Source: Candidatus Zixiibacteriota bacterium (GTDB taxonomy: Bacteria; Zixibacteria; MSB-5A5; DSPP01). Taken from it: 48,861 nucleotides of DNA. The DNA lies in contig JAKEHY010000018.1 of NCBI GenBank assembly GCA_022614805.1, positions 1 to 48,861 on the forward strand. Direction: 5' to 3'. Below, piece after piece: positions 1 through 48,861 of the stretch. Within the stretch, counting starts at the first letter, position 1. Every line of letters begins with the position of its first letter. A program made the position numbers and the translations under genes. The notes beneath the pieces are model-generated. The model was not told the DNA's origin. It did no database searches and saw only the letters and a list, made by a program, of their open reading frames with translations.

Positions 1-290
1 ATAAGACCTTGCCTAAATTCGGCCGGGCAAAGCCGAGAGACCGCCGAGTTCCAGAAAGTCGCTTTTTCCCGATAATGGAGAGCGTATTTCCATCTTTTAC
101 CTATGTCTGGAAACAATACAGTGGAGAAAAAGGCGATCCCATTCGACTTTGCTCAGGGCAGGCCGGGGGGTTCGCCCTTTTGGGTAGCGGCCCCAAGTAA
201 GACAGGGATTAGGGATTGGGGATTCAGTAGGATTGATTCATTGAGAGATTGAGTCATTGACGATTGAAAGACCCGCACCGCCCACCGTCC

Positions 291-316
291 GGGCGAGGCA
301 TGCCTCGCCCCTACGG
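291..316. repeat. Palindromic repeat ending in CCCCTACGG
   Basis: A perfect 20-bp palindrome, GGGCGAGGCATGCCTCGCCC (291-310), is followed by CTACGG. A related unit, GGTGAACGGTGTTCGCCCC plus TACGG, is at about 490-514. Another, GGTGAGCC-TAAA-GGTTCACC followed by CCTAC, is at 15086-15110. The shared design is a hairpin whose 3' arm runs into CCCCTAC. This looks like a dispersed intergenic element of unknown role. Confidence 0.5.
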
Positions 317-446
317 GTGCCAAAGGGTAGGGGAGAGGGGAATAGCAAAATAAAGGCATTTTGGGCTTGACAACATAAAGCAGAGATTAGAGACCAGAGA
401 TTGGAGATTCGGCCGCACGGCCCCGCCCGGAAAAACAGGGCACGGG

Positions 447-472
447 GCCCCTCGACCATGCTCGGGATTAAA
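447..472. repeat. Dispersed repeat CCCTCGACNANGCTCGGGATTAAA, copy 1
   Basis: The core CCCCTCGACCATGCTCGGG followed by ATTAAA recurs almost unchanged at 21452-21477, with CTACG in place of CCATG. Both copies are intergenic. A rearranged relative with CCCGAGCG and TAGTCGAGGGG lies at about 42476-42520. Confidence 0.5.
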
Positions 473-551
473 CAACGGGCCCCTATGAAGGTGAACGGTG
501 TTCGCCCCTACGGATGTGCGTCCGGAGCAGCGCCTGACGCAACGGGAAATC

Positions 552-3500
552 CTATTGTTCGGACGAAGTTTTTGTGCCAAAAATCGTATAGAGAACCGGG
601 AGCACTATAAGGGTCAGCGCGGTGGAGGTGAGGATGCCGCCGATGACCACCGTGGCCAGAGGCCTTTGGACTTCGGCGCCCACGCCTTGGGAGAGAGCCA
701 TTGGAATAAAGCCGAAGGCGGCGACCAAGGCGGTCATCAAAACCGGACGCAGGCGGCTTTCAGCCCCTTCGCGAACGGCGGCGGACAAGTTCAATCCCTC
801 CGAGCGCAGACGTTTTATCGTGGAGACGAGCACCAAACCGTTCAAAACGGCGACGCCGGAAAGGGCGATGAAGCCGACGCCGGCGGAGATGGAAAACGGC
901 ATTCCGCGAACGGCCAAAGCGGCGATTCCTCCCACAACAGCGAGCGGAACGCCGGTGAAGATCAAGAGGGCATCGCGCACCGATTTGTAGGTCCAGTACA
1001 AAAGCCCGAATATCAAAAGCAGGGCCACCGGCACCACCAGGGCCAAGCGGGAGCGGGCCCGTTCCAAATTCTCGAATTGCCCGCCGAAGCGGACAAAATA
1101 ACCTTCCGGCAGTTCAATCTCTTTTTGAATTCTTTGGCGCAGTTCATCCACGAACGAGCCCACATCCCGGTCGCGCACATTGCTTTGAACCACAATGCGG
1201 CGTTTGCTCCATTCGCGGGTGATGGTTGAACGGCCGGGAACCATATTCGGTTTGGTCACCCGGTCCAAGGTGACGAGTTCACCAGTGGCGGCTTTAATGG
1301 GGATGCGCTCCACGTCTTCCGGCACCCGCCGGTAGGATTCATTCAGCCGGAGGGCCAAATCGAAGCGGCGCTGGCCTTCGTGCACTTCGCCCACCTTTAT
1401 ACCGCCGAAGCTTTCCACCACGTCCAGCACTTCGCGGGCGGAAAGGACAAAGCGGGAAAGCCGTTCCCGGTCAACGGCTATCTCCAACTGTGGCTGGCCG
1501 GTCAACTGCTCCACGGAAACATCCGCGCTCCCTCGGATGGTCTCCGCCAGACGGGCAATTTCCTCCGCTTTTTGTTCCAGCGCGGCAAGGTCGTCCCCAA
1601 AAATCTTGATTCCCACGTCGGCGCGGATGCCGGCAATCATTTCGTTTACCCGCATTTCAATCGGCTGGGTGAAGATCCGGTTGGCGCCGGGGAGGTCGGA
1701 CAGCTCCCTGTCCATCGCGGCCACCAACTCCTGCTGGTTTTCCGCTTTTTTCCACTTCTTTCTCGATGTAAGCGTTATGAACACATCCGACAACTCCAAA
1801 CCCATCGGGTCGGTGGCCAGCTCGGCCGTACCCGTACGCGTCCAAATGTGTTCAATTTCATCCGGGAATTTTTCCAAAAGAATTTTTTCGATTCGAGTGC
1901 CGTAATCCACCGACTGCTCCAGGGAAACCCCGGCCAGGCGGACGATGTTGATTGCAATCGTTCCCTCGCTCAAGCGGGGCACGAATTCCGCTCCGAGGAA
2001 GAGAAACACCAAAATACCCGCCGCCAAAAGAGATGCGGCCGAAGCCAAAACCACACGGCCGTGCGCAAGCGCCCAGTCAAGCATGGGGCGATAAAGCCGT
2101 TTCAACCCTTCCACCAGTTTCGGCTCCGTTTCGCGCACATTTTTTCCAAGAAAGGCGGCAATCAAGGCCGGGATTACCGTGAAGGAGAGCAGAAGCGAAC
2201 CGGTCAAAACGAAGGTGACGGTCAAGGCCATTGGACGGAAAAGCTTTCCCTCCACGCCTTGAAGGGTGAGAATCGGCAGGTAAACGATGATGATTATCAA
2301 TTCGCCGAAAAGGGTTGGCTTGCGCACTTCCAAAATGGCATCGCGAATTACGTCGAACCGGGAGGAAGCGGCATTCGCTTGGGAAAGGCGGCGAACGGCG
2401 TTTTCCACCTGAATCACGGAATTATCCACGGCCAAGCCGAAGTCGATGGCGCCCAGGCTCATCAAACTTCCGGTAATTCCGGCCCGCGACATCCAATCGA
2501 AGGCAAAGAGCAAAGAGAGGGGGATGGAGGCAGCGACGATGAGCCCGGCCCGCAGGTTGCCGAGAAAGGCAAAAAGTATCCCCACCACCAAGACCGCGCC
2601 AAAAAAGAGATTGTGTTCTACGGTTTGCAGGACGTGATTAACGAGATCCGTGCGCTGGTAAACCGGCTTGACCTCGACACCTTCCGGCAGGGAGGATTTG
2701 ATTTCATCCAGCCGCTGGGCCAATTTTTGCGTGACTTCCTTGGGGTTTTGGCCGGTCAGCATAAAACCGAGCCCCAGGACAGCTTCTCCTTTTCCGTCAT
2801 AGGTGGTTGCGCCGCGGCGCAATTCGTGGCCGATAACGACATCGGCCAAATCCCGGATGCGAATCGGCACCCCCTTGCGGGTTTCCATTACGAGCTCTTC
2901 AATTTCTCTGCGTTGGCTGACAATGCCCACACCCCGGACCAAAGTCTGCTCCCCTCCGCGCACCATCTGCCCGCCGGGGACGTTTCCCAAATTCTCCCGC
3001 AGTTTGGAAGCGACTGTTGACAAAGTCAGGTTGTATTGCGCCAGACGATTCGGGTCAACCAAAACGTGATATTGTTTTTCAAATCCGCCCCAGGTGTTGA
3101 CTTCCGCCACGCCGGGGACGGATTGAAGCCGGGGTTTGATTATCCAGTCCTGAATGGTGCGGAGTTCGGTCGGTTCAGCGGTTTTGCCCACAACAACATA
3201 GTGGAAAATTTCTCCCAGCCCGGTGGAAATGGGCCCCAATTGAGGCGGCGGGACTCCATCCGGAAGCTCGATGCCAGCCAGCCGTTCGGCGGTCTGCTGG
3301 CGGGCCAAATAGATATTGGTTTCATCGCTAAAAATAAGGGTAACCTGCGAGAGGCCGTATTTTGAAATGGAGCGGACTTCCGCAAGCCCGGCCAGCCCCG
3401 CCATTCTCCTTTCCAAAGGAAAGGTTACCTGCCGTTCCAGTTCTTCCGGCGCCCAGCCGGGGGCGGAAACGTTGACCTGCACCAAAACCGGCGTGGTATC

Positions 3501-3620
3501 CGGAAAAGCGTCAAAAGGGAGTTTCCAGAGCGCAACCAATCCGGCCACGACCAAAAGTCCGGCCAAACAAAGGACGAAAAGCCGCTGGTGAATGGTGAAT
3601 TCTATCAGCCGCTTGAGCAT
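552..3620 (-). CDS. Heavy-metal efflux RND permease (CzcA/CusA type)
   Basis: Inner-membrane proton-driven pump of the RND superfamily, 1022 residues, the usual length. It should take metal cations from the periplasm or cytoplasm and pass them to an adaptor and an outer-membrane channel. The N-terminus has the first membrane helix (about 13-33) and then the large porter region starting with FPDTTPVLVQV. The fourth helix carries AIDFGLAVDNSVIQVEN, where the DFG and the second Asp match the proton-relay segment of the heavy-metal (HME) subfamily; that wording is nearer CzcA than CusA. The second half repeats the fold, ending with helices around VALLLIFGLLYW and the final LPVLYTIFG. It is 6 bp downstream of the adaptor gene on the same strand, so they form one operon. 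Metal specificity (Cu/Ag or Co/Zn/Cd) cannot be read reliably by eye. Confidence 0.93.
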   Translation of the reverse strand: MLKRLIEFTIHQRLFVLCLAGLLVVAGLVALWKLPFDAFPDTTPVLVQVNVSAPGWAPEELERQVTFPLERRMAGLAGLAEVRSISKYGLSQVTLIFSDETNIYLARQQTAERLAGIELPDGVPPPQLGPISTGLGEIFHYVVVGKTAEPTELRTIQDWIIKPRLQSVPGVAEVNTWGGFEKQYHVLVDPNRLAQYNLTLSTVASKLRENLGNVPGGQMVRGGEQTLVRGVGIVSQRREIEELVMETRKGVPIRIRDLADVVIGHELRRGATTYDGKGEAVLGLGFMLTGQNPKEVTQKLAQRLDEIKSSLPEGVEVKPVYQRTDLVNHVLQTVEHNLFFGAVLVVGILFAFLGNLRAGLIVAASIPLSLLFAFDWMSRAGITGSLMSLGAIDFGLAVDNSVIQVENAVRRLSQANAASSRFDVIRDAILEVRKPTLFGELIIIIVYLPILTLQGVEGKLFRPMALTVTFVLTGSLLLSFTVIPALIAAFLGKNVRETEPKLVEGLKRLYRPMLDWALAHGRVVLASAASLLAAGILVFLFLGAEFVPRLSEGTIAINIVRLAGVSLEQSVDYGTRIEKILLEKFPDEIEHIWTRTGTAELATDPMGLELSDVFITLTSRKKWKKAENQQELVAAMDRELSDLPGANRIFTQPIEMRVNEMIAGIRADVGIKIFGDDLAALEQKAEEIARLAETIRGSADVSVEQLTGQPQLEIAVDRERLSRFVLSAREVLDVVESFGGIKVGEVHEGQRRFDLALRLNESYRRVPEDVERIPIKAATGELVTLDRVTKPNMVPGRSTITREWSKRRIVVQSNVRDRDVGSFVDELRQRIQKEIELPEGYFVRFGGQFENLERARSRLALVVPVALLLIFGLLYWTYKSVRDALLIFTGVPLAVVGGIAALAVRGMPFSISAGVGFIALSGVAVLNGLVLVSTIKRLRSEGLNLSAAVREGAESRLRPVLMTALVAAFGFIPMALSQGVGAEVQRPLATVVIGGILTSTALTLIVLPVLYTIFGTKTSSEQ

Positions 3621-3626
3621 CTTGCT

Positions 3627-5111
3627 TTACGACGTCGGTTCAACGGCGCAGCAACCGGCCCCGATGCTTCCTTTTTTCAGCTCGGTTTTCAATAAATAAC
3701 TACCCTTTACCACGACCGGTTCGCCCGGCTTCAAACCGCCCGCCACGCGATAGTGCTCCGGGTCGGCCGGTTCGATTTCGACTTTACGGGGGCGGTAGCG
3801 GTCGGGAGCCTCCTCCACGAACACCACATTGCAGCAGCCTTCCCACTGGACGGCGTCCTTGGGCACTACGACTGACCGGCTCTCCGATTGCGTGTAGATG
3901 ACCGCCCGGCCGAAGCGCCCGGGGGGCAGCTGGCTGAAGGAGGAAGTCATTTTAGCCCGCACCTTGCCCGTGCGGGTCTCCGAATCCAAAAACCTTGCAA
4001 CCCAGGCAATTTTCCCCTGACTGGTGCGCGTGCCGGCGGCATCGGTCAGAAATTCCAGCTTTTGGCCGACTTTTATCCGGCTAAGCTCCTCTTCGCGAAC
4101 CTGCGCTTCCAGCCAAACGGAATTGCCGCTGGAAAGCACGGCCAAGGCCGTTCCGGCCGGAAGAAGATTTCCCAGAGAGGCCTTTCGCTCCATAAAGACC
4201 CCGGAGTTTTGGGCGCGCAAAAGAAATTTGGAAGTTATCGAGCGCTCCGCGGCGACCGATTCCACTTCTTGCACGGTCAAACCGGCCGAGCGCAACAGCC
4301 CTTCGGCCCGCGCCAGCCGCGCGCGCGATTCTTCGGCAGCCGCCTGGCTCGTCTCGTAGCCGCTGGCGCTAATCAGATTCTTTTCCTTCAGCCGCTCCAT
4401 TCTCTTCTGTTCTTTTTCACGCACGGACCAAGCGGCGCGGGCTTCGAGCAGTTCGGCCTTCAAGCCCGGCATGTCCGGGGATTCCAACTCGGCCAGAATT
4501 TCTCCTTCGTCAACGGCGTCCCCCGGGTTGGCCAGCCAGCGCGTTACCAAAACAGAGACGGTGGTGGTCAGAATGGTGGTCTGGGTCTCGTCAAAGACGA
4601 TTTCGGCCGGAGCTTCCACGGTGGGGGCGGTCTCGGCGGACAGCGCCGGTTCGACGGTCAACCCGGCCCGCTCGGCCGTTTGGGCGGAGGCAAACTGGAT
4701 AATGGCGCCATCCGTGGCACAGGCGGCTTTGTTTTTCGGAAAGAAGATTGAAATTTCCGAATTCATATCCAAATGAAGAGAACTGGCGGGAGGCGGCTCC
4801 TGTGGGAAGGTCAAGTTTGGATGGCACAGGCGGCAGTGGGATTCCGGCAGTCCGTGTTCCGCACACCAGTCGTTTTTAGCTTTGAAGGCCTCAATTAACT
4901 TTGGGTGGCATTGGGCGCATTCCGATTCCGGCACGCGGTGCTCTGCGCACCAGTCGGCAGCCGCCGATGCCGTCTCCGCAGACGACGCGTTGGACACGGA
5001 TTTATCCGACAGTGACGAAACGTCCGGTTGGTCCAGCCATTTCATAACGCCAATTGTGGCAACAACTGTGACGACCAAAAGGCCGGCCAAGCCGATAGTT
5101 TTTTTCAACAT
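3627..5111 (-). CDS. Efflux RND periplasmic adaptor with N-terminal CXXCH repeats
   Basis: Membrane-fusion protein of the metal RND pump, 494 residues. An N-terminal hydrophobic anchor (about 5-25) is followed by two tandem copies of DWCAEHxxPExxCxxCHP at 53-70 and 81-98. The HlyD-like core follows: a beta-barrel/lipoyl part, a helical hairpin (about 220-290, charged and Ala/Glu-rich, with RMERLKEKNLISASGYETSQ), a second lipoyl half and a C-terminal domain. The Cys/His repeats resemble the metal-binding N-terminal domain of other adaptors in this family. They also spell CXXCH twice (65-69, 93-97), which is the covalent haem-binding motif; metal binding is the likelier role. A strong Shine-Dalgarno (GGAAAGGAG) precedes the ATG. 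The protein ends GAGCCAVEPTS, so it has extra C-terminal cysteines. Confidence 0.9.
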   Translation of the reverse strand: MLKKTIGLAGLLVVTVVATIGVMKWLDQPDVSSLSDKSVSNASSAETASAAADWCAEHRVPESECAQCHPKLIEAFKAKNDWCAEHGLPESHCRLCHPNLTFPQEPPPASSLHLDMNSEISIFFPKNKAACATDGAIIQFASAQTAERAGLTVEPALSAETAPTVEAPAEIVFDETQTTILTTTVSVLVTRWLANPGDAVDEGEILAELESPDMPGLKAELLEARAAWSVREKEQKRMERLKEKNLISASGYETSQAAAEESRARLARAEGLLRSAGLTVQEVESVAAERSITSKFLLRAQNSGVFMERKASLGNLLPAGTALAVLSSGNSVWLEAQVREEELSRIKVGQKLEFLTDAAGTRTSQGKIAWVARFLDSETRTGKVRAKMTSSFSQLPPGRFGRAVIYTQSESRSVVVPKDAVQWEGCCNVVFVEEAPDRYRPRKVEIEPADPEHYRVAGGLKPGEPVVVKGSYLLKTELKKGSIGAGCCAVEPTS

Positions 5112-5134
5112 TACAAACTCCTTTCCAGTTCAGA

Positions 5135-5198
5135 ATCCTTCCACGATTGCAAACATTGCATTCGCAGAAGCTATTAACAGTTAAAGTTGAACGTTCAA
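5135..5198 (-). promoter_or_regulatory. Probable promoter/operator of the efflux operon
   Basis: A perfect 12-bp palindrome TTGAACGTTCAA lies at 5187-5198. Read on the minus strand, TTGAAC of this palindrome can act as a -35 box, with a TAATAG-like -10 about 16 bp further on, then a leader of roughly 55 nt to the adaptor ATG at 5111. A palindrome over a -35 box fits a repressor or MerR-like site. No regulator gene is adjacent, so the binding protein is unknown. Confidence 0.35.
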
Positions 5199-5236
5199 AC
5201 GAACGCCCGAATTGAAGGACTACTTAGACGGCCGGA

Positions 5237-5551
5237 TTAGGCCTTGGGAGGATGGTCGATGGAGCGGAAGCTGAATTGGTCGGAAAAAACCAAGCTCTGC
5301 AGTGAAAACTCTTGCTGAATGAAATGGTGCTCAATGTTTACGAAATTTCCAGAAATAAATACCAGGTGGCCGCAGCAAACGCAGCAATCGTCGTCTCCGG
5401 ATTCAGAAGTCGGCTGAAAGGGCTTGTCCGAGCAAGCGGATGCGTTCTCGGAAGCAAAAGAACCGGTTATTCCCTTTTCGCAGAAACAAAAAAGGCCGTT
5501 GACCAGCCAGAAGGTCGCCACCACAAGAATCAGAAAAGACCACTTCGCCAT
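5237..5551 (-). CDS. Small Cys-rich exported protein next to metal efflux genes
   Basis: A 104-residue protein of no family I can name. It has an N-terminal signal or membrane helix (SFLILVVATFWLVNGLF), then FCFCEKG, then a Cys cluster in DDDCCVCCGH, and a His pair (EHHF). The placement upstream of the adaptor and pump on the same strand, plus clustered Cys and His, suggests a periplasmic or membrane-attached metal-binding accessory; that is inference. I chose the ATG at 5551 rather than 5560. A promoter (TTGACT at 5588-5583, TATCTT at 5566-5561) would start transcription almost exactly at 5551, giving a leaderless message, whereas the 5560 ATG sits against the -10. No Shine-Dalgarno precedes either ATG. 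Confidence 0.7.
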   Translation of the reverse strand: MAKWSFLILVVATFWLVNGLFCFCEKGITGSFASENASACSDKPFQPTSESGDDDCCVCCGHLVFISGNFVNIEHHFIQQEFSLQSLVFSDQFSFRSIDHPPKA

Positions 5552-5560
5552 CTTGTTCAT

Positions 5561-5588
5561 AAGATAAGTTCAAGGCCGGGGAAGTCAA
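5561..5588 (-). promoter_or_regulatory. Promoter for the Cys-rich gene, leaderless geometry
   Basis: On the minus strand, TTGACT (5588-5583), a 16-bp spacer and TATCTT (5566-5561). Nine bases separate the -10 from the ATG at 5551, so the predicted start of the RNA is the start codon or within 2-3 nt of it. Confidence 0.55.
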
Positions 5589-5657
5589 TCTTAAAGTTTA
5601 CCAATAACTGATTGGTGATTCGTCCGTCCAGCCACCCAAAAACAAGGCGGCGGGATG

Positions 5658-5686
5658 TTGACTTTGTGAAAAAATTATCTTATTAT
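5658..5686 (+). promoter_or_regulatory. Promoter of the mpg-led gene train
   Basis: TTGACT at 5658-5663, a 17-bp spacer and TATTAT at 5681-5686. Only 13 nt separate the -10 from the ATG at 5700, leaving a leader of about 7 nt with no room for a standard Shine-Dalgarno. It probably drives at least mpg and gdhA. Confidence 0.65.
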
Positions 5687-5699
5687 CGCCACGAACGGG

Positions 5700-6344
5700 A
5701 TGGCGGAGATACTCACCCTTAGCGAAACCAGTCGCCCCCGTCCGGAGGGACAGTGGAAGGCGAAGCTCTCGCGCGCCTTCTACGAAAAGCCCACTCTGGC
5801 CGTGGCCAAGGAACTATTGGGCAAATACCTGGTCGTCCGGCATCCCAACCGCATCCTTTCCGGAAAAATCGTCGAGGTGGAAGCTTACGTCGGCGAGGAC
5901 GACCCCGCCTGCCACGCCGCCGTGGGGCTGACCGACCGAAATCATATCATGTACGGGCCGGGGGGATTCGCCTACATCTATTTCATCTACGGAATGTACC
6001 ACTGTCTCAACTTCGTCACCGAGCAGGAAGGCTTCCCGGCGGCGGTTTTAATCCGCGGGCTGGAGCCGGTCGAAGGGGTCGAGGAAATGAAGCGGAGGCG
6101 GGACCACCGCTCCCTCTCCGGACTCGCGAACGGCCCGGGCAAAATCTGCCAGGCCCTGGGCATCGACAAAACCTTCTACGGACTCGAGCTCACGGGCACC
6201 CGCATCTGGGTGGAAGACCGGGGGGAAAAGCGTCCCGCCATCACCCATTCGAGCCGCATCGGCGTCGCCGCCGGCAAAGAAAAGCCCTGGCGTTTCTATG
6301 TCCCCAAAAGCCCCGGCGTTTCCAAAGACGGCAAAAAAAGGTAG
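5700..6344 (+). CDS. mpg: DNA-3-methyladenine glycosylase (AAG/MPG family)
   Basis: Base-excision repair enzyme that removes alkylated purines such as 3-methyladenine and hypoxanthine by cutting the N-glycosidic bond. It has 214 residues, normal for the bacterial family. Visible family features: KELLGKYLV near the N-terminus; [19 protein letters not shown], with the catalytic Glu in the EVEAY stretch; [19 protein letters not shown], which forms the DNA-intercalating and active-site loop; LIRGLEP; and the C-terminal [17 protein letters not shown]. It is the first gene of the long plus-strand train and begins almost directly at the predicted transcript start. Its stop codon is 4 nt before the chosen gdhA start. 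Confidence 0.93.
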
Positions 6345-6348
6345 TCCC

Positions 6349-7698
6349 GTGAACCGGAAATCGGTGAAAGCGGGCCGGGCCGCCGCCGTTCCCACCAACG
6401 ACAAACCGTCCCAGCATCCTCATCTCTCCCGGCTGGCGAGCGACGATTTGCACATCAGTTCCTTCAAGAATATGATGACGCAGTTCGACGAGGCCGCCCG
6501 CCGCTTGAACATCGACCCGCGCTACGTCGATTTAATCAAGCTGCCGCGCCGTTCCGTCACGGTGCAGCTGCCCGTGCAGATGGATAACGGGACTTTCAAA
6601 ATGTTCACCGGCTACCGCGTCCAGCATTCGATTATGCGCGGCCCCGCGAAAGGGGGGATTCGCTACCATCCCAACGTCTCCCTGGACGAAGTGCAGGCCC
6701 TGGCGGCCTGGATGACCTGGAAGTGCGCCGTGGTCGGGATTCCCTTCGGCGGCGCCAAAGGAGGCATCGTCTGCGACCCGGAAAAAATGTCGCGCGGGGA
6801 ACTGGAACGGCTGACCCGCCGCTACACCGCGGACTTGATGGATGAAATCGGGCCGGAAAAAGACGTCCCCGCGCCGGACGTGAACACGGACGCCCAGACG
6901 ATGGCCTGGATAATGGATACTTACAGCATGCACGTCCGCCACACGGTCACCTCCGTGGTCACCGGCAAGCCGGTGGAACTGGGCGGCTCCTGCGGCAGGC
7001 GGGAAGCGACGGGGCGGGGGGTTTTGTTCTGCGTGCAGGAAGCGGCCAAACATTTGAAGCTTCCCCTGCGCGGCGCGCGGGTGGCGGTGCAGGGGTTCGG
7101 CAACGTCGGCTCGGTCGCCGCCGATTTGCTGGCGAAAGAAGGAGCCAGAATCATCGCCGTGACGGACATGCACGGCGGGGCGTATAATCCCGATGGGTTG
7201 GATATGCCAAAGCTTTTGGATTACGTCAAAAAATCGGCCAGCAAGTCCGTGGCGAAATTTCCAGGAAGCCAGTCCATAAGTAACGAGGAGCTGTTGAAGT
7301 TAGGGTGCGACGTTTTGATACCGGCGGCACTCGAAAACCAGATTACCGAAGAGAACGCGCAGTTGTTGCGATGCAAAATTCTGGCGGAAGGGGCCAACGG
7401 GCCGACAACGCCGGAGGCGGACTCGATTCTGGACAAAAAAGGGGTTTTCATCGTTCCGGACATCCTCTGCAACGCGGGAGGGGTCACGGTCTCCTACTTC
7501 GAATGGGTGCAGGACCGGATGGGGCTTTTCTGGGAGGAGGAGGAGGTGAACGGCCGGCTGGAGCGGATTATGCGCCGTTCGTTCGCCGACGTGTTGAAAA
7601 TCTCGGTCGAGCATAAGGTGAATATGCGCATTGCCGCCTTTATGCTTTCCATCAAAAGGGTCTGGGATGCGATGGTGATGCGCGGCATTTACGCCTAA
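6349..7698 (+). CDS. gdhA: Glu/Leu/Phe/Val-type glutamate dehydrogenase
   Basis: NAD(P)-dependent enzyme interconverting glutamate with 2-oxoglutarate and ammonia. With the GTG at 6349 it has 449 residues. An in-frame ATG at 6298 would overlap mpg by 47 bp and add 17 low-value residues, so the GTG is preferred. Seen: [13 protein letters not shown] (substrate-binding Lys region), PFGGAKGGI with the catalytic Lys, the Asp-containing VPAPDVNTD segment, [10 protein letters not shown], then the Rossmann dinucleotide motif GFGNVGS followed by TDMHGG. The C-terminus [17 protein letters not shown] is typical. The pairing with a DNA repair gene has no obvious functional reason. Cofactor preference was not determined. 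Confidence 0.92.
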
Positions 7699-7706
7699 GG
7701 CCTTCC

Positions 7707-8331
<625 letters not shown>

Positions 8332-8348
<17 letters not shown>

Positions 8349-9111
8349 GTTTTTTCTCCCGGCGGGTTTTCTTTTCCTTGCCTGCGCGGCGGGATTCGAC
8401 GCATCTTCGCTTCAGAAAAAATTTTTATCCGCCAGTAAAAAATGGAAAAAGGAAATCGAGGGGGCAAAAAACGCCGCCTATCTCGTCCATTTTGACGCCA
8501 GCGGCCCGAAGGGAAAGGGCTCCGGCAGCATTGAAATTTACTGGCTGGCTGGCGACACCGCCGTTTTATTCAGCCCGGGTCTTTTCGGGAAGGGGTCGCT
8601 CCGGGGGAGGTGGGTTTTGGGGGAAAGTTTTTTGGTTTACTTTCCGAGGGAAAAAAGCTACTACAAGGGGAGCTGGGAGGATTTTCTTTTGGGTATAAAA
8701 AGTCAAACCCTGGCGGTGGACAGCCTGATTTTTGGAATCTTGTCGCGGCGGGCTTTTTTGGCAGGAGCCGATTCTCTCCTTCCGGAGATGAAAAACGGCC
8801 TCTGGACCGCCAGCGACCGCTTGGGAAGCTGGGAGCGGCAGTTTATATTCAACCGCCTCGGGAGACCTTCGCGGTTGGTCTGGAAAGAGTCCTTTCTGGC
8901 CGTGAAGGCGGAGGCGGAGTTGACCAGCACAACCTTGAACGCGCCTTTTCCCAAGCGATTGGAATGGGAATATTTTATGCAGGAGGCCAAAGCGAAGTTC
9001 GACGTGGAGCATGCGGTCACCAATGCGCAAATACCGGCCTCCAAGAGGAATTTTAAAATCCCCCCCGACGCCGTCCAATTGGAGCGTATAGACGTAAATG
9101 AAGAGCCTTGA
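8332..9111 (+). CDS. Exported protein, DUF4292/LolB-like fold possible
   Basis: A 259-residue protein with a GTG start inside the protease gene. The N-terminal hydrophobic stretch FFRFFLPAGFLFLACAAG could be a signal peptide, with a weak lipobox at Cys. The rest alternates short hydrophobic strands (GSGSIEIYWLAGDTAVLFSP, RWVLGESFLVYFP), as in the half-open beta-barrels of LolA/LolB and DUF4292 proteins. That would suit handling of lipid or lipoprotein in the periplasm, next to LPS genes. This is inference from pattern only; I cannot name the family with certainty. Its stop overlaps the start of the GT9 gene by 14 bp. Confidence 0.6.
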
Positions 9112-10186
9112 GCGGGGGCTGAAGAGTTTGGGGCTGGGGACCTTCCGCCTGTTTTTCGGGGGCGAAAAGCTGTCCGCTCTCCCAGAGAGGCTGAAAAACC
9201 CCCAGCGAATATTGGTCGTCCGTGCGGATGCGCGGCTGGGAAATCTGGTATTCTCCCTCCCCTTCGTTTCGGCCCTGAAGAAAAAGTTTCCGCAGGCGGA
9301 AGTGAGCTTTTTGGTTTCCGCCCAATTCGCGGAACTGTTGAAAAACGAGAATGGGTTTGAGGTTTTGGCTTTTAATAAGAGGAGAGCCAAAAATCCGCTC
9401 TACCTTCCGGATTTGACGAGCCGCTTGCAAGCCGGCCGGTTTGACTGGTGCTTTGACCTCTCCAGTCCAGAGTCGCCGTCCTTCACCAACAGTTTTCTTT
9501 GCTGGCTATCCCGTGCACCGGTGCGAATCGCCTACCGGAGCAAATATGCGGAAGCGTTCGATACTCTCTTTTTCGAACCGGAAAAGGATTCGGCGTTGTG
9601 GGAGCAATTCTTGAAGCTTTTGGAAAAGGTTTCGCCGGGGAAAACGGAGTTTGACGCTCTATTCACCCTGACGGCGGAGGAGAAAAGAAAAGCTTCCGAC
9701 TTCCACGGACAGGGCAAAGCGTCCAGGGTGGGTATTTTTTTGGGAGGGCGGGGGGAAAAGAAATGGGAAGTTGAGAAGTGGCTGCAGGTTGCGGAAAAGC
9801 TGGCGGGACGGGGTCTTTCGGTCTTTTTGTTTTACGGCCCGGAGGAGAAAGAGGGTGGGTCGAGGGTCGCAGGTCGCAGTGAAATAAAAGTTGTTGAACC
9901 GCGCCCTTTGAGGGAGTTTGCCGCACTGCTTTCGGGACTGGATTTGCTTGCCGCCGCCGATTGCGGCCCTTTGCATCTTGCATCCGCCTTGAACGTGCCG
10001 GTGCTGGGGGTTTATTTTTCCTCCGACCCGGTTCGGTTCGCGCCGATGGGGGAAAGAAAAATTCTCATTTGTGAGGATAAAACCGCATTGACTCCCGAGC
10101 GGGTCGTGGAAACGGCAATGAAAATGTTGGAAACGGTGAAAGATAAACCGGCCAAACGACCTGCCGTTCAGGCGGCGGGAAGATGA
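9098..10186 (+). CDS. Glycosyltransferase family 9 (heptosyltransferase-like)
   Basis: A 362-residue protein resembling ADP-heptose:LPS heptosyltransferases. Seen: the N-terminal RILVVRADARLGNLVFSLPF (family pattern RxDxxGDxxxxxP), the central VGIFLGGRGEKKWEVEKW (GxxxxxKxW) and, in the C-terminal domain, LLAAADCGPLHLASALNVPVLGVYFSSDP with the GPLHLA nucleotide-sugar signature. It probably adds a sugar to the lipopolysaccharide core on the cytoplasmic face of the inner membrane. Its end overlaps the MsbA-like gene by 4 bp. The sugar donor cannot be assigned. Confidence 0.85.
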   Translation: MKSLERGLKSLGLGTFRLFFGGEKLSALPERLKNPQRILVVRADARLGNLVFSLPFVSALKKKFPQAEVSFLVSAQFAELLKNENGFEVLAFNKRRAKNPLYLPDLTSRLQAGRFDWCFDLSSPESPSFTNSFLCWLSRAPVRIAYRSKYAEAFDTLFFEPEKDSALWEQFLKLLEKVSPGKTEFDALFTLTAEEKRKASDFHGQGKASRVGIFLGGRGEKKWEVEKWLQVAEKLAGRGLSVFLFYGPEEKEGGSRVAGRSEIKVVEPRPLREFAALLSGLDLLAAADCGPLHLASALNVPVLGVYFSSDPVRFAPMGERKILICEDKTALTPERVVETAMKMLETVKDKPAKRPAVQAAGR

Positions 10187-12036
10187 AACTGTATCTGCGG
10201 CTTTGGCCCCATCTGCGGCCGTTTTGGAAGCAGCTGTTTTTCTCGATGCTTTTTACGACTCTTTTCGCCATTTTTTCCGCCGGACTGGTCTGGCTTTTGG
10301 GGCCTCTGGTGAAAACCTTGTTCGTCTCCCATTCGCCTGCCATACCTTCGCCCGAGTCCGCCGCGGCCGCAATGGGGCCGGTGAAAAACTGGAACGACCA
10401 GTTGAAGTCCGCCCTGGAGAACCGGCTTTTGGCGGGAAGCCAAACGCGGGCTTTGGGCATCATCTGTTTGTTGGTGGTCGTTTTCGCCTTCTTCAAAAAC
10501 CTGTTTTATTATTTGCAGGGGCATTTTCTGGCCTACGTGCAGCAGGGGCTGGTCTTCCGGTTGCGCAATCTGCTTTTCGCCCATTATCAGGCCCTTTCCC
10601 TTTCCTTCTTCTTCCGCTCCAAAACCGGTCATCTGATATCGCGGGTCACCAACGACGTGGCGCTTCTTTCGGAAACTTTGGACGTCTGTTTTTCCCGGCT
10701 GGTGAAGGAGCCGCTTCTGGTGGTTTTCTTTCTCGTAATTCTATTCACCATTTCGGCCAAGCTTTCGCTTTTGGGACTCATTCTGGTGCCGCTTACGGTG
10801 CTTTCGGCCAAAAAGCTGGGGCGGTATCTCAAGCGCTACGCCCTTCGCACCCAGGAACGGATGGCGGAGATGAGTTCGGCTTTGCAGGAGACCGTGGGGG
10901 GGGCGCGGGTGGTGAAGGCGTTCGGCACGGAGCGCTTCGAGACCGGCCGCTTCGCCACACTGTCCGAACGTTACTTCCGGGCGATGCTCAAGCTCTCGCG
11001 GGTGCGTTTGCTGTCCCATCCGGCCGGGGAAATGCTGGGAATCGGCGTCATCATTCTGGTTTTGTGGGTCGGCGGCGGCGACGTTTTGGCCGGCCGGGGG
11101 CTCGCGCCGGAGGATTTCGCCCTCTACTTGTTTTCCCTTTTTTCCCTGATTGCGCCGGTCAAAAGCCTGGGAATCGTGCAGGGAAAATTGAAGGAGGGGG
11201 AAGCCGCGCTCTCCCGGATTTTTGAAATTTTGGACACTGCTCCGGTGGTGAAGGAAGAGCCGCATCCGGTTTCCAAAAAAACGGTCGAGCGGGAAGTGGA
11301 GTTTGAAGGAGTGCGGTTCGCCTACGTTCCGGAAAAAGAGGTGCTGCACGGGATTTCGGTAAAAATTCCGGCCCAAAAACTGGTCGCCCTGGTGGGCCCC
11401 TCCGGCGCCGGCAAATCGACGTTGCTTGATTTGCTGGCCCGTTTCCACGACCCGGCCGAAGGACGGATAATGCTGGACGGGGTGGATTTGAAAAAAATCC
11501 GGCTGTCCGATTTGCGGGGGCTTTTCGGCATCGTCCCGCAGGAAGTGATTTTGTTCAACGAAACCGTGCGCTACAACATCGCCTACGGGCTGGAAAACGT
11601 CCCCTTGGCGGCCGTGGCGGAGGCGGCCCGGCTGGCCAATGCGGCCGATTTTATCGAGAGGATGCCCGACGGGTATGATACCGTCGTCGGCGACCGGGGT
11701 TTGCGGCTTTCCGGCGGAGAGCGGCAGCGCCTCGCTTTGGCGCGGGTGATTTTGCGCAACCCCCCGGTTTTGATTTTAGACGAGGCGACCAGTTCCCTCG
11801 ATTCGGAATCGGAGCGGCTGGTGCAGGAGGCCCTGGCGCAGATTCTTCCCGGACGAACGACTTTTGTGATTGCCCACCGGCTTTCCACCGTGCAGCAGGC
11901 GGATTTGATTTTGGTGATGGAGAAGGGGCGGGTGGCGGAGGTGGGGAGGCACGAGGAGCTTTTGGCTCTGGGGGGGCTTTACAGCCGGCTGTACGAGGCC
12001 CAGTACTTCGGCCTCCTGAAAGAAGCGGGGGTATGA
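10183..12036 (+). CDS. MsbA-like ABC exporter (lipid A/core flippase)
   Basis: A 617-residue half-transporter: six-helix membrane domain (about 1-330), then the nucleotide-binding domain. Walker A GPSGAGKST is at about 404-412, the Q-loop region PQEVILF follows, then signature LSGGERQR at about 508, Walker B LILDEATSSLD at about 529 and the switch His in IAHRLSTV. In Gram-negatives MsbA moves lipid A-core across the inner membrane. The location between LPS-type glycosyltransferases, with 4-bp overlaps on both sides, supports that job here. Another possibility is a lipid-linked saccharide exporter. Confidence 0.88.
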   Translation: MKLYLRLWPHLRPFWKQLFFSMLFTTLFAIFSAGLVWLLGPLVKTLFVSHSPAIPSPESAAAAMGPVKNWNDQLKSALENRLLAGSQTRALGIICLLVVVFAFFKNLFYYLQGHFLAYVQQGLVFRLRNLLFAHYQALSLSFFFRSKTGHLISRVTNDVALLSETLDVCFSRLVKEPLLVVFFLVILFTISAKLSLLGLILVPLTVLSAKKLGRYLKRYALRTQERMAEMSSALQETVGGARVVKAFGTERFETGRFATLSERYFRAMLKLSRVRLLSHPAGEMLGIGVIILVLWVGGGDVLAGRGLAPEDFALYLFSLFSLIAPVKSLGIVQGKLKEGEAALSRIFEILDTAPVVKEEPHPVSKKTVEREVEFEGVRFAYVPEKEVLHGISVKIPAQKLVALVGPSGAGKSTLLDLLARFHDPAEGRIMLDGVDLKKIRLSDLRGLFGIVPQEVILFNETVRYNIAYGLENVPLAAVAEAARLANAADFIERMPDGYDTVVGDRGLRLSGGERQRLALARVILRNPPVLILDEATSSLDSESERLVQEALAQILPGRTTFVIAHRLSTVQQADLILVMEKGRVAEVGRHEELLALGGLYSRLYEAQYFGLLKEAGV

Positions 12037-13184
12037 ACGGAACGGCCACCCTCACCCGGCCAGAAAACCGCTCCGCCGGGGAATTTGGGCTTCCCCGTTT
12101 CCATCTCATCAACACCATCAAGTTCTGGGGAGGGGGGGAACGGTTCATCTTCGATTTGGCCACCGGCTTGGCGGCCAAAGGCTTTGACGTAACGATATAC
12201 GGGCGGCCGGGGAAAGCGCTGCTCTCCCGGACGGCCGCCGCCGGACTTGCGAGCGTTCCGCTTTCTGCCAACTTCGATTACGACCCCCGGCCTCTTTTAA
12301 AATTTCGTGCCTCTACCGAGCGTGATGTTTTTGTGGCGATGGCGCCGCGGGATTTGAAGCTTTTGCGGCTTATGACTCTCTTTGGGACGCCGGCAAAATT
12401 GTTCTGGTACCTCGGCGTTTGCTATCCGGTCAACAACCGGGAATACCTCTGGCTTTTGAAAAACGAAAACATCCGATTGATGGCCGTGTCGGAGTTTCTC
12501 AAATCGGAGATTCTATCCCGGGTGCCGCAGGTGGCGAATCGAATTTCAGTCCTGCCGGCGGGAGTTGACGCGCCGGCCGTCGATGCGAGGGCGGCCCGGC
12601 AGAAACTGGCGGAAAAGTATGGCGTTTCTCCCCGGCGCCTTTTTTTGGGGATTTTCTCACGCTTGGTCGGCTGGAAGGGGCACTCGCTCCTTTTTCGCGC
12701 CCTTTCGCAGGTCAAAAAAGCAGGGGTCGACTTTCATCTCTGGGTGGTGGGGGACGGAGAAAATAGAGAAAGTTTGGAAGAAGAAGCGCAGGGTTTGGGA
12801 CTGGCCGGTGAAGTTACTTTCACCGGCCATCAAACGGACGTGGTTTCTTGGATGGCTGGCGTGGACATCGTTTGTTTGCCTTCGGAAAACGAACCGTTCG
12901 GCTACGTAGTCATAGAAGGGATGGCCTTGGGGAAAGCCGTTTTAGCCTCCGCATCCGGCGGGCCTTTGGAGATACTCAAGGACGGCAGGGACGGGATGCT
13001 GATTCCCCCCGACAATCCCGCGGAGTGGGCGATCGCCATCCTTGAACTGGCCGGAAACGAAAAAAAACGGGCGGAGCTGGGGCAATCGGCGCGGCGGTCG
13101 GTGATGGAGCGGTTTTCGCGTGAGGGAATGGTTGCAAGATTTCTGGAAATCGTGAATGCGCATCCTGCAGTCGGTCGCGCTTGA
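12033..13184 (+). CDS. Glycosyltransferase family 4
   Basis: A 383-residue GT-B fold enzyme. The acceptor-side motif INTIKFWGGGERFIFDLA is near the N-terminus. The donor domain starts at FLGIFSRLVGWKGHSLL, then LWVVGDGENRESLE, VTFTGHQTDVVSWMAG and the family's E-x7-E pattern in ENEPFGYVVIEGMALGKAV. It likely transfers a hexose to a growing surface glycan. It overlaps the previous gene by 4 bp and the next by 29 bp, so it sits inside the LPS operon. Confidence 0.87.
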   Translation: MNGTATLTRPENRSAGEFGLPRFHLINTIKFWGGGERFIFDLATGLAAKGFDVTIYGRPGKALLSRTAAAGLASVPLSANFDYDPRPLLKFRASTERDVFVAMAPRDLKLLRLMTLFGTPAKLFWYLGVCYPVNNREYLWLLKNENIRLMAVSEFLKSEILSRVPQVANRISVLPAGVDAPAVDARAARQKLAEKYGVSPRRLFLGIFSRLVGWKGHSLLFRALSQVKKAGVDFHLWVVGDGENRESLEEEAQGLGLAGEVTFTGHQTDVVSWMAGVDIVCLPSENEPFGYVVIEGMALGKAVLASASGGPLEILKDGRDGMLIPPDNPAEWAIAILELAGNEKKRAELGQSARRSVMERFSREGMVARFLEIVNAHPAVGRA

Positions 13185-14253
13185 AGGGAGGAGCGCCGGA
13201 AGCGAGTATGCGCTGGCGTACAGCCGGGAGCTCAAGAAACGGGGACACTCCGTTTACTTTTTAACCGTGCCGCAAAGCCAGACTTATCACAGGACAAAGG
13301 ATTTGGGATTGGAAGCGGTGGAGGGAATTGACCTGTCGGAAAAGAAGCTCACATTTTTGCGAAATCTATCCAAATTGAAACAGTTGATTGCCAAAGTTAA
13401 ACCCGAAGTGGTTCTGGCCCACTGGGGGCCGGACCATACAGCGTGGGGATGGGCTTTGCGCAAGACGAAAATTCCACTCGTGCGGGTGCGCTCCCATTCC
13501 CCCCTCTCTCCCAATCGGCATTTTGCGGCCCGCTGGCTGGTCGGACGGACGGCGCTTTTCATCGTGGGGAATGGTTTTCAACGCAAGCAGTACGTGGACG
13601 AGTTGGGCGTTCCGGGGGAACGCGTGGTTCAAATTCCGTTCGGAATAAAAACTTCGGAGTATCCGTTTTCAACGCCGGCATCATCGCCGCCGGTCGGACG
13701 GGCCGTTCGGATTTTGCAGCTGGGGCGGTTTTCGCCGGTGAAGGGGCACCAATTTCTGATTCAATCCATCGGGAAGTTGAAAGGGGAAATACGGACGCCG
13801 TTCCGGCTGACCGTTGCCGGATTCGAGGCGGAGCTTACGGCCGCCGATTTGCAGAAATGGCGGGAGGACGCGGGTCTTTGGGATCAGATTGAGATTCTTC
13901 CCAACGTGCCGGACTCGCGGGGTTTGATTTCGAGCTGCGACTTCGGCGTGGTGGCCTCCACCGGTTCGGAAGCCACCGCGCGGGTGGCGCTTGAACTTAT
14001 GGCGGCGGGAAAACCGGTAATGGCTTCCCGGGTCGGAATTTTGCCGGAACTGGTGGGTGAAGGGACCGGCTGGCTTTTTGAGCCGGGGAGTTTCGAGAGT
14101 TTTGCGGCGACGTTCAAGCAGGCGCTGGCTTCCTCAAGCCGCTACGCGGGGATGGGGAAAGCGGCAAGGGCCAAGGTCGAAACCGACTTTGACTTGGATA
14201 AACTGGCGGGCCGGATGGAGTCCGTCCTCCAAAAGTTGGTTTCCAATGCCTAA
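13156..14253 (+). CDS. Glycosyltransferase family 4
   Basis: A 365-residue GT-B enzyme, paralogous in design to its upstream neighbour. It begins MRILQSVALEGRSAGSEYAL. The donor-binding half has ILQLGRFSPVKGHQFLIQSI, IEILPNVPDSRGLISSCDFG and the modified E-x7-E region SEATARVALELMAAGKPVMAS. It starts 29 bp before the upstream stop and ends 8 bp into the next gene, which points to coupled translation. Donor and acceptor are unknown. Confidence 0.86.
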   Translation: MRILQSVALEGRSAGSEYALAYSRELKKRGHSVYFLTVPQSQTYHRTKDLGLEAVEGIDLSEKKLTFLRNLSKLKQLIAKVKPEVVLAHWGPDHTAWGWALRKTKIPLVRVRSHSPLSPNRHFAARWLVGRTALFIVGNGFQRKQYVDELGVPGERVVQIPFGIKTSEYPFSTPASSPPVGRAVRILQLGRFSPVKGHQFLIQSIGKLKGEIRTPFRLTVAGFEAELTAADLQKWREDAGLWDQIEILPNVPDSRGLISSCDFGVVASTGSEATARVALELMAAGKPVMASRVGILPELVGEGTGWLFEPGSFESFAATFKQALASSSRYAGMGKAARAKVETDFDLDKLAGRMESVLQKLVSNA

Positions 14254-15004
14254 AATTTCGGCCGTAATTCTGACCAAAAACGAGGAGCGGAACCTGCCCC
14301 GCTGTCTGGAGGCCATTCGCTGGGTGGATGAGATTCTAATTCTGGATTCGGGAAGTTCCGACGGGACTTTGGGAATTGCCAAGAAATTCGGGGCGAAGGT
14401 TCATCAACTGCCGTGGGAAGGGTTCGGAAAGCAGAAGCAGAAGGGGGTCGATTTGGCTTCCGGCGAATGGGTGCTCTCGATTGACGCGGACGAAGTGGTC
14501 ACGCCGGAATTGAAAGCGGAGATTGCGTCGAGGCTGGCAGTCGATAACGGTACCGCCGGGTACTTTCTCAAACGGAAGGCGTATTTTTTGGACCGCTTCG
14601 TCCGGCACGGTGGATGGTATCCGGACTGGGTTTTGCGGCTGTTCAAAAAGGGGAAGGGACGCTTCACACCGGCGCCGGTGCACGAGTCGGTGGTTCTGGA
14701 CGGGCCGGCAGGTCGGCTGGAGGCGGATTTGCTGCACTACACCGACCCGGATTTTTCGCATTATTTGGCCAAGCTGAACCGCTACACCGACCTTTCCGCC
14801 CGGGAGCTTTTTGAAAAAGGGGAACTGGGGTCGCTTTTCAAGATTCTGGCCAACCCGGCCGCCAAGTTTTTTTCCCAGTATCTTTTGAAAGCCGGTTTTC
14901 TGGACGGGCGGGCCGGTTTCATTCTGGCGGGGGCCTCGGCTTTTCACGTGTTTTCCAAATACGTGAAGCTGTGGGAATTGTCGCGGGATAAGGGCAATTC
15001 GTGA
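14246..15004 (+). CDS. Glycosyltransferase family 2 (WaaE/KdtX-like)
   Basis: A 252-residue GT-A enzyme starting MPKISAVILTKNEERNLPRC. It has ILDSGSSDGT, the metal-binding DXD-like ADEVV, HGGWYPDWVLRLFKKGKGRF and HESVV, all typical of the LPS-core beta-glycosyltransferases of the WaaE type. The C-terminus has the hydrophobic GFLDGRAGFILAGASAFHVFSKY. The ATG at 14246 overlaps the GT4 stop by 8 bp. A longer in-frame extension upstream to 14057 is only a shadow of the GT4 gene. Confidence 0.88.
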   Translation: MPKISAVILTKNEERNLPRCLEAIRWVDEILILDSGSSDGTLGIAKKFGAKVHQLPWEGFGKQKQKGVDLASGEWVLSIDADEVVTPELKAEIASRLAVDNGTAGYFLKRKAYFLDRFVRHGGWYPDWVLRLFKKGKGRFTPAPVHESVVLDGPAGRLEADLLHYTDPDFSHYLAKLNRYTDLSARELFEKGELGSLFKILANPAAKFFSQYLLKAGFLDGRAGFILAGASAFHVFSKYVKLWELSRDKGNS

Positions 15005-15029
15005 ATTGCCCCTGCAAAGACGTCTTACC

Positions 15030-15110
15030 CCTAACCCCTCTCCATATGATGGAGAGGGGGATGAGCGCACCTATAGGTGCGCACGGGTGAGCCTAAAGGT
15101 TCACCCCTAC
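15030..15110. repeat. Palindromic intergenic repeats inside the LPS operon
   Basis: Three hairpins lie in a row between the GT2 and GT9 genes. The first is CCCCTCTCCA-TATGA-TGGAGAGGGG (15035-15059), preceded by CCTAAC. The second is GCACCTATAGGTGC (about 15067-15080). The third is GGTGAGCC-TAAA-GGTTCACC followed by CCTAC (15086-15110). They match repeat families seen elsewhere in the window. They break the operon by 111 bp and could act as an RNA processing or attenuation site. Confidence 0.55.
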
Positions 15111-15115
15111 AAAAA

Positions 15116-16120
15116 ATGGAAATAAAAAAAATTCTGACAGTGCGGGACGACCGGATGGGGGATTTCATTCTGACCCTCCCGGCTATTTTTGCCCTGCAGG
15201 AAGCGTTTCCAAAGGCACGGTTGACCGTTGCCGTCTCGCCTTCGGTGTATCCTTTGGCAGTGCGGCTTTTGCCGGGGAAGAATGTTTTCAGTCATACCGG
15301 TTCTTTTTCCCAGTTTTATTCTTTCCTGAAAAGCGGGCAGTTTGACCTAATTGTGTTTTTCCGGCCGCGATTGGGGACGTCCCTGGCAGCATTTTTGGCG
15401 GGCGTGCCCAAGCGCTTGGGGACGGGGTATCGGGGCTACAGTTTTTTCTACAACCTCAAGTATAACGAGCATCGTCACACGGCGGAAAAAAAGGAAGCGG
15501 AGTATTCGCTTTCGCTCTTGAAGCCGCTTGGCATCGATACGAGTTTGCGTTTTGAAACGATAGGCATCGACATGAATGAAGCGGAGGAAGTGGCAAAAAA
15601 GTTGGGTCTGGATTTATCGAAAAACTGGGTCGCCGTTCATCCGGGTTCGGGGGGGTCGTCCCCCAATTGGCCGAAGAAAAATTATATCGAACTGGCTCAA
15701 AAGCTTTCGGATGCCGGATTTTCCATTTTGTGGACGGGGACGGCCTCCGAATTAAGCGGCATCAACGGGCCTGGAGTAACGCTCGCCGGGGAAACGGAAA
15801 TCTGGGATTTGGCCTGCGTTTATTCCCGATGTAGACTCGTTGTCGCTCCTTCCACCGGGCCTTTGCATCTGGCCTCGCTCGTTGGAACTCCGGTGGTCGG
15901 GATATACAGTCCCGTGCGGGTCAATTCGCCCCGCCGCTGGGGGCCTTTGGGGCCGAAGGCAATAACGCTGGTTCCTCCCGTTCCTGAGTGCGACTGCGCC
16001 GCTGGGGAATGCCATCGGGGAAATTGTATGGAGCTTCTGGCCGTTGAGACGGTTTTTCAAACGGCACTTAATCTTGCAGTAAAGCCCGCCGTATCTTTAT
16101 CTTCCGGGAAACAGGTATGA
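15116..16120 (+). CDS. Glycosyltransferase family 9 (heptosyltransferase-like)
   Basis: A 334-residue protein starting MEIKKILTVRDDRMGDFILTLPA, the RxDxxGD motif of ADP-heptose transferases. It has WVAVHPGSGGSSPNWPKKNY in the middle, then STGPLHLASLVGTPVVGIYSPV, the nucleotide-sugar site. The C-terminus has several cysteines (CDCAAGECHRGNC), an odd local cluster. I chose the ATG at 15116; the GTG at 15077 would translate through repeat DNA. There is no clear Shine-Dalgarno at the ATG. The stop overlaps the kinase ATG by 4 bp. Confidence 0.85.
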   Translation: MEIKKILTVRDDRMGDFILTLPAIFALQEAFPKARLTVAVSPSVYPLAVRLLPGKNVFSHTGSFSQFYSFLKSGQFDLIVFFRPRLGTSLAAFLAGVPKRLGTGYRGYSFFYNLKYNEHRHTAEKKEAEYSLSLLKPLGIDTSLRFETIGIDMNEAEEVAKKLGLDLSKNWVAVHPGSGGSSPNWPKKNYIELAQKLSDAGFSILWTGTASELSGINGPGVTLAGETEIWDLACVYSRCRLVVAPSTGPLHLASLVGTPVVGIYSPVRVNSPRRWGPLGPKAITLVPPVPECDCAAGECHRGNCMELLAVETVFQTALNLAVKPAVSLSSGKQV

Positions 16121-19074
16121 TTGGTCAAACCGTTTCGCACTACAAAATCATCGAAAAATTGGGGGAAGGGGGGATGGGGGAGGTGTATTTAGCCGAGGAT
16201 ATGAGCTTGGGCCGGAAGGTGGCCGTCAAGTTTTTAGCCTCCGACAAGGCAACCGACCCCGAATCCCGCAAGCGATTCGTCCACGAAGCCCGCGCCCAAG
16301 CCTTGGTTTCTCATACCAATGTCGCCAGTTTCTACGAGGTGGGGGAAGAAGGGGATAAAGTTTTTATCGTTATGGAGTACATCGAGGGCCAAAAGCTTTC
16401 GGAATTGGCGAAAGCCGAGAAGCCTTCTTTGCCGGAAATATTGGATTTGGCCATTCAAATTGGGGAAGGGTTGACGGCGGCCCACGAGAAAGGGGTGATG
16501 CACCGGGACATCAACCCGGCCAACATTCTGGTGACCTCCAAACGAGTGGCCAAAATAACCGACTTCGGTTTGGCCAAGTGGAAGGGGGCCTCTACCATAA
16601 CCCGCACCGGCCTGCAGATGGGAACCGACCATTATATGTCGCCGGAAGAAGTGGAGGGAAGGAAAGCCGACTTTCGCACGGACATTTTCTCTTTGGGAGT
16701 GGTTCTGTATGAACTTATCTGCGCCCGGCAGCCTTTTGAGGGAGCCAACCGGGAATCGCTTTTTTACGAAATACTGTACACCCAACCACAGCCCTTAGCC
16801 CGTTTTTGCCGTGGGGTACCGGAAAGTTTGGAGCGGTTGGTTATGAAGTGTTTGGCCAAAAAGCCGGAGGAACGGTACCAATCGGCGGCGGATTTGGTGG
16901 CGGATTTGCGGATGGAGCGCAAGAACATAGAGTATGCCAAGCCATCCGACTTAAAGGTGGCGGCAGAGATGACTAAACCGAAGAAAAAGATGTTGAAATT
17001 TTTAGTGCCAACCTCGGCCGTCGTCGTTCTTGCGGTTTTATTTTTTGTTTTTAATCCGTTCAAAGTTGAGGTGTCTCGAAAGCAGACCGCCCTTGCGGCA
17101 GAAAATTCGCTGGCGGTGATGTACTTTGAAAACATCCCCGACCCAGAGGATAAAGACCACACCGGAGAGATGCTGACCAATCTTTTAATTACTTCCCTTT
17201 CCCAGCTCAAAGGCTGGGAGGTCATCAGCCGCCAGCGCTTATATGATATCCAAGCCGATATGGGTAAACCGGATGAGAAAAGGATAACCCCTGCCCTCGC
17301 TTCAAAGATTGCCCAGCGGGTCGGAGTCAGGACGATGCTTCTGGGAACCGTTTTACAGAGCCAGCCCAAACTGGCGGCAACTTCGCAGTTGATAGAAGTA
17401 AAATCGGGAAAAATCTTAAACTCCCAGCGGCTAACTGGCTTTTCGGCTGACCAAATATTCGCGTTCGTGGACAGCTTTGCGGTTTTGGTAAGAGGCAATT
17501 TGAACATAGATCCCGGAGCGGCATCGGAAACCAAACCGGTGATGGAAGTGACTACGGCCTCCTTAGAAGCTTACCGCGCTTATGTCGAGGGGGTTGAGCT
17601 GATTGAAAGGTTTGATTACAAGCAAGCCCCATCAGCTTTGGAAAAAGCCCTTGAGTTAGACCCAAAGTTCGCAATGGCATATTTAATGTTGGCATACGCC
17701 GATTTAGGAAATGAAGATATTGCCGGCCACAACAAGGCCTTGCAAAAAGCTTACGAGCTTAGCGACAGGGTGCCGGAAAGGGAGCGTTTACGGATCCAGG
17801 GCAAATATGCCCTCGAAATCGAGAATGATTTCGTCAAAGCAGCTGAAATCTTCGAGAAGTTGTTGAAGGAGCATCCCTACGACTTCTGGGTTTACTTTTA
17901 CTTAAAGACTGTCTACTTATGGCTGGGAGATTATGAAAAAAGCACTCAAACACTTCTGGCCGGGTTGACGAGCGATTCTTTGGACAAACGTTTATGGAAT
18001 GAGTTATCAGGCCATTACGCCGGCTTAAACCGCAGGAAAGAAGCCCTTGACGCAGTGGACCAGTATATTAAATTAGCCCCCGCTGAATTTAATCCGTATG
18101 ACACCAAAGGAGATGTTTATCTATATTTTGGAGAACTGGACTCGGCTTTGCTCTGGTATCAGAAAGCATTTATGTTGCGGTCTAATATTGGTACTAATGA
18201 GAAATTGGCACACGACGCCCTGTCGCGTGGTGATTACGCCAGCAGTGAAAAATATATTCGGCAGTACGACCACACCGATATATTTCAAAAACCGATAGCC
18301 GAGTACGATTTAAGCTTAATGTTTTTGCATCAAGGCAAGTTTAAAGAGGCTAAGGAACGATTACTGGCAAATCTATCCTCGCATCTGGCACGAAATAATC
18401 AAGCACAAATTCTGAAGATCCTTGCCACACTGGTCCACTTGAGTTACATACTGGGTAATTATTCAGAAATGTTGGATTACGCCAAGAAACTGTCGGACCA
18501 TCCGACACATACTTGGTGGGTATCAACTTCTGGGCGCGAGATCTTGGCTTGGGCTTATATAATGAACGGTCAGGAAAAAATTGGCTACAGGATAATGGAT
18601 GAGGTGAAAAAAGATCTTAATGGTCACACAACTGTCTACAAGAGGCGCCACGATTTTTATACTGCCTGTTTGACATATGAAGAGGGAAAGTATGGAGCGG
18701 CCCTTGATGCTTTCAAGAAAATTCGGCATATTGAGCCTCCCAACTCTATTCCCAATTTAATCTATGCCCTATGTTTATTGAAAGCCGGTCAGTCGGGCGA
18801 TGCCATAGTTGAATTAGAGCGTTTGATTCGATGGTATCCGCCAGTTCATTACAGTATTAGCTTTCTCGGTTTTTCCTATGCACCAAATCTCTGGCCCATG
18901 GCGCCGGTATTGGCCCATTACTGGCTGGGGGTGGCGTATGAACAAAAAGAGGAAAAGGATAAAGCCAAAAGAGAATATGAGACCTTTCTGGACATCTGGA
19001 AAAACGCCGACCCGGGAATAGCGGAAGTAGAGGATGCCAAGGAGAGATTGGCAAGGTTGAAAAAGAAGGTTTAA
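16117..19074 (+). CDS. Membrane Ser/Thr protein kinase with CsgG/TolB-like and TPR domains
   Basis: A 985-residue PknB-type kinase. The catalytic domain spans about 9-275: P-loop GEGGMGEV (16-23), Lys38, HRD at 129-131 (as HRDINPAN, Ile in place of the usual Leu and Asn in place of Lys), DFG at 149-151, and the SPEEVEG activation-segment end. All catalytic residues are present, but the HRDxKPxN Lys is Asn. One membrane helix follows at about 293-313. A domain starting ENSLAVMYFENIPDPEDK is like the CsgG/TolB-N fold seen after many bacterial kinases, and from about 485 there are TPR-like helical repeats. The kinase faces the cytoplasm and the C-terminal sensor part faces the periplasm. The gene overlaps the LPS operon by 4 bp. 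The TPR half is visibly more AT-rich than the kinase half. Confidence 0.92.
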   Translation: MIGQTVSHYKIIEKLGEGGMGEVYLAEDMSLGRKVAVKFLASDKATDPESRKRFVHEARAQALVSHTNVASFYEVGEEGDKVFIVMEYIEGQKLSELAKAEKPSLPEILDLAIQIGEGLTAAHEKGVMHRDINPANILVTSKRVAKITDFGLAKWKGASTITRTGLQMGTDHYMSPEEVEGRKADFRTDIFSLGVVLYELICARQPFEGANRESLFYEILYTQPQPLARFCRGVPESLERLVMKCLAKKPEERYQSAADLVADLRMERKNIEYAKPSDLKVAAEMTKPKKKMLKFLVPTSAVVVLAVLFFVFNPFKVEVSRKQTALAAENSLAVMYFENIPDPEDKDHTGEMLTNLLITSLSQLKGWEVISRQRLYDIQADMGKPDEKRITPALASKIAQRVGVRTMLLGTVLQSQPKLAATSQLIEVKSGKILNSQRLTGFSADQIFAFVDSFAVLVRGNLNIDPGAASETKPVMEVTTASLEAYRAYVEGVELIERFDYKQAPSALEKALELDPKFAMAYLMLAYADLGNEDIAGHNKALQKAYELSDRVPERERLRIQGKYALEIENDFVKAAEIFEKLLKEHPYDFWVYFYLKTVYLWLGDYEKSTQTLLAGLTSDSLDKRLWNELSGHYAGLNRRKEALDAVDQYIKLAPAEFNPYDTKGDVYLYFGELDSALLWYQKAFMLRSNIGTNEKLAHDALSRGDYASSEKYIRQYDHTDIFQKPIAEYDLSLMFLHQGKFKEAKERLLANLSSHLARNNQAQILKILATLVHLSYILGNYSEMLDYAKKLSDHPTHTWWVSTSGREILAWAYIMNGQEKIGYRIMDEVKKDLNGHTTVYKRRHDFYTACLTYEEGKYGAALDAFKKIRHIEPPNSIPNLIYALCLLKAGQSGDAIVELERLIRWYPPVHYSISFLGFSYAPNLWPMAPVLAHYWLGVAYEQKEEKDKAKREYETFLDIWKNADPGIAEVEDAKERLARLKKKV

Positions 19075-19145
19075 TGATTGGCCAAACCGATTTGCCTTAC
19101 AATATCCTCGACAAACCCGGCGAGGGGGGTAGGGGGAGCGTATAA
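19074..19145 (+). pseudogene. Relic of a second Ser/Thr kinase (first 23 codons)
   Basis: Starting at the last base of the kinase stop codon, an ATG opens a 23-codon frame: MIGQTDLPYNILDKPGEGG, then RGSV and a stop. It lines up with the start of the intact kinase (MIGQTVSHYKIIEKLGEGG, then MGEV), including the P-loop glycines. The DNA is similar too. It appears to be the remaining head of a tandem kinase duplicate whose body is lost. The same overlap geometry is used at 16117. Confidence 0.8.
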
Positions 19146-19193
19146 GACCCAGGACTTGATACACGACCGGTTAGTCACCCCCGCAGTTGCGGT

Positions 19194-19222
19194 TTGACAC
19201 TCCCAAGGCCGGGTGGTAAATT
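19194..19222 (+). promoter_or_regulatory. Promoter of rel
   Basis: TTGACA at 19194-19199, a 17-bp spacer and TAAATT at 19217-19222. The leader to the ATG at 19279 would be about 50 nt, with no strong Shine-Dalgarno near the start. Confidence 0.6.
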
Positions 19223-19278
19223 AAAGCTATTCGGTTGCCTACTTAACCGAGGTAACCCGAACTGCCGAAGCTAATTCT

Positions 19279-21426
19279 ATGAACCTGGCCGAATTCATCA
19301 TACAAGTCGAGTCCTTCAACGCCAACATCGACATTCCGCTCGTGCGCCGGGCCTACGAGTTTTGCGACCGGGCCCATGCCGGGCAGAAACGGGAGTCCGG
19401 CGACCCCTTCATCGAACACTGCTTGGAGGTAGCCTTCATTCTGGCCGAGCTGCATATGGACTCGGCGACCATCGCCGCCGGGCTTTTGCACGACGTTCTG
19501 GAAGACACGACATCGACGAAGGAACAAATCAGGACGGAATTCGGGGAGGAGATCGCCGAGCTGGTGGACGGCGTAACCAAACTGGGGGAGTTCAAATTCC
19601 AAAGCATCGAAGAGGAGCAGGTGGATTATTTCCGCAAGCTGCTTTTGTCGATGGCCAAGGACATCCGGGTCATCGTCATCAAGCTGGCGGACCGGCTGCA
19701 CAATATGCGGACTCTGGAGCATCTGCCCAAGGACCGAATCGCGCGGATTGCGGCCGAAACCCGGGACGTCTACGCCCCTCTGGCCCACCGCTTCGGCATC
19801 GGGCGGATTAAATGGGAGCTGGAGGACTGGGCCTTCAAATTCCTAAACCCCCCGGCCTACCGGGAACTCTCGGAGAAGGTGCAGGCGAGGAGGGAAAAGC
19901 GGGAGGCCTACATTCAATCGGTCATCCATCCGATTGCGGCCCAGCTGGAAAAGGCCGGGATAAAAGCGGAAATCACCGGGCGGGCCAAGCATTTCGATTC
20001 CATTTTCCGGAAAATGCAGGCGCGCAAAAAGCCGTTCGAGGAAATTTACGACCTGTTCGCCATCCGGGTCATCGTGGAAACCGTGCGGGACTGCTACCAC
20101 GCACTGGGGCTGGTGCACCAGCTCTGGACCCCGATACGGGAAAGCTTTGACGATTACATCGCCCTGCCGAAATCGAACGGCTACCAGTCGCTCCACACCA
20201 CGGTCATCGGCCCGGAGAACCTGCCGGTGGAGATTCAAATCCGCACCCACCAGATGCACCGGACCTCGGAATTCGGCATCGCCGCCCACTGGTTGTACAA
20301 GGAGGGAAAGAAATCGGCCGACGCCGGGGACAAACAGGTGACCTGGCTGCGGGAGGTTCTGGAATGGCAGAAGGATATGGCCTCCCCCTCCGAGTTTTTG
20401 GAATACCTGAAGCTGGATTTGTACGCCGACGAGGTTTTCGTTTTCACCCCCAAAGGGGAGCTGCGGGAGCTTCCCAAAGGCGCGACCCCCTTGGATTTTG
20501 CCTACGCCATCCATACCGACGTCGGCAACCGCTGCACCGGCGCGCGCATCAATGGAGTGATGCGGCCGCTTTCTTCCACGCTCAAGTCCGGTGATGAAGT
20601 GGAAATCATCACCTCCCCCCATCAGACCCCCAGCCAGGACTGGCTTAAAATCGTGCACACCTCCCGCGCCCGCTCCAAAATCCGGCATTACCTGAAGCTG
20701 AAGGGACACGAGCAGGCCGTGGCTTTGGGAGCCGAGATGCTGGAAAAGGAAATCAGAAAACTCCGGCTGAAGCTTTCAGACCAGGAAATTCAGGATTTGG
20801 CGATGTCCTTTTCTTACACCTCCACCGAGGGGTTGTACGCCGCTTTGGGGGACGGCACGATTTCCCTCCTTACCGTAATCCACAAGCTGGTTCCGGAGCA
20901 AAAACCGGAGGCCGACCTCTCCCTTTTCCGGAAAATCGTGGAGAAGGCCAAAGGGGAGCCGAAGGGGATAAAAATCGGGGGAAATTTCTCCGGCGGGGAT
21001 TTGATGTACCGGCTGGCGCGCTGCTGCCAGCCGATTCCGGGGGAGCCGATTGTCGGTTTCATCACCCGGGGGCGGGGGATTTCGATTCACCGCAAGGATT
21101 GCCACAATGCGATGGGGCTTTTGACGGACGGAGACCGCACCCTCAAGGTGGATTGGAACGTGGAGGGGAATCAGGCCTTCGTGGTGCGGCTGAAGCTGGT
21201 GGTCGAAGAGCGCAAGAATATCCTGCGCGACGTGGCGGATGCGGTGGCCAAGACGGATTCCAACCTCCGCTCGGTCGGTTTGGAAAGCATCGGCCGGGCC
21301 ACGCCGGGGCATCTGGTGGTGGAGGTAAAAAATGTCGCCCACCTGGAGCGGGTCATCAAGGAACTGAAGAAAACCAAAGGGGTGGTGGACGTGGAGCGGG
21401 TGAGCGAACCGGAGGGGGAAGGATGA
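19279..21426 (+). CDS. rel: Bifunctional (p)ppGpp synthetase/hydrolase Rel
   Basis: A 715-residue stringent-response enzyme. The hydrolase domain has His47, HD at 71-72 and ED at 75-76 (LLHDVLEDT), and KLADRLHNMRT, so the metal site is intact. The synthetase domain has TGRAKHFDSIFRKM, YDLFAIRVIV, PKSNGYQSLHTT and EIQIRTHQMH. A TGS domain follows (VFVFTPKGELRELPKGATPL), then a zinc-finger/helical region (RCCQPIPGEPIVGFITRGRG) and a C-terminal ACT domain from about 630. Both activities look intact, as in single-Rel genomes. It has its own promoter just after the kinase relic. Confidence 0.95.
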   Translation: MNLAEFIIQVESFNANIDIPLVRRAYEFCDRAHAGQKRESGDPFIEHCLEVAFILAELHMDSATIAAGLLHDVLEDTTSTKEQIRTEFGEEIAELVDGVTKLGEFKFQSIEEEQVDYFRKLLLSMAKDIRVIVIKLADRLHNMRTLEHLPKDRIARIAAETRDVYAPLAHRFGIGRIKWELEDWAFKFLNPPAYRELSEKVQARREKREAYIQSVIHPIAAQLEKAGIKAEITGRAKHFDSIFRKMQARKKPFEEIYDLFAIRVIVETVRDCYHALGLVHQLWTPIRESFDDYIALPKSNGYQSLHTTVIGPENLPVEIQIRTHQMHRTSEFGIAAHWLYKEGKKSADAGDKQVTWLREVLEWQKDMASPSEFLEYLKLDLYADEVFVFTPKGELRELPKGATPLDFAYAIHTDVGNRCTGARINGVMRPLSSTLKSGDEVEIITSPHQTPSQDWLKIVHTSRARSKIRHYLKLKGHEQAVALGAEMLEKEIRKLRLKLSDQEIQDLAMSFSYTSTEGLYAALGDGTISLLTVIHKLVPEQKPEADLSLFRKIVEKAKGEPKGIKIGGNFSGGDLMYRLARCCQPIPGEPIVGFITRGRGISIHRKDCHNAMGLLTDGDRTLKVDWNVEGNQAFVVRLKLVVEERKNILRDVADAVAKTDSNLRSVGLESIGRATPGHLVVEVKNVAHLERVIKELKKTKGVVDVERVSEPEGEG

Positions 21427-21451
21427 GTTGTTCATCGTTTTTCCCGGAGCA

Positions 21452-21477
21452 GTCCCTCGACTACGCTCGGGATTAAA
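21452..21477. repeat. Dispersed repeat CCCTCGACNANGCTCGGGATTAAA, copy 2
   Basis: AGTCCCTCGACTACGCTCGG followed by GATTAAA. It matches the copy at 447-472. It lies in the 106-bp gap between rel and the pgeF-like gene, a gap that also holds CCGGGC/CCCGGA-type short inverted words. Confidence 0.5.
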
Positions 21478-21532
21478 GGGCTCCGGGCTACCCTTTTAAT
21501 AATGTTCCGGGCCACCCATTGAGAATGGGGTA

Positions 21533-22246
21533 GTGAAGGCCATCAAGATGCCGAGGATTACATCGATACAGACGAATTTTGAGAACATTGGTGTTTTAGG
21601 AAAACCATCGGAAGTGGTGGTGGGATTTTTTGTTTCAAAAACGCCGGTTGAAAGCAAGGCTGAATTTTTGAGGGCGGCGTGGGCGCAGGCGGGCTTTGAA
21701 TCCAAAACTCCGTTGTACCTAAAGCAAGTGCATTCCGGCTCGGTGGTTCAGTTCCTGAACGGCGCCCGGCCCGCTCAAGTTCCGACCGGAGATGCGGTTC
21801 TGACCGATTCAAAAGATGCCTTCGTCGTCATTCAAGCGGCGGACTGCTTGCCGGTGCTCTTCTTTGACCCCCTGAAAAAATTGATAGCCGGAGCACATGC
21901 CGGATGGAAGGGGAGTTTGCTGGGCATCGTTCCTCAAGTCGTTCATCGGCTTGCTCACTTGGGTTCTCATCCAGAAAACTTAAAAATCTGGCTGGGGCCT
22001 TCCATCCGTTCCTGCTGTTACGAAGTGGACGTGGAACGCTCGGTTTTGTTTCCACACCGTGTCGATGGCGGGCGGCACATCGATTTGGTTTCCTTTAACC
22101 AGGAACTTCTTGAGAGTGCCGGAGTCCCGAAACAGAATATTTTCATCGACCCCCGCTGCACGGCTTGTTCGCCGGAAGGACTCCCCTCCTACCGCCGCGA
22201 AGGGGAAAAAGCGGGCCGGATTTTTGCCTGCCTTGCTTTGCGTTAA
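21533..22246 (+). CDS. pgeF: PgeF/YfiH family (laccase-domain) protein
   Basis: A 237-residue member of the family once called multicopper polyphenol oxidase. It is now known to include purine nucleoside phosphorylases and a peptidoglycan-editing enzyme. Seen: YLKQVHSGSVV, the metal-site stretch AADCLPVLFFDP with its Cys, AGAHAGWKGSLLGI with its His, and GPSIRSCCYEVD. The C-terminal FIDPRCTACSPEGLPSYRREGEKAGRIFACLAL is typical. The start is uncertain: GTG 21533 or ATG 21548, five codons later. Neither has a strong Shine-Dalgarno. Confidence 0.88.
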   Translation: MKAIKMPRITSIQTNFENIGVLGKPSEVVVGFFVSKTPVESKAEFLRAAWAQAGFESKTPLYLKQVHSGSVVQFLNGARPAQVPTGDAVLTDSKDAFVVIQAADCLPVLFFDPLKKLIAGAHAGWKGSLLGIVPQVVHRLAHLGSHPENLKIWLGPSIRSCCYEVDVERSVLFPHRVDGGRHIDLVSFNQELLESAGVPKQNIFIDPRCTACSPEGLPSYRREGEKAGRIFACLALR

Positions 22247-22315
22247 GGAACTATGGGAAGCGGCCGATAGTATCAACGTAAGGATGCCTAACACATTTCC
22301 GAAAAAGGAGAGGGT

Positions 22316-22897
22316 ATGATTCGCAAGGGAATTTTGACTTTGGCCGTTCTGTTTATGGCCTCCGCTCCGGCCTGGGCCCTTTTGGGGGCCGGCTTTGGGG
22401 TGCGCGGCGGACTAATTTCCAATTATCAAATCGGCGGCGCGCCGGCGGGGGTTCCGGTTCCGAAGAAGCTGACGATGATTGGGGTGCATTCCGCTTTTTC
22501 CCGGATTCCGGCTTTTGTCATTGAGGGTTCTTTGGAATACAACTGGAAGCAGGAAAGCTACAGCGATGCGACTTACGGCGATTACAAATTGCGGGTCAAC
22601 GATTTTTCCGCCAACGCCTTCGCCAAGGTGCGCTTTCCTTTGGCGACCTTAAAACCGTATCTCGGAGCCGGTTTGGGCCTGCACAAGCTGGTCTATACGG
22701 TTTCCAACGAAACCGGCACGGTGCCGATTCCGGATGACGCCACCAAGCCGGCCTATCACGCGATGTTGGGGGTGGCAATTACGCCCCCGTTGATGCCGTT
22801 CGAGCTTTTCGGCGAATACCGCTGGACCTGGATTTCCACGCCGGACAAAACCACCAAGTTCCCGACCCTTCTGGCCGGTTTTACCTTGAAGATGTGA
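22316..22897 (+). CDS. Outer-membrane beta-barrel protein
   Basis: A 193-residue protein with a clean signal peptide (MIRKGILTLAVLFMASAPAW, cut after ALA-like residues). Alternating strands follow and it ends in an amphipathic strand KFPTLLAGFTLKM. It begins LLGAGFGVRGGLISNY and includes VRFPLATLKPYLGAGLGLHKL, the pattern of small 8-strand OmpA/OmpW-like barrels. There is a good Shine-Dalgarno (AAAAAGGAGAGGG) before the ATG. Function is unknown. A strong hairpin follows at 22913-22940. Confidence 0.75.
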   Translation: MIRKGILTLAVLFMASAPAWALLGAGFGVRGGLISNYQIGGAPAGVPVPKKLTMIGVHSAFSRIPAFVIEGSLEYNWKQESYSDATYGDYKLRVNDFSANAFAKVRFPLATLKPYLGAGLGLHKLVYTVSNETGTVPIPDDATKPAYHAMLGVAITPPLMPFELFGEYRWTWISTPDKTTKFPTLLAGFTLKM

Positions 22898-22912
22898 GCG
22901 GATTCGTTTTTT

Positions 22913-22940
22913 GGCCGGCCCCAAAAAATCGGGGCCGGTC
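22913..22940 (+). terminator. Hairpin after the outer-membrane protein gene
   Basis: GGCCGGCCCC - AAAAAATC - GGGGCCGGTC, a 10-bp stem with one G-U pair, 16 bp after the stop. It is followed by TAAAAAATT rather than a T run, so it is a poor intrinsic terminator. It may rely on Rho or act only as an mRNA end stabiliser. Confidence 0.5.
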
Positions 22941-22951
22941 TAAAAAATTCC

Positions 22952-22980
22952 TTGACAAAAGAACTTGCAAGAGTTATCAT
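22952..22980 (+). promoter_or_regulatory. Promoter of the cold-shock gene array
   Basis: TTGACA at 22952-22957, a 17-bp spacer and TATCAT at 22975-22980. Transcription from here gives an untranslated leader of about 200 nt before the first cold-shock start at 23187. That is similar in scale to the temperature-sensing leader of E. coli cspA. Confidence 0.7.
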
Positions 22981-23186
22981 TAAACCGGCGTAAGGAAGTT
23001 GATTTTGGAGGAAACAGATTAACAAAGATGGCCCCGCAACGGGGAGGACCACTTCCCGGCAGCGGGATTTTGCTTTTTAGGGAAACAAAAAGGGCCGGCA
23101 AACTCTCGAAACATTCCCCGAAAACCGAATAATCCCCCAGGAGGCGCGGGCATTTCAATGAAAACGGAAGAAAGGTGGTGAGATTT

Positions 23187-23387
23187 TTGGCACAGGGCAC
23201 GGTTAAATGGTTCAACGACGCAAAGGGCTTCGGCTTCATCCGTATGGATGACGGCAAGGAAGTCTTCGTCCACTACACCGCCATCGTGGACAAGGGTTTC
23301 AAATCCTTGAAGGAAGGGGACCCGGTTCGCTTTGACGTGGTGGAAGGCCCCAAAGGGCCGCAGGCCGCCAACGTGGTGAAGGCTTGA
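23187..23387 (+). CDS. csp: Cold-shock domain protein 1 (TTG start)
   Basis: A 66-residue single-stranded nucleic-acid-binding protein: [17 protein letters not shown] and VFVHYTAI are RNP-1 and RNP-2. It ends [13 protein letters not shown]. These proteins melt RNA structure and help transcription and translation in the cold or in growth. The start is set at TTG 23187. AGGTGGTGA sits 5 nt upstream, the same distance as in the three other copies, and the result has the usual three residues before the conserved Gly. A GTG four codons further upstream (MVRFLAQ) is possible but would overlap the Shine-Dalgarno. Confidence 0.92.
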
Positions 23388-23460
23388 ACGATTGCAGCTC
23401 CGCTTTTTTTCGAAAAGGCGGGTTTACGGTAACAACGAAACAAAGGGCGAGGTGATTACT

Positions 23461-23661
23461 TTGGCACAGGGCAGCGTTAAATGGTTCAACGACGCAAAGG
23501 GATACGGCTTCATCCGTATGGATGACGGCAAGGAAGTGTTCGTCCATTACACGGCTTTAAGCGGCGAGGGCTTCAAGTCGCTCAAGGAAGGGGATTCCGT
23601 CCGCTTTGACGTGGTGGAAGGGCCGAAAGGGCCGCAGGCCGCCAATGTGGTAAAAGCTTGA
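23461..23661 (+). CDS. csp: Cold-shock domain protein 2 (TTG start)
   Basis: A 66-residue paralogue: [33 protein letters not shown], ending in the same [16 protein letters not shown] 23461 is preceded by GAGGTGA at 5 nt. An upstream in-frame extension reads through the leader and is not convincing. It is 73 bp after copy 1 and shares its transcript unless terminated. Confidence 0.9.
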
Positions 23662-23777
23662 CATTCGAACGGCTGTGGCCGTTTGAAACCGGCAATTGCG
23701 CCAAAATGGGTTTTCGCATCGCCAAAACAAGTGCGAAACGCCCAGGAACAACGTAACGGAACAAGGTGGTGATTTTT
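23662..23777 (+). promoter_or_regulatory. Structured leader before cold-shock gene 3
   Basis: This begins with a hairpin TTCGAACGGC-TGTG-GCCGTTTGAA (about 23664-23687). It is followed by GAAACCGGCAATTGCGCCA, then AAATGGGTTTTC. The gap before copy 4 has the same order: hairpin GCCCCGA-TTCGG-TCGGGGC, then GAAACGGGCATTTTGCCCA, then AATGGGTTTC. The repeated element suggests a shared RNA regulatory leader. Confidence 0.5.
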
Positions 23778-23978
23778 CTGGCACAGGGTACTGTGAAATG
23801 GTTTAACGACGCAAAAGGATTCGGCTTTCTCCGTTCGGAGGATGGAACCGAGGTTTTTGTGCACTATTCGGCAATCACCGATAAGGGCTTCAAGTCGTTA
23901 AAGGAAGGCGAAGCGGTCCGCTTCGACGTCGTCGAGGGTCCGAAAGGGCCGCAGGCGGCCAACGTCGTTAAGGCATAA
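23778..23978 (+). CDS. csp: Cold-shock domain protein 3 (CTG start)
   Basis: A 66-residue paralogue: [37 protein letters not shown] and the shared tail. The codon in the start position is CTG (23778), 5 nt after AAGGTGGTGA. GTG at 23766 or 23769 would give MVIFLAQ; those codons are part of the Shine-Dalgarno itself. CTG initiation is rare, so this is a real open point. Confidence 0.88.
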
Positions 23979-24108
23979 CGCCGCGAACGCCCCGATTCGG
24001 TCGGGGCTTATTGAAACGGGCATTTTGCCCAAATGGGTTTCCCCCGTCCGCAAAAAGCGGAGGGCGGGAGTCCCAGCAACACGAAACAGAGTTAAGGTGG
24101 TGATTTTT
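23979..24108 (+). promoter_or_regulatory. Structured leader before cold-shock gene 4
   Basis: Hairpin GCCCCGATTCGGTCGGGGC (about 23991-24009) plus TTATT, which could be a weak terminator or attenuator. Then comes GAAACGGGCATTTTGCCCA, the element shared with the previous leader. Before the Shine-Dalgarno, CACGAAACAGAG resembles AACGAAACAAAG before copy 2. Confidence 0.5.
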
Positions 24109-24309
24109 CTGGCACAGGGTACCGTTAAATGGTTTAACGACGCAAAAGGCTTTGGTTTTCTCCGTATGGATGATGGCAAAGAGGTTTTTGTGCACTATTC
24201 GGCAATCGCCGATAAGGGCTTCAAGTCGTTGGCCGAAGGCGAGACCGTCCGCTTCGACGTGGTCGAAGGCCCCAAGGGGCCGCAGGCCGCCAACGTCGTC
24301 AAGGCGTAG
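24109..24309 (+). CDS. csp: Cold-shock domain protein 4 (CTG start)
   Basis: A 66-residue paralogue nearly identical to copy 3 in its first half: [39 protein letters not shown]. The start codon position holds CTG, with AAGGTGGTGA 5 nt before it, exactly as in copy 3. It is the last gene of the array; a strong bidirectional terminator follows. Confidence 0.88.
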
Positions 24310-24322
24310 GTTTTACCATTAA

Positions 24323-24364
24323 GAAAAAACCCCCCTTCGGGCAACCGGAGGGGGGTTTTATTTT
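24323..24364. terminator. Bidirectional intrinsic terminator
   Basis: AAAAAACCCCCCTTCGG - GCAA - CCGGAGGGGGGTTTTATTTT. A G/C stem is flanked by an A run on one side and a T run on the other, so it works on both strands. It ends the cold-shock array (plus) and the dinB-tag-gnat operon (minus). Confidence 0.9.
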
Positions 24365-24370
24365 GAGGGA

Positions 24371-24865
24371 TTAACGATTTCTTTTTGGTTTCAATTCCAG
24401 CTTCATTTCCCAGGTCTGCTTGAAACCCAGTTTTTCGTAAATGCTTTTGCCCATATCGGAGGCGTGCAGGGTCATCCGGGGAAAACCTTTGGCTTTGGCC
24501 CAGCGAACGGATTCCTTGACGATTTTGGTTGCCACTCCCTTTCCGCGAAAGGGGTGTTCCGTGTACATCGAAAGCAGATAGGGCTGGCCGCCCCCTTTGA
24601 AACCGGGACGGCTGGGGACGGGGACGGGCTGAACCGGCTTTAGCCAGAGACAGCCGCTGCCTGCAACCCGGCCGTCCGCTTCGACAATAAAGCCGATTAA
24701 TTTACCGCTTTTCAGCCGGGGTTTGGCCCAGCGGCGGTAAACCTTGTCGGCGGCCTCCAGTTCAGCTTTGTTTTTGTAGCCCATATCGAACCACATTCCG
24801 CGGCGGTGGGCGACTAACATTTCAAGGTCGCGGAGAGCAGCGCGGCGGGTTTTCAGCGGGGTCAC
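24371..24865 (-). CDS. GNAT family N-acetyltransferase
   Basis: A 164-residue protein. The acetyl-CoA-binding motif is in YTEHPFRGKGVATKIVKE (R/Q-x-x-G-x-A pattern), followed by ASDMGKSIYEKLGF, typical of GNAT motif B. GSGCLWLKPVQ forms the preceding strand. The substrate is unknown. It is the last gene of a minus-strand operon after tag, 13 bp away. Confidence 0.87.
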   Translation of the reverse strand: MTPLKTRRAALRDLEMLVAHRRGMWFDMGYKNKAELEAADKVYRRWAKPRLKSGKLIGFIVEADGRVAGSGCLWLKPVQPVPVPSRPGFKGGGQPYLLSMYTEHPFRGKGVATKIVKESVRWAKAKGFPRMTLHASDMGKSIYEKLGFKQTWEMKLELKPKRNR

Positions 24866-24878
24866 GTTTCGAGAAATT

Positions 24879-25439
24879 TCAGAGTTCGTTGTACCGGAAG
24901 CAGTGCACCATGTGGTCGTTCACCATTCCGGTGGCCTGCATGTGGGCGTAGCAGATGGTGGAACCGACGAATTTAAACCCCCTTTGTTTCAAATCCCTGC
25001 TCATTGCATCGGATTCCTTTGTGTAGGCGGGAATCTGTTTCATCGTTTTCCAAATGTTTTTTTTGACCGTCCCGCCCGTAAACCGCCAAATATATTTGTC
25101 GAAACTGCCGAATTCCTCCCGCACCTTTAGAAACGATTGAGCATTGGTGATGGCCGATTCGATTTTAAGCCGGTTGCGGATGATGCCGGGATTGGAAAGC
25201 AGCTTTTTGATTTTCCGCTTATCGTAGCGGGCCGCCTTTTCAGGGTCGAAGTTATCGAAGGCCTTCAAATAGTTTTCGCGCTTGCGCAGAATGGTTAGCC
25301 AACTCAAGCCCGCCTGCATTCCTTCGAGGATGAGAAATTCAAAAAGTTTTTGGTCGTTGTGGAGCGGCACGCCCCATTCTTTATCGTGATATTCAATGTA
25401 CAGCGGGTCGCTGTCCGCCCATTGGCAGCGGGTCTTCAT
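24879..25439 (-). CDS. tag: DNA-3-methyladenine glycosylase I
   Basis: A 186-residue HhH-type glycosylase that excises 3-methyladenine. It has the zinc ligands of the Tag family: Cys5, His18, His176 and Cys180 (HMVHC spacing). It also has YHDKEWGVP and EGMQAGLSWLTIL, which carries the catalytic-pocket Glu. NPGIIRNRLKIESAITNA and GFKFVGSTICYAHMQATGMVNDH are diagnostic. Its ATG overlaps the DinB stop by 4 bp. It is the second 3-methyladenine glycosylase in the window, unrelated in fold to Mpg. Confidence 0.95.
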   Translation of the reverse strand: MKTRCQWADSDPLYIEYHDKEWGVPLHNDQKLFEFLILEGMQAGLSWLTILRKRENYLKAFDNFDPEKAARYDKRKIKKLLSNPGIIRNRLKIESAITNAQSFLKVREEFGSFDKYIWRFTGGTVKKNIWKTMKQIPAYTKESDAMSRDLKQRGFKFVGSTICYAHMQATGMVNDHMVHCFRYNEL

Positions 25440-25966
25440 TGCTTTTCACCTTGTAACGCGCGGGCGATTTCGGAAATCCGAGCCAGATGGTTGTCGTCGT
25501 GCTCGGCCATAAAATAGCACATATCCACCACCCGCATCGGCTGTTTCAAACGGGGGTGGACGGCGATGCGAGCGAGGTCATCGTCGGAGAAAGTTTCCAG
25601 CTTTTTCAGAAATTGGTGGCGGCTGGCGCGGAATCTCGTCAATATTGTCTCCAGCGGCGTGGAATTGTGATTGGCCTCTTTGGTTTTCAGGTTCTGCAAA
25701 TCGGCGGGGCGGAGGGCCGAGAGGCTGGCCTTGTAATCATCCAGCCGCCCTTCGTGCAGTTCCTCCAAATCGTCCAAATGCCCGGCGTTTTCCAGAATCG
25801 ACCAGCGGCCATCCAACTGCACGGTCAAAATGTTTTTCGGCATCGTCTTCGTCATCTCTTCCAGCCGAACCGGCGTGCCCCGCAGGCGTTCCAAAATTGT
25901 AGGGAAAACGCCCAGAGGGAAGTCGAAATTGAATTTTCTTTCGAACCATCTGGTCAGCGCAACCAT
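25436..25966 (-). CDS. DinB/YfiT-like four-helix protein
   Basis: A 176-residue protein of the DinB superfamily. It has WSILENAGHLDDLEELH in the first half (the first metal His region) and CYFMAEHDDNHLARISEI near the end, with the His triad that binds divalent metal. This family includes thiol-dependent transferases (bacillithiol, mycothiol) and many proteins of unknown task. It leads the operon with tag and a GNAT gene, an arrangement that suggests a damage-response role. Confidence 0.83.
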   Translation of the reverse strand: MVALTRWFERKFNFDFPLGVFPTILERLRGTPVRLEEMTKTMPKNILTVQLDGRWSILENAGHLDDLEELHEGRLDDYKASLSALRPADLQNLKTKEANHNSTPLETILTRFRASRHQFLKKLETFSDDDLARIAVHPRLKQPMRVVDMCYFMAEHDDNHLARISEIARALQGEKQ

Positions 25967-26019
25967 AGAAACGCAAAAATAACTTTCCCCAAGTCGGTTG
26001 GCAAGGTTCTATGTTGTTT

Positions 26020-26092
26020 CAAATGGAGGTCTGAAGACCTCCGCTACCCAATACCGTTTTGGGGGTAGCGGAAACCTTTAGGTTTCCATTTG
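26020..26092. repeat. Cloverleaf-like nested palindrome
   Basis: The outer arms CAAATGGA (26020-26027) and TCCATTTG (26085-26092) are perfect complements. Inside are three more perfect hairpins. These are GGAGGTCT-GA-AGACCTCC (26025-26042), GCTACCC...GGGTAGC (26043-26069) and GGAAACCT-TT-AGGTTTCC (26070-26087). It lies in the 248-bp gap between divergent dinB and pirin genes. It is not a tRNA (no acceptor, anticodon or T-arm features). Confidence 0.7.
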
Positions 26093-26214
26093 CGAAATCG
26101 GGCAAGTTTGCAGAGTTGACAAGTTCTTGTTACTTTAAGCCGTTGGCCGCCGGTGTTGTTGTCACTTTTGCAAGCAGTAAGCCGGCAGAACAAACATTCA
26201 AGACAGGAGGCCCA

Positions 26215-27129
26215 GTGTCCATCCGTCCCGTTAAACGGCTCATCAAAGCCAAACCGACCCTCGAGGGAGCCGGGGTGCACCTGCGCCGGGCCTTCGGTTT
26301 CGGCAACACCTCCGATTTCGACCCGTTTTTATTGCTCGATGATTTCCGCAACGAACGGCCGGAGGATTACCTCGCGGGCTTTCCCTGGCACCCCCACCGG
26401 GGCATTGAAACCATCACCTACGTTTTGGCGGGCACCGTGGAGCACGGCGACAGCATCGGGAACCGGGGGGCGATTGCCGCCGGCGACATCCAGTGGATGA
26501 CGGCGGGGAGCGGCATTTTGCACCAGGAAATGCCGAAAGGAGACCCGAAGGGGCGAATGCACGGGTTCCAGTTGTGGGCCAATCTCCCCTCCGCGCTCAA
26601 GATGACGCCTCCCCGCTATCAGGAAGTGAAATCGAACGATATTCCGGAAGTGACGGATGACGACGGCACCCACGTGCGTCTGGTCTGCGGGAACTTTTGG
26701 GGGAAGAAGGGGCCGGTGGAAGGGATTGCCGCCGACCCGGTTTACATCGACGTATCCGTCCCGCCGGGGAAAAGAAAAACTCTTCCTGTGGAGACCAAAA
26801 GCCACGCCTTTGCGTATGTTTTTGCCGGGTCGGGGAAATTCTGCAACGCCTCCGGCCCCCTTTCCGTGCCGACCGAGGGGGTCGGCTGGGCGGACACAAC
26901 GCTTTCCACCGAAGCGGACAACCGCTCGCTCGTGCTTTTTGACCGCGGCGACGAAGTCACCATCCAAGCCGGGGAGGAGGGAATCCGTTTTCTTCTCGTA
27001 TCCGGCCGGCCCCTCGAGGAGCCGGTGGCCTGGTACGGCCCTATCGTGATGAACACGCAGGAGGAGCTCCGTCAGGCATATGAAGAGCTCCAGCGAGGAA
27101 CGTTTCTCAAGACAAAGTCGAAAGGGTAG
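26215..27129 (+). CDS. Pirin family protein
   Basis: A 304-residue bicupin. Seen: FDPFLLLDDFRN, FPWHPHRGIETITYVLAGTVEH (metal-binding His pair in HPHRG), GDIQWMTAGSGILHQEMP and GFQLWANLP. The C-terminal half is the second cupin domain, with ENRSLVLFDRGDEVTI-like strands. Pirins are iron-binding proteins; some have quercetinase-like activity. The GTG at 26215 has AGGAGG 4 nt before it and gives the family's start, SIRPVKRLI. The longer upstream frame is non-coding. Confidence 0.9.
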   Translation: MSIRPVKRLIKAKPTLEGAGVHLRRAFGFGNTSDFDPFLLLDDFRNERPEDYLAGFPWHPHRGIETITYVLAGTVEHGDSIGNRGAIAAGDIQWMTAGSGILHQEMPKGDPKGRMHGFQLWANLPSALKMTPPRYQEVKSNDIPEVTDDDGTHVRLVCGNFWGKKGPVEGIAADPVYIDVSVPPGKRKTLPVETKSHAFAYVFAGSGKFCNASGPLSVPTEGVGWADTTLSTEADNRSLVLFDRGDEVTIQAGEEGIRFLLVSGRPLEEPVAWYGPIVMNTQEELRQAYEELQRGTFLKTKSKG

Positions 27130-27165
27130 GTTATCCCGAACATTGAACAGTAAGGGAGGATCGAG

Positions 27166-27486
27166 ATGAAGAAGCTTTTTTTGGTTTTGGCAGTAATCGG
27201 CGCGATTTTACCCTATATTTTTTTCATCCGGCATTTTTCCAGCGAAGGGTTTGGTCTTACCGGGTTTGTTTCGGCCGTTTTCGTCAATCCAGCGGCGGGC
27301 GGGTTTACCACGGATTTGCTCGTTTCTTCTGGAATATTCTGGATATTTATGTTTCTGGAGCGCAGCCGAAAAAAAGGCCCAAACCCGCTACTTTTCATTC
27401 TGCTTAACCTGTTCATCGGCCTTTCCTGCGCGCTGCCGGCTTACCTGTATGCGCGGGAAGGGTTGAGCCCGCGGGAGGAGTCATAA
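27166..27486 (+). CDS. Small membrane protein, DUF2834-like
   Basis: A 106-residue protein with three hydrophobic helices (about 3-21, 43-65, 75-95). It starts MKKLFLVLAVIGAILPYIFF and has FVNPAAGGFTTDLLVSSGIFWIFM in the middle, the pattern of the DUF2834 family. Function is unknown. The Shine-Dalgarno GGGAGGATCGAG precedes the ATG. It is one base from the next gene. Confidence 0.75.
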   Translation: MKKLFLVLAVIGAILPYIFFIRHFSSEGFGLTGFVSAVFVNPAAGGFTTDLLVSSGIFWIFMFLERSRKKGPNPLLFILLNLFIGLSCALPAYLYAREGLSPREES

Positions 27487-27487
27487 A

Positions 27488-28030
27488 ATGGATACTACTT
27501 GGAAAGCCATCATTTGGAACCAGTTCGGGGCGGCTGTCGATATGATGGAGGCCGCCGTCCGCGCCTGCCCCGACGAGGTTTGGGGGGATTTTTCGAAGAA
27601 GCCGGAATGGAAAAAGAAGGATGTCGTCGGGTTTTGGTATCTGGCCTATCACACCCTTTTCTTTCTCGACTACTACCTTTCGGAAAAGGTGGAATCGGAG
27701 AAGGATTTCGCCCCGCCCTCTCCATTCACGCTTAGCGAGTTCGACCCGGAAGGGGCCCTGCCGGAGCGGGTTTATACCAAAGAAGAGCTCTTACGTTACC
27801 TCGACCATTGTCGTAAAAAATTCGGGCGGTTGATGGCAGGTTGGACGGAGGAGCGGGCCCACCGGCTTTCCGGAATTCAATATCGGGATATGACCATCGC
27901 GGAGTTGCTTTTGTACAATATGCGCCACGTCCAGCACCACACCGCCCAGTTGAATCTCCTTTTACGACAAAGCATCGATTCGGCCCCCGATTGGGTCTCC
28001 AAGGCGAAAGTCAAGCTCGGCACCGGATAA
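27488..28030 (+). CDS. DinB family protein
   Basis: A 180-residue four-helix protein: FWYLAYHTLFFLDYYLSEK (first His) and LLYNMRHVQHHTAQLNLLLRQ (second His group) give the three-His metal site. It follows the membrane protein by one base and is likely co-transcribed. It is the second of four DinB-superfamily genes here. Confidence 0.87.
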   Translation: MDTTWKAIIWNQFGAAVDMMEAAVRACPDEVWGDFSKKPEWKKKDVVGFWYLAYHTLFFLDYYLSEKVESEKDFAPPSPFTLSEFDPEGALPERVYTKEELLRYLDHCRKKFGRLMAGWTEERAHRLSGIQYRDMTIAELLLYNMRHVQHHTAQLNLLLRQSIDSAPDWVSKAKVKLGTG

Positions 28031-28073
28031 GAGATGATGGAGCCGGCTTCGCACCACGAGGAGGGACGCTGCC

Positions 28074-28904
28074 CTACTTGTTCTTTTTCAGGGTTCGAGG
28101 CGCCTTGCCCGACGCGGGCTTGAAGGCCCGCACCTTGATTGACCGGACGGCCTTCGCCACCTGCGCTTCGGTCTCATTGCCGGAAGTTTCTCCGCCGGCG
28201 CCATAGCGCCGTTCCTCGACGACTTCCACCCGTTCAAAACCAGCTTCTTGAATCATTCGAACATAATCGCTCTTCATAGCGGCCCCAGCCAAACAGCCGA
28301 CGTATGCCTCCACCGAGGTTCGGACCGACTCGGGGAGCGGGGCGATAAGCACCAGGTCGCTTATGATCATTCGCCCGCCCGGCTTCAGCGCCCGCAGCGC
28401 TTCCCGGAAGACCTTGGGTTTGTCGGGGGAGAGGTTGATGACGCAGTTTGAAATGATGGCGTCCACCGTTTCGTTGGCCACCGGCAGGTTCTCGATTTCT
28501 CCCAACCGGAATTCCACGTTTGCGTATCCGTTTTTGGCGGCATTGGCGCGGGCGCGCGAAATCATCGCAGGGGTCATATCGACGCCGATGACCCGGCCGG
28601 AGGGGCCAACACCTTTGGAAGCGAGAAAAGCGTCGATTCCGGCACCCGAGCCCAAGTCAAGCACCGTTTCCCCCGCCTTGACCGTTGCGTGGGCCAAAGG
28701 ATTCCCGCAGCCGAGACCGAGGTCGGCCCCGGCCGGGATGGCCGAACGCTCTGTCTCCGTGTAGCCGAGTGCGTCGGCTGTCTCGGTGGTGCCGCAGCCG
28801 CATCCGCCCTCTTTTCCGCTCGTTCCGCAGCATCCCTCCGTGCCCGAACTTTCGGCAATCTGGCCGTAGCGCTCACGCACCTTGTCTCGAATGTCGTTCT
28901 TCAT
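28074..28904 (-). CDS. arsM: Arsenite S-adenosylmethionine methyltransferase
   Basis: A 276-residue enzyme that methylates As(III), turning it into volatile or less retained species. It has an N-terminal Cys-rich stretch ([16 protein letters not shown]), the SAM-binding [16 protein letters not shown], the conserved Cys in [12 protein letters not shown], and YVGCLAGA. These match the three catalytic Cys of ArsM. The ATG at 28904 overlaps the arsR stop by 4 bp; a longer frame upstream is a shadow of arsR. Substrate is arsenite, location the cytoplasm. Confidence 0.93.
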
Positions 28905-29266
28905 GATTTGCTCCTTTCTTCTTTCCTTTCGTTCGCCGGCGCCAAGCCCCACGCCAGCGCAACGAAGCGCTGGAGCGTCCCGGGCCGGGCGCAGTAACAG
29001 ACGCGCGGGCCGTCCACCTCTCCGGCTATCCAGCCCGCCTCCTTCAACACCTTCAAATGCTGCGACACGGTCGCCTGCGCCAAGGGCAGGCGCTCGACGA
29101 TGCCGCCGCAGATGCATTCCCCCCCGGTGAGGAGCAGCCGCATAATGGAGGCCCGCGCCGGATGGCCGAGGGCCTTGGCCAGCTGGGCGAGCTCCTCGTT
29201 TTCGGCCCGAACCGCCCGGGCGCGTCGGGGTTTAAGGCGGGAGGGTTTTTCCTTTTTTGGTCTCAT
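28901..29266 (-). CDS. arsR: ArsR family arsenic-responsive repressor
   Basis: A 121-residue winged-helix protein: [18 protein letters not shown], the metal-binding [11 protein letters not shown] (Cys pair in the alpha3 helix, ArsR type) and [19 protein letters not shown] (recognition helix). Further Cys are in VCYCARPG. It should dissociate from DNA on binding As(III) and release arsM. I chose the ATG at 29266, preceded by AAGAGG at 5 nt; the ATG at 29281 has no Shine-Dalgarno. Confidence 0.9.
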
Positions 29267-29286
29267 TGAGGCCTCTTTCATCGTTA

Positions 29287-29321
29287 ATCGTCAATATACG
29301 ATAAAGATATTCATCTGTCAA
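29287..29321 (-). promoter_or_regulatory. arsR-arsM promoter with operator dyad
   Basis: On the minus strand, TTGACA (29321-29316), a 17-bp spacer and TATATT (29298-29293), a near-consensus promoter. The -10 is embedded in the inverted repeat ATCGT-6 bp-ACGAT (29287-29302), a good position for ArsR autorepression. Confidence 0.7.
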
Positions 29322-29440
29322 GAAAAAAAATTGCCCAAACTCCCCCGGCCCGGACCCGCTGGATGAAAAGCGAACCCGCCAGAGGATAAGTGCTTGCAAG
29401 ACAAGCGCTAACCTTACGCCGACCTAACAAAAGATTTCTC

Positions 29441-29485
29441 TTGACACGCGAATTGGCCGATACTATATTCAACCTTGAGGTTGAA
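29441..29485 (+). promoter_or_regulatory. Promoter and perfect operator palindrome of the ArsR-VOC-AHSA1 operon
   Basis: TTGACA at 29441-29446, a 17-bp spacer and TATATT at 29464-29469. The perfect palindrome TTCAACCTTGAGGTTGAA (29468-29485) starts inside the -10 and ends on the A of the ATG. A repressor bound there would block the promoter and the start codon together. The leader would be about 9 nt, with no Shine-Dalgarno. Confidence 0.7.
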
Positions 29486-29874
29486 TGATTACGAGCACGA
29501 CGGCACCCAGAATTGACCAGACCCTGATGGCCCTGGCCGACCCGACGAGGCGGGCGATTCTCAAACGTCTTTCGGCAGGGGAGGCGCGGGTCACCGAGCT
29601 GGCCCGGCCGTTTGATATATCGCTCAATGCCGTCTCCAAGCATATTCGGCTCTTGGAGCGGGCGCATCTCGTGCGGCGGCGGGTGGAGGGACGCGAACAT
29701 TTCCTCGCCTTCAATTTCAAACCGCTGGCTGAAACCATCAAATGGCTGGAAACCCAGCACGCTTTCTGGACGGCCCGGCTGGATGCCCTCGAAGAATTGC
29801 TTAAAGCCGAAGACCGCGCGGCCGCTAAAACCCTTAAGAAAACCCATAAAAGGAAAGGACGTTATGAAGATTAA
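29485..29874 (+). CDS. ArsR/SdpR-type winged-helix repressor
   Basis: A 129-residue HTH protein: ALADPTRRAILKRLSAGEARV, ELARPFDISLNAVSKHIRLLERAHLVRRRVEGREHF. It has no Cys metal site, unlike the arsR at 28901. This subgroup normally sits in front of AHSA1/SRPBCC genes and represses its own operon, as the palindrome here suggests. The inducer is unknown. Its end overlaps the VOC gene by 11 bp. Confidence 0.9.
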   Translation: MITSTTAPRIDQTLMALADPTRRAILKRLSAGEARVTELARPFDISLNAVSKHIRLLERAHLVRRRVEGREHFLAFNFKPLAETIKWLETQHAFWTARLDALEELLKAEDRAAAKTLKKTHKRKGRYED

Positions 29875-30253
29875 ATTGACCAGCGTATCCATAGACGACT
29901 ACGACAAGGCCTTGAAGTTTTACACGGGGGTCTTGGGCTTCGTTAAAAAGCGGGACATTCCAATGGGGGGAGGGGCCCGGTGGATAACGGTCGTTTCTCC
30001 CGACGAGCCGGACGGAACGGAGCTTTTGCTGGAGCCAAATGCCGGCTATCCGGCGTTGAAAGCGCTCAAAGAGTCGCTCGTCAAAGACGGGATTCCTTTT
30101 ACGGCGTTCCAAGTGGATGATATTCAAAAGGAGTACGAAAGAATGAAAAAGCTGGGAGTCGCGTTCAAAAGCGCGCCGACCAAAGCGGGGCCAGCGACCG
30201 TCGCCGTGTTCGACGACACCTGCGGCAACCTCATCCAAATCTATCAGGTATAA
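29864..30253 (+). CDS. VOC (glyoxalase/bleomycin-resistance) family protein
   Basis: A 129-residue protein starting MKIKLTSVSIDDYDKALKFY, then GVLGFVKKRDIPMGG, WITVVSPDEPDGTELLLEPN, and ending VAVFDDTCGNLIQIYQV, the standard two-half betaalphabetabetabeta fold. It is probably a metal-dependent lyase, isomerase or binding protein for a toxic small molecule. AGGAAAGGACGTT precedes the ATG, which lies inside the regulator gene's end. Confidence 0.88.
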   Translation: MKIKLTSVSIDDYDKALKFYTGVLGFVKKRDIPMGGGARWITVVSPDEPDGTELLLEPNAGYPALKALKESLVKDGIPFTAFQVDDIQKEYERMKKLGVAFKSAPTKAGPATVAVFDDTCGNLIQIYQV

Positions 30254-30286
30254 CAACCCGCGATGAAAAAAGAAAGGAAAATCCCG

Positions 30287-30901
30287 ATGAAAACAGAACC
30301 GAAAGAGAAAGACGCTAAACAGGAAGCCTACGGCACAGTCACCGGGCCGGGAGAGGTTCGAATCGAACGGCTTTTGCCCGGGCCCATCGAACGGGTCTGG
30401 GCCTACCTTACCGAATCGGAGAAGCGGGGGAAGTGGTTCGCCGCCGGCCCGATGGAACTTAAAGAGGGCGGGAAGCTGGAGCTTGTTTTCCGCAACTCCG
30501 AGCTTTCGCACCACAATGAACCGACACCGGAGAAATACCAAAAGTATGAAGGGTACAAAAGCACCGGCCAGGTTACCCGCTGCGAACCGCCCCGGATTTT
30601 AACTTTTCTCTGGGACGAGGAGAAGTGTGAGGCGTCGGAAGTCACCTTTGAACTCACCCCGCGCGGCAAGGAAGTTCTGCTCGTATTGACGCATCGGCGG
30701 CTGGCGACCCGCGGCAACATGGTCGGGGTTTCCGGCGGCTGGCATATCCACTTGGCCATCCTTTCCGACATTTTGAACGGCGTTACGCCGCGCCCCTTCT
30801 GGTCCAACCACGCCAAACTGGAGGCGGAGTACGAAAAACGGATTCCGGCCGATGTTCTCGATAGTAAGACTGCACCAAAACCGAAAGGAGAATCTGGATG
30901 A
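30287..30901 (+). CDS. SRPBCC/AHSA1-domain protein
   Basis: A 204-residue protein: IERLLPGPIERVWAYLTESEKRGKWFAAGPMELKEGG is the hallmark START-like N-terminal part. LTFLWDEEKCEASEVTFEL, VLLVLTHRRL and GVSGGWHIHLAIL follow. These cavity proteins bind hydrophobic ligands; many are co-encoded with ArsR-type regulators, as here. I chose the ATG at 30287 (AAAGGA upstream) over 30263. It overlaps the next gene by 4 bp. Confidence 0.87.
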   Translation: MKTEPKEKDAKQEAYGTVTGPGEVRIERLLPGPIERVWAYLTESEKRGKWFAAGPMELKEGGKLELVFRNSELSHHNEPTPEKYQKYEGYKSTGQVTRCEPPRILTFLWDEEKCEASEVTFELTPRGKEVLLVLTHRRLATRGNMVGVSGGWHIHLAILSDILNGVTPRPFWSNHAKLEAEYEKRIPADVLDSKTAPKPKGESG

Positions 30902-31377
30902 ACGCAAAACCAAGTGTCCAAGTCCGCATCACCCGCCGCTTTGCGGCATCGGCGGAGCAGGTTTTTGATGCTTGGCTCGACGCCGACAAAGTGGGCCGGT
31001 GGCTCTTTGCGATGTCATTGGGGGAGATGGCGCGAGTGGAAATTGATGCGAAGGTCGGCGGCTCGTTCACCTTCGTAGACCGAAGCAATGGGAAAAAAGT
31101 GGAGCACACCGGACGGTATCTCGAAATCGACCGGCCCCAACTCCTTGTTTTCACTCTCTCCAAGGATTCGTCCGACAGCGGCCGTGTAATAGTTGAAATC
31201 GTTCCGTTGGAGGGCGGTTGCGAACTCACTCTCACCCACGTGGGAGTGCCTCCGGACTACGTGAACCGCATAGAGACGGGGTGGAACCGCATACTGGAAG
31301 CGCTGGCCGGAACGCTTGGTGAGGATGCCGGGTGCGCAGTTGGTGCAACTGTTGAAGGAAGCGAGGAATCCCAATGA
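30898..31377 (+). CDS. SRPBCC/AHSA1-domain protein
   Basis: A 159-residue relative of the previous product: VRITRRFAASAEQVFDAWLD, RWLF, VEIDAKVGGSFTFVD, GRYLEIDRPQLLVFTL, CELTLTHVGVP and GWNRILEALAGTLG. It is typical of the AHSA1 clade. It is translationally coupled to the gene before (ATGA overlap). Its own stop overlaps the ATG of a decayed third copy at 31374. Confidence 0.88.
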   Translation: MNAKPSVQVRITRRFAASAEQVFDAWLDADKVGRWLFAMSLGEMARVEIDAKVGGSFTFVDRSNGKKVEHTGRYLEIDRPQLLVFTLSKDSSDSGRVIVEIVPLEGGCELTLTHVGVPPDYVNRIETGWNRILEALAGTLGEDAGCAVGATVEGSEESQ

Positions 31378-31457
31378 ATACTGAACAGAATGCCCAAGTT
31401 CTCGTCACCCGCCACCTTGCAGCACCGCCGGAAAGGCATATTTTGTGGGTTTGGTGA
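31374..31457 (+). pseudogene. Relic start of a third AHSA1 gene (27 codons)
   Basis: An ATG overlapping the preceding stop opens MNTEQNAQVLVTRHLAAPPE, then RHILWVW and a stop. VQVRITRRFAASAEQVFDAW of the intact neighbour aligns with AQVLVTRHLAAPPERHILWV, and the DNA is also similar. It looks like the surviving head of a tandem AHSA1 duplicate. Confidence 0.7.
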
Positions 31458-31470
31458 AAGGAAACCGCCC

Positions 31471-31740
31471 ATGCTGCATATGGTCATTTCGAAACACAGC
31501 CCGGAGTCCTGTCCGGGCCGACCGGGGAACGAGGAAATCATTCCTTGTTTGAACAAAATGAACGAGCTGTTGACCGAGCAAGGAATCAAAACGGTGGGCA
31601 AGTGGGCCGACCCGCCGGGTCACGTGAATTATCTCGTCCTTGATGCGCCGGACGCCCACGCCATTTTGCAGGTCTTTATGGACAGTGGCCTTTCGGCGCA
31701 CACCGCCACGGAAATCCGCGCGGTGATGAGTATGGGGTAA
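31471..31740 (+). CDS. Small hypothetical protein, alpha/beta (ferredoxin-like) pattern
   Basis: An 89-residue protein: MLHMVISKHSPESCP, KMNELLTEQGIKTVGKWADPP, HVNYLVLDAPDAHAILQVFMDSG, HTATEIRAVMSMG. The strand-helix-strand-strand-helix order resembles small dimeric alpha/beta-barrel proteins. I cannot name the family. The ATG at 31471 has AAAGGA upstream. It starts 13 bp after the AHSA1 relic, so the relic may once have been continuous with deleted DNA. Confidence 0.65.
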   Translation: MLHMVISKHSPESCPGRPGNEEIIPCLNKMNELLTEQGIKTVGKWADPPGHVNYLVLDAPDAHAILQVFMDSGLSAHTATEIRAVMSMG

Positions 31741-31779
31741 AGGGCTTGACAGGAAGGGAAAACCCAATCAACCTTTGGC

Positions 31780-31810
31780 TTGACAATTTTTTGGGTGCCT
31801 GTTATATAAT
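31780..31810 (+). promoter_or_regulatory. Promoter of the HAF-repeat lipoprotein gene
   Basis: TTGACA at 31780-31785 and GTTATATAAT at 31801-31810. The -10 is TTATAT (17-bp spacer) or TATAAT (19-bp spacer). The leader is about 125 nt long. Confidence 0.65.
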
Positions 31811-31854
31811 TTCCGTTGAGATGAAAATCTAATTCTGGGGAAAAGGAGGGCTGA

Positions 31855-31866
31855 ATGATTAGTTGA
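31855..31866 (+). other. Three-codon upstream ORF with a strong Shine-Dalgarno
   Basis: ATG ATT AGT TGA with AAGGAGG (31843-31849) 5 nt before it, inside the leader of the HAF lipoprotein gene. The Shine-Dalgarno is stronger than most in the window. It could be a minimal leader peptide affecting the mRNA, or chance. Confidence 0.35.
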
Positions 31867-31941
31867 AATTTCTTGCAATAAACGAACCGAGGGGGACTGA
31901 CGGTATCGGTTTGAATCAATCTTAATCTCAAGGGAGGCTCT

Positions 31942-32931
31942 ATGTTCAAATGTTTTGGTGCAGGGAAAATAATTCTTCTCGCTTTTCTGGCGGCGGCTGG
32001 ATGCAGTTCCAAGCGGGCTCCGGTCGCGCCGCAGCCATCCAACCACGCGACTCCGATACAAAAGGTCGCACTTGCCGCTTCCGTTTCCTACGAACTCCTT
32101 CCCTTCGACGTTCCGGCCGAGTTGGGCGCATTAACCAGTGCCTTCGGCAACAACAACTCCGGGGTGATTGTGGGAAACTTCGGCCCTCCAGATGGAAGCG
32201 CGCACGCGTTTCTTTACCATAAAGGCAGTTTCATCGACGAGATGGTTCTAGGCGCCGGGACGGGCACCACGCTTTTGGACATTAATGACCTCGGCGTGGC
32301 CGTCGGCATATTTGACGATGCGAACGGCGTCGTGCATATGTACCTGCGCGGAAAGGAGGGAGAGATTACCGTCCTGCCGGCTCCGGCGCCCGATGCGATA
32401 TTCGCCGAAGGGCAGGGCATCAACAACCTCGGCGCGGTAGTCGGCTTTTACATCGCCCCCGGCGGGGCGAGGCACGGCTTTATCTGGCGTTCCGGTAACT
32501 ACGAAATATACGATTATCCGGGAACGGCGCGAACGGTCCTCACCGGAATCAACGATAAGGGGGAAATCGTGGGGTACTGGAGAGACGCCGGAGCCCGTTT
32601 CCACGGTTTCCTCCTCCGTAACGGAGAGACCGAGCCGATTGATTTCCCCGGGACCGTTAACACGCTGCCGAGGGCCATCAACAACACCGGGGCTATCACC
32701 GGATACTATCGCGATGCCGGCGGCGTAGACCATGGTTTCTTCTATGAGGATGGGGAATTTACAACCCTCGACTTCCCGGGCGCGTTCAACACGAATGCGT
32801 TCGGCATCAACGACAAAGGAGAGATCGTCGGAACGTACGACGACTTCAGCCGGGGGTTCGTGGCCACGCCCAAGAAAAATAGTCCGCTGGAAAGTGTCGG
32901 TGCCGTCGCCGGCGCCTTTGTCGAGCCATAA
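31942..32931 (+). CDS. HAF-repeat surface lipoprotein
   Basis: A 329-residue lipoprotein: signal peptide with lipobox LAAAGC near residue 21, then about seven repeats of the extracellular HAF type, each with a GINDKGEIVGYW-like core (INDLGVAVGIFDDANG, INNLGAVVGFYI, INDKGEIVGYWRDAG, INNTGAITGYYRDAG, INDKGEIVGTYDDF) followed by HGFL/HAFL. Such repeats form beta-propeller-like surface proteins of unknown task. AAGGGAGGCTCT precedes the ATG. It stands alone with its own promoter and long leader. Confidence 0.88.
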   Translation: MFKCFGAGKIILLAFLAAAGCSSKRAPVAPQPSNHATPIQKVALAASVSYELLPFDVPAELGALTSAFGNNNSGVIVGNFGPPDGSAHAFLYHKGSFIDEMVLGAGTGTTLLDINDLGVAVGIFDDANGVVHMYLRGKEGEITVLPAPAPDAIFAEGQGINNLGAVVGFYIAPGGARHGFIWRSGNYEIYDYPGTARTVLTGINDKGEIVGYWRDAGARFHGFLLRNGETEPIDFPGTVNTLPRAINNTGAITGYYRDAGGVDHGFFYEDGEFTTLDFPGAFNTNAFGINDKGEIVGTYDDFSRGFVATPKKNSPLESVGAVAGAFVEP

Positions 32932-32951
32932 AAAAATATTCCAAAGCCCAT

Positions 32952-32998
32952 CCCGCCGGTCAAACGTCTTGTCCAATCCGGGCCGCTTGACCGGCGGG
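32952..32998. repeat. 12-bp stem inverted repeat
   Basis: CCCGCCGGTCAA (32952-32963) and TTGACCGGCGGG (32987-32998) are perfect complements around a 23-nt loop. No T run follows. A second hairpin, CAGCGCA-TTT-TGCGCTG (about 33025-33041), lies just before the next gene's Shine-Dalgarno. Either could end the lipoprotein transcript or hold the leader of the next. Confidence 0.55.
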
Positions 32999-33053
32999 CT
33001 AAAGCGGGGTTAATTCTCCTCTCTTACAGCGCATTTTGCGCTGGAAAGGAAGA

Positions 33054-34202
33054 ATGAAACGGTTAACCCCGCTCGCAATCGCCTTGCTCTGGGCCTGCAG
33101 TCCCTCTCCAGAATCTTCACAGGCCCAAGCACCCCGTTCACCGACCCCGGCGCCGGTGGAGGCACCGGTCAAGGTCGAAACCTTTGCTTCCGGCCTCGAA
33201 CATCCTTGGGGGTTGGAGTTTTTGCCGGACGGACGGGCGTTGGTCACCGAACGGCCCGGGCGGCTGCGCATCGTCAGTCCATCCGGTCGCCTATCCCCGC
33301 CGCTTGGCGGCGTGCCCCAAGTCTATGCCCGCGGGCAAGGGGGACTTTTGGATGTTGCCCTCGACCCGAACTTCGAAAAAAATCGCCTGATTTATCTCTC
33401 CTACTCCGAACCGGGTGAAGGAGGAACGGCCGGGACGACGGTGGCGCGGGGACGATTGGAGGAGAATCGTCTCGACAGCGTCCGGGTAATCTACCGGCAG
33501 GCGCCGAAGGTCTCCGGTTCGAGCAATCACTTCGGCTCCCGGCTCGTTTTCCGGCGGGATGGCACGCTTTTCATCACGCAGGGGGATCGTTACAATCAAC
33601 GGGACAAAGTTCAGGATTTGTCCAACGGCTTCGGCAAAATTGTCCGCATCAATCCTGACGGCACGGTGCCGAAGGACAACCCCTTCATCGGCCGCAAGAA
33701 CGCCCGGCCGGAAATCTGGTCGTACGGGCATCGCAACGTTCAATGCGCCGCGCTTCATCCGGAAACAGGAGAACTCTGGACGGTGGAGCACGGCGCGCGC
33801 GGCGGGGATGAGCTGAACCGGCCGGAAGCGGGGAAAAATTACGGCTGGCCGGTCATCACCTACGGCACGGACTACGACCTCACCAAAATCGGCGAAGGGA
33901 CATCCAGGCGGGGGATGGAGCAGCCGGTTTATTATTGGGACCCGGTGATTGCCCCCTCCGGAATGTGTTTTTACACGGGCGACGCTTTTCCCCGATGGAA
34001 GGGGAGTGTTTTCATCGGCTCGTTGACGCCCGGGCTTCTGGTGCGACTGGAATTGAAAGATGGCAAAGTAACGAAGGAAGAGCGCTATTTTGGCTATCTC
34101 CACGAGCGCATCCGGGACGTCCGCCAAGGGCCGGACGGATTGCTCTACTTGTTGACCGACAATCCGGAGGGAAGAATTTTGCGGCTTTCGCCGGAGAGAT
34201 GA
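33054..34202 (+). CDS. PQQ-dependent sugar dehydrogenase family lipoprotein
   Basis: A 382-residue six-bladed propeller of the soluble glucose/aldose dehydrogenase (Asd/YliI) family. It has a signal peptide with lipobox-like LLWAC. Then come [102 protein letters not shown] and [12 protein letters not shown]. These motifs hold the calcium and PQQ sites in the family. It would oxidise aldoses in the periplasm if PQQ is available; no pqq genes are in the window. GGAAGGA precedes the chosen ATG. Confidence 0.9.
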
Positions 34203-34203
34203 C

Positions 34204-34241
34204 CTAACCCCCTGACCCCCTTCCCGATGCGGGAAGGGGGA
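34204..34241. repeat. CCTAACCCC-type hairpin repeat
   Basis: CTAACCCCCTGA is followed by a perfect 11-bp hairpin CCCCCTTCCCG-ATG-CGGGAAGGGGG (34216-34240). It is a member of the dispersed family also seen at 15030, 36656 and 39608. No T run. Confidence 0.6.
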
Positions 34242-34260
34242 ACACTTTGGATAAGAAAAC

Positions 34261-34632
34261 ATGAATGTTCTAAATTCGCTCGTTCCGATGCTCCACGTTG
34301 CAAGCGTGCCCCGCTCAATCGAGTTCTACAAAAAACTGGGTTTTGACGTTGGCAATACGTTTACGCCCTCCGACCAGAAAGAACCGAGTTGGGCTTGGCT
34401 GAAATCCGGTGGGGCGCATTTGATGGTCACCCGCGCAGGGGAACCGGTGGATGCGCGGGCGCTGGCGGTCATCTTCTATATCTATTGCGAAGATGTTCCT
34501 TCGTTTCGAGAGGAACTTAAGAAAAACGGCGTGCAGGTTGGGGAAATCGAGTTTCCCTTTTATGCCCCGCGGGGCGAATTCCGCGTCACCGACTCGGATG
34601 GGAATGCCCTGATGATAACCCATACCGGTTAG
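34261..34632 (+). CDS. VOC (glyoxalase/bleomycin-resistance) family protein
   Basis: A 123-residue protein: NSLVPMLHVASVPRSIEFYKKLGFDV, WAWLKSGGAHLMVTRAG, IFYIYCEDVPSFREELKKNG and FRVTDSDGNALMITHTG. This is the bleomycin-binding/glyoxalase subgroup, without an evident full metal triad. It is a single gene after the sugar dehydrogenase; no clear Shine-Dalgarno precedes the ATG. Confidence 0.87.
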   Translation: MNVLNSLVPMLHVASVPRSIEFYKKLGFDVGNTFTPSDQKEPSWAWLKSGGAHLMVTRAGEPVDARALAVIFYIYCEDVPSFREELKKNGVQVGEIEFPFYAPRGEFRVTDSDGNALMITHTG

Positions 34633-34640
34633 TCGGTGAC

Positions 34641-34669
34641 TTGACAACTTTTTGGGAATTGGCTATTAA
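34641..34669 (+). promoter_or_regulatory. Promoter of the DUF4386-like/osmC pair
   Basis: TTGACA at 34641-34646, a 17-bp spacer ending in GGC and TATTAA at 34664-34669. The leader is about 38 nt, with GAGGAGGT before the ATG at 34714. Confidence 0.65.
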
Positions 34670-34713
34670 ACCGTCAAACTCACACGTAAGCAAGCTAAGA
34701 GAGGAGGTATCGT

Positions 34714-35412
34714 ATGAACACGGTTACCGAACAGAAGGTCGGCGGAAAAGAAGCTACCCTCGTTCGCCTCGGCGGACTGGCGGGCTTGTTGATGCTCGGC
34801 CTTTACGTCGCTATCAACTTCATACTGACCGAAGGCCCTCCGGCGAGCGGCTCCCCCGAAGAAATCAAGGCTTACATCTCCAATCAGGCCGGCGCGATGG
34901 CCATCGCCAACGGGTTGCGGTACCTAGCGCTATTTTGCGCAGCATTCATTGCCGTCGGCCTGTACACGCTGACCGGTCGCGGGGCACCGCTCACTGGCAA
35001 CGGATGGGGTATTGTGGGATTGCTTGGCGCTGCAGCACTCATGGCCACCGGCGTGGTTTCAAACACTATCCGGACTATGGCCTTCCTGAATCTCTCCAAT
35101 CTTTCCGAGCAGCCGGAGCATTTTATGTTGCAATGGAATCTAAGCGGTGTCCTTTTCAGGGTGGCGCAGTTGTTTTCCGGAATGATGATTGCAGGCTTCA
35201 GCATAGCAGGGTGGCAGTCTGCTACCATCCCAAAATGGCTGACCGCCGCGGGTCTGCTATTTGCGGCCTCGGGCCTACTTACCGCCGTCTGTATTGCTTG
35301 GACAATGACTGACAGTCGGGCTTGGTACCTTCTAATGTGGACCCGAGACATTCTCGGTTTGGTCTGGTTCCTGGGTGCGAGCATTCAAATGCTGCGGCGG
35401 GCTTCGGCATAA
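34714..35412 (+). CDS. Membrane protein, DUF4386-like
   Basis: A 232-residue protein with about six helices: GGLAGLLMLGLYVAINFIL, LRYLALFCAAFIAVGLYTL, WGIVGLLGAAALMATGVV, VAQLFSGMMIAGFSIAGW, WLTAAGLLFAASGLLTAVCI and a last one around DILGLVWFLGASIQML. The pattern fits the DUF4386 group; no function is known. It has a strong Shine-Dalgarno and a clear promoter. osmC follows 10 bp downstream. Confidence 0.75.
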   Translation: MNTVTEQKVGGKEATLVRLGGLAGLLMLGLYVAINFILTEGPPASGSPEEIKAYISNQAGAMAIANGLRYLALFCAAFIAVGLYTLTGRGAPLTGNGWGIVGLLGAAALMATGVVSNTIRTMAFLNLSNLSEQPEHFMLQWNLSGVLFRVAQLFSGMMIAGFSIAGWQSATIPKWLTAAGLLFAASGLLTAVCIAWTMTDSRAWYLLMWTRDILGLVWFLGASIQMLRRASA

Positions 35413-35422
35413 GAAATTTTTA

Positions 35423-35884
35423 ATGCACCGATACGAAGCCAAAATCACTTGGAACCGGAACGGGGCGGCGTTCACAGATAGAAAATACAGCCGGGGGCAC
35501 GAGTGGGCCTTCGACGGCGGCGTCAAAGTCCCCGCCTCCTCGTCGCCGGCCGCGGTTCGCCCCCCTTTTTCCATCGCCGAAGCGGTTGACCCGGAAGAAG
35601 CTCTGGTGGCGGCCGCATCAAGCTGCCATATGCTTTCGTTTCTTTGGCTGGCCGCCAAACAGGGACTCGTGGTGGACAGCTATGAAGACAAAGCCTTCGG
35701 CGTGATGGATAAAAACGAAAAAGGGAAAGAGGCCATCACCCGCATCACCCTGCGGCCAAAAATTCAGTTTTCGGGGGAAAAGATGCCTTCACCGTCAGAG
35801 CTGGATGCACTCCACCATGCGGCGCACGAGGAATGCTACATCGCCAATTCGATAAAATCCGAAGTGGTGGTGGAAGCGGGTTGA
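35423..35884 (+). CDS. OsmC family peroxiredoxin-like protein
   Basis: A 153-residue protein. The two redox Cys are in AAASSCHMLSFLWLAAK and HEECYIANSIKSEV, with the family's GGVKVPASSSPAAV and PEEALVAAASSCH. It reduces organic hydroperoxides in the cytoplasm using thiol donors (OsmC/Ohr group, nearer OsmC). The ATG at 35423 starts MHRYEAKITW as usual for the family. Confidence 0.9.
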   Translation: MHRYEAKITWNRNGAAFTDRKYSRGHEWAFDGGVKVPASSSPAAVRPPFSIAEAVDPEEALVAAASSCHMLSFLWLAAKQGLVVDSYEDKAFGVMDKNEKGKEAITRITLRPKIQFSGEKMPSPSELDALHHAAHEECYIANSIKSEVVVEAG

Positions 35885-35894
35885 GCGATTTGGG

Positions 35895-35923
35895 TTGACA
35901 ACCTTTCAGCAATTGGCTATCCA
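35895..35923 (+). promoter_or_regulatory. Promoter of a 40-residue membrane protein gene
   Basis: TTGACA at 35895-35900, a 17-bp spacer ending AATTGGC and TATCCA at 35918-35923. Its spacer end matches the promoters at 34641 and 43240. Confidence 0.65.
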
Positions 35924-35965
35924 TTCAAGGCAACTTAAATCTGTGAAAGAGGGAAAGGAGAAAAG

Positions 35966-36088
35966 ATGCTTCACATCGTCAAGTTGATTCAAAAGCGGTT
36001 CCCGAACCGTTCCGGAAAAGTTATCGGCACGATGGTTTACGTGTCGCTGGCCGCCCTTATTTTGGGAATCGGGCTGCTTCTCCGCTGA
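35966..36088 (+). CDS. 40-residue single-helix membrane protein
   Basis: MLHIVKLIQKRFPNRSGKVI, then GTMVYVSLAALILGIGLLLR. A basic N-terminal half precedes one hydrophobic helix of about 18 residues and a terminal Arg. It has a dedicated promoter and a good Shine-Dalgarno (GGAAAGGAGAAAAG). I do not recognise it. Placement with promoter and ribosome site makes it a likely real small protein. Confidence 0.65.
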   Translation: MLHIVKLIQKRFPNRSGKVIGTMVYVSLAALILGIGLLLR

Positions 36089-36144
36089 TTTTTTGCGTCA
36101 GAGGTAGCCCTGGAAACCATTAAGGAGAGCCCCTAATCCGGGAT

Positions 36145-36639
36145 ATGGAAAACACCGTGAACGAGGTTCGCCGGTTCCTGCGGCATGCGACCGCGACGAT
36201 CGCCTACCGCGGCGCCAAGGCCCTGCGCGGGGCGCCTCCCGAGTTTGCCCATTTCAAGGCCGGTCCAACCACACGCACTCCGCTCGAGATTCTGGCGCAC
36301 ATCGGTGACCTGCTTGAGGTGTCGGCGGCGCGCCTGCGCGGCCCGGCCCGGTGGAAGACGGCGCCACCCGACACTTGGGAGCGGCAGACGGCGCGCTTTC
36401 ACGCAGCCCTCGCGTCGATCGACCTTGCGCTGGCCTCGGATACGCCCATCGACGTGCCGCTTGACAAGTGGTATCAGGGGCCGTTCGCCGACGCGCTCAC
36501 TCACGTCGGCCAGCTCGCGATGCTGCGGCGCATGTTCGGGGCGCCGGTGAAGGGCGAGGCCTACTTCTACGCGGATATCCAACCGGGCCGCGTCGGGCCC
36601 GACCAGACGACGCCCGACGCCAAGTACGAATTCGAATGA
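36145..36639 (+). CDS. DinB-superfamily protein, very GC-rich
   Basis: A 164-residue protein: RFLRHATATIAYRGAKALRG, PLEILAHIGDLLEVSAARLRG (first His), and FADALTHVGQLAMLRRMFG (second His), consistent with a DinB-like four-helix bundle. Its DNA is clearly more GC-rich than the neighbours, with long runs of GCG/CGC codons, which suggests recent transfer from a high-GC donor. A possible ribosome site, AAGGAGAG, lies about 20 nt before the ATG. Confidence 0.78.
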   Translation: MENTVNEVRRFLRHATATIAYRGAKALRGAPPEFAHFKAGPTTRTPLEILAHIGDLLEVSAARLRGPARWKTAPPDTWERQTARFHAALASIDLALASDTPIDVPLDKWYQGPFADALTHVGQLAMLRRMFGAPVKGEAYFYADIQPGRVGPDQTTPDAKYEFE

Positions 36640-36655
36640 CTCGCGCCTTAACCTC

Positions 36656-36690
36656 TTCCTAACCCTCTCCTACAAGGAGAGGAGATAAAC
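36656..36690. repeat. CCTAACCC-type hairpin repeat
   Basis: CCTAACCCTCTCCT-ACA-AGGAGAGGAG then ATAAA. Same family as 15030, 34204 and 39608. Confidence 0.6.
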
Positions 36691-36691
36691 C

Positions 36692-36735
36692 TTTTCCCTC
36701 CCCTTGAGGGGAAGGGATTAAGGGTGAGGTCAAAG
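36692..36735. repeat. Promoter-linked repeat GGATTAAGGGTGNGGTCAAA, copy 1
   Basis: TTTTCCCTCCCCTTGAGGGG followed by AAGGGATTAAGGGTGAGGTCAAAG. Near-identical copies are at 37195-37236 and 39764-39851. Each lies 10-25 bp before the -35 box of a leaderless gene. Confidence 0.65.
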
Positions 36736-36757
36736 ATTGTCCGCACATCGCCTTGCC

Positions 36758-36786
36758 TTGACGAATTTCAAAGATTTTCCATACCT
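36758..36786 (+). promoter_or_regulatory. Promoter of the ACT-domain gene, leaderless geometry
   Basis: TTGACG at 36758-36763, a 16-17 bp spacer and CATACCT at 36780-36786. Only 9-10 nt separate the -10 from the ATG at 36796. Confidence 0.55.
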
Positions 36787-36795
36787 TCCCTTCTA

Positions 36796-37191
36796 ATGCG
36801 GGATTTGGCGATACGTTTGGAAAACCGCCCGGGAGCTTTGGCGGAGATGGGAGAGGCGCTCGGAGCCGCCGGCGTGAGCGTGGAGGGGGGAGGCGCTTTT
36901 GTCGTCGATGGCAAGGGGATAGCCCATTTTCTGTTTGAAGACGGAGCGGCTGCCCGCCGGGCGCTGGAAGAAAAGGGAATTGAAGTTTTGGCAGACCGGC
37001 CGGTTTTGGTTCAGCGGCTGAAGCAGGATGTGCCTGGACAGTTGGGAAAAATTGCCCGCCGGATGGCGGAAGCGGGCGTGAACATCGAGGTGATGTACAG
37101 CGACCATCAAAACCAGCTTATTCTGGTCGTGGATGATTTTGAAAAAGGCCGGGCCGTTTCCGAGACCTGGAAGAAAGAAATGAATTTGTAG
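36796..37191 (+). CDS. Tandem ACT-domain protein
   Basis: A 131-residue protein of two ACT folds: MRDLAIRLENRPGALAEMGEALGAAGVSVEGG (first) and LVQRLKQDVPGQLGKIARRMAEAGVNIEVMYSDHQNQLILVVDD (second). Such free-standing ACT pairs bind amino acids and usually regulate a partner; none is adjacent. I chose the ATG at 36796 because the promoter ends just before it and the fold starts right there. An upstream in-frame GTG at 36724 would run through the promoter. Confidence 0.85.
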   Translation: MRDLAIRLENRPGALAEMGEALGAAGVSVEGGGAFVVDGKGIAHFLFEDGAAARRALEEKGIEVLADRPVLVQRLKQDVPGQLGKIARRMAEAGVNIEVMYSDHQNQLILVVDDFEKGRAVSETWKKEMNL

Positions 37192-37194
37192 AGT

Positions 37195-37236
37195 TTTTCC
37201 CTCCCCTTGAAGGGAGGGATTAAGGGTGGGGTCAAA
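37195..37236. repeat. Promoter-linked repeat GGATTAAGGGTGNGGTCAAA, copy 2
   Basis: TTTTTCCCTCCCCTTGAAGG followed by GAGGGATTAAGGGTGGGGTCAAAT. It ends 22 bp before the -35 box of the next gene. Confidence 0.65.
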
Positions 37237-37258
37237 TACAGATCGCTTGACCACGCAT

Positions 37259-37287
37259 TTGACTAATTCCCGGCATTTTCCCTATTT
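37259..37287 (+). promoter_or_regulatory. Promoter of the DUF3995-like gene, leaderless geometry
   Basis: TTGACT at 37259-37264, a 17-bp spacer and CTATTT at 37282-37287, 8 nt before the ATG at 37296. Another TTGACC at 37246-37251 is out of phase. Confidence 0.5.
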
Positions 37288-37295
37288 CCTCCCGA

Positions 37296-37727
37296 ATGAG
37301 CGCAAATGATGGCCGCCCGTCGCGATGGGTTCACTATGCCGCCGCCGTCTGGGCGGTTGGATTCGCCGCGCCGCACATCTGGTGGGCGCTCGGCATCCCC
37401 GCCGGGTTCCCCGGGGGCGAGGCCAACTACCGCCTTTTTATGGGTTCGATATGGCGCTACCTTTACGACATCGTCGTCATCCTTTTGAGCATAACTGCTT
37501 TCTTCGTCGCGCTGGCTCCGGTTCGCTCTTGGGGCCGGAGCATTCCGCCTTGGATTCTCCGCACCGCCGCCTGGATTGCCTGCGGCATGCTCTCGCTACG
37601 GGGAGTCGCAGGGATGATCGCGGACGGCACGTCCGACTTTGTCTGGTGGCCGATTTTCCTCGCCGGTGGAATCCTCTTTGGCTGTGTGGCTTGGATTTCC
37701 CGCCGCTCGAAATTTCAACCGGCCTGA
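37296..37727 (+). CDS. Membrane protein, DUF3995-like
   Basis: A 143-residue protein with four helices: WVHYAAAVWAVGFAAPHIWWALG, YLYDIVVILLSITAFFVAL, ILRTAAWIACGMLSLRGVAG and WWPIFLAGGILFGCVAW. The APHIWWALG region and helix order fit DUF3995. Function is unknown. It starts at the predicted transcript start without a Shine-Dalgarno. Confidence 0.75.
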   Translation: MSANDGRPSRWVHYAAAVWAVGFAAPHIWWALGIPAGFPGGEANYRLFMGSIWRYLYDIVVILLSITAFFVALAPVRSWGRSIPPWILRTAAWIACGMLSLRGVAGMIADGTSDFVWWPIFLAGGILFGCVAWISRRSKFQPA

Positions 37728-37796
37728 CTGTCGTATGTCCAAACACCTCGCCATTCTTTTGGCCATAAACAAAAAGGGGAATCCATTTTCTCAAAA

Positions 37797-39029
37797 TTGA
37801 CGGGATTTTTAATCTGGCTGGGATTCGCAGCGGGTCTTTTCGCGCTTTTGGCGCACCGGCTTGCCTTCGACGCTTTGGGGGTCGTTCTGGACACCCGTCC
37901 CGCAGCCGCGGCGCTTGCCGCACTTTCCATCCTCCTTACCGCCTTCGGGCTGTCCGGCTCCGGCGGCAGCCGCACCTTTTCCTTGCGCCGTCTCATCGGT
38001 TTTGCGTCCCTAACCATCGCCTTTATCACCGGGATTCTCACCGCCGCCGATTTCTTCCGCACCAGCCGTTCACAGGAAGTGCGATTCTCCAACGGCAACA
38101 TCACGCTTGCCGGCACATTGTACCTTCCCAGAGGTGGGACACCTCCATACCCGGCCGTGGTCATCACCCACGGCGCCAACGCATCGCCGCGAAAGGAAGG
38201 GGAATTCTATGCCCGGCTTTTCGCCAAAAACGGCATTGCCGCCCTGGCCTACGACAAGCGGGGAAGCGGAGAGTCCGGTGGGGAAGTTGAGGGTGTCACC
38301 TACGAGGAACTGGCCGGCGACGCGCAGGCGGCGGTGCGCCATTTGGCCGCTATGAGCGAAATCGACGGGGAAAAAATCGGGTTCTGGGGGGTGAGCGAAG
38401 GAAGCTGGGTGGTGCCCATCGTTGCCGCCGAAGCGAAGCCGGCCTTTGTCATCCTGGTCTCGGTTACGCCGCAAAGCCCCGCCGAACAAGTGCGCTACGA
38501 AGTGGGGGAACTGGTCAAACGAGCCGGGTTCGATGAAGCGACGGCAACGCGGGCCAGCGATTTATACGCCTATGTTTCCGATTTCGAGCGAACAGGGACG
38601 GGATACGAGGAGCTGGCCGCGCAGCTCCGGGCGGTCTCGAAGGAAAAATGGTATGGCGCGGCGGAATACCTGCCGGATACGCTGCCGACCTTTGCGGAAC
38701 TTACCCGGGAGCGGTGGTATCCCGCCTGGCGACAGAATATGGACTTCGACGCCCGCCCCTTTTGGGAACAGGTGCGCTGCCCGGTTCTGCTTTTGCTCGG
38801 GGGGAGCGACCCGAAGATTGACGCCTCCAAAGTTACGGAGATCCGCGAAGCCCTCCTTAAAAAGGAGGGCGCCGACGTCACCATCCAGATTTACACAAAA
38901 GGGGAGCATGGGTTGGTCGAATGGTGGCTGCCGGGACGGCTGCCGCCACCCCGCTTTCCGGATGGTTATCCGGAAATGATGGCCGATTGGGTTCTCGCCC
39001 GCCTTGGGATGCCGAACAAAGACAAATAA
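37797..39029 (+). CDS. Alpha/beta hydrolase with N-terminal membrane helices
   Basis: A 410-residue protein. The first 110 residues hold three hydrophobic helices (GFLIWLGFAAGLFALLA, AAALAALSILLTAFGL, RLIGFASLTIAFITGILTAA). The hydrolase domain follows: YPAVVITHGANASPRKEGE, AALAYDKRGSGESGG, the nucleophile elbow GVSEGSW, the acid in LLLGGSDPKIDAS and the His in KGEHGLVEW. It resembles membrane-anchored prolyl-oligopeptidase or dienelactone-hydrolase relatives. The start is TTG 37797; ATT at 37785, with AAGGGGA in front, is an alternative. DUF1697 starts directly after its stop. Confidence 0.82.
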   Translation: MTGFLIWLGFAAGLFALLAHRLAFDALGVVLDTRPAAAALAALSILLTAFGLSGSGGSRTFSLRRLIGFASLTIAFITGILTAADFFRTSRSQEVRFSNGNITLAGTLYLPRGGTPPYPAVVITHGANASPRKEGEFYARLFAKNGIAALAYDKRGSGESGGEVEGVTYEELAGDAQAAVRHLAAMSEIDGEKIGFWGVSEGSWVVPIVAAEAKPAFVILVSVTPQSPAEQVRYEVGELVKRAGFDEATATRASDLYAYVSDFERTGTGYEELAAQLRAVSKEKWYGAAEYLPDTLPTFAELTRERWYPAWRQNMDFDARPFWEQVRCPVLLLLGGSDPKIDASKVTEIREALLKKEGADVTIQIYTKGEHGLVEWWLPGRLPPPRFPDGYPEMMADWVLARLGMPNKDK

Positions 39030-39569
39030 ATGCCCAAATATATCGCCTTCCTGCGTGCCATAAACGTGGGCGGACATACCGTCAAAATGGAACGGCTGAA
39101 AAAGCTATTCGAAGCGTTGGGTTTCTCCAACGTTGAAACCTTCATCGCCAGCGGCAACGTCATCTTCGATACCCCTTCCAAAAACACGCAGGCGCTCGAA
39201 AAAAAGATTGAAGCCCACTTGAAAAAATCGCTGGGTTACGAGGTTGCCACCTTCATCCGTTCCGCTTCGGAATTGGCTGAAATCGCCGGCTACCGGCCCT
39301 TTCCCGAATCAGAAATCGCCAAAAGCCACGCGCTCTACATCGGCTTTCTGCAGGCGCCGGTTTCTGCCGAGGCGAAAGGGAAGCTTTTGGCCGCCGAGTC
39401 CAAAATCGACCGCTTTCAGTTCCGCGGCCGGGAGCTTTATTGGCTTTTGAGCGCAAGCTCCATCAAGGAGACCAAATTCTCCGGACCGCTTTTGGAAAAA
39501 ACGCTCGGCGTGCCGACCACGCTGCGCAACGTGACCACGGTCAAAAAACTGGCGGAGAAATACGCTTGA
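39030..39569 (+). CDS. DUF1697 family protein (copy 1)
   Basis: A 179-residue protein with the full DUF1697 pattern: MPKYIAFLRAINVGGHTVKM, LFEALGFSNVETFIASGNVIFD, FPESE, FRGRELYWLL and TLRNVTTVKKLAEKY. Function is unknown; the fold is ferredoxin-like. The ATG immediately follows the hydrolase stop (TAAATG). It is a close paralogue of the gene at 39900. Confidence 0.92.
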   Translation: MPKYIAFLRAINVGGHTVKMERLKKLFEALGFSNVETFIASGNVIFDTPSKNTQALEKKIEAHLKKSLGYEVATFIRSASELAEIAGYRPFPESEIAKSHALYIGFLQAPVSAEAKGKLLAAESKIDRFQFRGRELYWLLSASSIKETKFSGPLLEKTLGVPTTLRNVTTVKKLAEKYA

Positions 39570-39607
39570 TTTTATGCTGCGTCAGGAGTAGCTCCTGACA
39601 CAACTCG

Positions 39608-39850
39608 CAATCTCTCCCTGGTCCTCTCCTACAAGGAGAGGGGATAAAATCATCCCTATGGTTCCCCTTAAAATACAGGGGGACAGGATTTTGGTTTTGC
39701 ATTTTGTGTCCCCCTTAACGAAGGGGGACGAGACCCGAAGGGTCGGAGGGGGTAAATAAATTTTCCTCCCCTGAAGGGGAGGCCTGCCCGCCTGCCCGGC
39801 CAGGGAGTCGTGGCCTCGGGCCACGACCAGGGGATTAAGGGTGGGGTCAA
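39608..39850. repeat. Gap filled with three dispersed repeat types
   Basis: The 330-bp gap between the DUF1697 genes is almost all repeat. A CTCTCCT-ACA-AGGAGAGGGGATAAA hairpin is at 39622-39648. At 39662-39757 is a CCCCTTAA...GGGGGACAGGATT unit with GAGACCCGAAGGGTCGGAGG, also present at 45364-45450. At 39764-39850 is the promoter-linked repeat, copy 3, whose loop is expanded by about 50 bp holding GTCGTGGCC-TCGG-GCCACGAC. A small palindrome GTCAGGAG-TAG-CTCCTGAC also lies near 39580. No gene seen. Confidence 0.65.
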
Positions 39851-39861
39851 AGACTGAACGC

Positions 39862-39890
39862 TTGACGAACTTTAGGGATTTGCTTTTCCT
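39862..39890 (+). promoter_or_regulatory. Weak promoter of DUF1697 copy 2, leaderless geometry
   Basis: TTGACG at 39862-39867, a 16-bp spacer ending in GC and TTTTCC at 39884-39889, about 10 nt before the ATG at 39900. The -10 is poor. The position and spacer resemble the cupin promoter. Confidence 0.4.
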
Positions 39891-39899
39891 TTCCCAAGT

Positions 39900-40436
39900 A
39901 TGCCCAAATACATCGCCTTTCTCCGCGCCATTTCCCCCGTCCGGGTCGGCAAAATGGAGCGGCTGAAAAAACTGTTTGAGGAGCTCGGCTTTGCCAACGT
40001 CGAAACTTTCATCTCCAGCGGCAACGTCATCTTCGATTCCCCCTCGAAGAACGTCCGGCTCCTCGAAGAGAGAATCGAAGGCCACATTGAAAAATCGCTC
40101 GGATTCGAATCCACCACCTTCATCCGCACGCCGGCGGAAGTGGCGGCGGTCGCCCGGCACAACCCCTTCCCCGATTCCGAAGTGAACGCCAAGGGGACCA
40201 CCCTCTTTGTCTATTTTCTGGCCGACAAGCCCGGAGAGGCCGCCAAAAAGAAACTTTTGAGTTTCAACTCCAAGGGGAACCAGTTTCACGTCCGCGGCCG
40301 GGAGGTCTATTGGCTCTGCCGCACCCGATTTATGGAGTCCGATTTTTCCGGCGGGCGTCTGGAAAAAATTTTGGAGATGCCCGCCACCTTCCGCACCTCC
40401 GGCACGGTCAAAAAACTCGTGGAAAAATACGGGTGA
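39900..40436 (+). CDS. DUF1697 family protein (copy 2)
   Basis: A 178-residue paralogue of the gene at 39030: MPKYIAFLRAISPVRVGKME, LFEELGFANVETFISSGNVIFD, FHVRGREVYWLC and TFRTSGTVKKLVEKYG. The two share most positions in the first 50 residues, so they are duplicates separated by repeat DNA, or two acquisitions of the same family. Confidence 0.92.
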   Translation: MPKYIAFLRAISPVRVGKMERLKKLFEELGFANVETFISSGNVIFDSPSKNVRLLEERIEGHIEKSLGFESTTFIRTPAEVAAVARHNPFPDSEVNAKGTTLFVYFLADKPGEAAKKKLLSFNSKGNQFHVRGREVYWLCRTRFMESDFSGGRLEKILEMPATFRTSGTVKKLVEKYG

Positions 40437-40516
40437 ATTTTCCGCCGCAAGTTGCAAGGCAACCCCGATGCGTCTACCCACGTATAGGTGAATATGCGCC
40501 GGAAGAGGTCTTGCCG

Positions 40517-41404
40517 ATGAAAAAATGGATTTTCGCCTTGATTTTGACTGCGGCGGTTTCCTCATTCGCCACTTTCGCCGTCAACGATTACCTTGCCCAC
40601 CGCCCAACTTTCGGGGAAAATGTGGAAGTAAAAGCGCTTTTCTCCGATTCTTTGGGAGAGAAGCGGGAATTTTTGGTCCACCTGCCGGAAAGTTATTCCC
40701 GCGAACCGGCCCGGCGCTACCCGGTGATGTATGTTCTGGACGGTTCCTCGGAGGATATCCACACTGCCGCCTCGGCGGCCTTGATGGCCCGGATTGGAGT
40801 CATCCCCGAACTTCTCATTGTCGGCATTCCAAACACGAGCGGCGAAGGGCGCCAGCGGGACTACACCCCGCCCGGTCTGCGCCAGGATATCGACAAGTCC
40901 GACAGCCCCGAAGGGAAGGCCGACCGGTTCTTGGCCTTCCTGAAAGCCGAGCTGATTCCGCACGTTGAAAGCACCTATCGCACCGCTGGGCCGCGGATGC
41001 TGGCGGGGAACTCCCGCGGCGGGCTTTTGGTGGTCTATTCCCTGATTGCGGAACCGACCCTCTTTGCCACCCGCTTCGCCCACAGCCCCGCTTTGTGGCG
41101 GGATGAGGATGCGCTCGTTGTGCAGTTGGAAAAATTTTTGGCTTCAAGGCCGGGGTTGGACGGGTTTTTGTACCTAAGTTTGGGCGGAGAGGAGAACGAG
41201 AAGATGACCAAGGCGTTCAAGCGGGCCATTTCGGTGCTGGAAGCGCAAGCTCCGCCGTCCTTGAAATGGCACGCCGATTTTACCCCCGGCGCCAATCATG
41301 GCAACAACGCCGAGCTTGCCACGCCGGTCGGCCTTAAACAGTTCTTTGCCGAAAGAACGCCGTCCGGTTTGAGCATTAACCCCAAGGAGGTTTTTGATGA
41401 TTAA
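40517..41404 (+). CDS. Exported esterase (Fes/esterase D type)
   Basis: A 295-residue alpha/beta hydrolase with an N-terminal signal/anchor (WIFALILTAAVSSFATFAV). It has LPESYSREPARRYPVMYVLDGS, the nucleophile elbow GNSRGGLLVVY, the acid region in SLGGEENEKM and the His in TPGANHGNNAELATPVGLKQ. This is the putative-esterase family that includes enterochelin esterase. GGAAGAGG precedes the ATG. Its end overlaps the next gene by 8 bp. Confidence 0.85.
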   Translation: MKKWIFALILTAAVSSFATFAVNDYLAHRPTFGENVEVKALFSDSLGEKREFLVHLPESYSREPARRYPVMYVLDGSSEDIHTAASAALMARIGVIPELLIVGIPNTSGEGRQRDYTPPGLRQDIDKSDSPEGKADRFLAFLKAELIPHVESTYRTAGPRMLAGNSRGGLLVVYSLIAEPTLFATRFAHSPALWRDEDALVVQLEKFLASRPGLDGFLYLSLGGEENEKMTKAFKRAISVLEAQAPPSLKWHADFTPGANHGNNAELATPVGLKQFFAERTPSGLSINPKEVFDD

Positions 41405-42428
41405 ACGCGCACGATTTGCGGCTTGGACTGTCATGGCCGCTTGTCTTTTTATCGTTGCCCCGGCGCCGCTTCTTTTCGGACAGCAATGCATTCGGATAAT
41501 GAAGCAGGATTCCACGCTGAACAATCTGGTCGACCCGCCCGGTTACCAAACCGCCCCCCTCGGCACACTCGGCGAAGTCGTCCACACGGGAACGGGAAAT
41601 CAGGCGATGATTCTGGTCCCCGGATTGGGATTTGGCGCACACGTATTTGACGAGTTTATGGCGGGGCTTTCCGACCAATACCGGATGTACGCGGTCACCC
41701 TCCCCGGTTTCGGCGGGACGGCCGCACCCCCCTGTTCGGATGGCAAAATCAGCTTTGGGGAACAGACCTGGACCTCCGGGGGGCTTGCCGCCATCGAGAA
41801 ATTGATTGAAGAGGAAAAAATCGAAAACCCGATTTTGGTCGGCCACTGGCTCGGCGGAACGCAGATTGCCGTTCGTCTTGCGCTTAAACATCCGGGCAAA
41901 ATCAAGGGGGTGGTCCTGCTTTCCGGGGCGGCAAAAATGCTGGTGACCGACACGGCCTATGCCACTTACTACGGCACTCCGGAACGGCGGGTTTCGTCTA
42001 TCGACAAATACCTGGCCCCTTTATGGTTCAAAACCGTCACGCGGGAAACCTGGGACGACAACAACTTTCTCCCTGGCGACTACGCTGTCAATCCGATTCG
42101 CGGCCTGCGGCTCTGGCGGGAAGCGGCCTCCCCCAAACTGCACGTCTGGATTCGCTACCTGTGCGAGTTCAATGCGCAGGATATTTCGGTGGAAATGCCC
42201 AAGCTTGCTGTTCCCACGCTTTTGCTCAAGCCCGGTCTGGAAGGCAACTTTTTCGACCCTGGCCAGAACTATATGGAGCTTTTCTGCCTCAAAAGCTGGG
42301 AGGGGTCGGTCGAAAAGAATCCGAAAATCACGGTGAAAACCATCCCCAACTCCCGCGCCTGCCTTTGGTTCGACCAGCCGGAAGAGGTGAACCGCGCTGT
42401 AGTGGATTTCTTGAAAAGTGTCGATTGA
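41397..42428 (+). CDS. Alpha/beta-hydrolase fold protein lacking catalytic Ser and His
   Basis: A 343-residue exported protein (signal FAAWTVMAACLFIVAPAPLL). The fold is clear: AMILVPGLGFGAHVFDEFMAGL, MYAVTLPGFGGTAAPP, then the nucleophile elbow, then MPKLAVPTLLLKPGLEGNFF. The elbow reads VGHWLGGTQ: Trp (codon TGG) stands where Ser is expected (GHSxGG). The C-terminal catalytic-His site reads IPNSRACLWFDQPEEVNRAV, with no His. So the fold remains but the triad is gone; it may be a non-enzymatic binding protein or a decaying gene. The frame is open throughout. AAGGAGG is 6 nt before the ATG. Confidence 0.82.
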   Translation: MIKRARFAAWTVMAACLFIVAPAPLLFGQQCIRIMKQDSTLNNLVDPPGYQTAPLGTLGEVVHTGTGNQAMILVPGLGFGAHVFDEFMAGLSDQYRMYAVTLPGFGGTAAPPCSDGKISFGEQTWTSGGLAAIEKLIEEEKIENPILVGHWLGGTQIAVRLALKHPGKIKGVVLLSGAAKMLVTDTAYATYYGTPERRVSSIDKYLAPLWFKTVTRETWDDNNFLPGDYAVNPIRGLRLWREAASPKLHVWIRYLCEFNAQDISVEMPKLAVPTLLLKPGLEGNFFDPGQNYMELFCLKSWEGSVEKNPKITVKTIPNSRACLWFDQPEEVNRAVVDFLKSVD

Positions 42429-42610
42429 CCGGGGCGCTTGACGGGGAACGTTTCCCCCTTCCCGTGTCGGGCTTGTCCCGAGCGTTTATCCCGAGCGAAG
42501 CCGGGGATAGTCGAGGGGAAGGGGCCGGGGGGTTAGGTCGCCTTTCCCACTCCGCAATGATTACCGCGCCTGAAGCCCTTGCGGAAAAGCTTTTGGCAGT
42601 TCTCAAGTAG

Positions 42611-42639
42611 TTGACAAGATTTCGAGGATTTGCTATACC
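42611..42639 (+). promoter_or_regulatory. Promoter of the cupin gene
   Basis: TTGACA at 42611-42616, a 17-bp spacer and TATACC at 42634-42639. The leader is about 20 nt, with AAAGGAGGAAGAC before the GTG at 42665. Part of the recurring TTGACAAGA...GCTATAC group. Confidence 0.75.
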
Positions 42640-42664
42640 AACTGGGCAAACAAAGGAGGAAGAC

Positions 42665-43102
42665 GTGAAAAAAACAGTGGCGTTTCTGGCGGCGGCGGTT
42701 CTTTTAGTCGTTGTCTACGTAATCGGTTTTGGGCAGGCCAAACAGCCCAAGGCGAAAAAAGCGACGTTCGCCTCGGCCGACCAGGCAACCTACAAGGAGA
42801 TAGTTCCCGGTGCTTCCAGGGCAACCCTCTGGGGGGATCCGGACAAGGGACGCTTTGGTTCCTTTGTCAAATTCGTGCCCGGATTCGACGCCGGTATGCA
42901 CACGCACACCAACGATAACTGGCTCGTGGTCATCAAGGGGGCTTATCTGTACCGGGATGATGACGGTGAAAAGCGGGTCGGGCCGGGGGAATTCCTGCGG
43001 ATTCCGGGCGGCCACAAGCACTGGAGCGGCGGGGACTCCACGGAAGGTGCGCTCTTTTACAACGAGGGCTCCGGCAAGTTCGACCTGATTCCGGCCAAGT
43101 AG
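42665..43102 (+). CDS. Membrane-anchored cupin-domain protein
   Basis: A 145-residue protein with an N-terminal helix (VAFLAAAVLLVVVYVIGF) and one cupin domain: FVPGFDAGMHTHTNDNWLVVIKGAYLY (metal-site His-x-His) and GPGEFLRIPGGHKHWSGG (second His pair). It is probably a periplasmic or lipoprotein-like metal-binding cupin related to DUF4437-type proteins. The GTG at 42665 is set by a strong Shine-Dalgarno. A terminator follows at 43160. Confidence 0.85.
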   Translation: MKKTVAFLAAAVLLVVVYVIGFGQAKQPKAKKATFASADQATYKEIVPGASRATLWGDPDKGRFGSFVKFVPGFDAGMHTHTNDNWLVVIKGAYLYRDDDGEKRVGPGEFLRIPGGHKHWSGGDSTEGALFYNEGSGKFDLIPAK

Positions 43103-43159
43103 GAGCCGAGCTTTTTAGGGATAGTTCCCTCGACCTTTTCGGTTTTGGCAATTTCGGGA

Positions 43160-43186
43160 AAGCGGCCGGAGTTCGGCCGCTTTTCT
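43160..43186 (+). terminator. Intrinsic terminator of the cupin gene
   Basis: AAGCGGCCG-GAGTT-CGGCCGCTT followed by TTCT. Nine-base-pair stem with a short T run. Confidence 0.85.
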
Positions 43187-43239
43187 CATTTCCCTCTGCA
43201 TGCCGTCTCCCAAGCCCTTGCGGCAGAGGGCGCCTCGGC

Positions 43240-43268
43240 TTGACAAGATTTTTGTAATTGGCTATACA
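43240..43268 (+). promoter_or_regulatory. Promoter of the AbiTii-like pair, leaderless
   Basis: TTGACA at 43240-43245, a 17-bp spacer and TATACA at 43263-43268; the ATG follows 7 nt later at 43276. The transcript should begin on or next to the A of the ATG. Nearly the same block, ending in the same CAATGGC, occurs at 47305-47346. Confidence 0.75.
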
Positions 43269-43275
43269 AATCCCA

Positions 43276-43791
43276 ATGGCACAAGGCATCGACCCATCTT
43301 CGGAAGTTCCTTTAATTGGCAAGGATATAAAATGGACTGACATTGTCCGTCAAGTTTTTCGAGTTCTTGAATTTGATCGAAGCGATACAATTATCCTTGA
43401 GGATGGGACTGTTAAGGCGACAAATTTCCACAAACCGTACGGTTATCTCCTTGTAGAGTCACCAATTCTAAATGTTAAAGCACGCTTGCCAATTGGTCAT
43501 CGTGATGATTTTGCATTAGCATGCACAGTATTTGATGAGCCAAAAGCAGTCGAGGTAGTCAGGCAAAATGAGCTTTTGGTTACCTATTTTCCAAAGCACA
43601 AGCTTCCCTTCGGGCTAGGTGGCATCAGGCACGGCCTACACTATGTCATTACGCCGAAAGGCACTCTTGAGCGGTACTATGAATTTAACGGCGATGAACA
43701 CATGCGAAATCCAGCGCCAGAAAAACTTTTTAAAAGATTCGCTTGGGATGGGGAAATTCGAGTAGAAGTCAATCCTACTCCAGAGCTTTAA
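43276..43791 (+). CDS. Unknown protein paired with an AbiTii-like gene
   Basis: A 171-residue soluble protein, starting MAQGIDPSSEVPLIGKDIKW. The composition suggests mixed strands and helices: TIILEDGTVKATNF, GYLLVESPILNVKARL, FALACTVFDEPKAVEVVRQ, GLHYVITPKGTLERYYEF. I do not recognise a family. The DNA here and in the next gene is clearly more AT-rich and uses different codons (many TTT, AAT, CAA) than all flanking genes, which points to transfer as a unit. It starts leaderless, and its stop is 6 nt before the next ATG. Confidence 0.75.
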   Translation: MAQGIDPSSEVPLIGKDIKWTDIVRQVFRVLEFDRSDTIILEDGTVKATNFHKPYGYLLVESPILNVKARLPIGHRDDFALACTVFDEPKAVEVVRQNELLVTYFPKHKLPFGLGGIRHGLHYVITPKGTLERYYEFNGDEHMRNPAPEKLFKRFAWDGEIRVEVNPTPEL

Positions 43792-43797
43792 TAATTT

Positions 43798-44826
43798 ATG
43801 GCAGAAGGTATCCCTCCAACTCCCGAGGCACTTGAAGAAGCACTTGCTCTTTCTGATGAGATACTAAAGGACATTGAGCTTTCACGTGTCTCCCTTTCCG
43901 TTATAGCCCTGAAGGCGAGCCGCCTCGCCCGGTTGCTAAACGACTTTGACGCTCAACTAGTCTTTCAATACGAAGCTAGTGGTTACCCAACAACTCCAGA
44001 TGGCATCGCACCAAACATATGGAGGCTTCTTGGGCTAGCTGACCGAACCTTTCAGCAACGTGATTCTAATTCTAAAGAAATGAAAACACTCGCGTTCCTA
44101 GAATCAATTGAACAATTTGAAAAGCTGGTTGAGACAGGAAAAATCGGGCTTCAAGCCGCGCAAGATCGTAATGTATCGATTTCTTCTGCAAATCCCAGTC
44201 AGTATTTATATCCTCCAGTTGGGAATGCCATTGAACGCCAAAACCTTCAGAATCAGATCACGGCTGCTTCTCGACGGCTCGCTAGTCGGCGAGCTCTTAT
44301 CTACCAGTATGCCTCCCGTCGCCATTACGAATTAAAGTTCTCTGGAATTGCTCAGAACGTTTTCACTACAATTCGTGAGTCCGTAGACCGCTATATAGGC
44401 GAACTCATACCAGATGCTGTACAACAATTTGCAGCCGTTCATGATAATCTACGATCAGAGAACCCAGAAGATTGGTCAAACGCCGTTCACAGTTGCCGCC
44501 GAATCTTGCAAGGTCTCGCTGACGCAGTATTTCCACCTCAACAAGAGAATCGGGTTAGTCCACGGGGAAAAGAAATCAAGCTTGGGCCCGAGAATTACAT
44601 CAATCGCTTAGTATGTTTTGCAGAAGACAACTGTAGCTCGACGCGCTTTGCAGAGCTGGTAGGCTCTCATCTCGGTTTTTTAGGAGACCGGCTAGATGCA
44701 GTTTTCAGGGCTGTGCAGAAAGGTTCGCACGCCAAGGTATCCCGTGAAGAAGCAAATCGGTACGTTGTATACACCTACATGCTTGCAGGTGATATTCTCG
44801 CGCTGCGCCAAAGTGTAAAAGGATAG
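43798..44826 (+). CDS. AbiTii-like protein (candidate phage-defence effector)
   Basis: A 342-residue protein. The N-terminal 70 residues match my memory of the AbiTii domain: ALALSDEILKDIELSRVSLS, VIALKASRLARLLND, then FQYEASGYPTTPDG. The middle is helical. The C-terminal half has NPEDWSNAVHSCRRILQGLADAVFPPQ, a helical segment found in AbiTii/HEPN-like proteins with the NRL...F segment after it (INRLVCFAED). AbiTii proteins are annotated as abortive-infection factors, but their mechanism is unclear. It is paired with the unknown gene upstream in an AT-rich block and is followed 28 bp later by a DinB gene of normal composition. The role is inferred from the domain only. Confidence 0.7.
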   Translation: MAEGIPPTPEALEEALALSDEILKDIELSRVSLSVIALKASRLARLLNDFDAQLVFQYEASGYPTTPDGIAPNIWRLLGLADRTFQQRDSNSKEMKTLAFLESIEQFEKLVETGKIGLQAAQDRNVSISSANPSQYLYPPVGNAIERQNLQNQITAASRRLASRRALIYQYASRRHYELKFSGIAQNVFTTIRESVDRYIGELIPDAVQQFAAVHDNLRSENPEDWSNAVHSCRRILQGLADAVFPPQQENRVSPRGKEIKLGPENYINRLVCFAEDNCSSTRFAELVGSHLGFLGDRLDAVFRAVQKGSHAKVSREEANRYVVYTYMLAGDILALRQSVKG

Positions 44827-44854
44827 ATAGATAGGTTGTTCACGAAAGGAAAAC

Positions 44855-45349
44855 ATGACCAAAACTTACCGTAAAGGCGGGGTGGGGGCGATGATGGACG
44901 AATATGAACGGGCGGCGGGGGAGCTGAAAAATGTGCTGGGGCGGGCCACCGAAGAGCAGTATGGGCGCATCGTCGATACCGAAACCAAAGATGAGGATTG
45001 CCGCTCCATTCAAACCATCATCACCCACGTGGTGCGGGCCGGCTACGGCTATGCGGACTACATCCGGACGGCGTTGGGCATCCCCTCCACCCGCCCGCCG
45101 GAAACCCTGCCCGGCCAGACCGTGCCGGTTGTCCGAGGGAAGGCGACGGAGAAGATTGACGGATTTTTGGCCTACACCGCCCAAACGTTGGAAGGAAAGT
45201 GGGAGATGACGGATGATGAGATACAGAAAGTTTCGATGAAAAGCCGCTGGGGTTCGAATTACGACTTGGAACAGCTTTTGGAACACGCCATCGTCCACAT
45301 TTTGCGGCACCGGCGGCAGGTGGAAAGGTTTTTGGAGAGGATGGGGTAG
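44855..45349 (+). CDS. DinB family protein
   Basis: A 164-residue four-helix protein: MMDEYERAAGELKNVLGRAT, CRSIQTIITHVVRAGYGYADYI (first His) and LEQLLEHAIVHILRHRRQVERFL (second and third His), a complete metal-site pattern. GAAAGGA precedes the ATG. Composition returns to the local norm here. Confidence 0.88.
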   Translation: MTKTYRKGGVGAMMDEYERAAGELKNVLGRATEEQYGRIVDTETKDEDCRSIQTIITHVVRAGYGYADYIRTALGIPSTRPPETLPGQTVPVVRGKATEKIDGFLAYTAQTLEGKWEMTDDEIQKVSMKSRWGSNYDLEQLLEHAIVHILRHRRQVERFLERMG

Positions 45350-45363
45350 GGCGACCCCCTATA

Positions 45364-45450
45364 GTCCCCCTTAAACACAGGGGGACAGGATTCTGGTCTT
45401 TTTTGTCCCCCTTATGAAGAGAGACGAGACCCGAAGAGTCGGAGGAGGTT
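45364..45450. repeat. Dispersed repeat CCCCCTTAA...GACCCGAAGNGTCGGAGG, copy 2
   Basis: GTCCCCCTTAAACACAGGGG, then GACAGGATT, about 12 bp, GTCCCCCTTAT, then GAGACCCGAAGAGTCGGAGG. It matches 39662-39757 over its length with few changes. It is the only content recognised in the 173-bp gap before the SDR gene. Confidence 0.65.
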
Positions 45451-45522
45451 TTGGAACTAAAGAGCCGCGGTTGGTTACAAGTATTCGACAGGACGAACAA
45501 AATCAACTGAAAAGGAGATAAA

Positions 45523-46395
45523 ATGGCAAAGAAAGTGCTTGTCACCGGGGCCAATGGCGGATTTGGAAAGCTTATCACCCTGACTCTGCTCAAAAAGGGG
45601 CACACCGTCGTCGCCTCGATAAGAGGAGTGAACGGAAAAAACAAACCGGCAGCGGAAGAACTGAAGAAAGCCGGTGCGCACATCGTGGAAATTGACGTGG
45701 CCGCCGACGGGAGCGTTCTAAAGGGAGTGGAGCAGGCCATCCAATTGGCGGGCGGCCTGGACGTGGTGGTGAACAACGCCGGCGTGGGGGTGCTCGGCTT
45801 GCAGGAGGCCTTCACCCCGGAGGATTGGAAAAAACTTTTCGACATCAACGTCTTCGGCGTTCAGCGGGTCAGCCGGGCCGTCCTTCCGAATATGCGGAGC
45901 AAGAAATCCGGCCTGCTCATTCAAATTTCCAGTTTGCTGGGGCGGATGACGATTCCCTTCTACGGGCCGTACAATGCCTCCAAGTGGGCCGTGGAGGCCC
46001 TGGCGGAAAACTACCGCACGGAGCTTTCCGGCTTCGGCATCGATTCCTGCATCGTGGAGCCGGGCGGCTATCCCACCACCTTTATTGATAATCTCGTAAA
46101 GCCGAGCGACACCTCGCGAAATGCGAACTACGGCGATTTCGTCCGGATGCCGGTGGAGTTGCTCATGAACTACGAAAAAGCCTTGGCCGCCAACCCGGAG
46201 CAAAATCCGCAGAACGTGGCGGATGCCGTCGCCCGGCTCATCGACACGCCCGCCGGCCAGCGCCCCTTCCGCACGGTCGTGGACAAAATGGGAATGGGGG
46301 AGCACATCAAGGGGTACAACGACCATCTGGAGCAGGTCACCGCGGGGGTTTACAATGCATTTGGCATAGGGGAAATGCTGAAACTTAAAGTGTAA
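45523..46395 (+). CDS. Short-chain dehydrogenase/reductase
   Basis: A 290-residue NAD(P)-dependent oxidoreductase: cofactor motif TGANGGFGKLI (variant of TGxxxGxG), DVVVNNAGVGVLG, the catalytic Ser in ISSLLGRM, and YNASK with Tyr and Lys. A Gly-Pro-containing VEPGGYPT follows. This is the classical SDR layout with a C-terminal substrate lobe. The substrate is unknown. AAAAGGAGATAAA precedes the ATG. A DUF3224 gene follows 17 bp later, so they may be one operon. Confidence 0.92.
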   Translation: MAKKVLVTGANGGFGKLITLTLLKKGHTVVASIRGVNGKNKPAAEELKKAGAHIVEIDVAADGSVLKGVEQAIQLAGGLDVVVNNAGVGVLGLQEAFTPEDWKKLFDINVFGVQRVSRAVLPNMRSKKSGLLIQISSLLGRMTIPFYGPYNASKWAVEALAENYRTELSGFGIDSCIVEPGGYPTTFIDNLVKPSDTSRNANYGDFVRMPVELLMNYEKALAANPEQNPQNVADAVARLIDTPAGQRPFRTVVDKMGMGEHIKGYNDHLEQVTAGVYNAFGIGEMLKLKV

Positions 46396-46412
46396 CTTTA
46401 ACGGAGGAAAAA

Positions 46413-46928
46413 ATGAAAAAGGGAATTCGCACCGCAGCCGGAATCATCGCCGGCGTTTGGCTATCTCTTGGCATCCACACAGCCGCAACGGCGCAAGCCC
46501 CGGACACGGTCAAAAAGGAGACGACAGTGCCGAAAAAAGCCAGCGGCACGTTTGAAGTAAAGATGACCCCCCAGCCGGTGGCCGACACCTCCGGGGGTGC
46601 AAAGTTCGTCCGGATGTCCGGCGACAAAAAGTTTTCGGGCGACCTGGAAGCGACCGGCAAGGGAGAGATGCTCGCGGTCGGCACGGGCGCTCCGGGCTCC
46701 TCCGGCGGTTATGTCGCCCTTGAGTGGGTGAACGGGACTTTGAACGGCAAAAAAGGGAGCTTTATCCTGCAGCATTCGGGCACGATGACCCGCGGCGCGC
46801 AGCATATGGTCATAACCGTCGTGCCGGAGTCCGGCACGGATGAGTTGAAGGGGCTTTCCGGCAAAATGACCATCAACATCGCCGACGGAAAACATTCCTA
46901 CGTTTTCGAGTACACCCTGCCGCAGTAG
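46413..46928 (+). CDS. Exported DUF3224 protein
   Basis: A 171-residue protein with a signal peptide (GIRTAAGIIAGVWLSLGIHTAATAQA) and a DUF3224 beta-barrel: SGTFEVKMTPQPV, FSGDLEATGKGEMLAVGT, GYVALEWVNGTLNGKKGSFILQHSGTM, LKGLSGKMTINIADGKHSYVFEYTL. The fold resembles allene-oxide-cyclase-like barrels; function is unknown. Most family members are cytoplasmic, so the signal peptide is notable. ACGGAGGA precedes the ATG. Confidence 0.88.
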   Translation: MKKGIRTAAGIIAGVWLSLGIHTAATAQAPDTVKKETTVPKKASGTFEVKMTPQPVADTSGGAKFVRMSGDKKFSGDLEATGKGEMLAVGTGAPGSSGGYVALEWVNGTLNGKKGSFILQHSGTMTRGAQHMVITVVPESGTDELKGLSGKMTINIADGKHSYVFEYTLPQ

Positions 46929-46930
46929 GG

Positions 46931-47266
46931 ATGAAGAAATTTGTCGAAATCCGCTCCTACAATCTGAAATCGGGCACACGGGAGGAATTTCACCGGCTGG
47001 TTTTGGAAGAATCCCGGCCAATGCTAAAGAGGTGGAAAGTCGATGTGGTTGCCTTCGGCCCTTCGCCGCACGATGACAACTCCTACTACCTCATTCGCGC
47101 CTATCAAAGCTTGGCCGACCGGCAGGCGAGCCAGGATACCTTCTACGGCAGCGACGAGTGGCGGAAAGGCCCGCGCGAGGCGATTGTGTCTCTGATTGAA
47201 AACGATACTTCCATAGTTTTCGAAATGGAAGAAACGGTGGTGAACGCCCTGCGGAAAAAAGCGTAG
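46931..47266 (+). CDS. NIPSNAP family protein
   Basis: A 111-residue dimeric alpha/beta-barrel protein: FVEIRSYNLKSGTREEFHRLV, VDVVAFGPSPHDDNSYYLIRAYQSLADRQASQDTFYGSDEW and a C-terminal helix. The long loop with DNSYYLIRAY is typical of NIPSNAP. Function is not known. It begins 2 nt after the DUF3224 stop and is likely co-translated. Confidence 0.87.
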   Translation: MKKFVEIRSYNLKSGTREEFHRLVLEESRPMLKRWKVDVVAFGPSPHDDNSYYLIRAYQSLADRQASQDTFYGSDEWRKGPREAIVSLIENDTSIVFEMEETVVNALRKKA

Positions 47267-47304
47267 GCGGCTGGCTACGCGCCGGAATGCGCCAAACTCC
47301 CGGC

Positions 47305-47333
47305 TTGACAAGTTTTTGGGGGTGTGCTATACA
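47305..47333 (+). promoter_or_regulatory. Leaderless-type promoter in front of a disrupted gene
   Basis: TTGACA at 47305-47310, a 17-bp spacer and TATACA at 47328-47333, then 7 nt to ATG 47341. The geometry is identical to that at 43240-43276, and the start region reads CTCAATGGC versus CCCAATGGC. Confidence 0.75.
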
Positions 47334-47340
47334 TATCTCA

Positions 47341-47370
47341 ATGGCGCCAACTGGTGCATTTTCAATTTAA
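47341..47370 (+). pseudogene. Leaderless gene truncated by the IS
   Basis: ATG directly behind the promoter opens MAPTGAFSI and stops at 47368-47370. The stop overlaps the end of the convergent transposase gene, whose last base is at 47362. The IS border must lie in these few codons. The missing body is not seen on the far side of the element, so part of the gene was deleted or rearranged. Confidence 0.55.
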
Positions 47371-48183
47371 GACCTCCGACCAACCCCAAAAGCGGTTCGT
47401 TATTCCGGCCTTCATTGCCGGGGTCATCCGTATCGACTGGTGCGTCCGCACAAAGTTATAATAATAGAAATGCAGGGCCAATGCTGCCCTTAAATTCTCC
47501 AACTTCTTTGAAAACCCGTTAGTAAGCCGGGTAAAGCGGCGCAACTGCATACGCATAGTTAGGTTTTGCCGCTCTATATAAGAAGTGGAGATTCGCTCAC
47601 GTAGAGGTTTCCCGGTTATGCTTTCAATCTCGGTTCTAAGTAAATCACTTGGGCTATAACCCTCTCTCATAGGCGTTCCATCCCCGTTCCCGTGATAGAC
47701 CTTGCGTAACTGGGCGTAGTCGATATTGGCCCCAAAGACCTTATCCACCGCACTAAAATAGCCCACATACTGGTCGGTGGTTAGCTGAAAACGGTCTTTT
47801 ACCCGGTTCCGCAAATCCCACATAAATTCGAGGGCAGTTAGGCCGCTCCGCTTTCCAATAGTGTAGGCGGGAACCAGTTTCGTATCGGGGTCGATGGCTA
47901 CAAAGACATACTGGTCGCCCCTTACCAGTTCGTCATCGAGCGGGGTTAAGCGTTTCTGTTTCTTCTGAACGAAAGTCCAGATTTCGTCCGTTTCGATGGC
48001 TTTGCAACTAAGTCCCTGCAAATTCGTATCAAGTATGTGTTGACACTTGGCCCCGGATTCACAAAGCAACCGTAGAATGGTTCTCTTGTTAACCCCGGTG
48101 GCCCGGACTATGCTGGATATGGAATTGCCTTCACAAAGAAGGTTTAGCACCATTTCTTGTTTCTCTCGTTTTAGGCGGTTCAC
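47362..48183 (-). CDS. IS1-family-like transposase
   Basis: A 273-residue single-ORF transposase. The N-terminal HTH has IVRATGVNKRTILRLLCESG. The DDE core follows: ETDEIWTFVQKK (first Asp), FVAIDPDTKLVPAYTIGKR, LTTDQYVGYFSAVDKVFG (second Asp), TSYIERQNLTMRMQLRRFTRLTNGFSKK with the Glu, and ALHFYYYNFVRTHQSIRMTPAM. This form is usually named IS1 family in bacterial genomes. It is full length with no frameshift, so the element may be active. Confidence 0.9.
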   Translation of the reverse strand: MNRLKREKQEMVLNLLCEGNSISSIVRATGVNKRTILRLLCESGAKCQHILDTNLQGLSCKAIETDEIWTFVQKKQKRLTPLDDELVRGDQYVFVAIDPDTKLVPAYTIGKRSGLTALEFMWDLRNRVKDRFQLTTDQYVGYFSAVDKVFGANIDYAQLRKVYHGNGDGTPMREGYSPSDLLRTEIESITGKPLRERISTSYIERQNLTMRMQLRRFTRLTNGFSKKLENLRAALALHFYYYNFVRTHQSIRMTPAMKAGITNRFWGWSEVLN

Positions 48184-48267
48184 GGCTTTATCCCTTTACT
48201 TTTTTGGGGGAAAGCCGATATTTCCTTTGCGCTGTAACCTTCGGCTAACCCCGTTGGTTATGGTCAA

Positions 48268-48393
48268 CCCCGCCAAGTGTTAGCGCACTTGGCGGGTGCT
48301 AAATTCAGAGCGGGAGGAAGGGTTGGAACCTCCAATGCTCCCGCCCTCTTGGAATGGCCTTAGGCCGGGTGGAACCGACCTAAGCCATTCTTT
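48268..48393. repeat. Row of strong hairpins
   Basis: Three hairpins lie close together. CCCGCCAAGTG-TTAGCG-CACTTGGCGGG is at about 48269-48297. GCGGGAG...CTCCCGC follows at about 48311-48344. GAATGGCCTTAGG...CCTAAGCCATTC plus TTTTT is at 48352-48395. The third is a good plus-strand terminator. Possible reading: the right end of the IS or a compact intergenic stem-loop array. Confidence 0.6.
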
Positions 48394-48395
48394 TT
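48352..48395 (+). terminator. Intrinsic terminator
   Basis: GAATGGCCTTAGG, a 14-nt loop, CCTAAGCCATTC, then TTTTT. There is one bulged C in the stem. No plus-strand gene is visible between the IS and this point, so it may end a non-coding transcript or shield the IS. Confidence 0.75.
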
Positions 48396-48444
48396 AGGGC
48401 TGGCGGTGGGCGTGCTAACTGGCCCACCATCGGATAGAAACCCC

Positions 48445-48473
48445 TTGATTTTAAAGGAAAGAGGTAGTATTTT
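48445..48473 (+). promoter_or_regulatory. Promoter of a candidate small RNA
   Basis: TTGATT at 48445-48450, a 17-bp spacer and TATTTT at 48468-48473. Transcription would begin at about 48480 and meet a strong terminator at 48524-48556. Confidence 0.45.
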
Positions 48474-48479
48474 ATCAAA

Positions 48480-48556
48480 CGAAAGGGCCTTTCATTTTGG
48501 TAGTGATGGTCTTTTCCTTTCTGGCCCACCGCTCGTAACGGTGGGCTTCTTTTTTG
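48480..48556 (+). ncRNA. Candidate 75-nt small RNA
   Basis: Bounded by the promoter above and by a near-perfect terminator, GCCCACCG-CTCGTAA-CGGTGGGC plus TTCTTTTTT (48524-48556). It holds no credible ORF. It is convergent with the winged-helix gene at 48561-48803 and ends just before that gene's stop. No family recognised. Confidence 0.4.
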
Positions 48557-48560
48557 CTAT

Positions 48561-48803
48561 CTAAGTTAGGATACTCAACAAATTATCCATAATTTCTTTG
48601 GCCCTTATCTCGCCCTTATTGGTAAGCTGATAAGTCGTTCCTTTTTTCTTTCCAGCACGGATAACCAATCCGTCTTTTCTAAAAGGTTCCAATATTCTGT
48701 CAAGCCGGTCAACTTGATAGCCCGACTGATTTACCCCCTTAACTAACGCCGTTGTTCCTACTGCCGTGCCCCACTTAAGATTTGGACAGGTATAATTGGT
48801 CAA
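48561..48803 (-). CDS. Small winged-helix DNA-binding protein
   Basis: An 80-residue protein: TTALVKGVNQSGYQVDRLDRILEPFRKDGLVIRAGKKKGTTYQLTNKGEIRAKEIMDNLL, helix-turn-helix then a wing (GKKKGTTYQLT). The start is a TTG at 48803, which is uncertain; a start further in is possible. It may be a regulator of an accessory element near the IS. It is divergent from the partial gene at 48813. Confidence 0.6.
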   Translation of the reverse strand: MTNYTCPNLKWGTAVGTTALVKGVNQSGYQVDRLDRILEPFRKDGLVIRAGKKKGTTYQLTNKGEIRAKEIMDNLLSILT

Positions 48804-48812
48804 GGAGGTTAA

Positions 48813-48861
48813 ATGGAGACAGCGACGATGCCTGTTCAGATCCGGAAGGTTTCGGGTAGGA
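48813..48861 (+). CDS. Partial gene at the right edge
   Basis: ATG 48813 with AAGGAGG 4 nt before it opens METATMPVQIRKVSGR and runs off the window. TATAAT at 48791-48796 is a possible -10 upstream, with no good -35. Too short to identify. Confidence 0.45.
   Translation, partial: METATMPVQIRKVSGR

Follow-up and report, generated by a model that had tools for sequence, protein, structure and literature searches.

Four tandem cold-shock (csp) genes in an uncultured Candidatus Zixiibacteriota bacterium were read in a first-pass annotation as starting with TTG, TTG, CTG, and CTG, raising the question of whether these codons are the true starts and, if so, what they do to translation. The genes lie in a window of 48,861 nucleotides (the whole stretch of DNA that was analyzed), a contig (G000:C16) of a 2.56-Mb genome, and all four starts were confirmed at the positions given in Table 1. 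The Pfam family PF00313 spanned the whole length of all four products (profile match, E ~1e-28), and in the alignment each product comprised a single cold-shock domain that spans ~66 residues and contains the VKWFN and VFVH motifs. Cold-shock proteins are RNA chaperones, a function presumed for csp1 to csp4 from their family. A terminator-like hairpin follows the fourth gene and a promoter-like site precedes the first; thus, the segment singled out in the first-pass annotation encloses one likely transcription unit, predicted from the sequence to consist of the promoter-like site, a leader of ~200 nt, four csp genes, and the hairpin (22952 to 24369). In the sister genome, G001, the TTGACA hexamer of the promoter-like site was kept and the second hexamer was TATCGT.

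Table 1. Predicted features of the csp array, in window coordinates
Feature	Coordinates	Strand	Evidence
Promoter-like site TTGACA-17-TATCAT, sigma-70-like	22952..22980	+	Consensus scan, 11/12 matches
Leader, ~200 nt up to first start region	22985..23170	+	Block-wise conservation in G001 alignment
Extended Shine-Dalgarno of csp1, GAAAGGTGGTGA	23170..23181	+	Sequence compared with 16S tail
csp1, start TTG, cold-shock protein	23187..23387	+	PF00313; TTG in G001
Shine-Dalgarno of csp2, AGGTGA inside GCGAGGTGATTAC	23450..23455	+	Sequence; identical in G001
csp2, start TTG, cold-shock protein	23461..23661	+	PF00313; TTG in G001
Extended Shine-Dalgarno of csp3, AAGGTGGTGA	23763..23772	+	Sequence
csp3, start CTG, cold-shock protein	23778..23978	+	PF00313; CTG in G001
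Extended Shine-Dalgarno of csp4, AAGGTGGTGA	24094..24103	+	Sequence
csp4, start CTG, cold-shock protein	24109..24309	+	PF00313; CTG in G001
Intrinsic-terminator-like hairpin with T-run	~24316..24369	+	Inverted repeat I1, 25-nt arms, 80% complementary; similar hairpin in G001

The start regions read AAGGTGGTGA-GATTT-TTG in csp1, GAGGTGA-TTACT-TTG in csp2, and AAGGTGGTGA-TTTTT-CTG in both csp3 and csp4, so that a Shine-Dalgarno sequence (AAGGTGGTGA or GAGGTGA) stands 5 nt before each non-ATG codon, as had been claimed. Each start codon was followed by GCA CAG GGN, giving (M)AQG(T/S)VKWF. The 16S RNA of the same genome (G000) ends GGATCACCTCCTTTCT; compared with the ideal AGAAAGGAGGTGAT, AGAAAGGTGGTGAT contained one central U-U mismatch, and the csp1 element AGAAAGGTGGTGA paired with the 16S tail over some 12 positions, likewise with one central U-U mismatch, while csp2 carried the shorter GAGGTGA form. 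With this mismatch to the 16S tail, the sites are near perfect and not perfect. The same array in the only other genome of the genus examined (G001) had the codons TTG, TTG, CTG, and CTG, which excludes a sequencing or assembly error as the source of the four non-ATG starts. The codons are real, but four in a row are not four independent events: the genes are paralogues with duplicated start regions (repeat family D1), so the run counts once or twice. None of the six csp genes in the genome starts with ATG (TTG, TTG, CTG, CTG, GTG, and GTG); about two-thirds of the sampled genes of this genome do. TTG starts made up ~8 to 13% of its genes in a 440-kb sample, a figure from a rough home-made start caller whose CTG calls were mostly unreliable.

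No in-frame ATG lay upstream of the start in any of the four genes. The other in-frame candidates were GTG codons within the Shine-Dalgarno sequences and, in csp2 and csp4, also a distant TTG. Initiation at such a GTG would yield proteins beginning MIFLAQ or MRFLAQ and would make the TTG or CTG (YTG) an ordinary leucine codon. Although the reading frame from this GTG runs open into the csp gene in all four window genes, the GTGs inside the Shine-Dalgarno pattern GGTGGTGA were out of frame or stop-blocked in 17 of the 30 csp genes of the phylum that carry it and so are not the start in those genes; in the f2 gene L042, TGA immediately precedes the TTG. The spacer between the Shine-Dalgarno GTGs and the YTG varied in both sequence and length among relatives, and where the GTG was in frame, the codons from it to the YTG varied without pattern, as codons free to change would. 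The GTG also overlaps the Shine-Dalgarno core, and its use would leave csp3 and csp4 without a Shine-Dalgarno sequence at the proper distance. The start regions of relatives strongly support initiation at TTG or CTG, as first annotated. A GTG start appears unlikely for the window genes, to judge from these comparisons, and as an explanation of the YTG codons it would be very improbable. Such csp genes should accordingly be annotated from the YTG and not from the GTG within the Shine-Dalgarno sequence.

A survey of the phylum covered 132 genomes, from which 82 csp genes were collected. In csp genes matching GGTGGTGA (pattern match, 132 genomes), the start was YTG 29 times, and ATG or GTG stood at the pattern position 0 times; one gene (L021) had GTG one codon after that position. 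Families f1, f2, f3 (one paralogue), f10, f13, and f16 had GGTGGTGA upstream of csp genes, and the spacer length ranged from 4 to 8 nt. The association of GGTGGTGA with YTG was very strong by a simple count of genes that are related to one another, and the csp tree (64 columns) was poorly resolved, the number of independent YTG origins not being countable from such a tree. ATG began 35 of the 82 csp genes of the phylum and 76 of the 80 related csp genes collected outside it, and none of 36 named genomes of other phyla, chosen as close csp hits, had a csp gene with GGTGA, a spacer, and YTG. Other csp genes of this phylum do use ATG. Calculated Shine-Dalgarno pairing in the csp genes of the phylum averaged -17.0 kcal/mol for TTG, -14.6 kcal/mol for CTG, and -10.9 kcal/mol for ATG starts. 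The combination of Shine-Dalgarno sequence and non-ATG start was nearly specific to the csp family in most genomes checked, and the change to CTG was confined to one genus. AAGGTGGTGA occurred 15 times in G000, four times at gene starts, three of these in the csp array; with only 4 of 15 copies at gene starts, the idea that it is the generic ribosome-binding sequence in G000 was rejected.

Other types of csp start region were also found in the phylum. In family f18, GTG was the start codon of each of the eight csp genes collected (L215 and L217 to L221), with an AAGGAG-type site upstream (in L215, GGAGGAG). Two csp paralogues, L230 (f16) and L233 (f10), have a perfect long Shine-Dalgarno sequence, GGAGGTGATTTT, directly before a GTG start. 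The ATG-type csp genes of f3 and f15 (L008, L010, L012, L014, and L016, among others) have in common CAACGGACGTGGGACACCGTTT(T)GTCCC, an element resembling a hairpin that lies immediately upstream of AAAGGAAGTG and the start.

Fourfold-degenerate sites of csp genes were 26% identical between families, which is the random level expected of saturated sites, yet the same families have retained the core of the Shine-Dalgarno sequence and a start other than ATG. Because silent sites are at random identity and one T-to-A change would be enough for ATG, yet no reversion was found, we infer that purifying selection probably acts on the Shine-Dalgarno core together with the weak start. The reading favored here, with a probability of roughly 0.68, is that an extended Shine-Dalgarno sequence joined to a UUG or CUG start, and kept by selection, lowers the amount of cold-shock protein made per mRNA. 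This pattern suggests that the start codon serves as a deliberate brake on csp production. The ribosome would bind through the extended Shine-Dalgarno sequence (as many as 12 nt opposite the 16S tail, including the fixed U-U mismatch, and shorter in csp2), the strong pairing would fix the start site, and initiation would take place at UUG or CUG. The weak codon-anticodon step would then be slow and rate limiting, yielding less protein per mRNA than AUG would. The fixed U-U mismatch may serve to avoid a perfect 12-bp helix that would hold the ribosome too tightly. Selection would maintain the pairing of Shine-Dalgarno sequence and non-AUG codon in the csp genes of several families of the phylum, with two csp copies in the genus of the window having apparently gone further, to CUG. 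Start strength relative to AUG in Escherichia coli is ~30% for UUG and <1% for CUG (PMC11497404), and long Shine-Dalgarno sequences reduce output in that species (PMC2176067).

A strong Shine-Dalgarno sequence may also fully offset a weak start, in which case net csp output would not be low. The TTG and CTG codons would then be historical accidents, tolerated behind a very strong Shine-Dalgarno sequence, with ordinary output and no regulation. Stronger Shine-Dalgarno sequences behind weak starts are a general prokaryotic trend (PMC5622118), TTG is an accepted start in the genome of the window, and the independent origins of YTG may be few. This explanation is nonetheless rather unlikely, since ATG, one T-to-A change away and in use in other csp genes of the phylum, was found 0 times with GGTGGTGA in spite of saturated silent sites. 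Furthermore, CTG is far weaker than TTG, and a neutral change to such a codon in two copies would not be easy to account for.

If translation is damped at the start codon, the limiting step may be the one policed by initiation factor 3 (IF3), which disfavors overextended Shine-Dalgarno sequences and any start codon outside the set AUG, GUG, and UUG (PMC4611024). The start of infC, a known target of IF3 autoregulation, was ATA in G000 (L299), G002 (L301), G042 (L298), and G010 (L303) and ATC in G001 (L302), with no ATG, GTG, or TTG start near the infC N terminus in any of these five loci. These apparent ATA and ATC starts stand behind AAAGGAGG-type sites, as is known for infC elsewhere. Translation of csp3 and csp4 could accordingly be gated by IF3, their CUG starts and overlong Shine-Dalgarno sequences reporting the IF3-to-30S ratio together with infC. 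Both features fall within what IF3 discriminates against, but the codon class concerned is found in the two CTG copies (csp3 and csp4) only and not in the two TTG copies; UUG, used by most of these csp genes, is canonical for IF3 (PMC4611024), and the CTG change is limited to one genus. IF3 gating of csp3 and csp4 is unlikely. Slightly more doubtful still is a wider csp regulon gated by the start codon, in which csp translation, through the fixed mismatch in an overlong Shine-Dalgarno sequence and a UUG or CUG start, would track the IF3-to-30S ratio (or temperature via IF3), with infC (AUA or AUC) responding alongside.

The first-pass annotation had suggested damped or temperature-tuned translation. 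Damping gained indirect support from the weak codons kept across saturated families and from the absence of ATG with GGTGGTGA; no support was found for temperature tuning. There was no Rfam match in the csp1 leader or the start regions at the gathering threshold, the leader had no excess stability compared to shuffles, and the predicted structure and accessibility of the start regions were ordinary at 37, 25, and 10°C. On these three counts, neither an RNA thermometer nor a riboswitch is likely in the leader or around the starts. A ribosome-based cold switch, in which the mismatched Shine-Dalgarno helix and the mismatched start pair are stable only in the cold, would fit the fixed mismatch in both helices and the calculated strengthening of Shine-Dalgarno pairing from -18.2 kcal/mol at 37°C to -27.0 kcal/mol at 10°C, but a perfect Shine-Dalgarno sequence gains about equally on cooling (-22.6 to -31.8 kcal/mol). 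That the genes belong to the cold-shock family also favors such a switch, but many csp genes are not cold induced. E. coli favors shorter Shine-Dalgarno sequences in the cold (PMC2176067), and IF3, which should oppose CUG, rises in cold E. coli (PMC6511841). With no structural thermometer seen in Rfam searches, folding against shuffles, or accessibility, a cold switch of this kind is improbable.

No relatives of the leader outside the genus were found among the loci fetched. Within the leader, positions 23005 to 23022 could form a five-codon mini-ORF (TTG GAG GAA ACA GAT TAA) after AAGGAAG, in a block that is identical in G001, where the stop is TAG. The leader block AAGGAAGTTGATTTTGGAGGAA resembles the csp start region AAGGAAGTGGATCATGGCGGAA of f3 and f15. 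Two alternative hairpins, one of them terminator-like (TCCCGGCAGCGGGA then TTTTGCTTTTT), were predicted at 23032 to 23080, with stems kept in G001; these hairpins might constitute an attenuator.

The closest known kind of element is the regulatory start site that joins a noncanonical codon to an extended Shine-Dalgarno sequence, as in infC and ccpN, from which the csp case differs by codon, gene family, mismatch, and tandem array. Conserved noncanonical starts with extended Shine-Dalgarno sequences in Staphylococcus aureus include infC (AUA), ccpN (AUA), and cvfC1 (AUU), and the three tested starts gave ~10 to 30% of the output of the ATG versions in reporters (PMC13009471). As in that set, a weak start stands here behind a very strong extended Shine-Dalgarno sequence, both conserved among relatives, whereas the codons here are UUG and CUG, the genes are csp genes, one exact Shine-Dalgarno sequence carries a fixed central mismatch, and there are four tandem copies. 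Lower output than from an ATG version, as in those reporters, is predicted for the csp genes. The autoregulated infC (AUU, AUA, or AUC), present in the same genomes, is likewise a translation-related gene with a non-AUG start kept by selection, but it uses AUN codons and encodes IF3 itself, while the csp products are presumed RNA chaperones. E. coli cspA is also a cold-shock gene behind a leader of ~200 nt, with an ATG start and a leader that refolds (PMC9947658), unlike the window array, which had no Rfam match or excess structure. The array shares a weak start and a strong Shine-Dalgarno sequence with the compensatory GUG/UUG trend (PMC5622118) and differs from it in that one exact Shine-Dalgarno sequence accompanies the non-ATG start in several families, a combination that is nearly csp specific in most genomes checked. 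No report of non-AUG csp starts was found in the literature searched (open-license papers only).

CTG accounts for only 0.024% of bacterial initiation codons and is thus very rare (PMC11497404). The defense of AUG is normally strongest in genes that are conserved and highly expressed (PMC5622118). The csp genes form a family usually thought to be abundant, yet non-AUG starts are kept in it across much of this phylum, which makes these genes a natural test of start codons as deliberate throttles.
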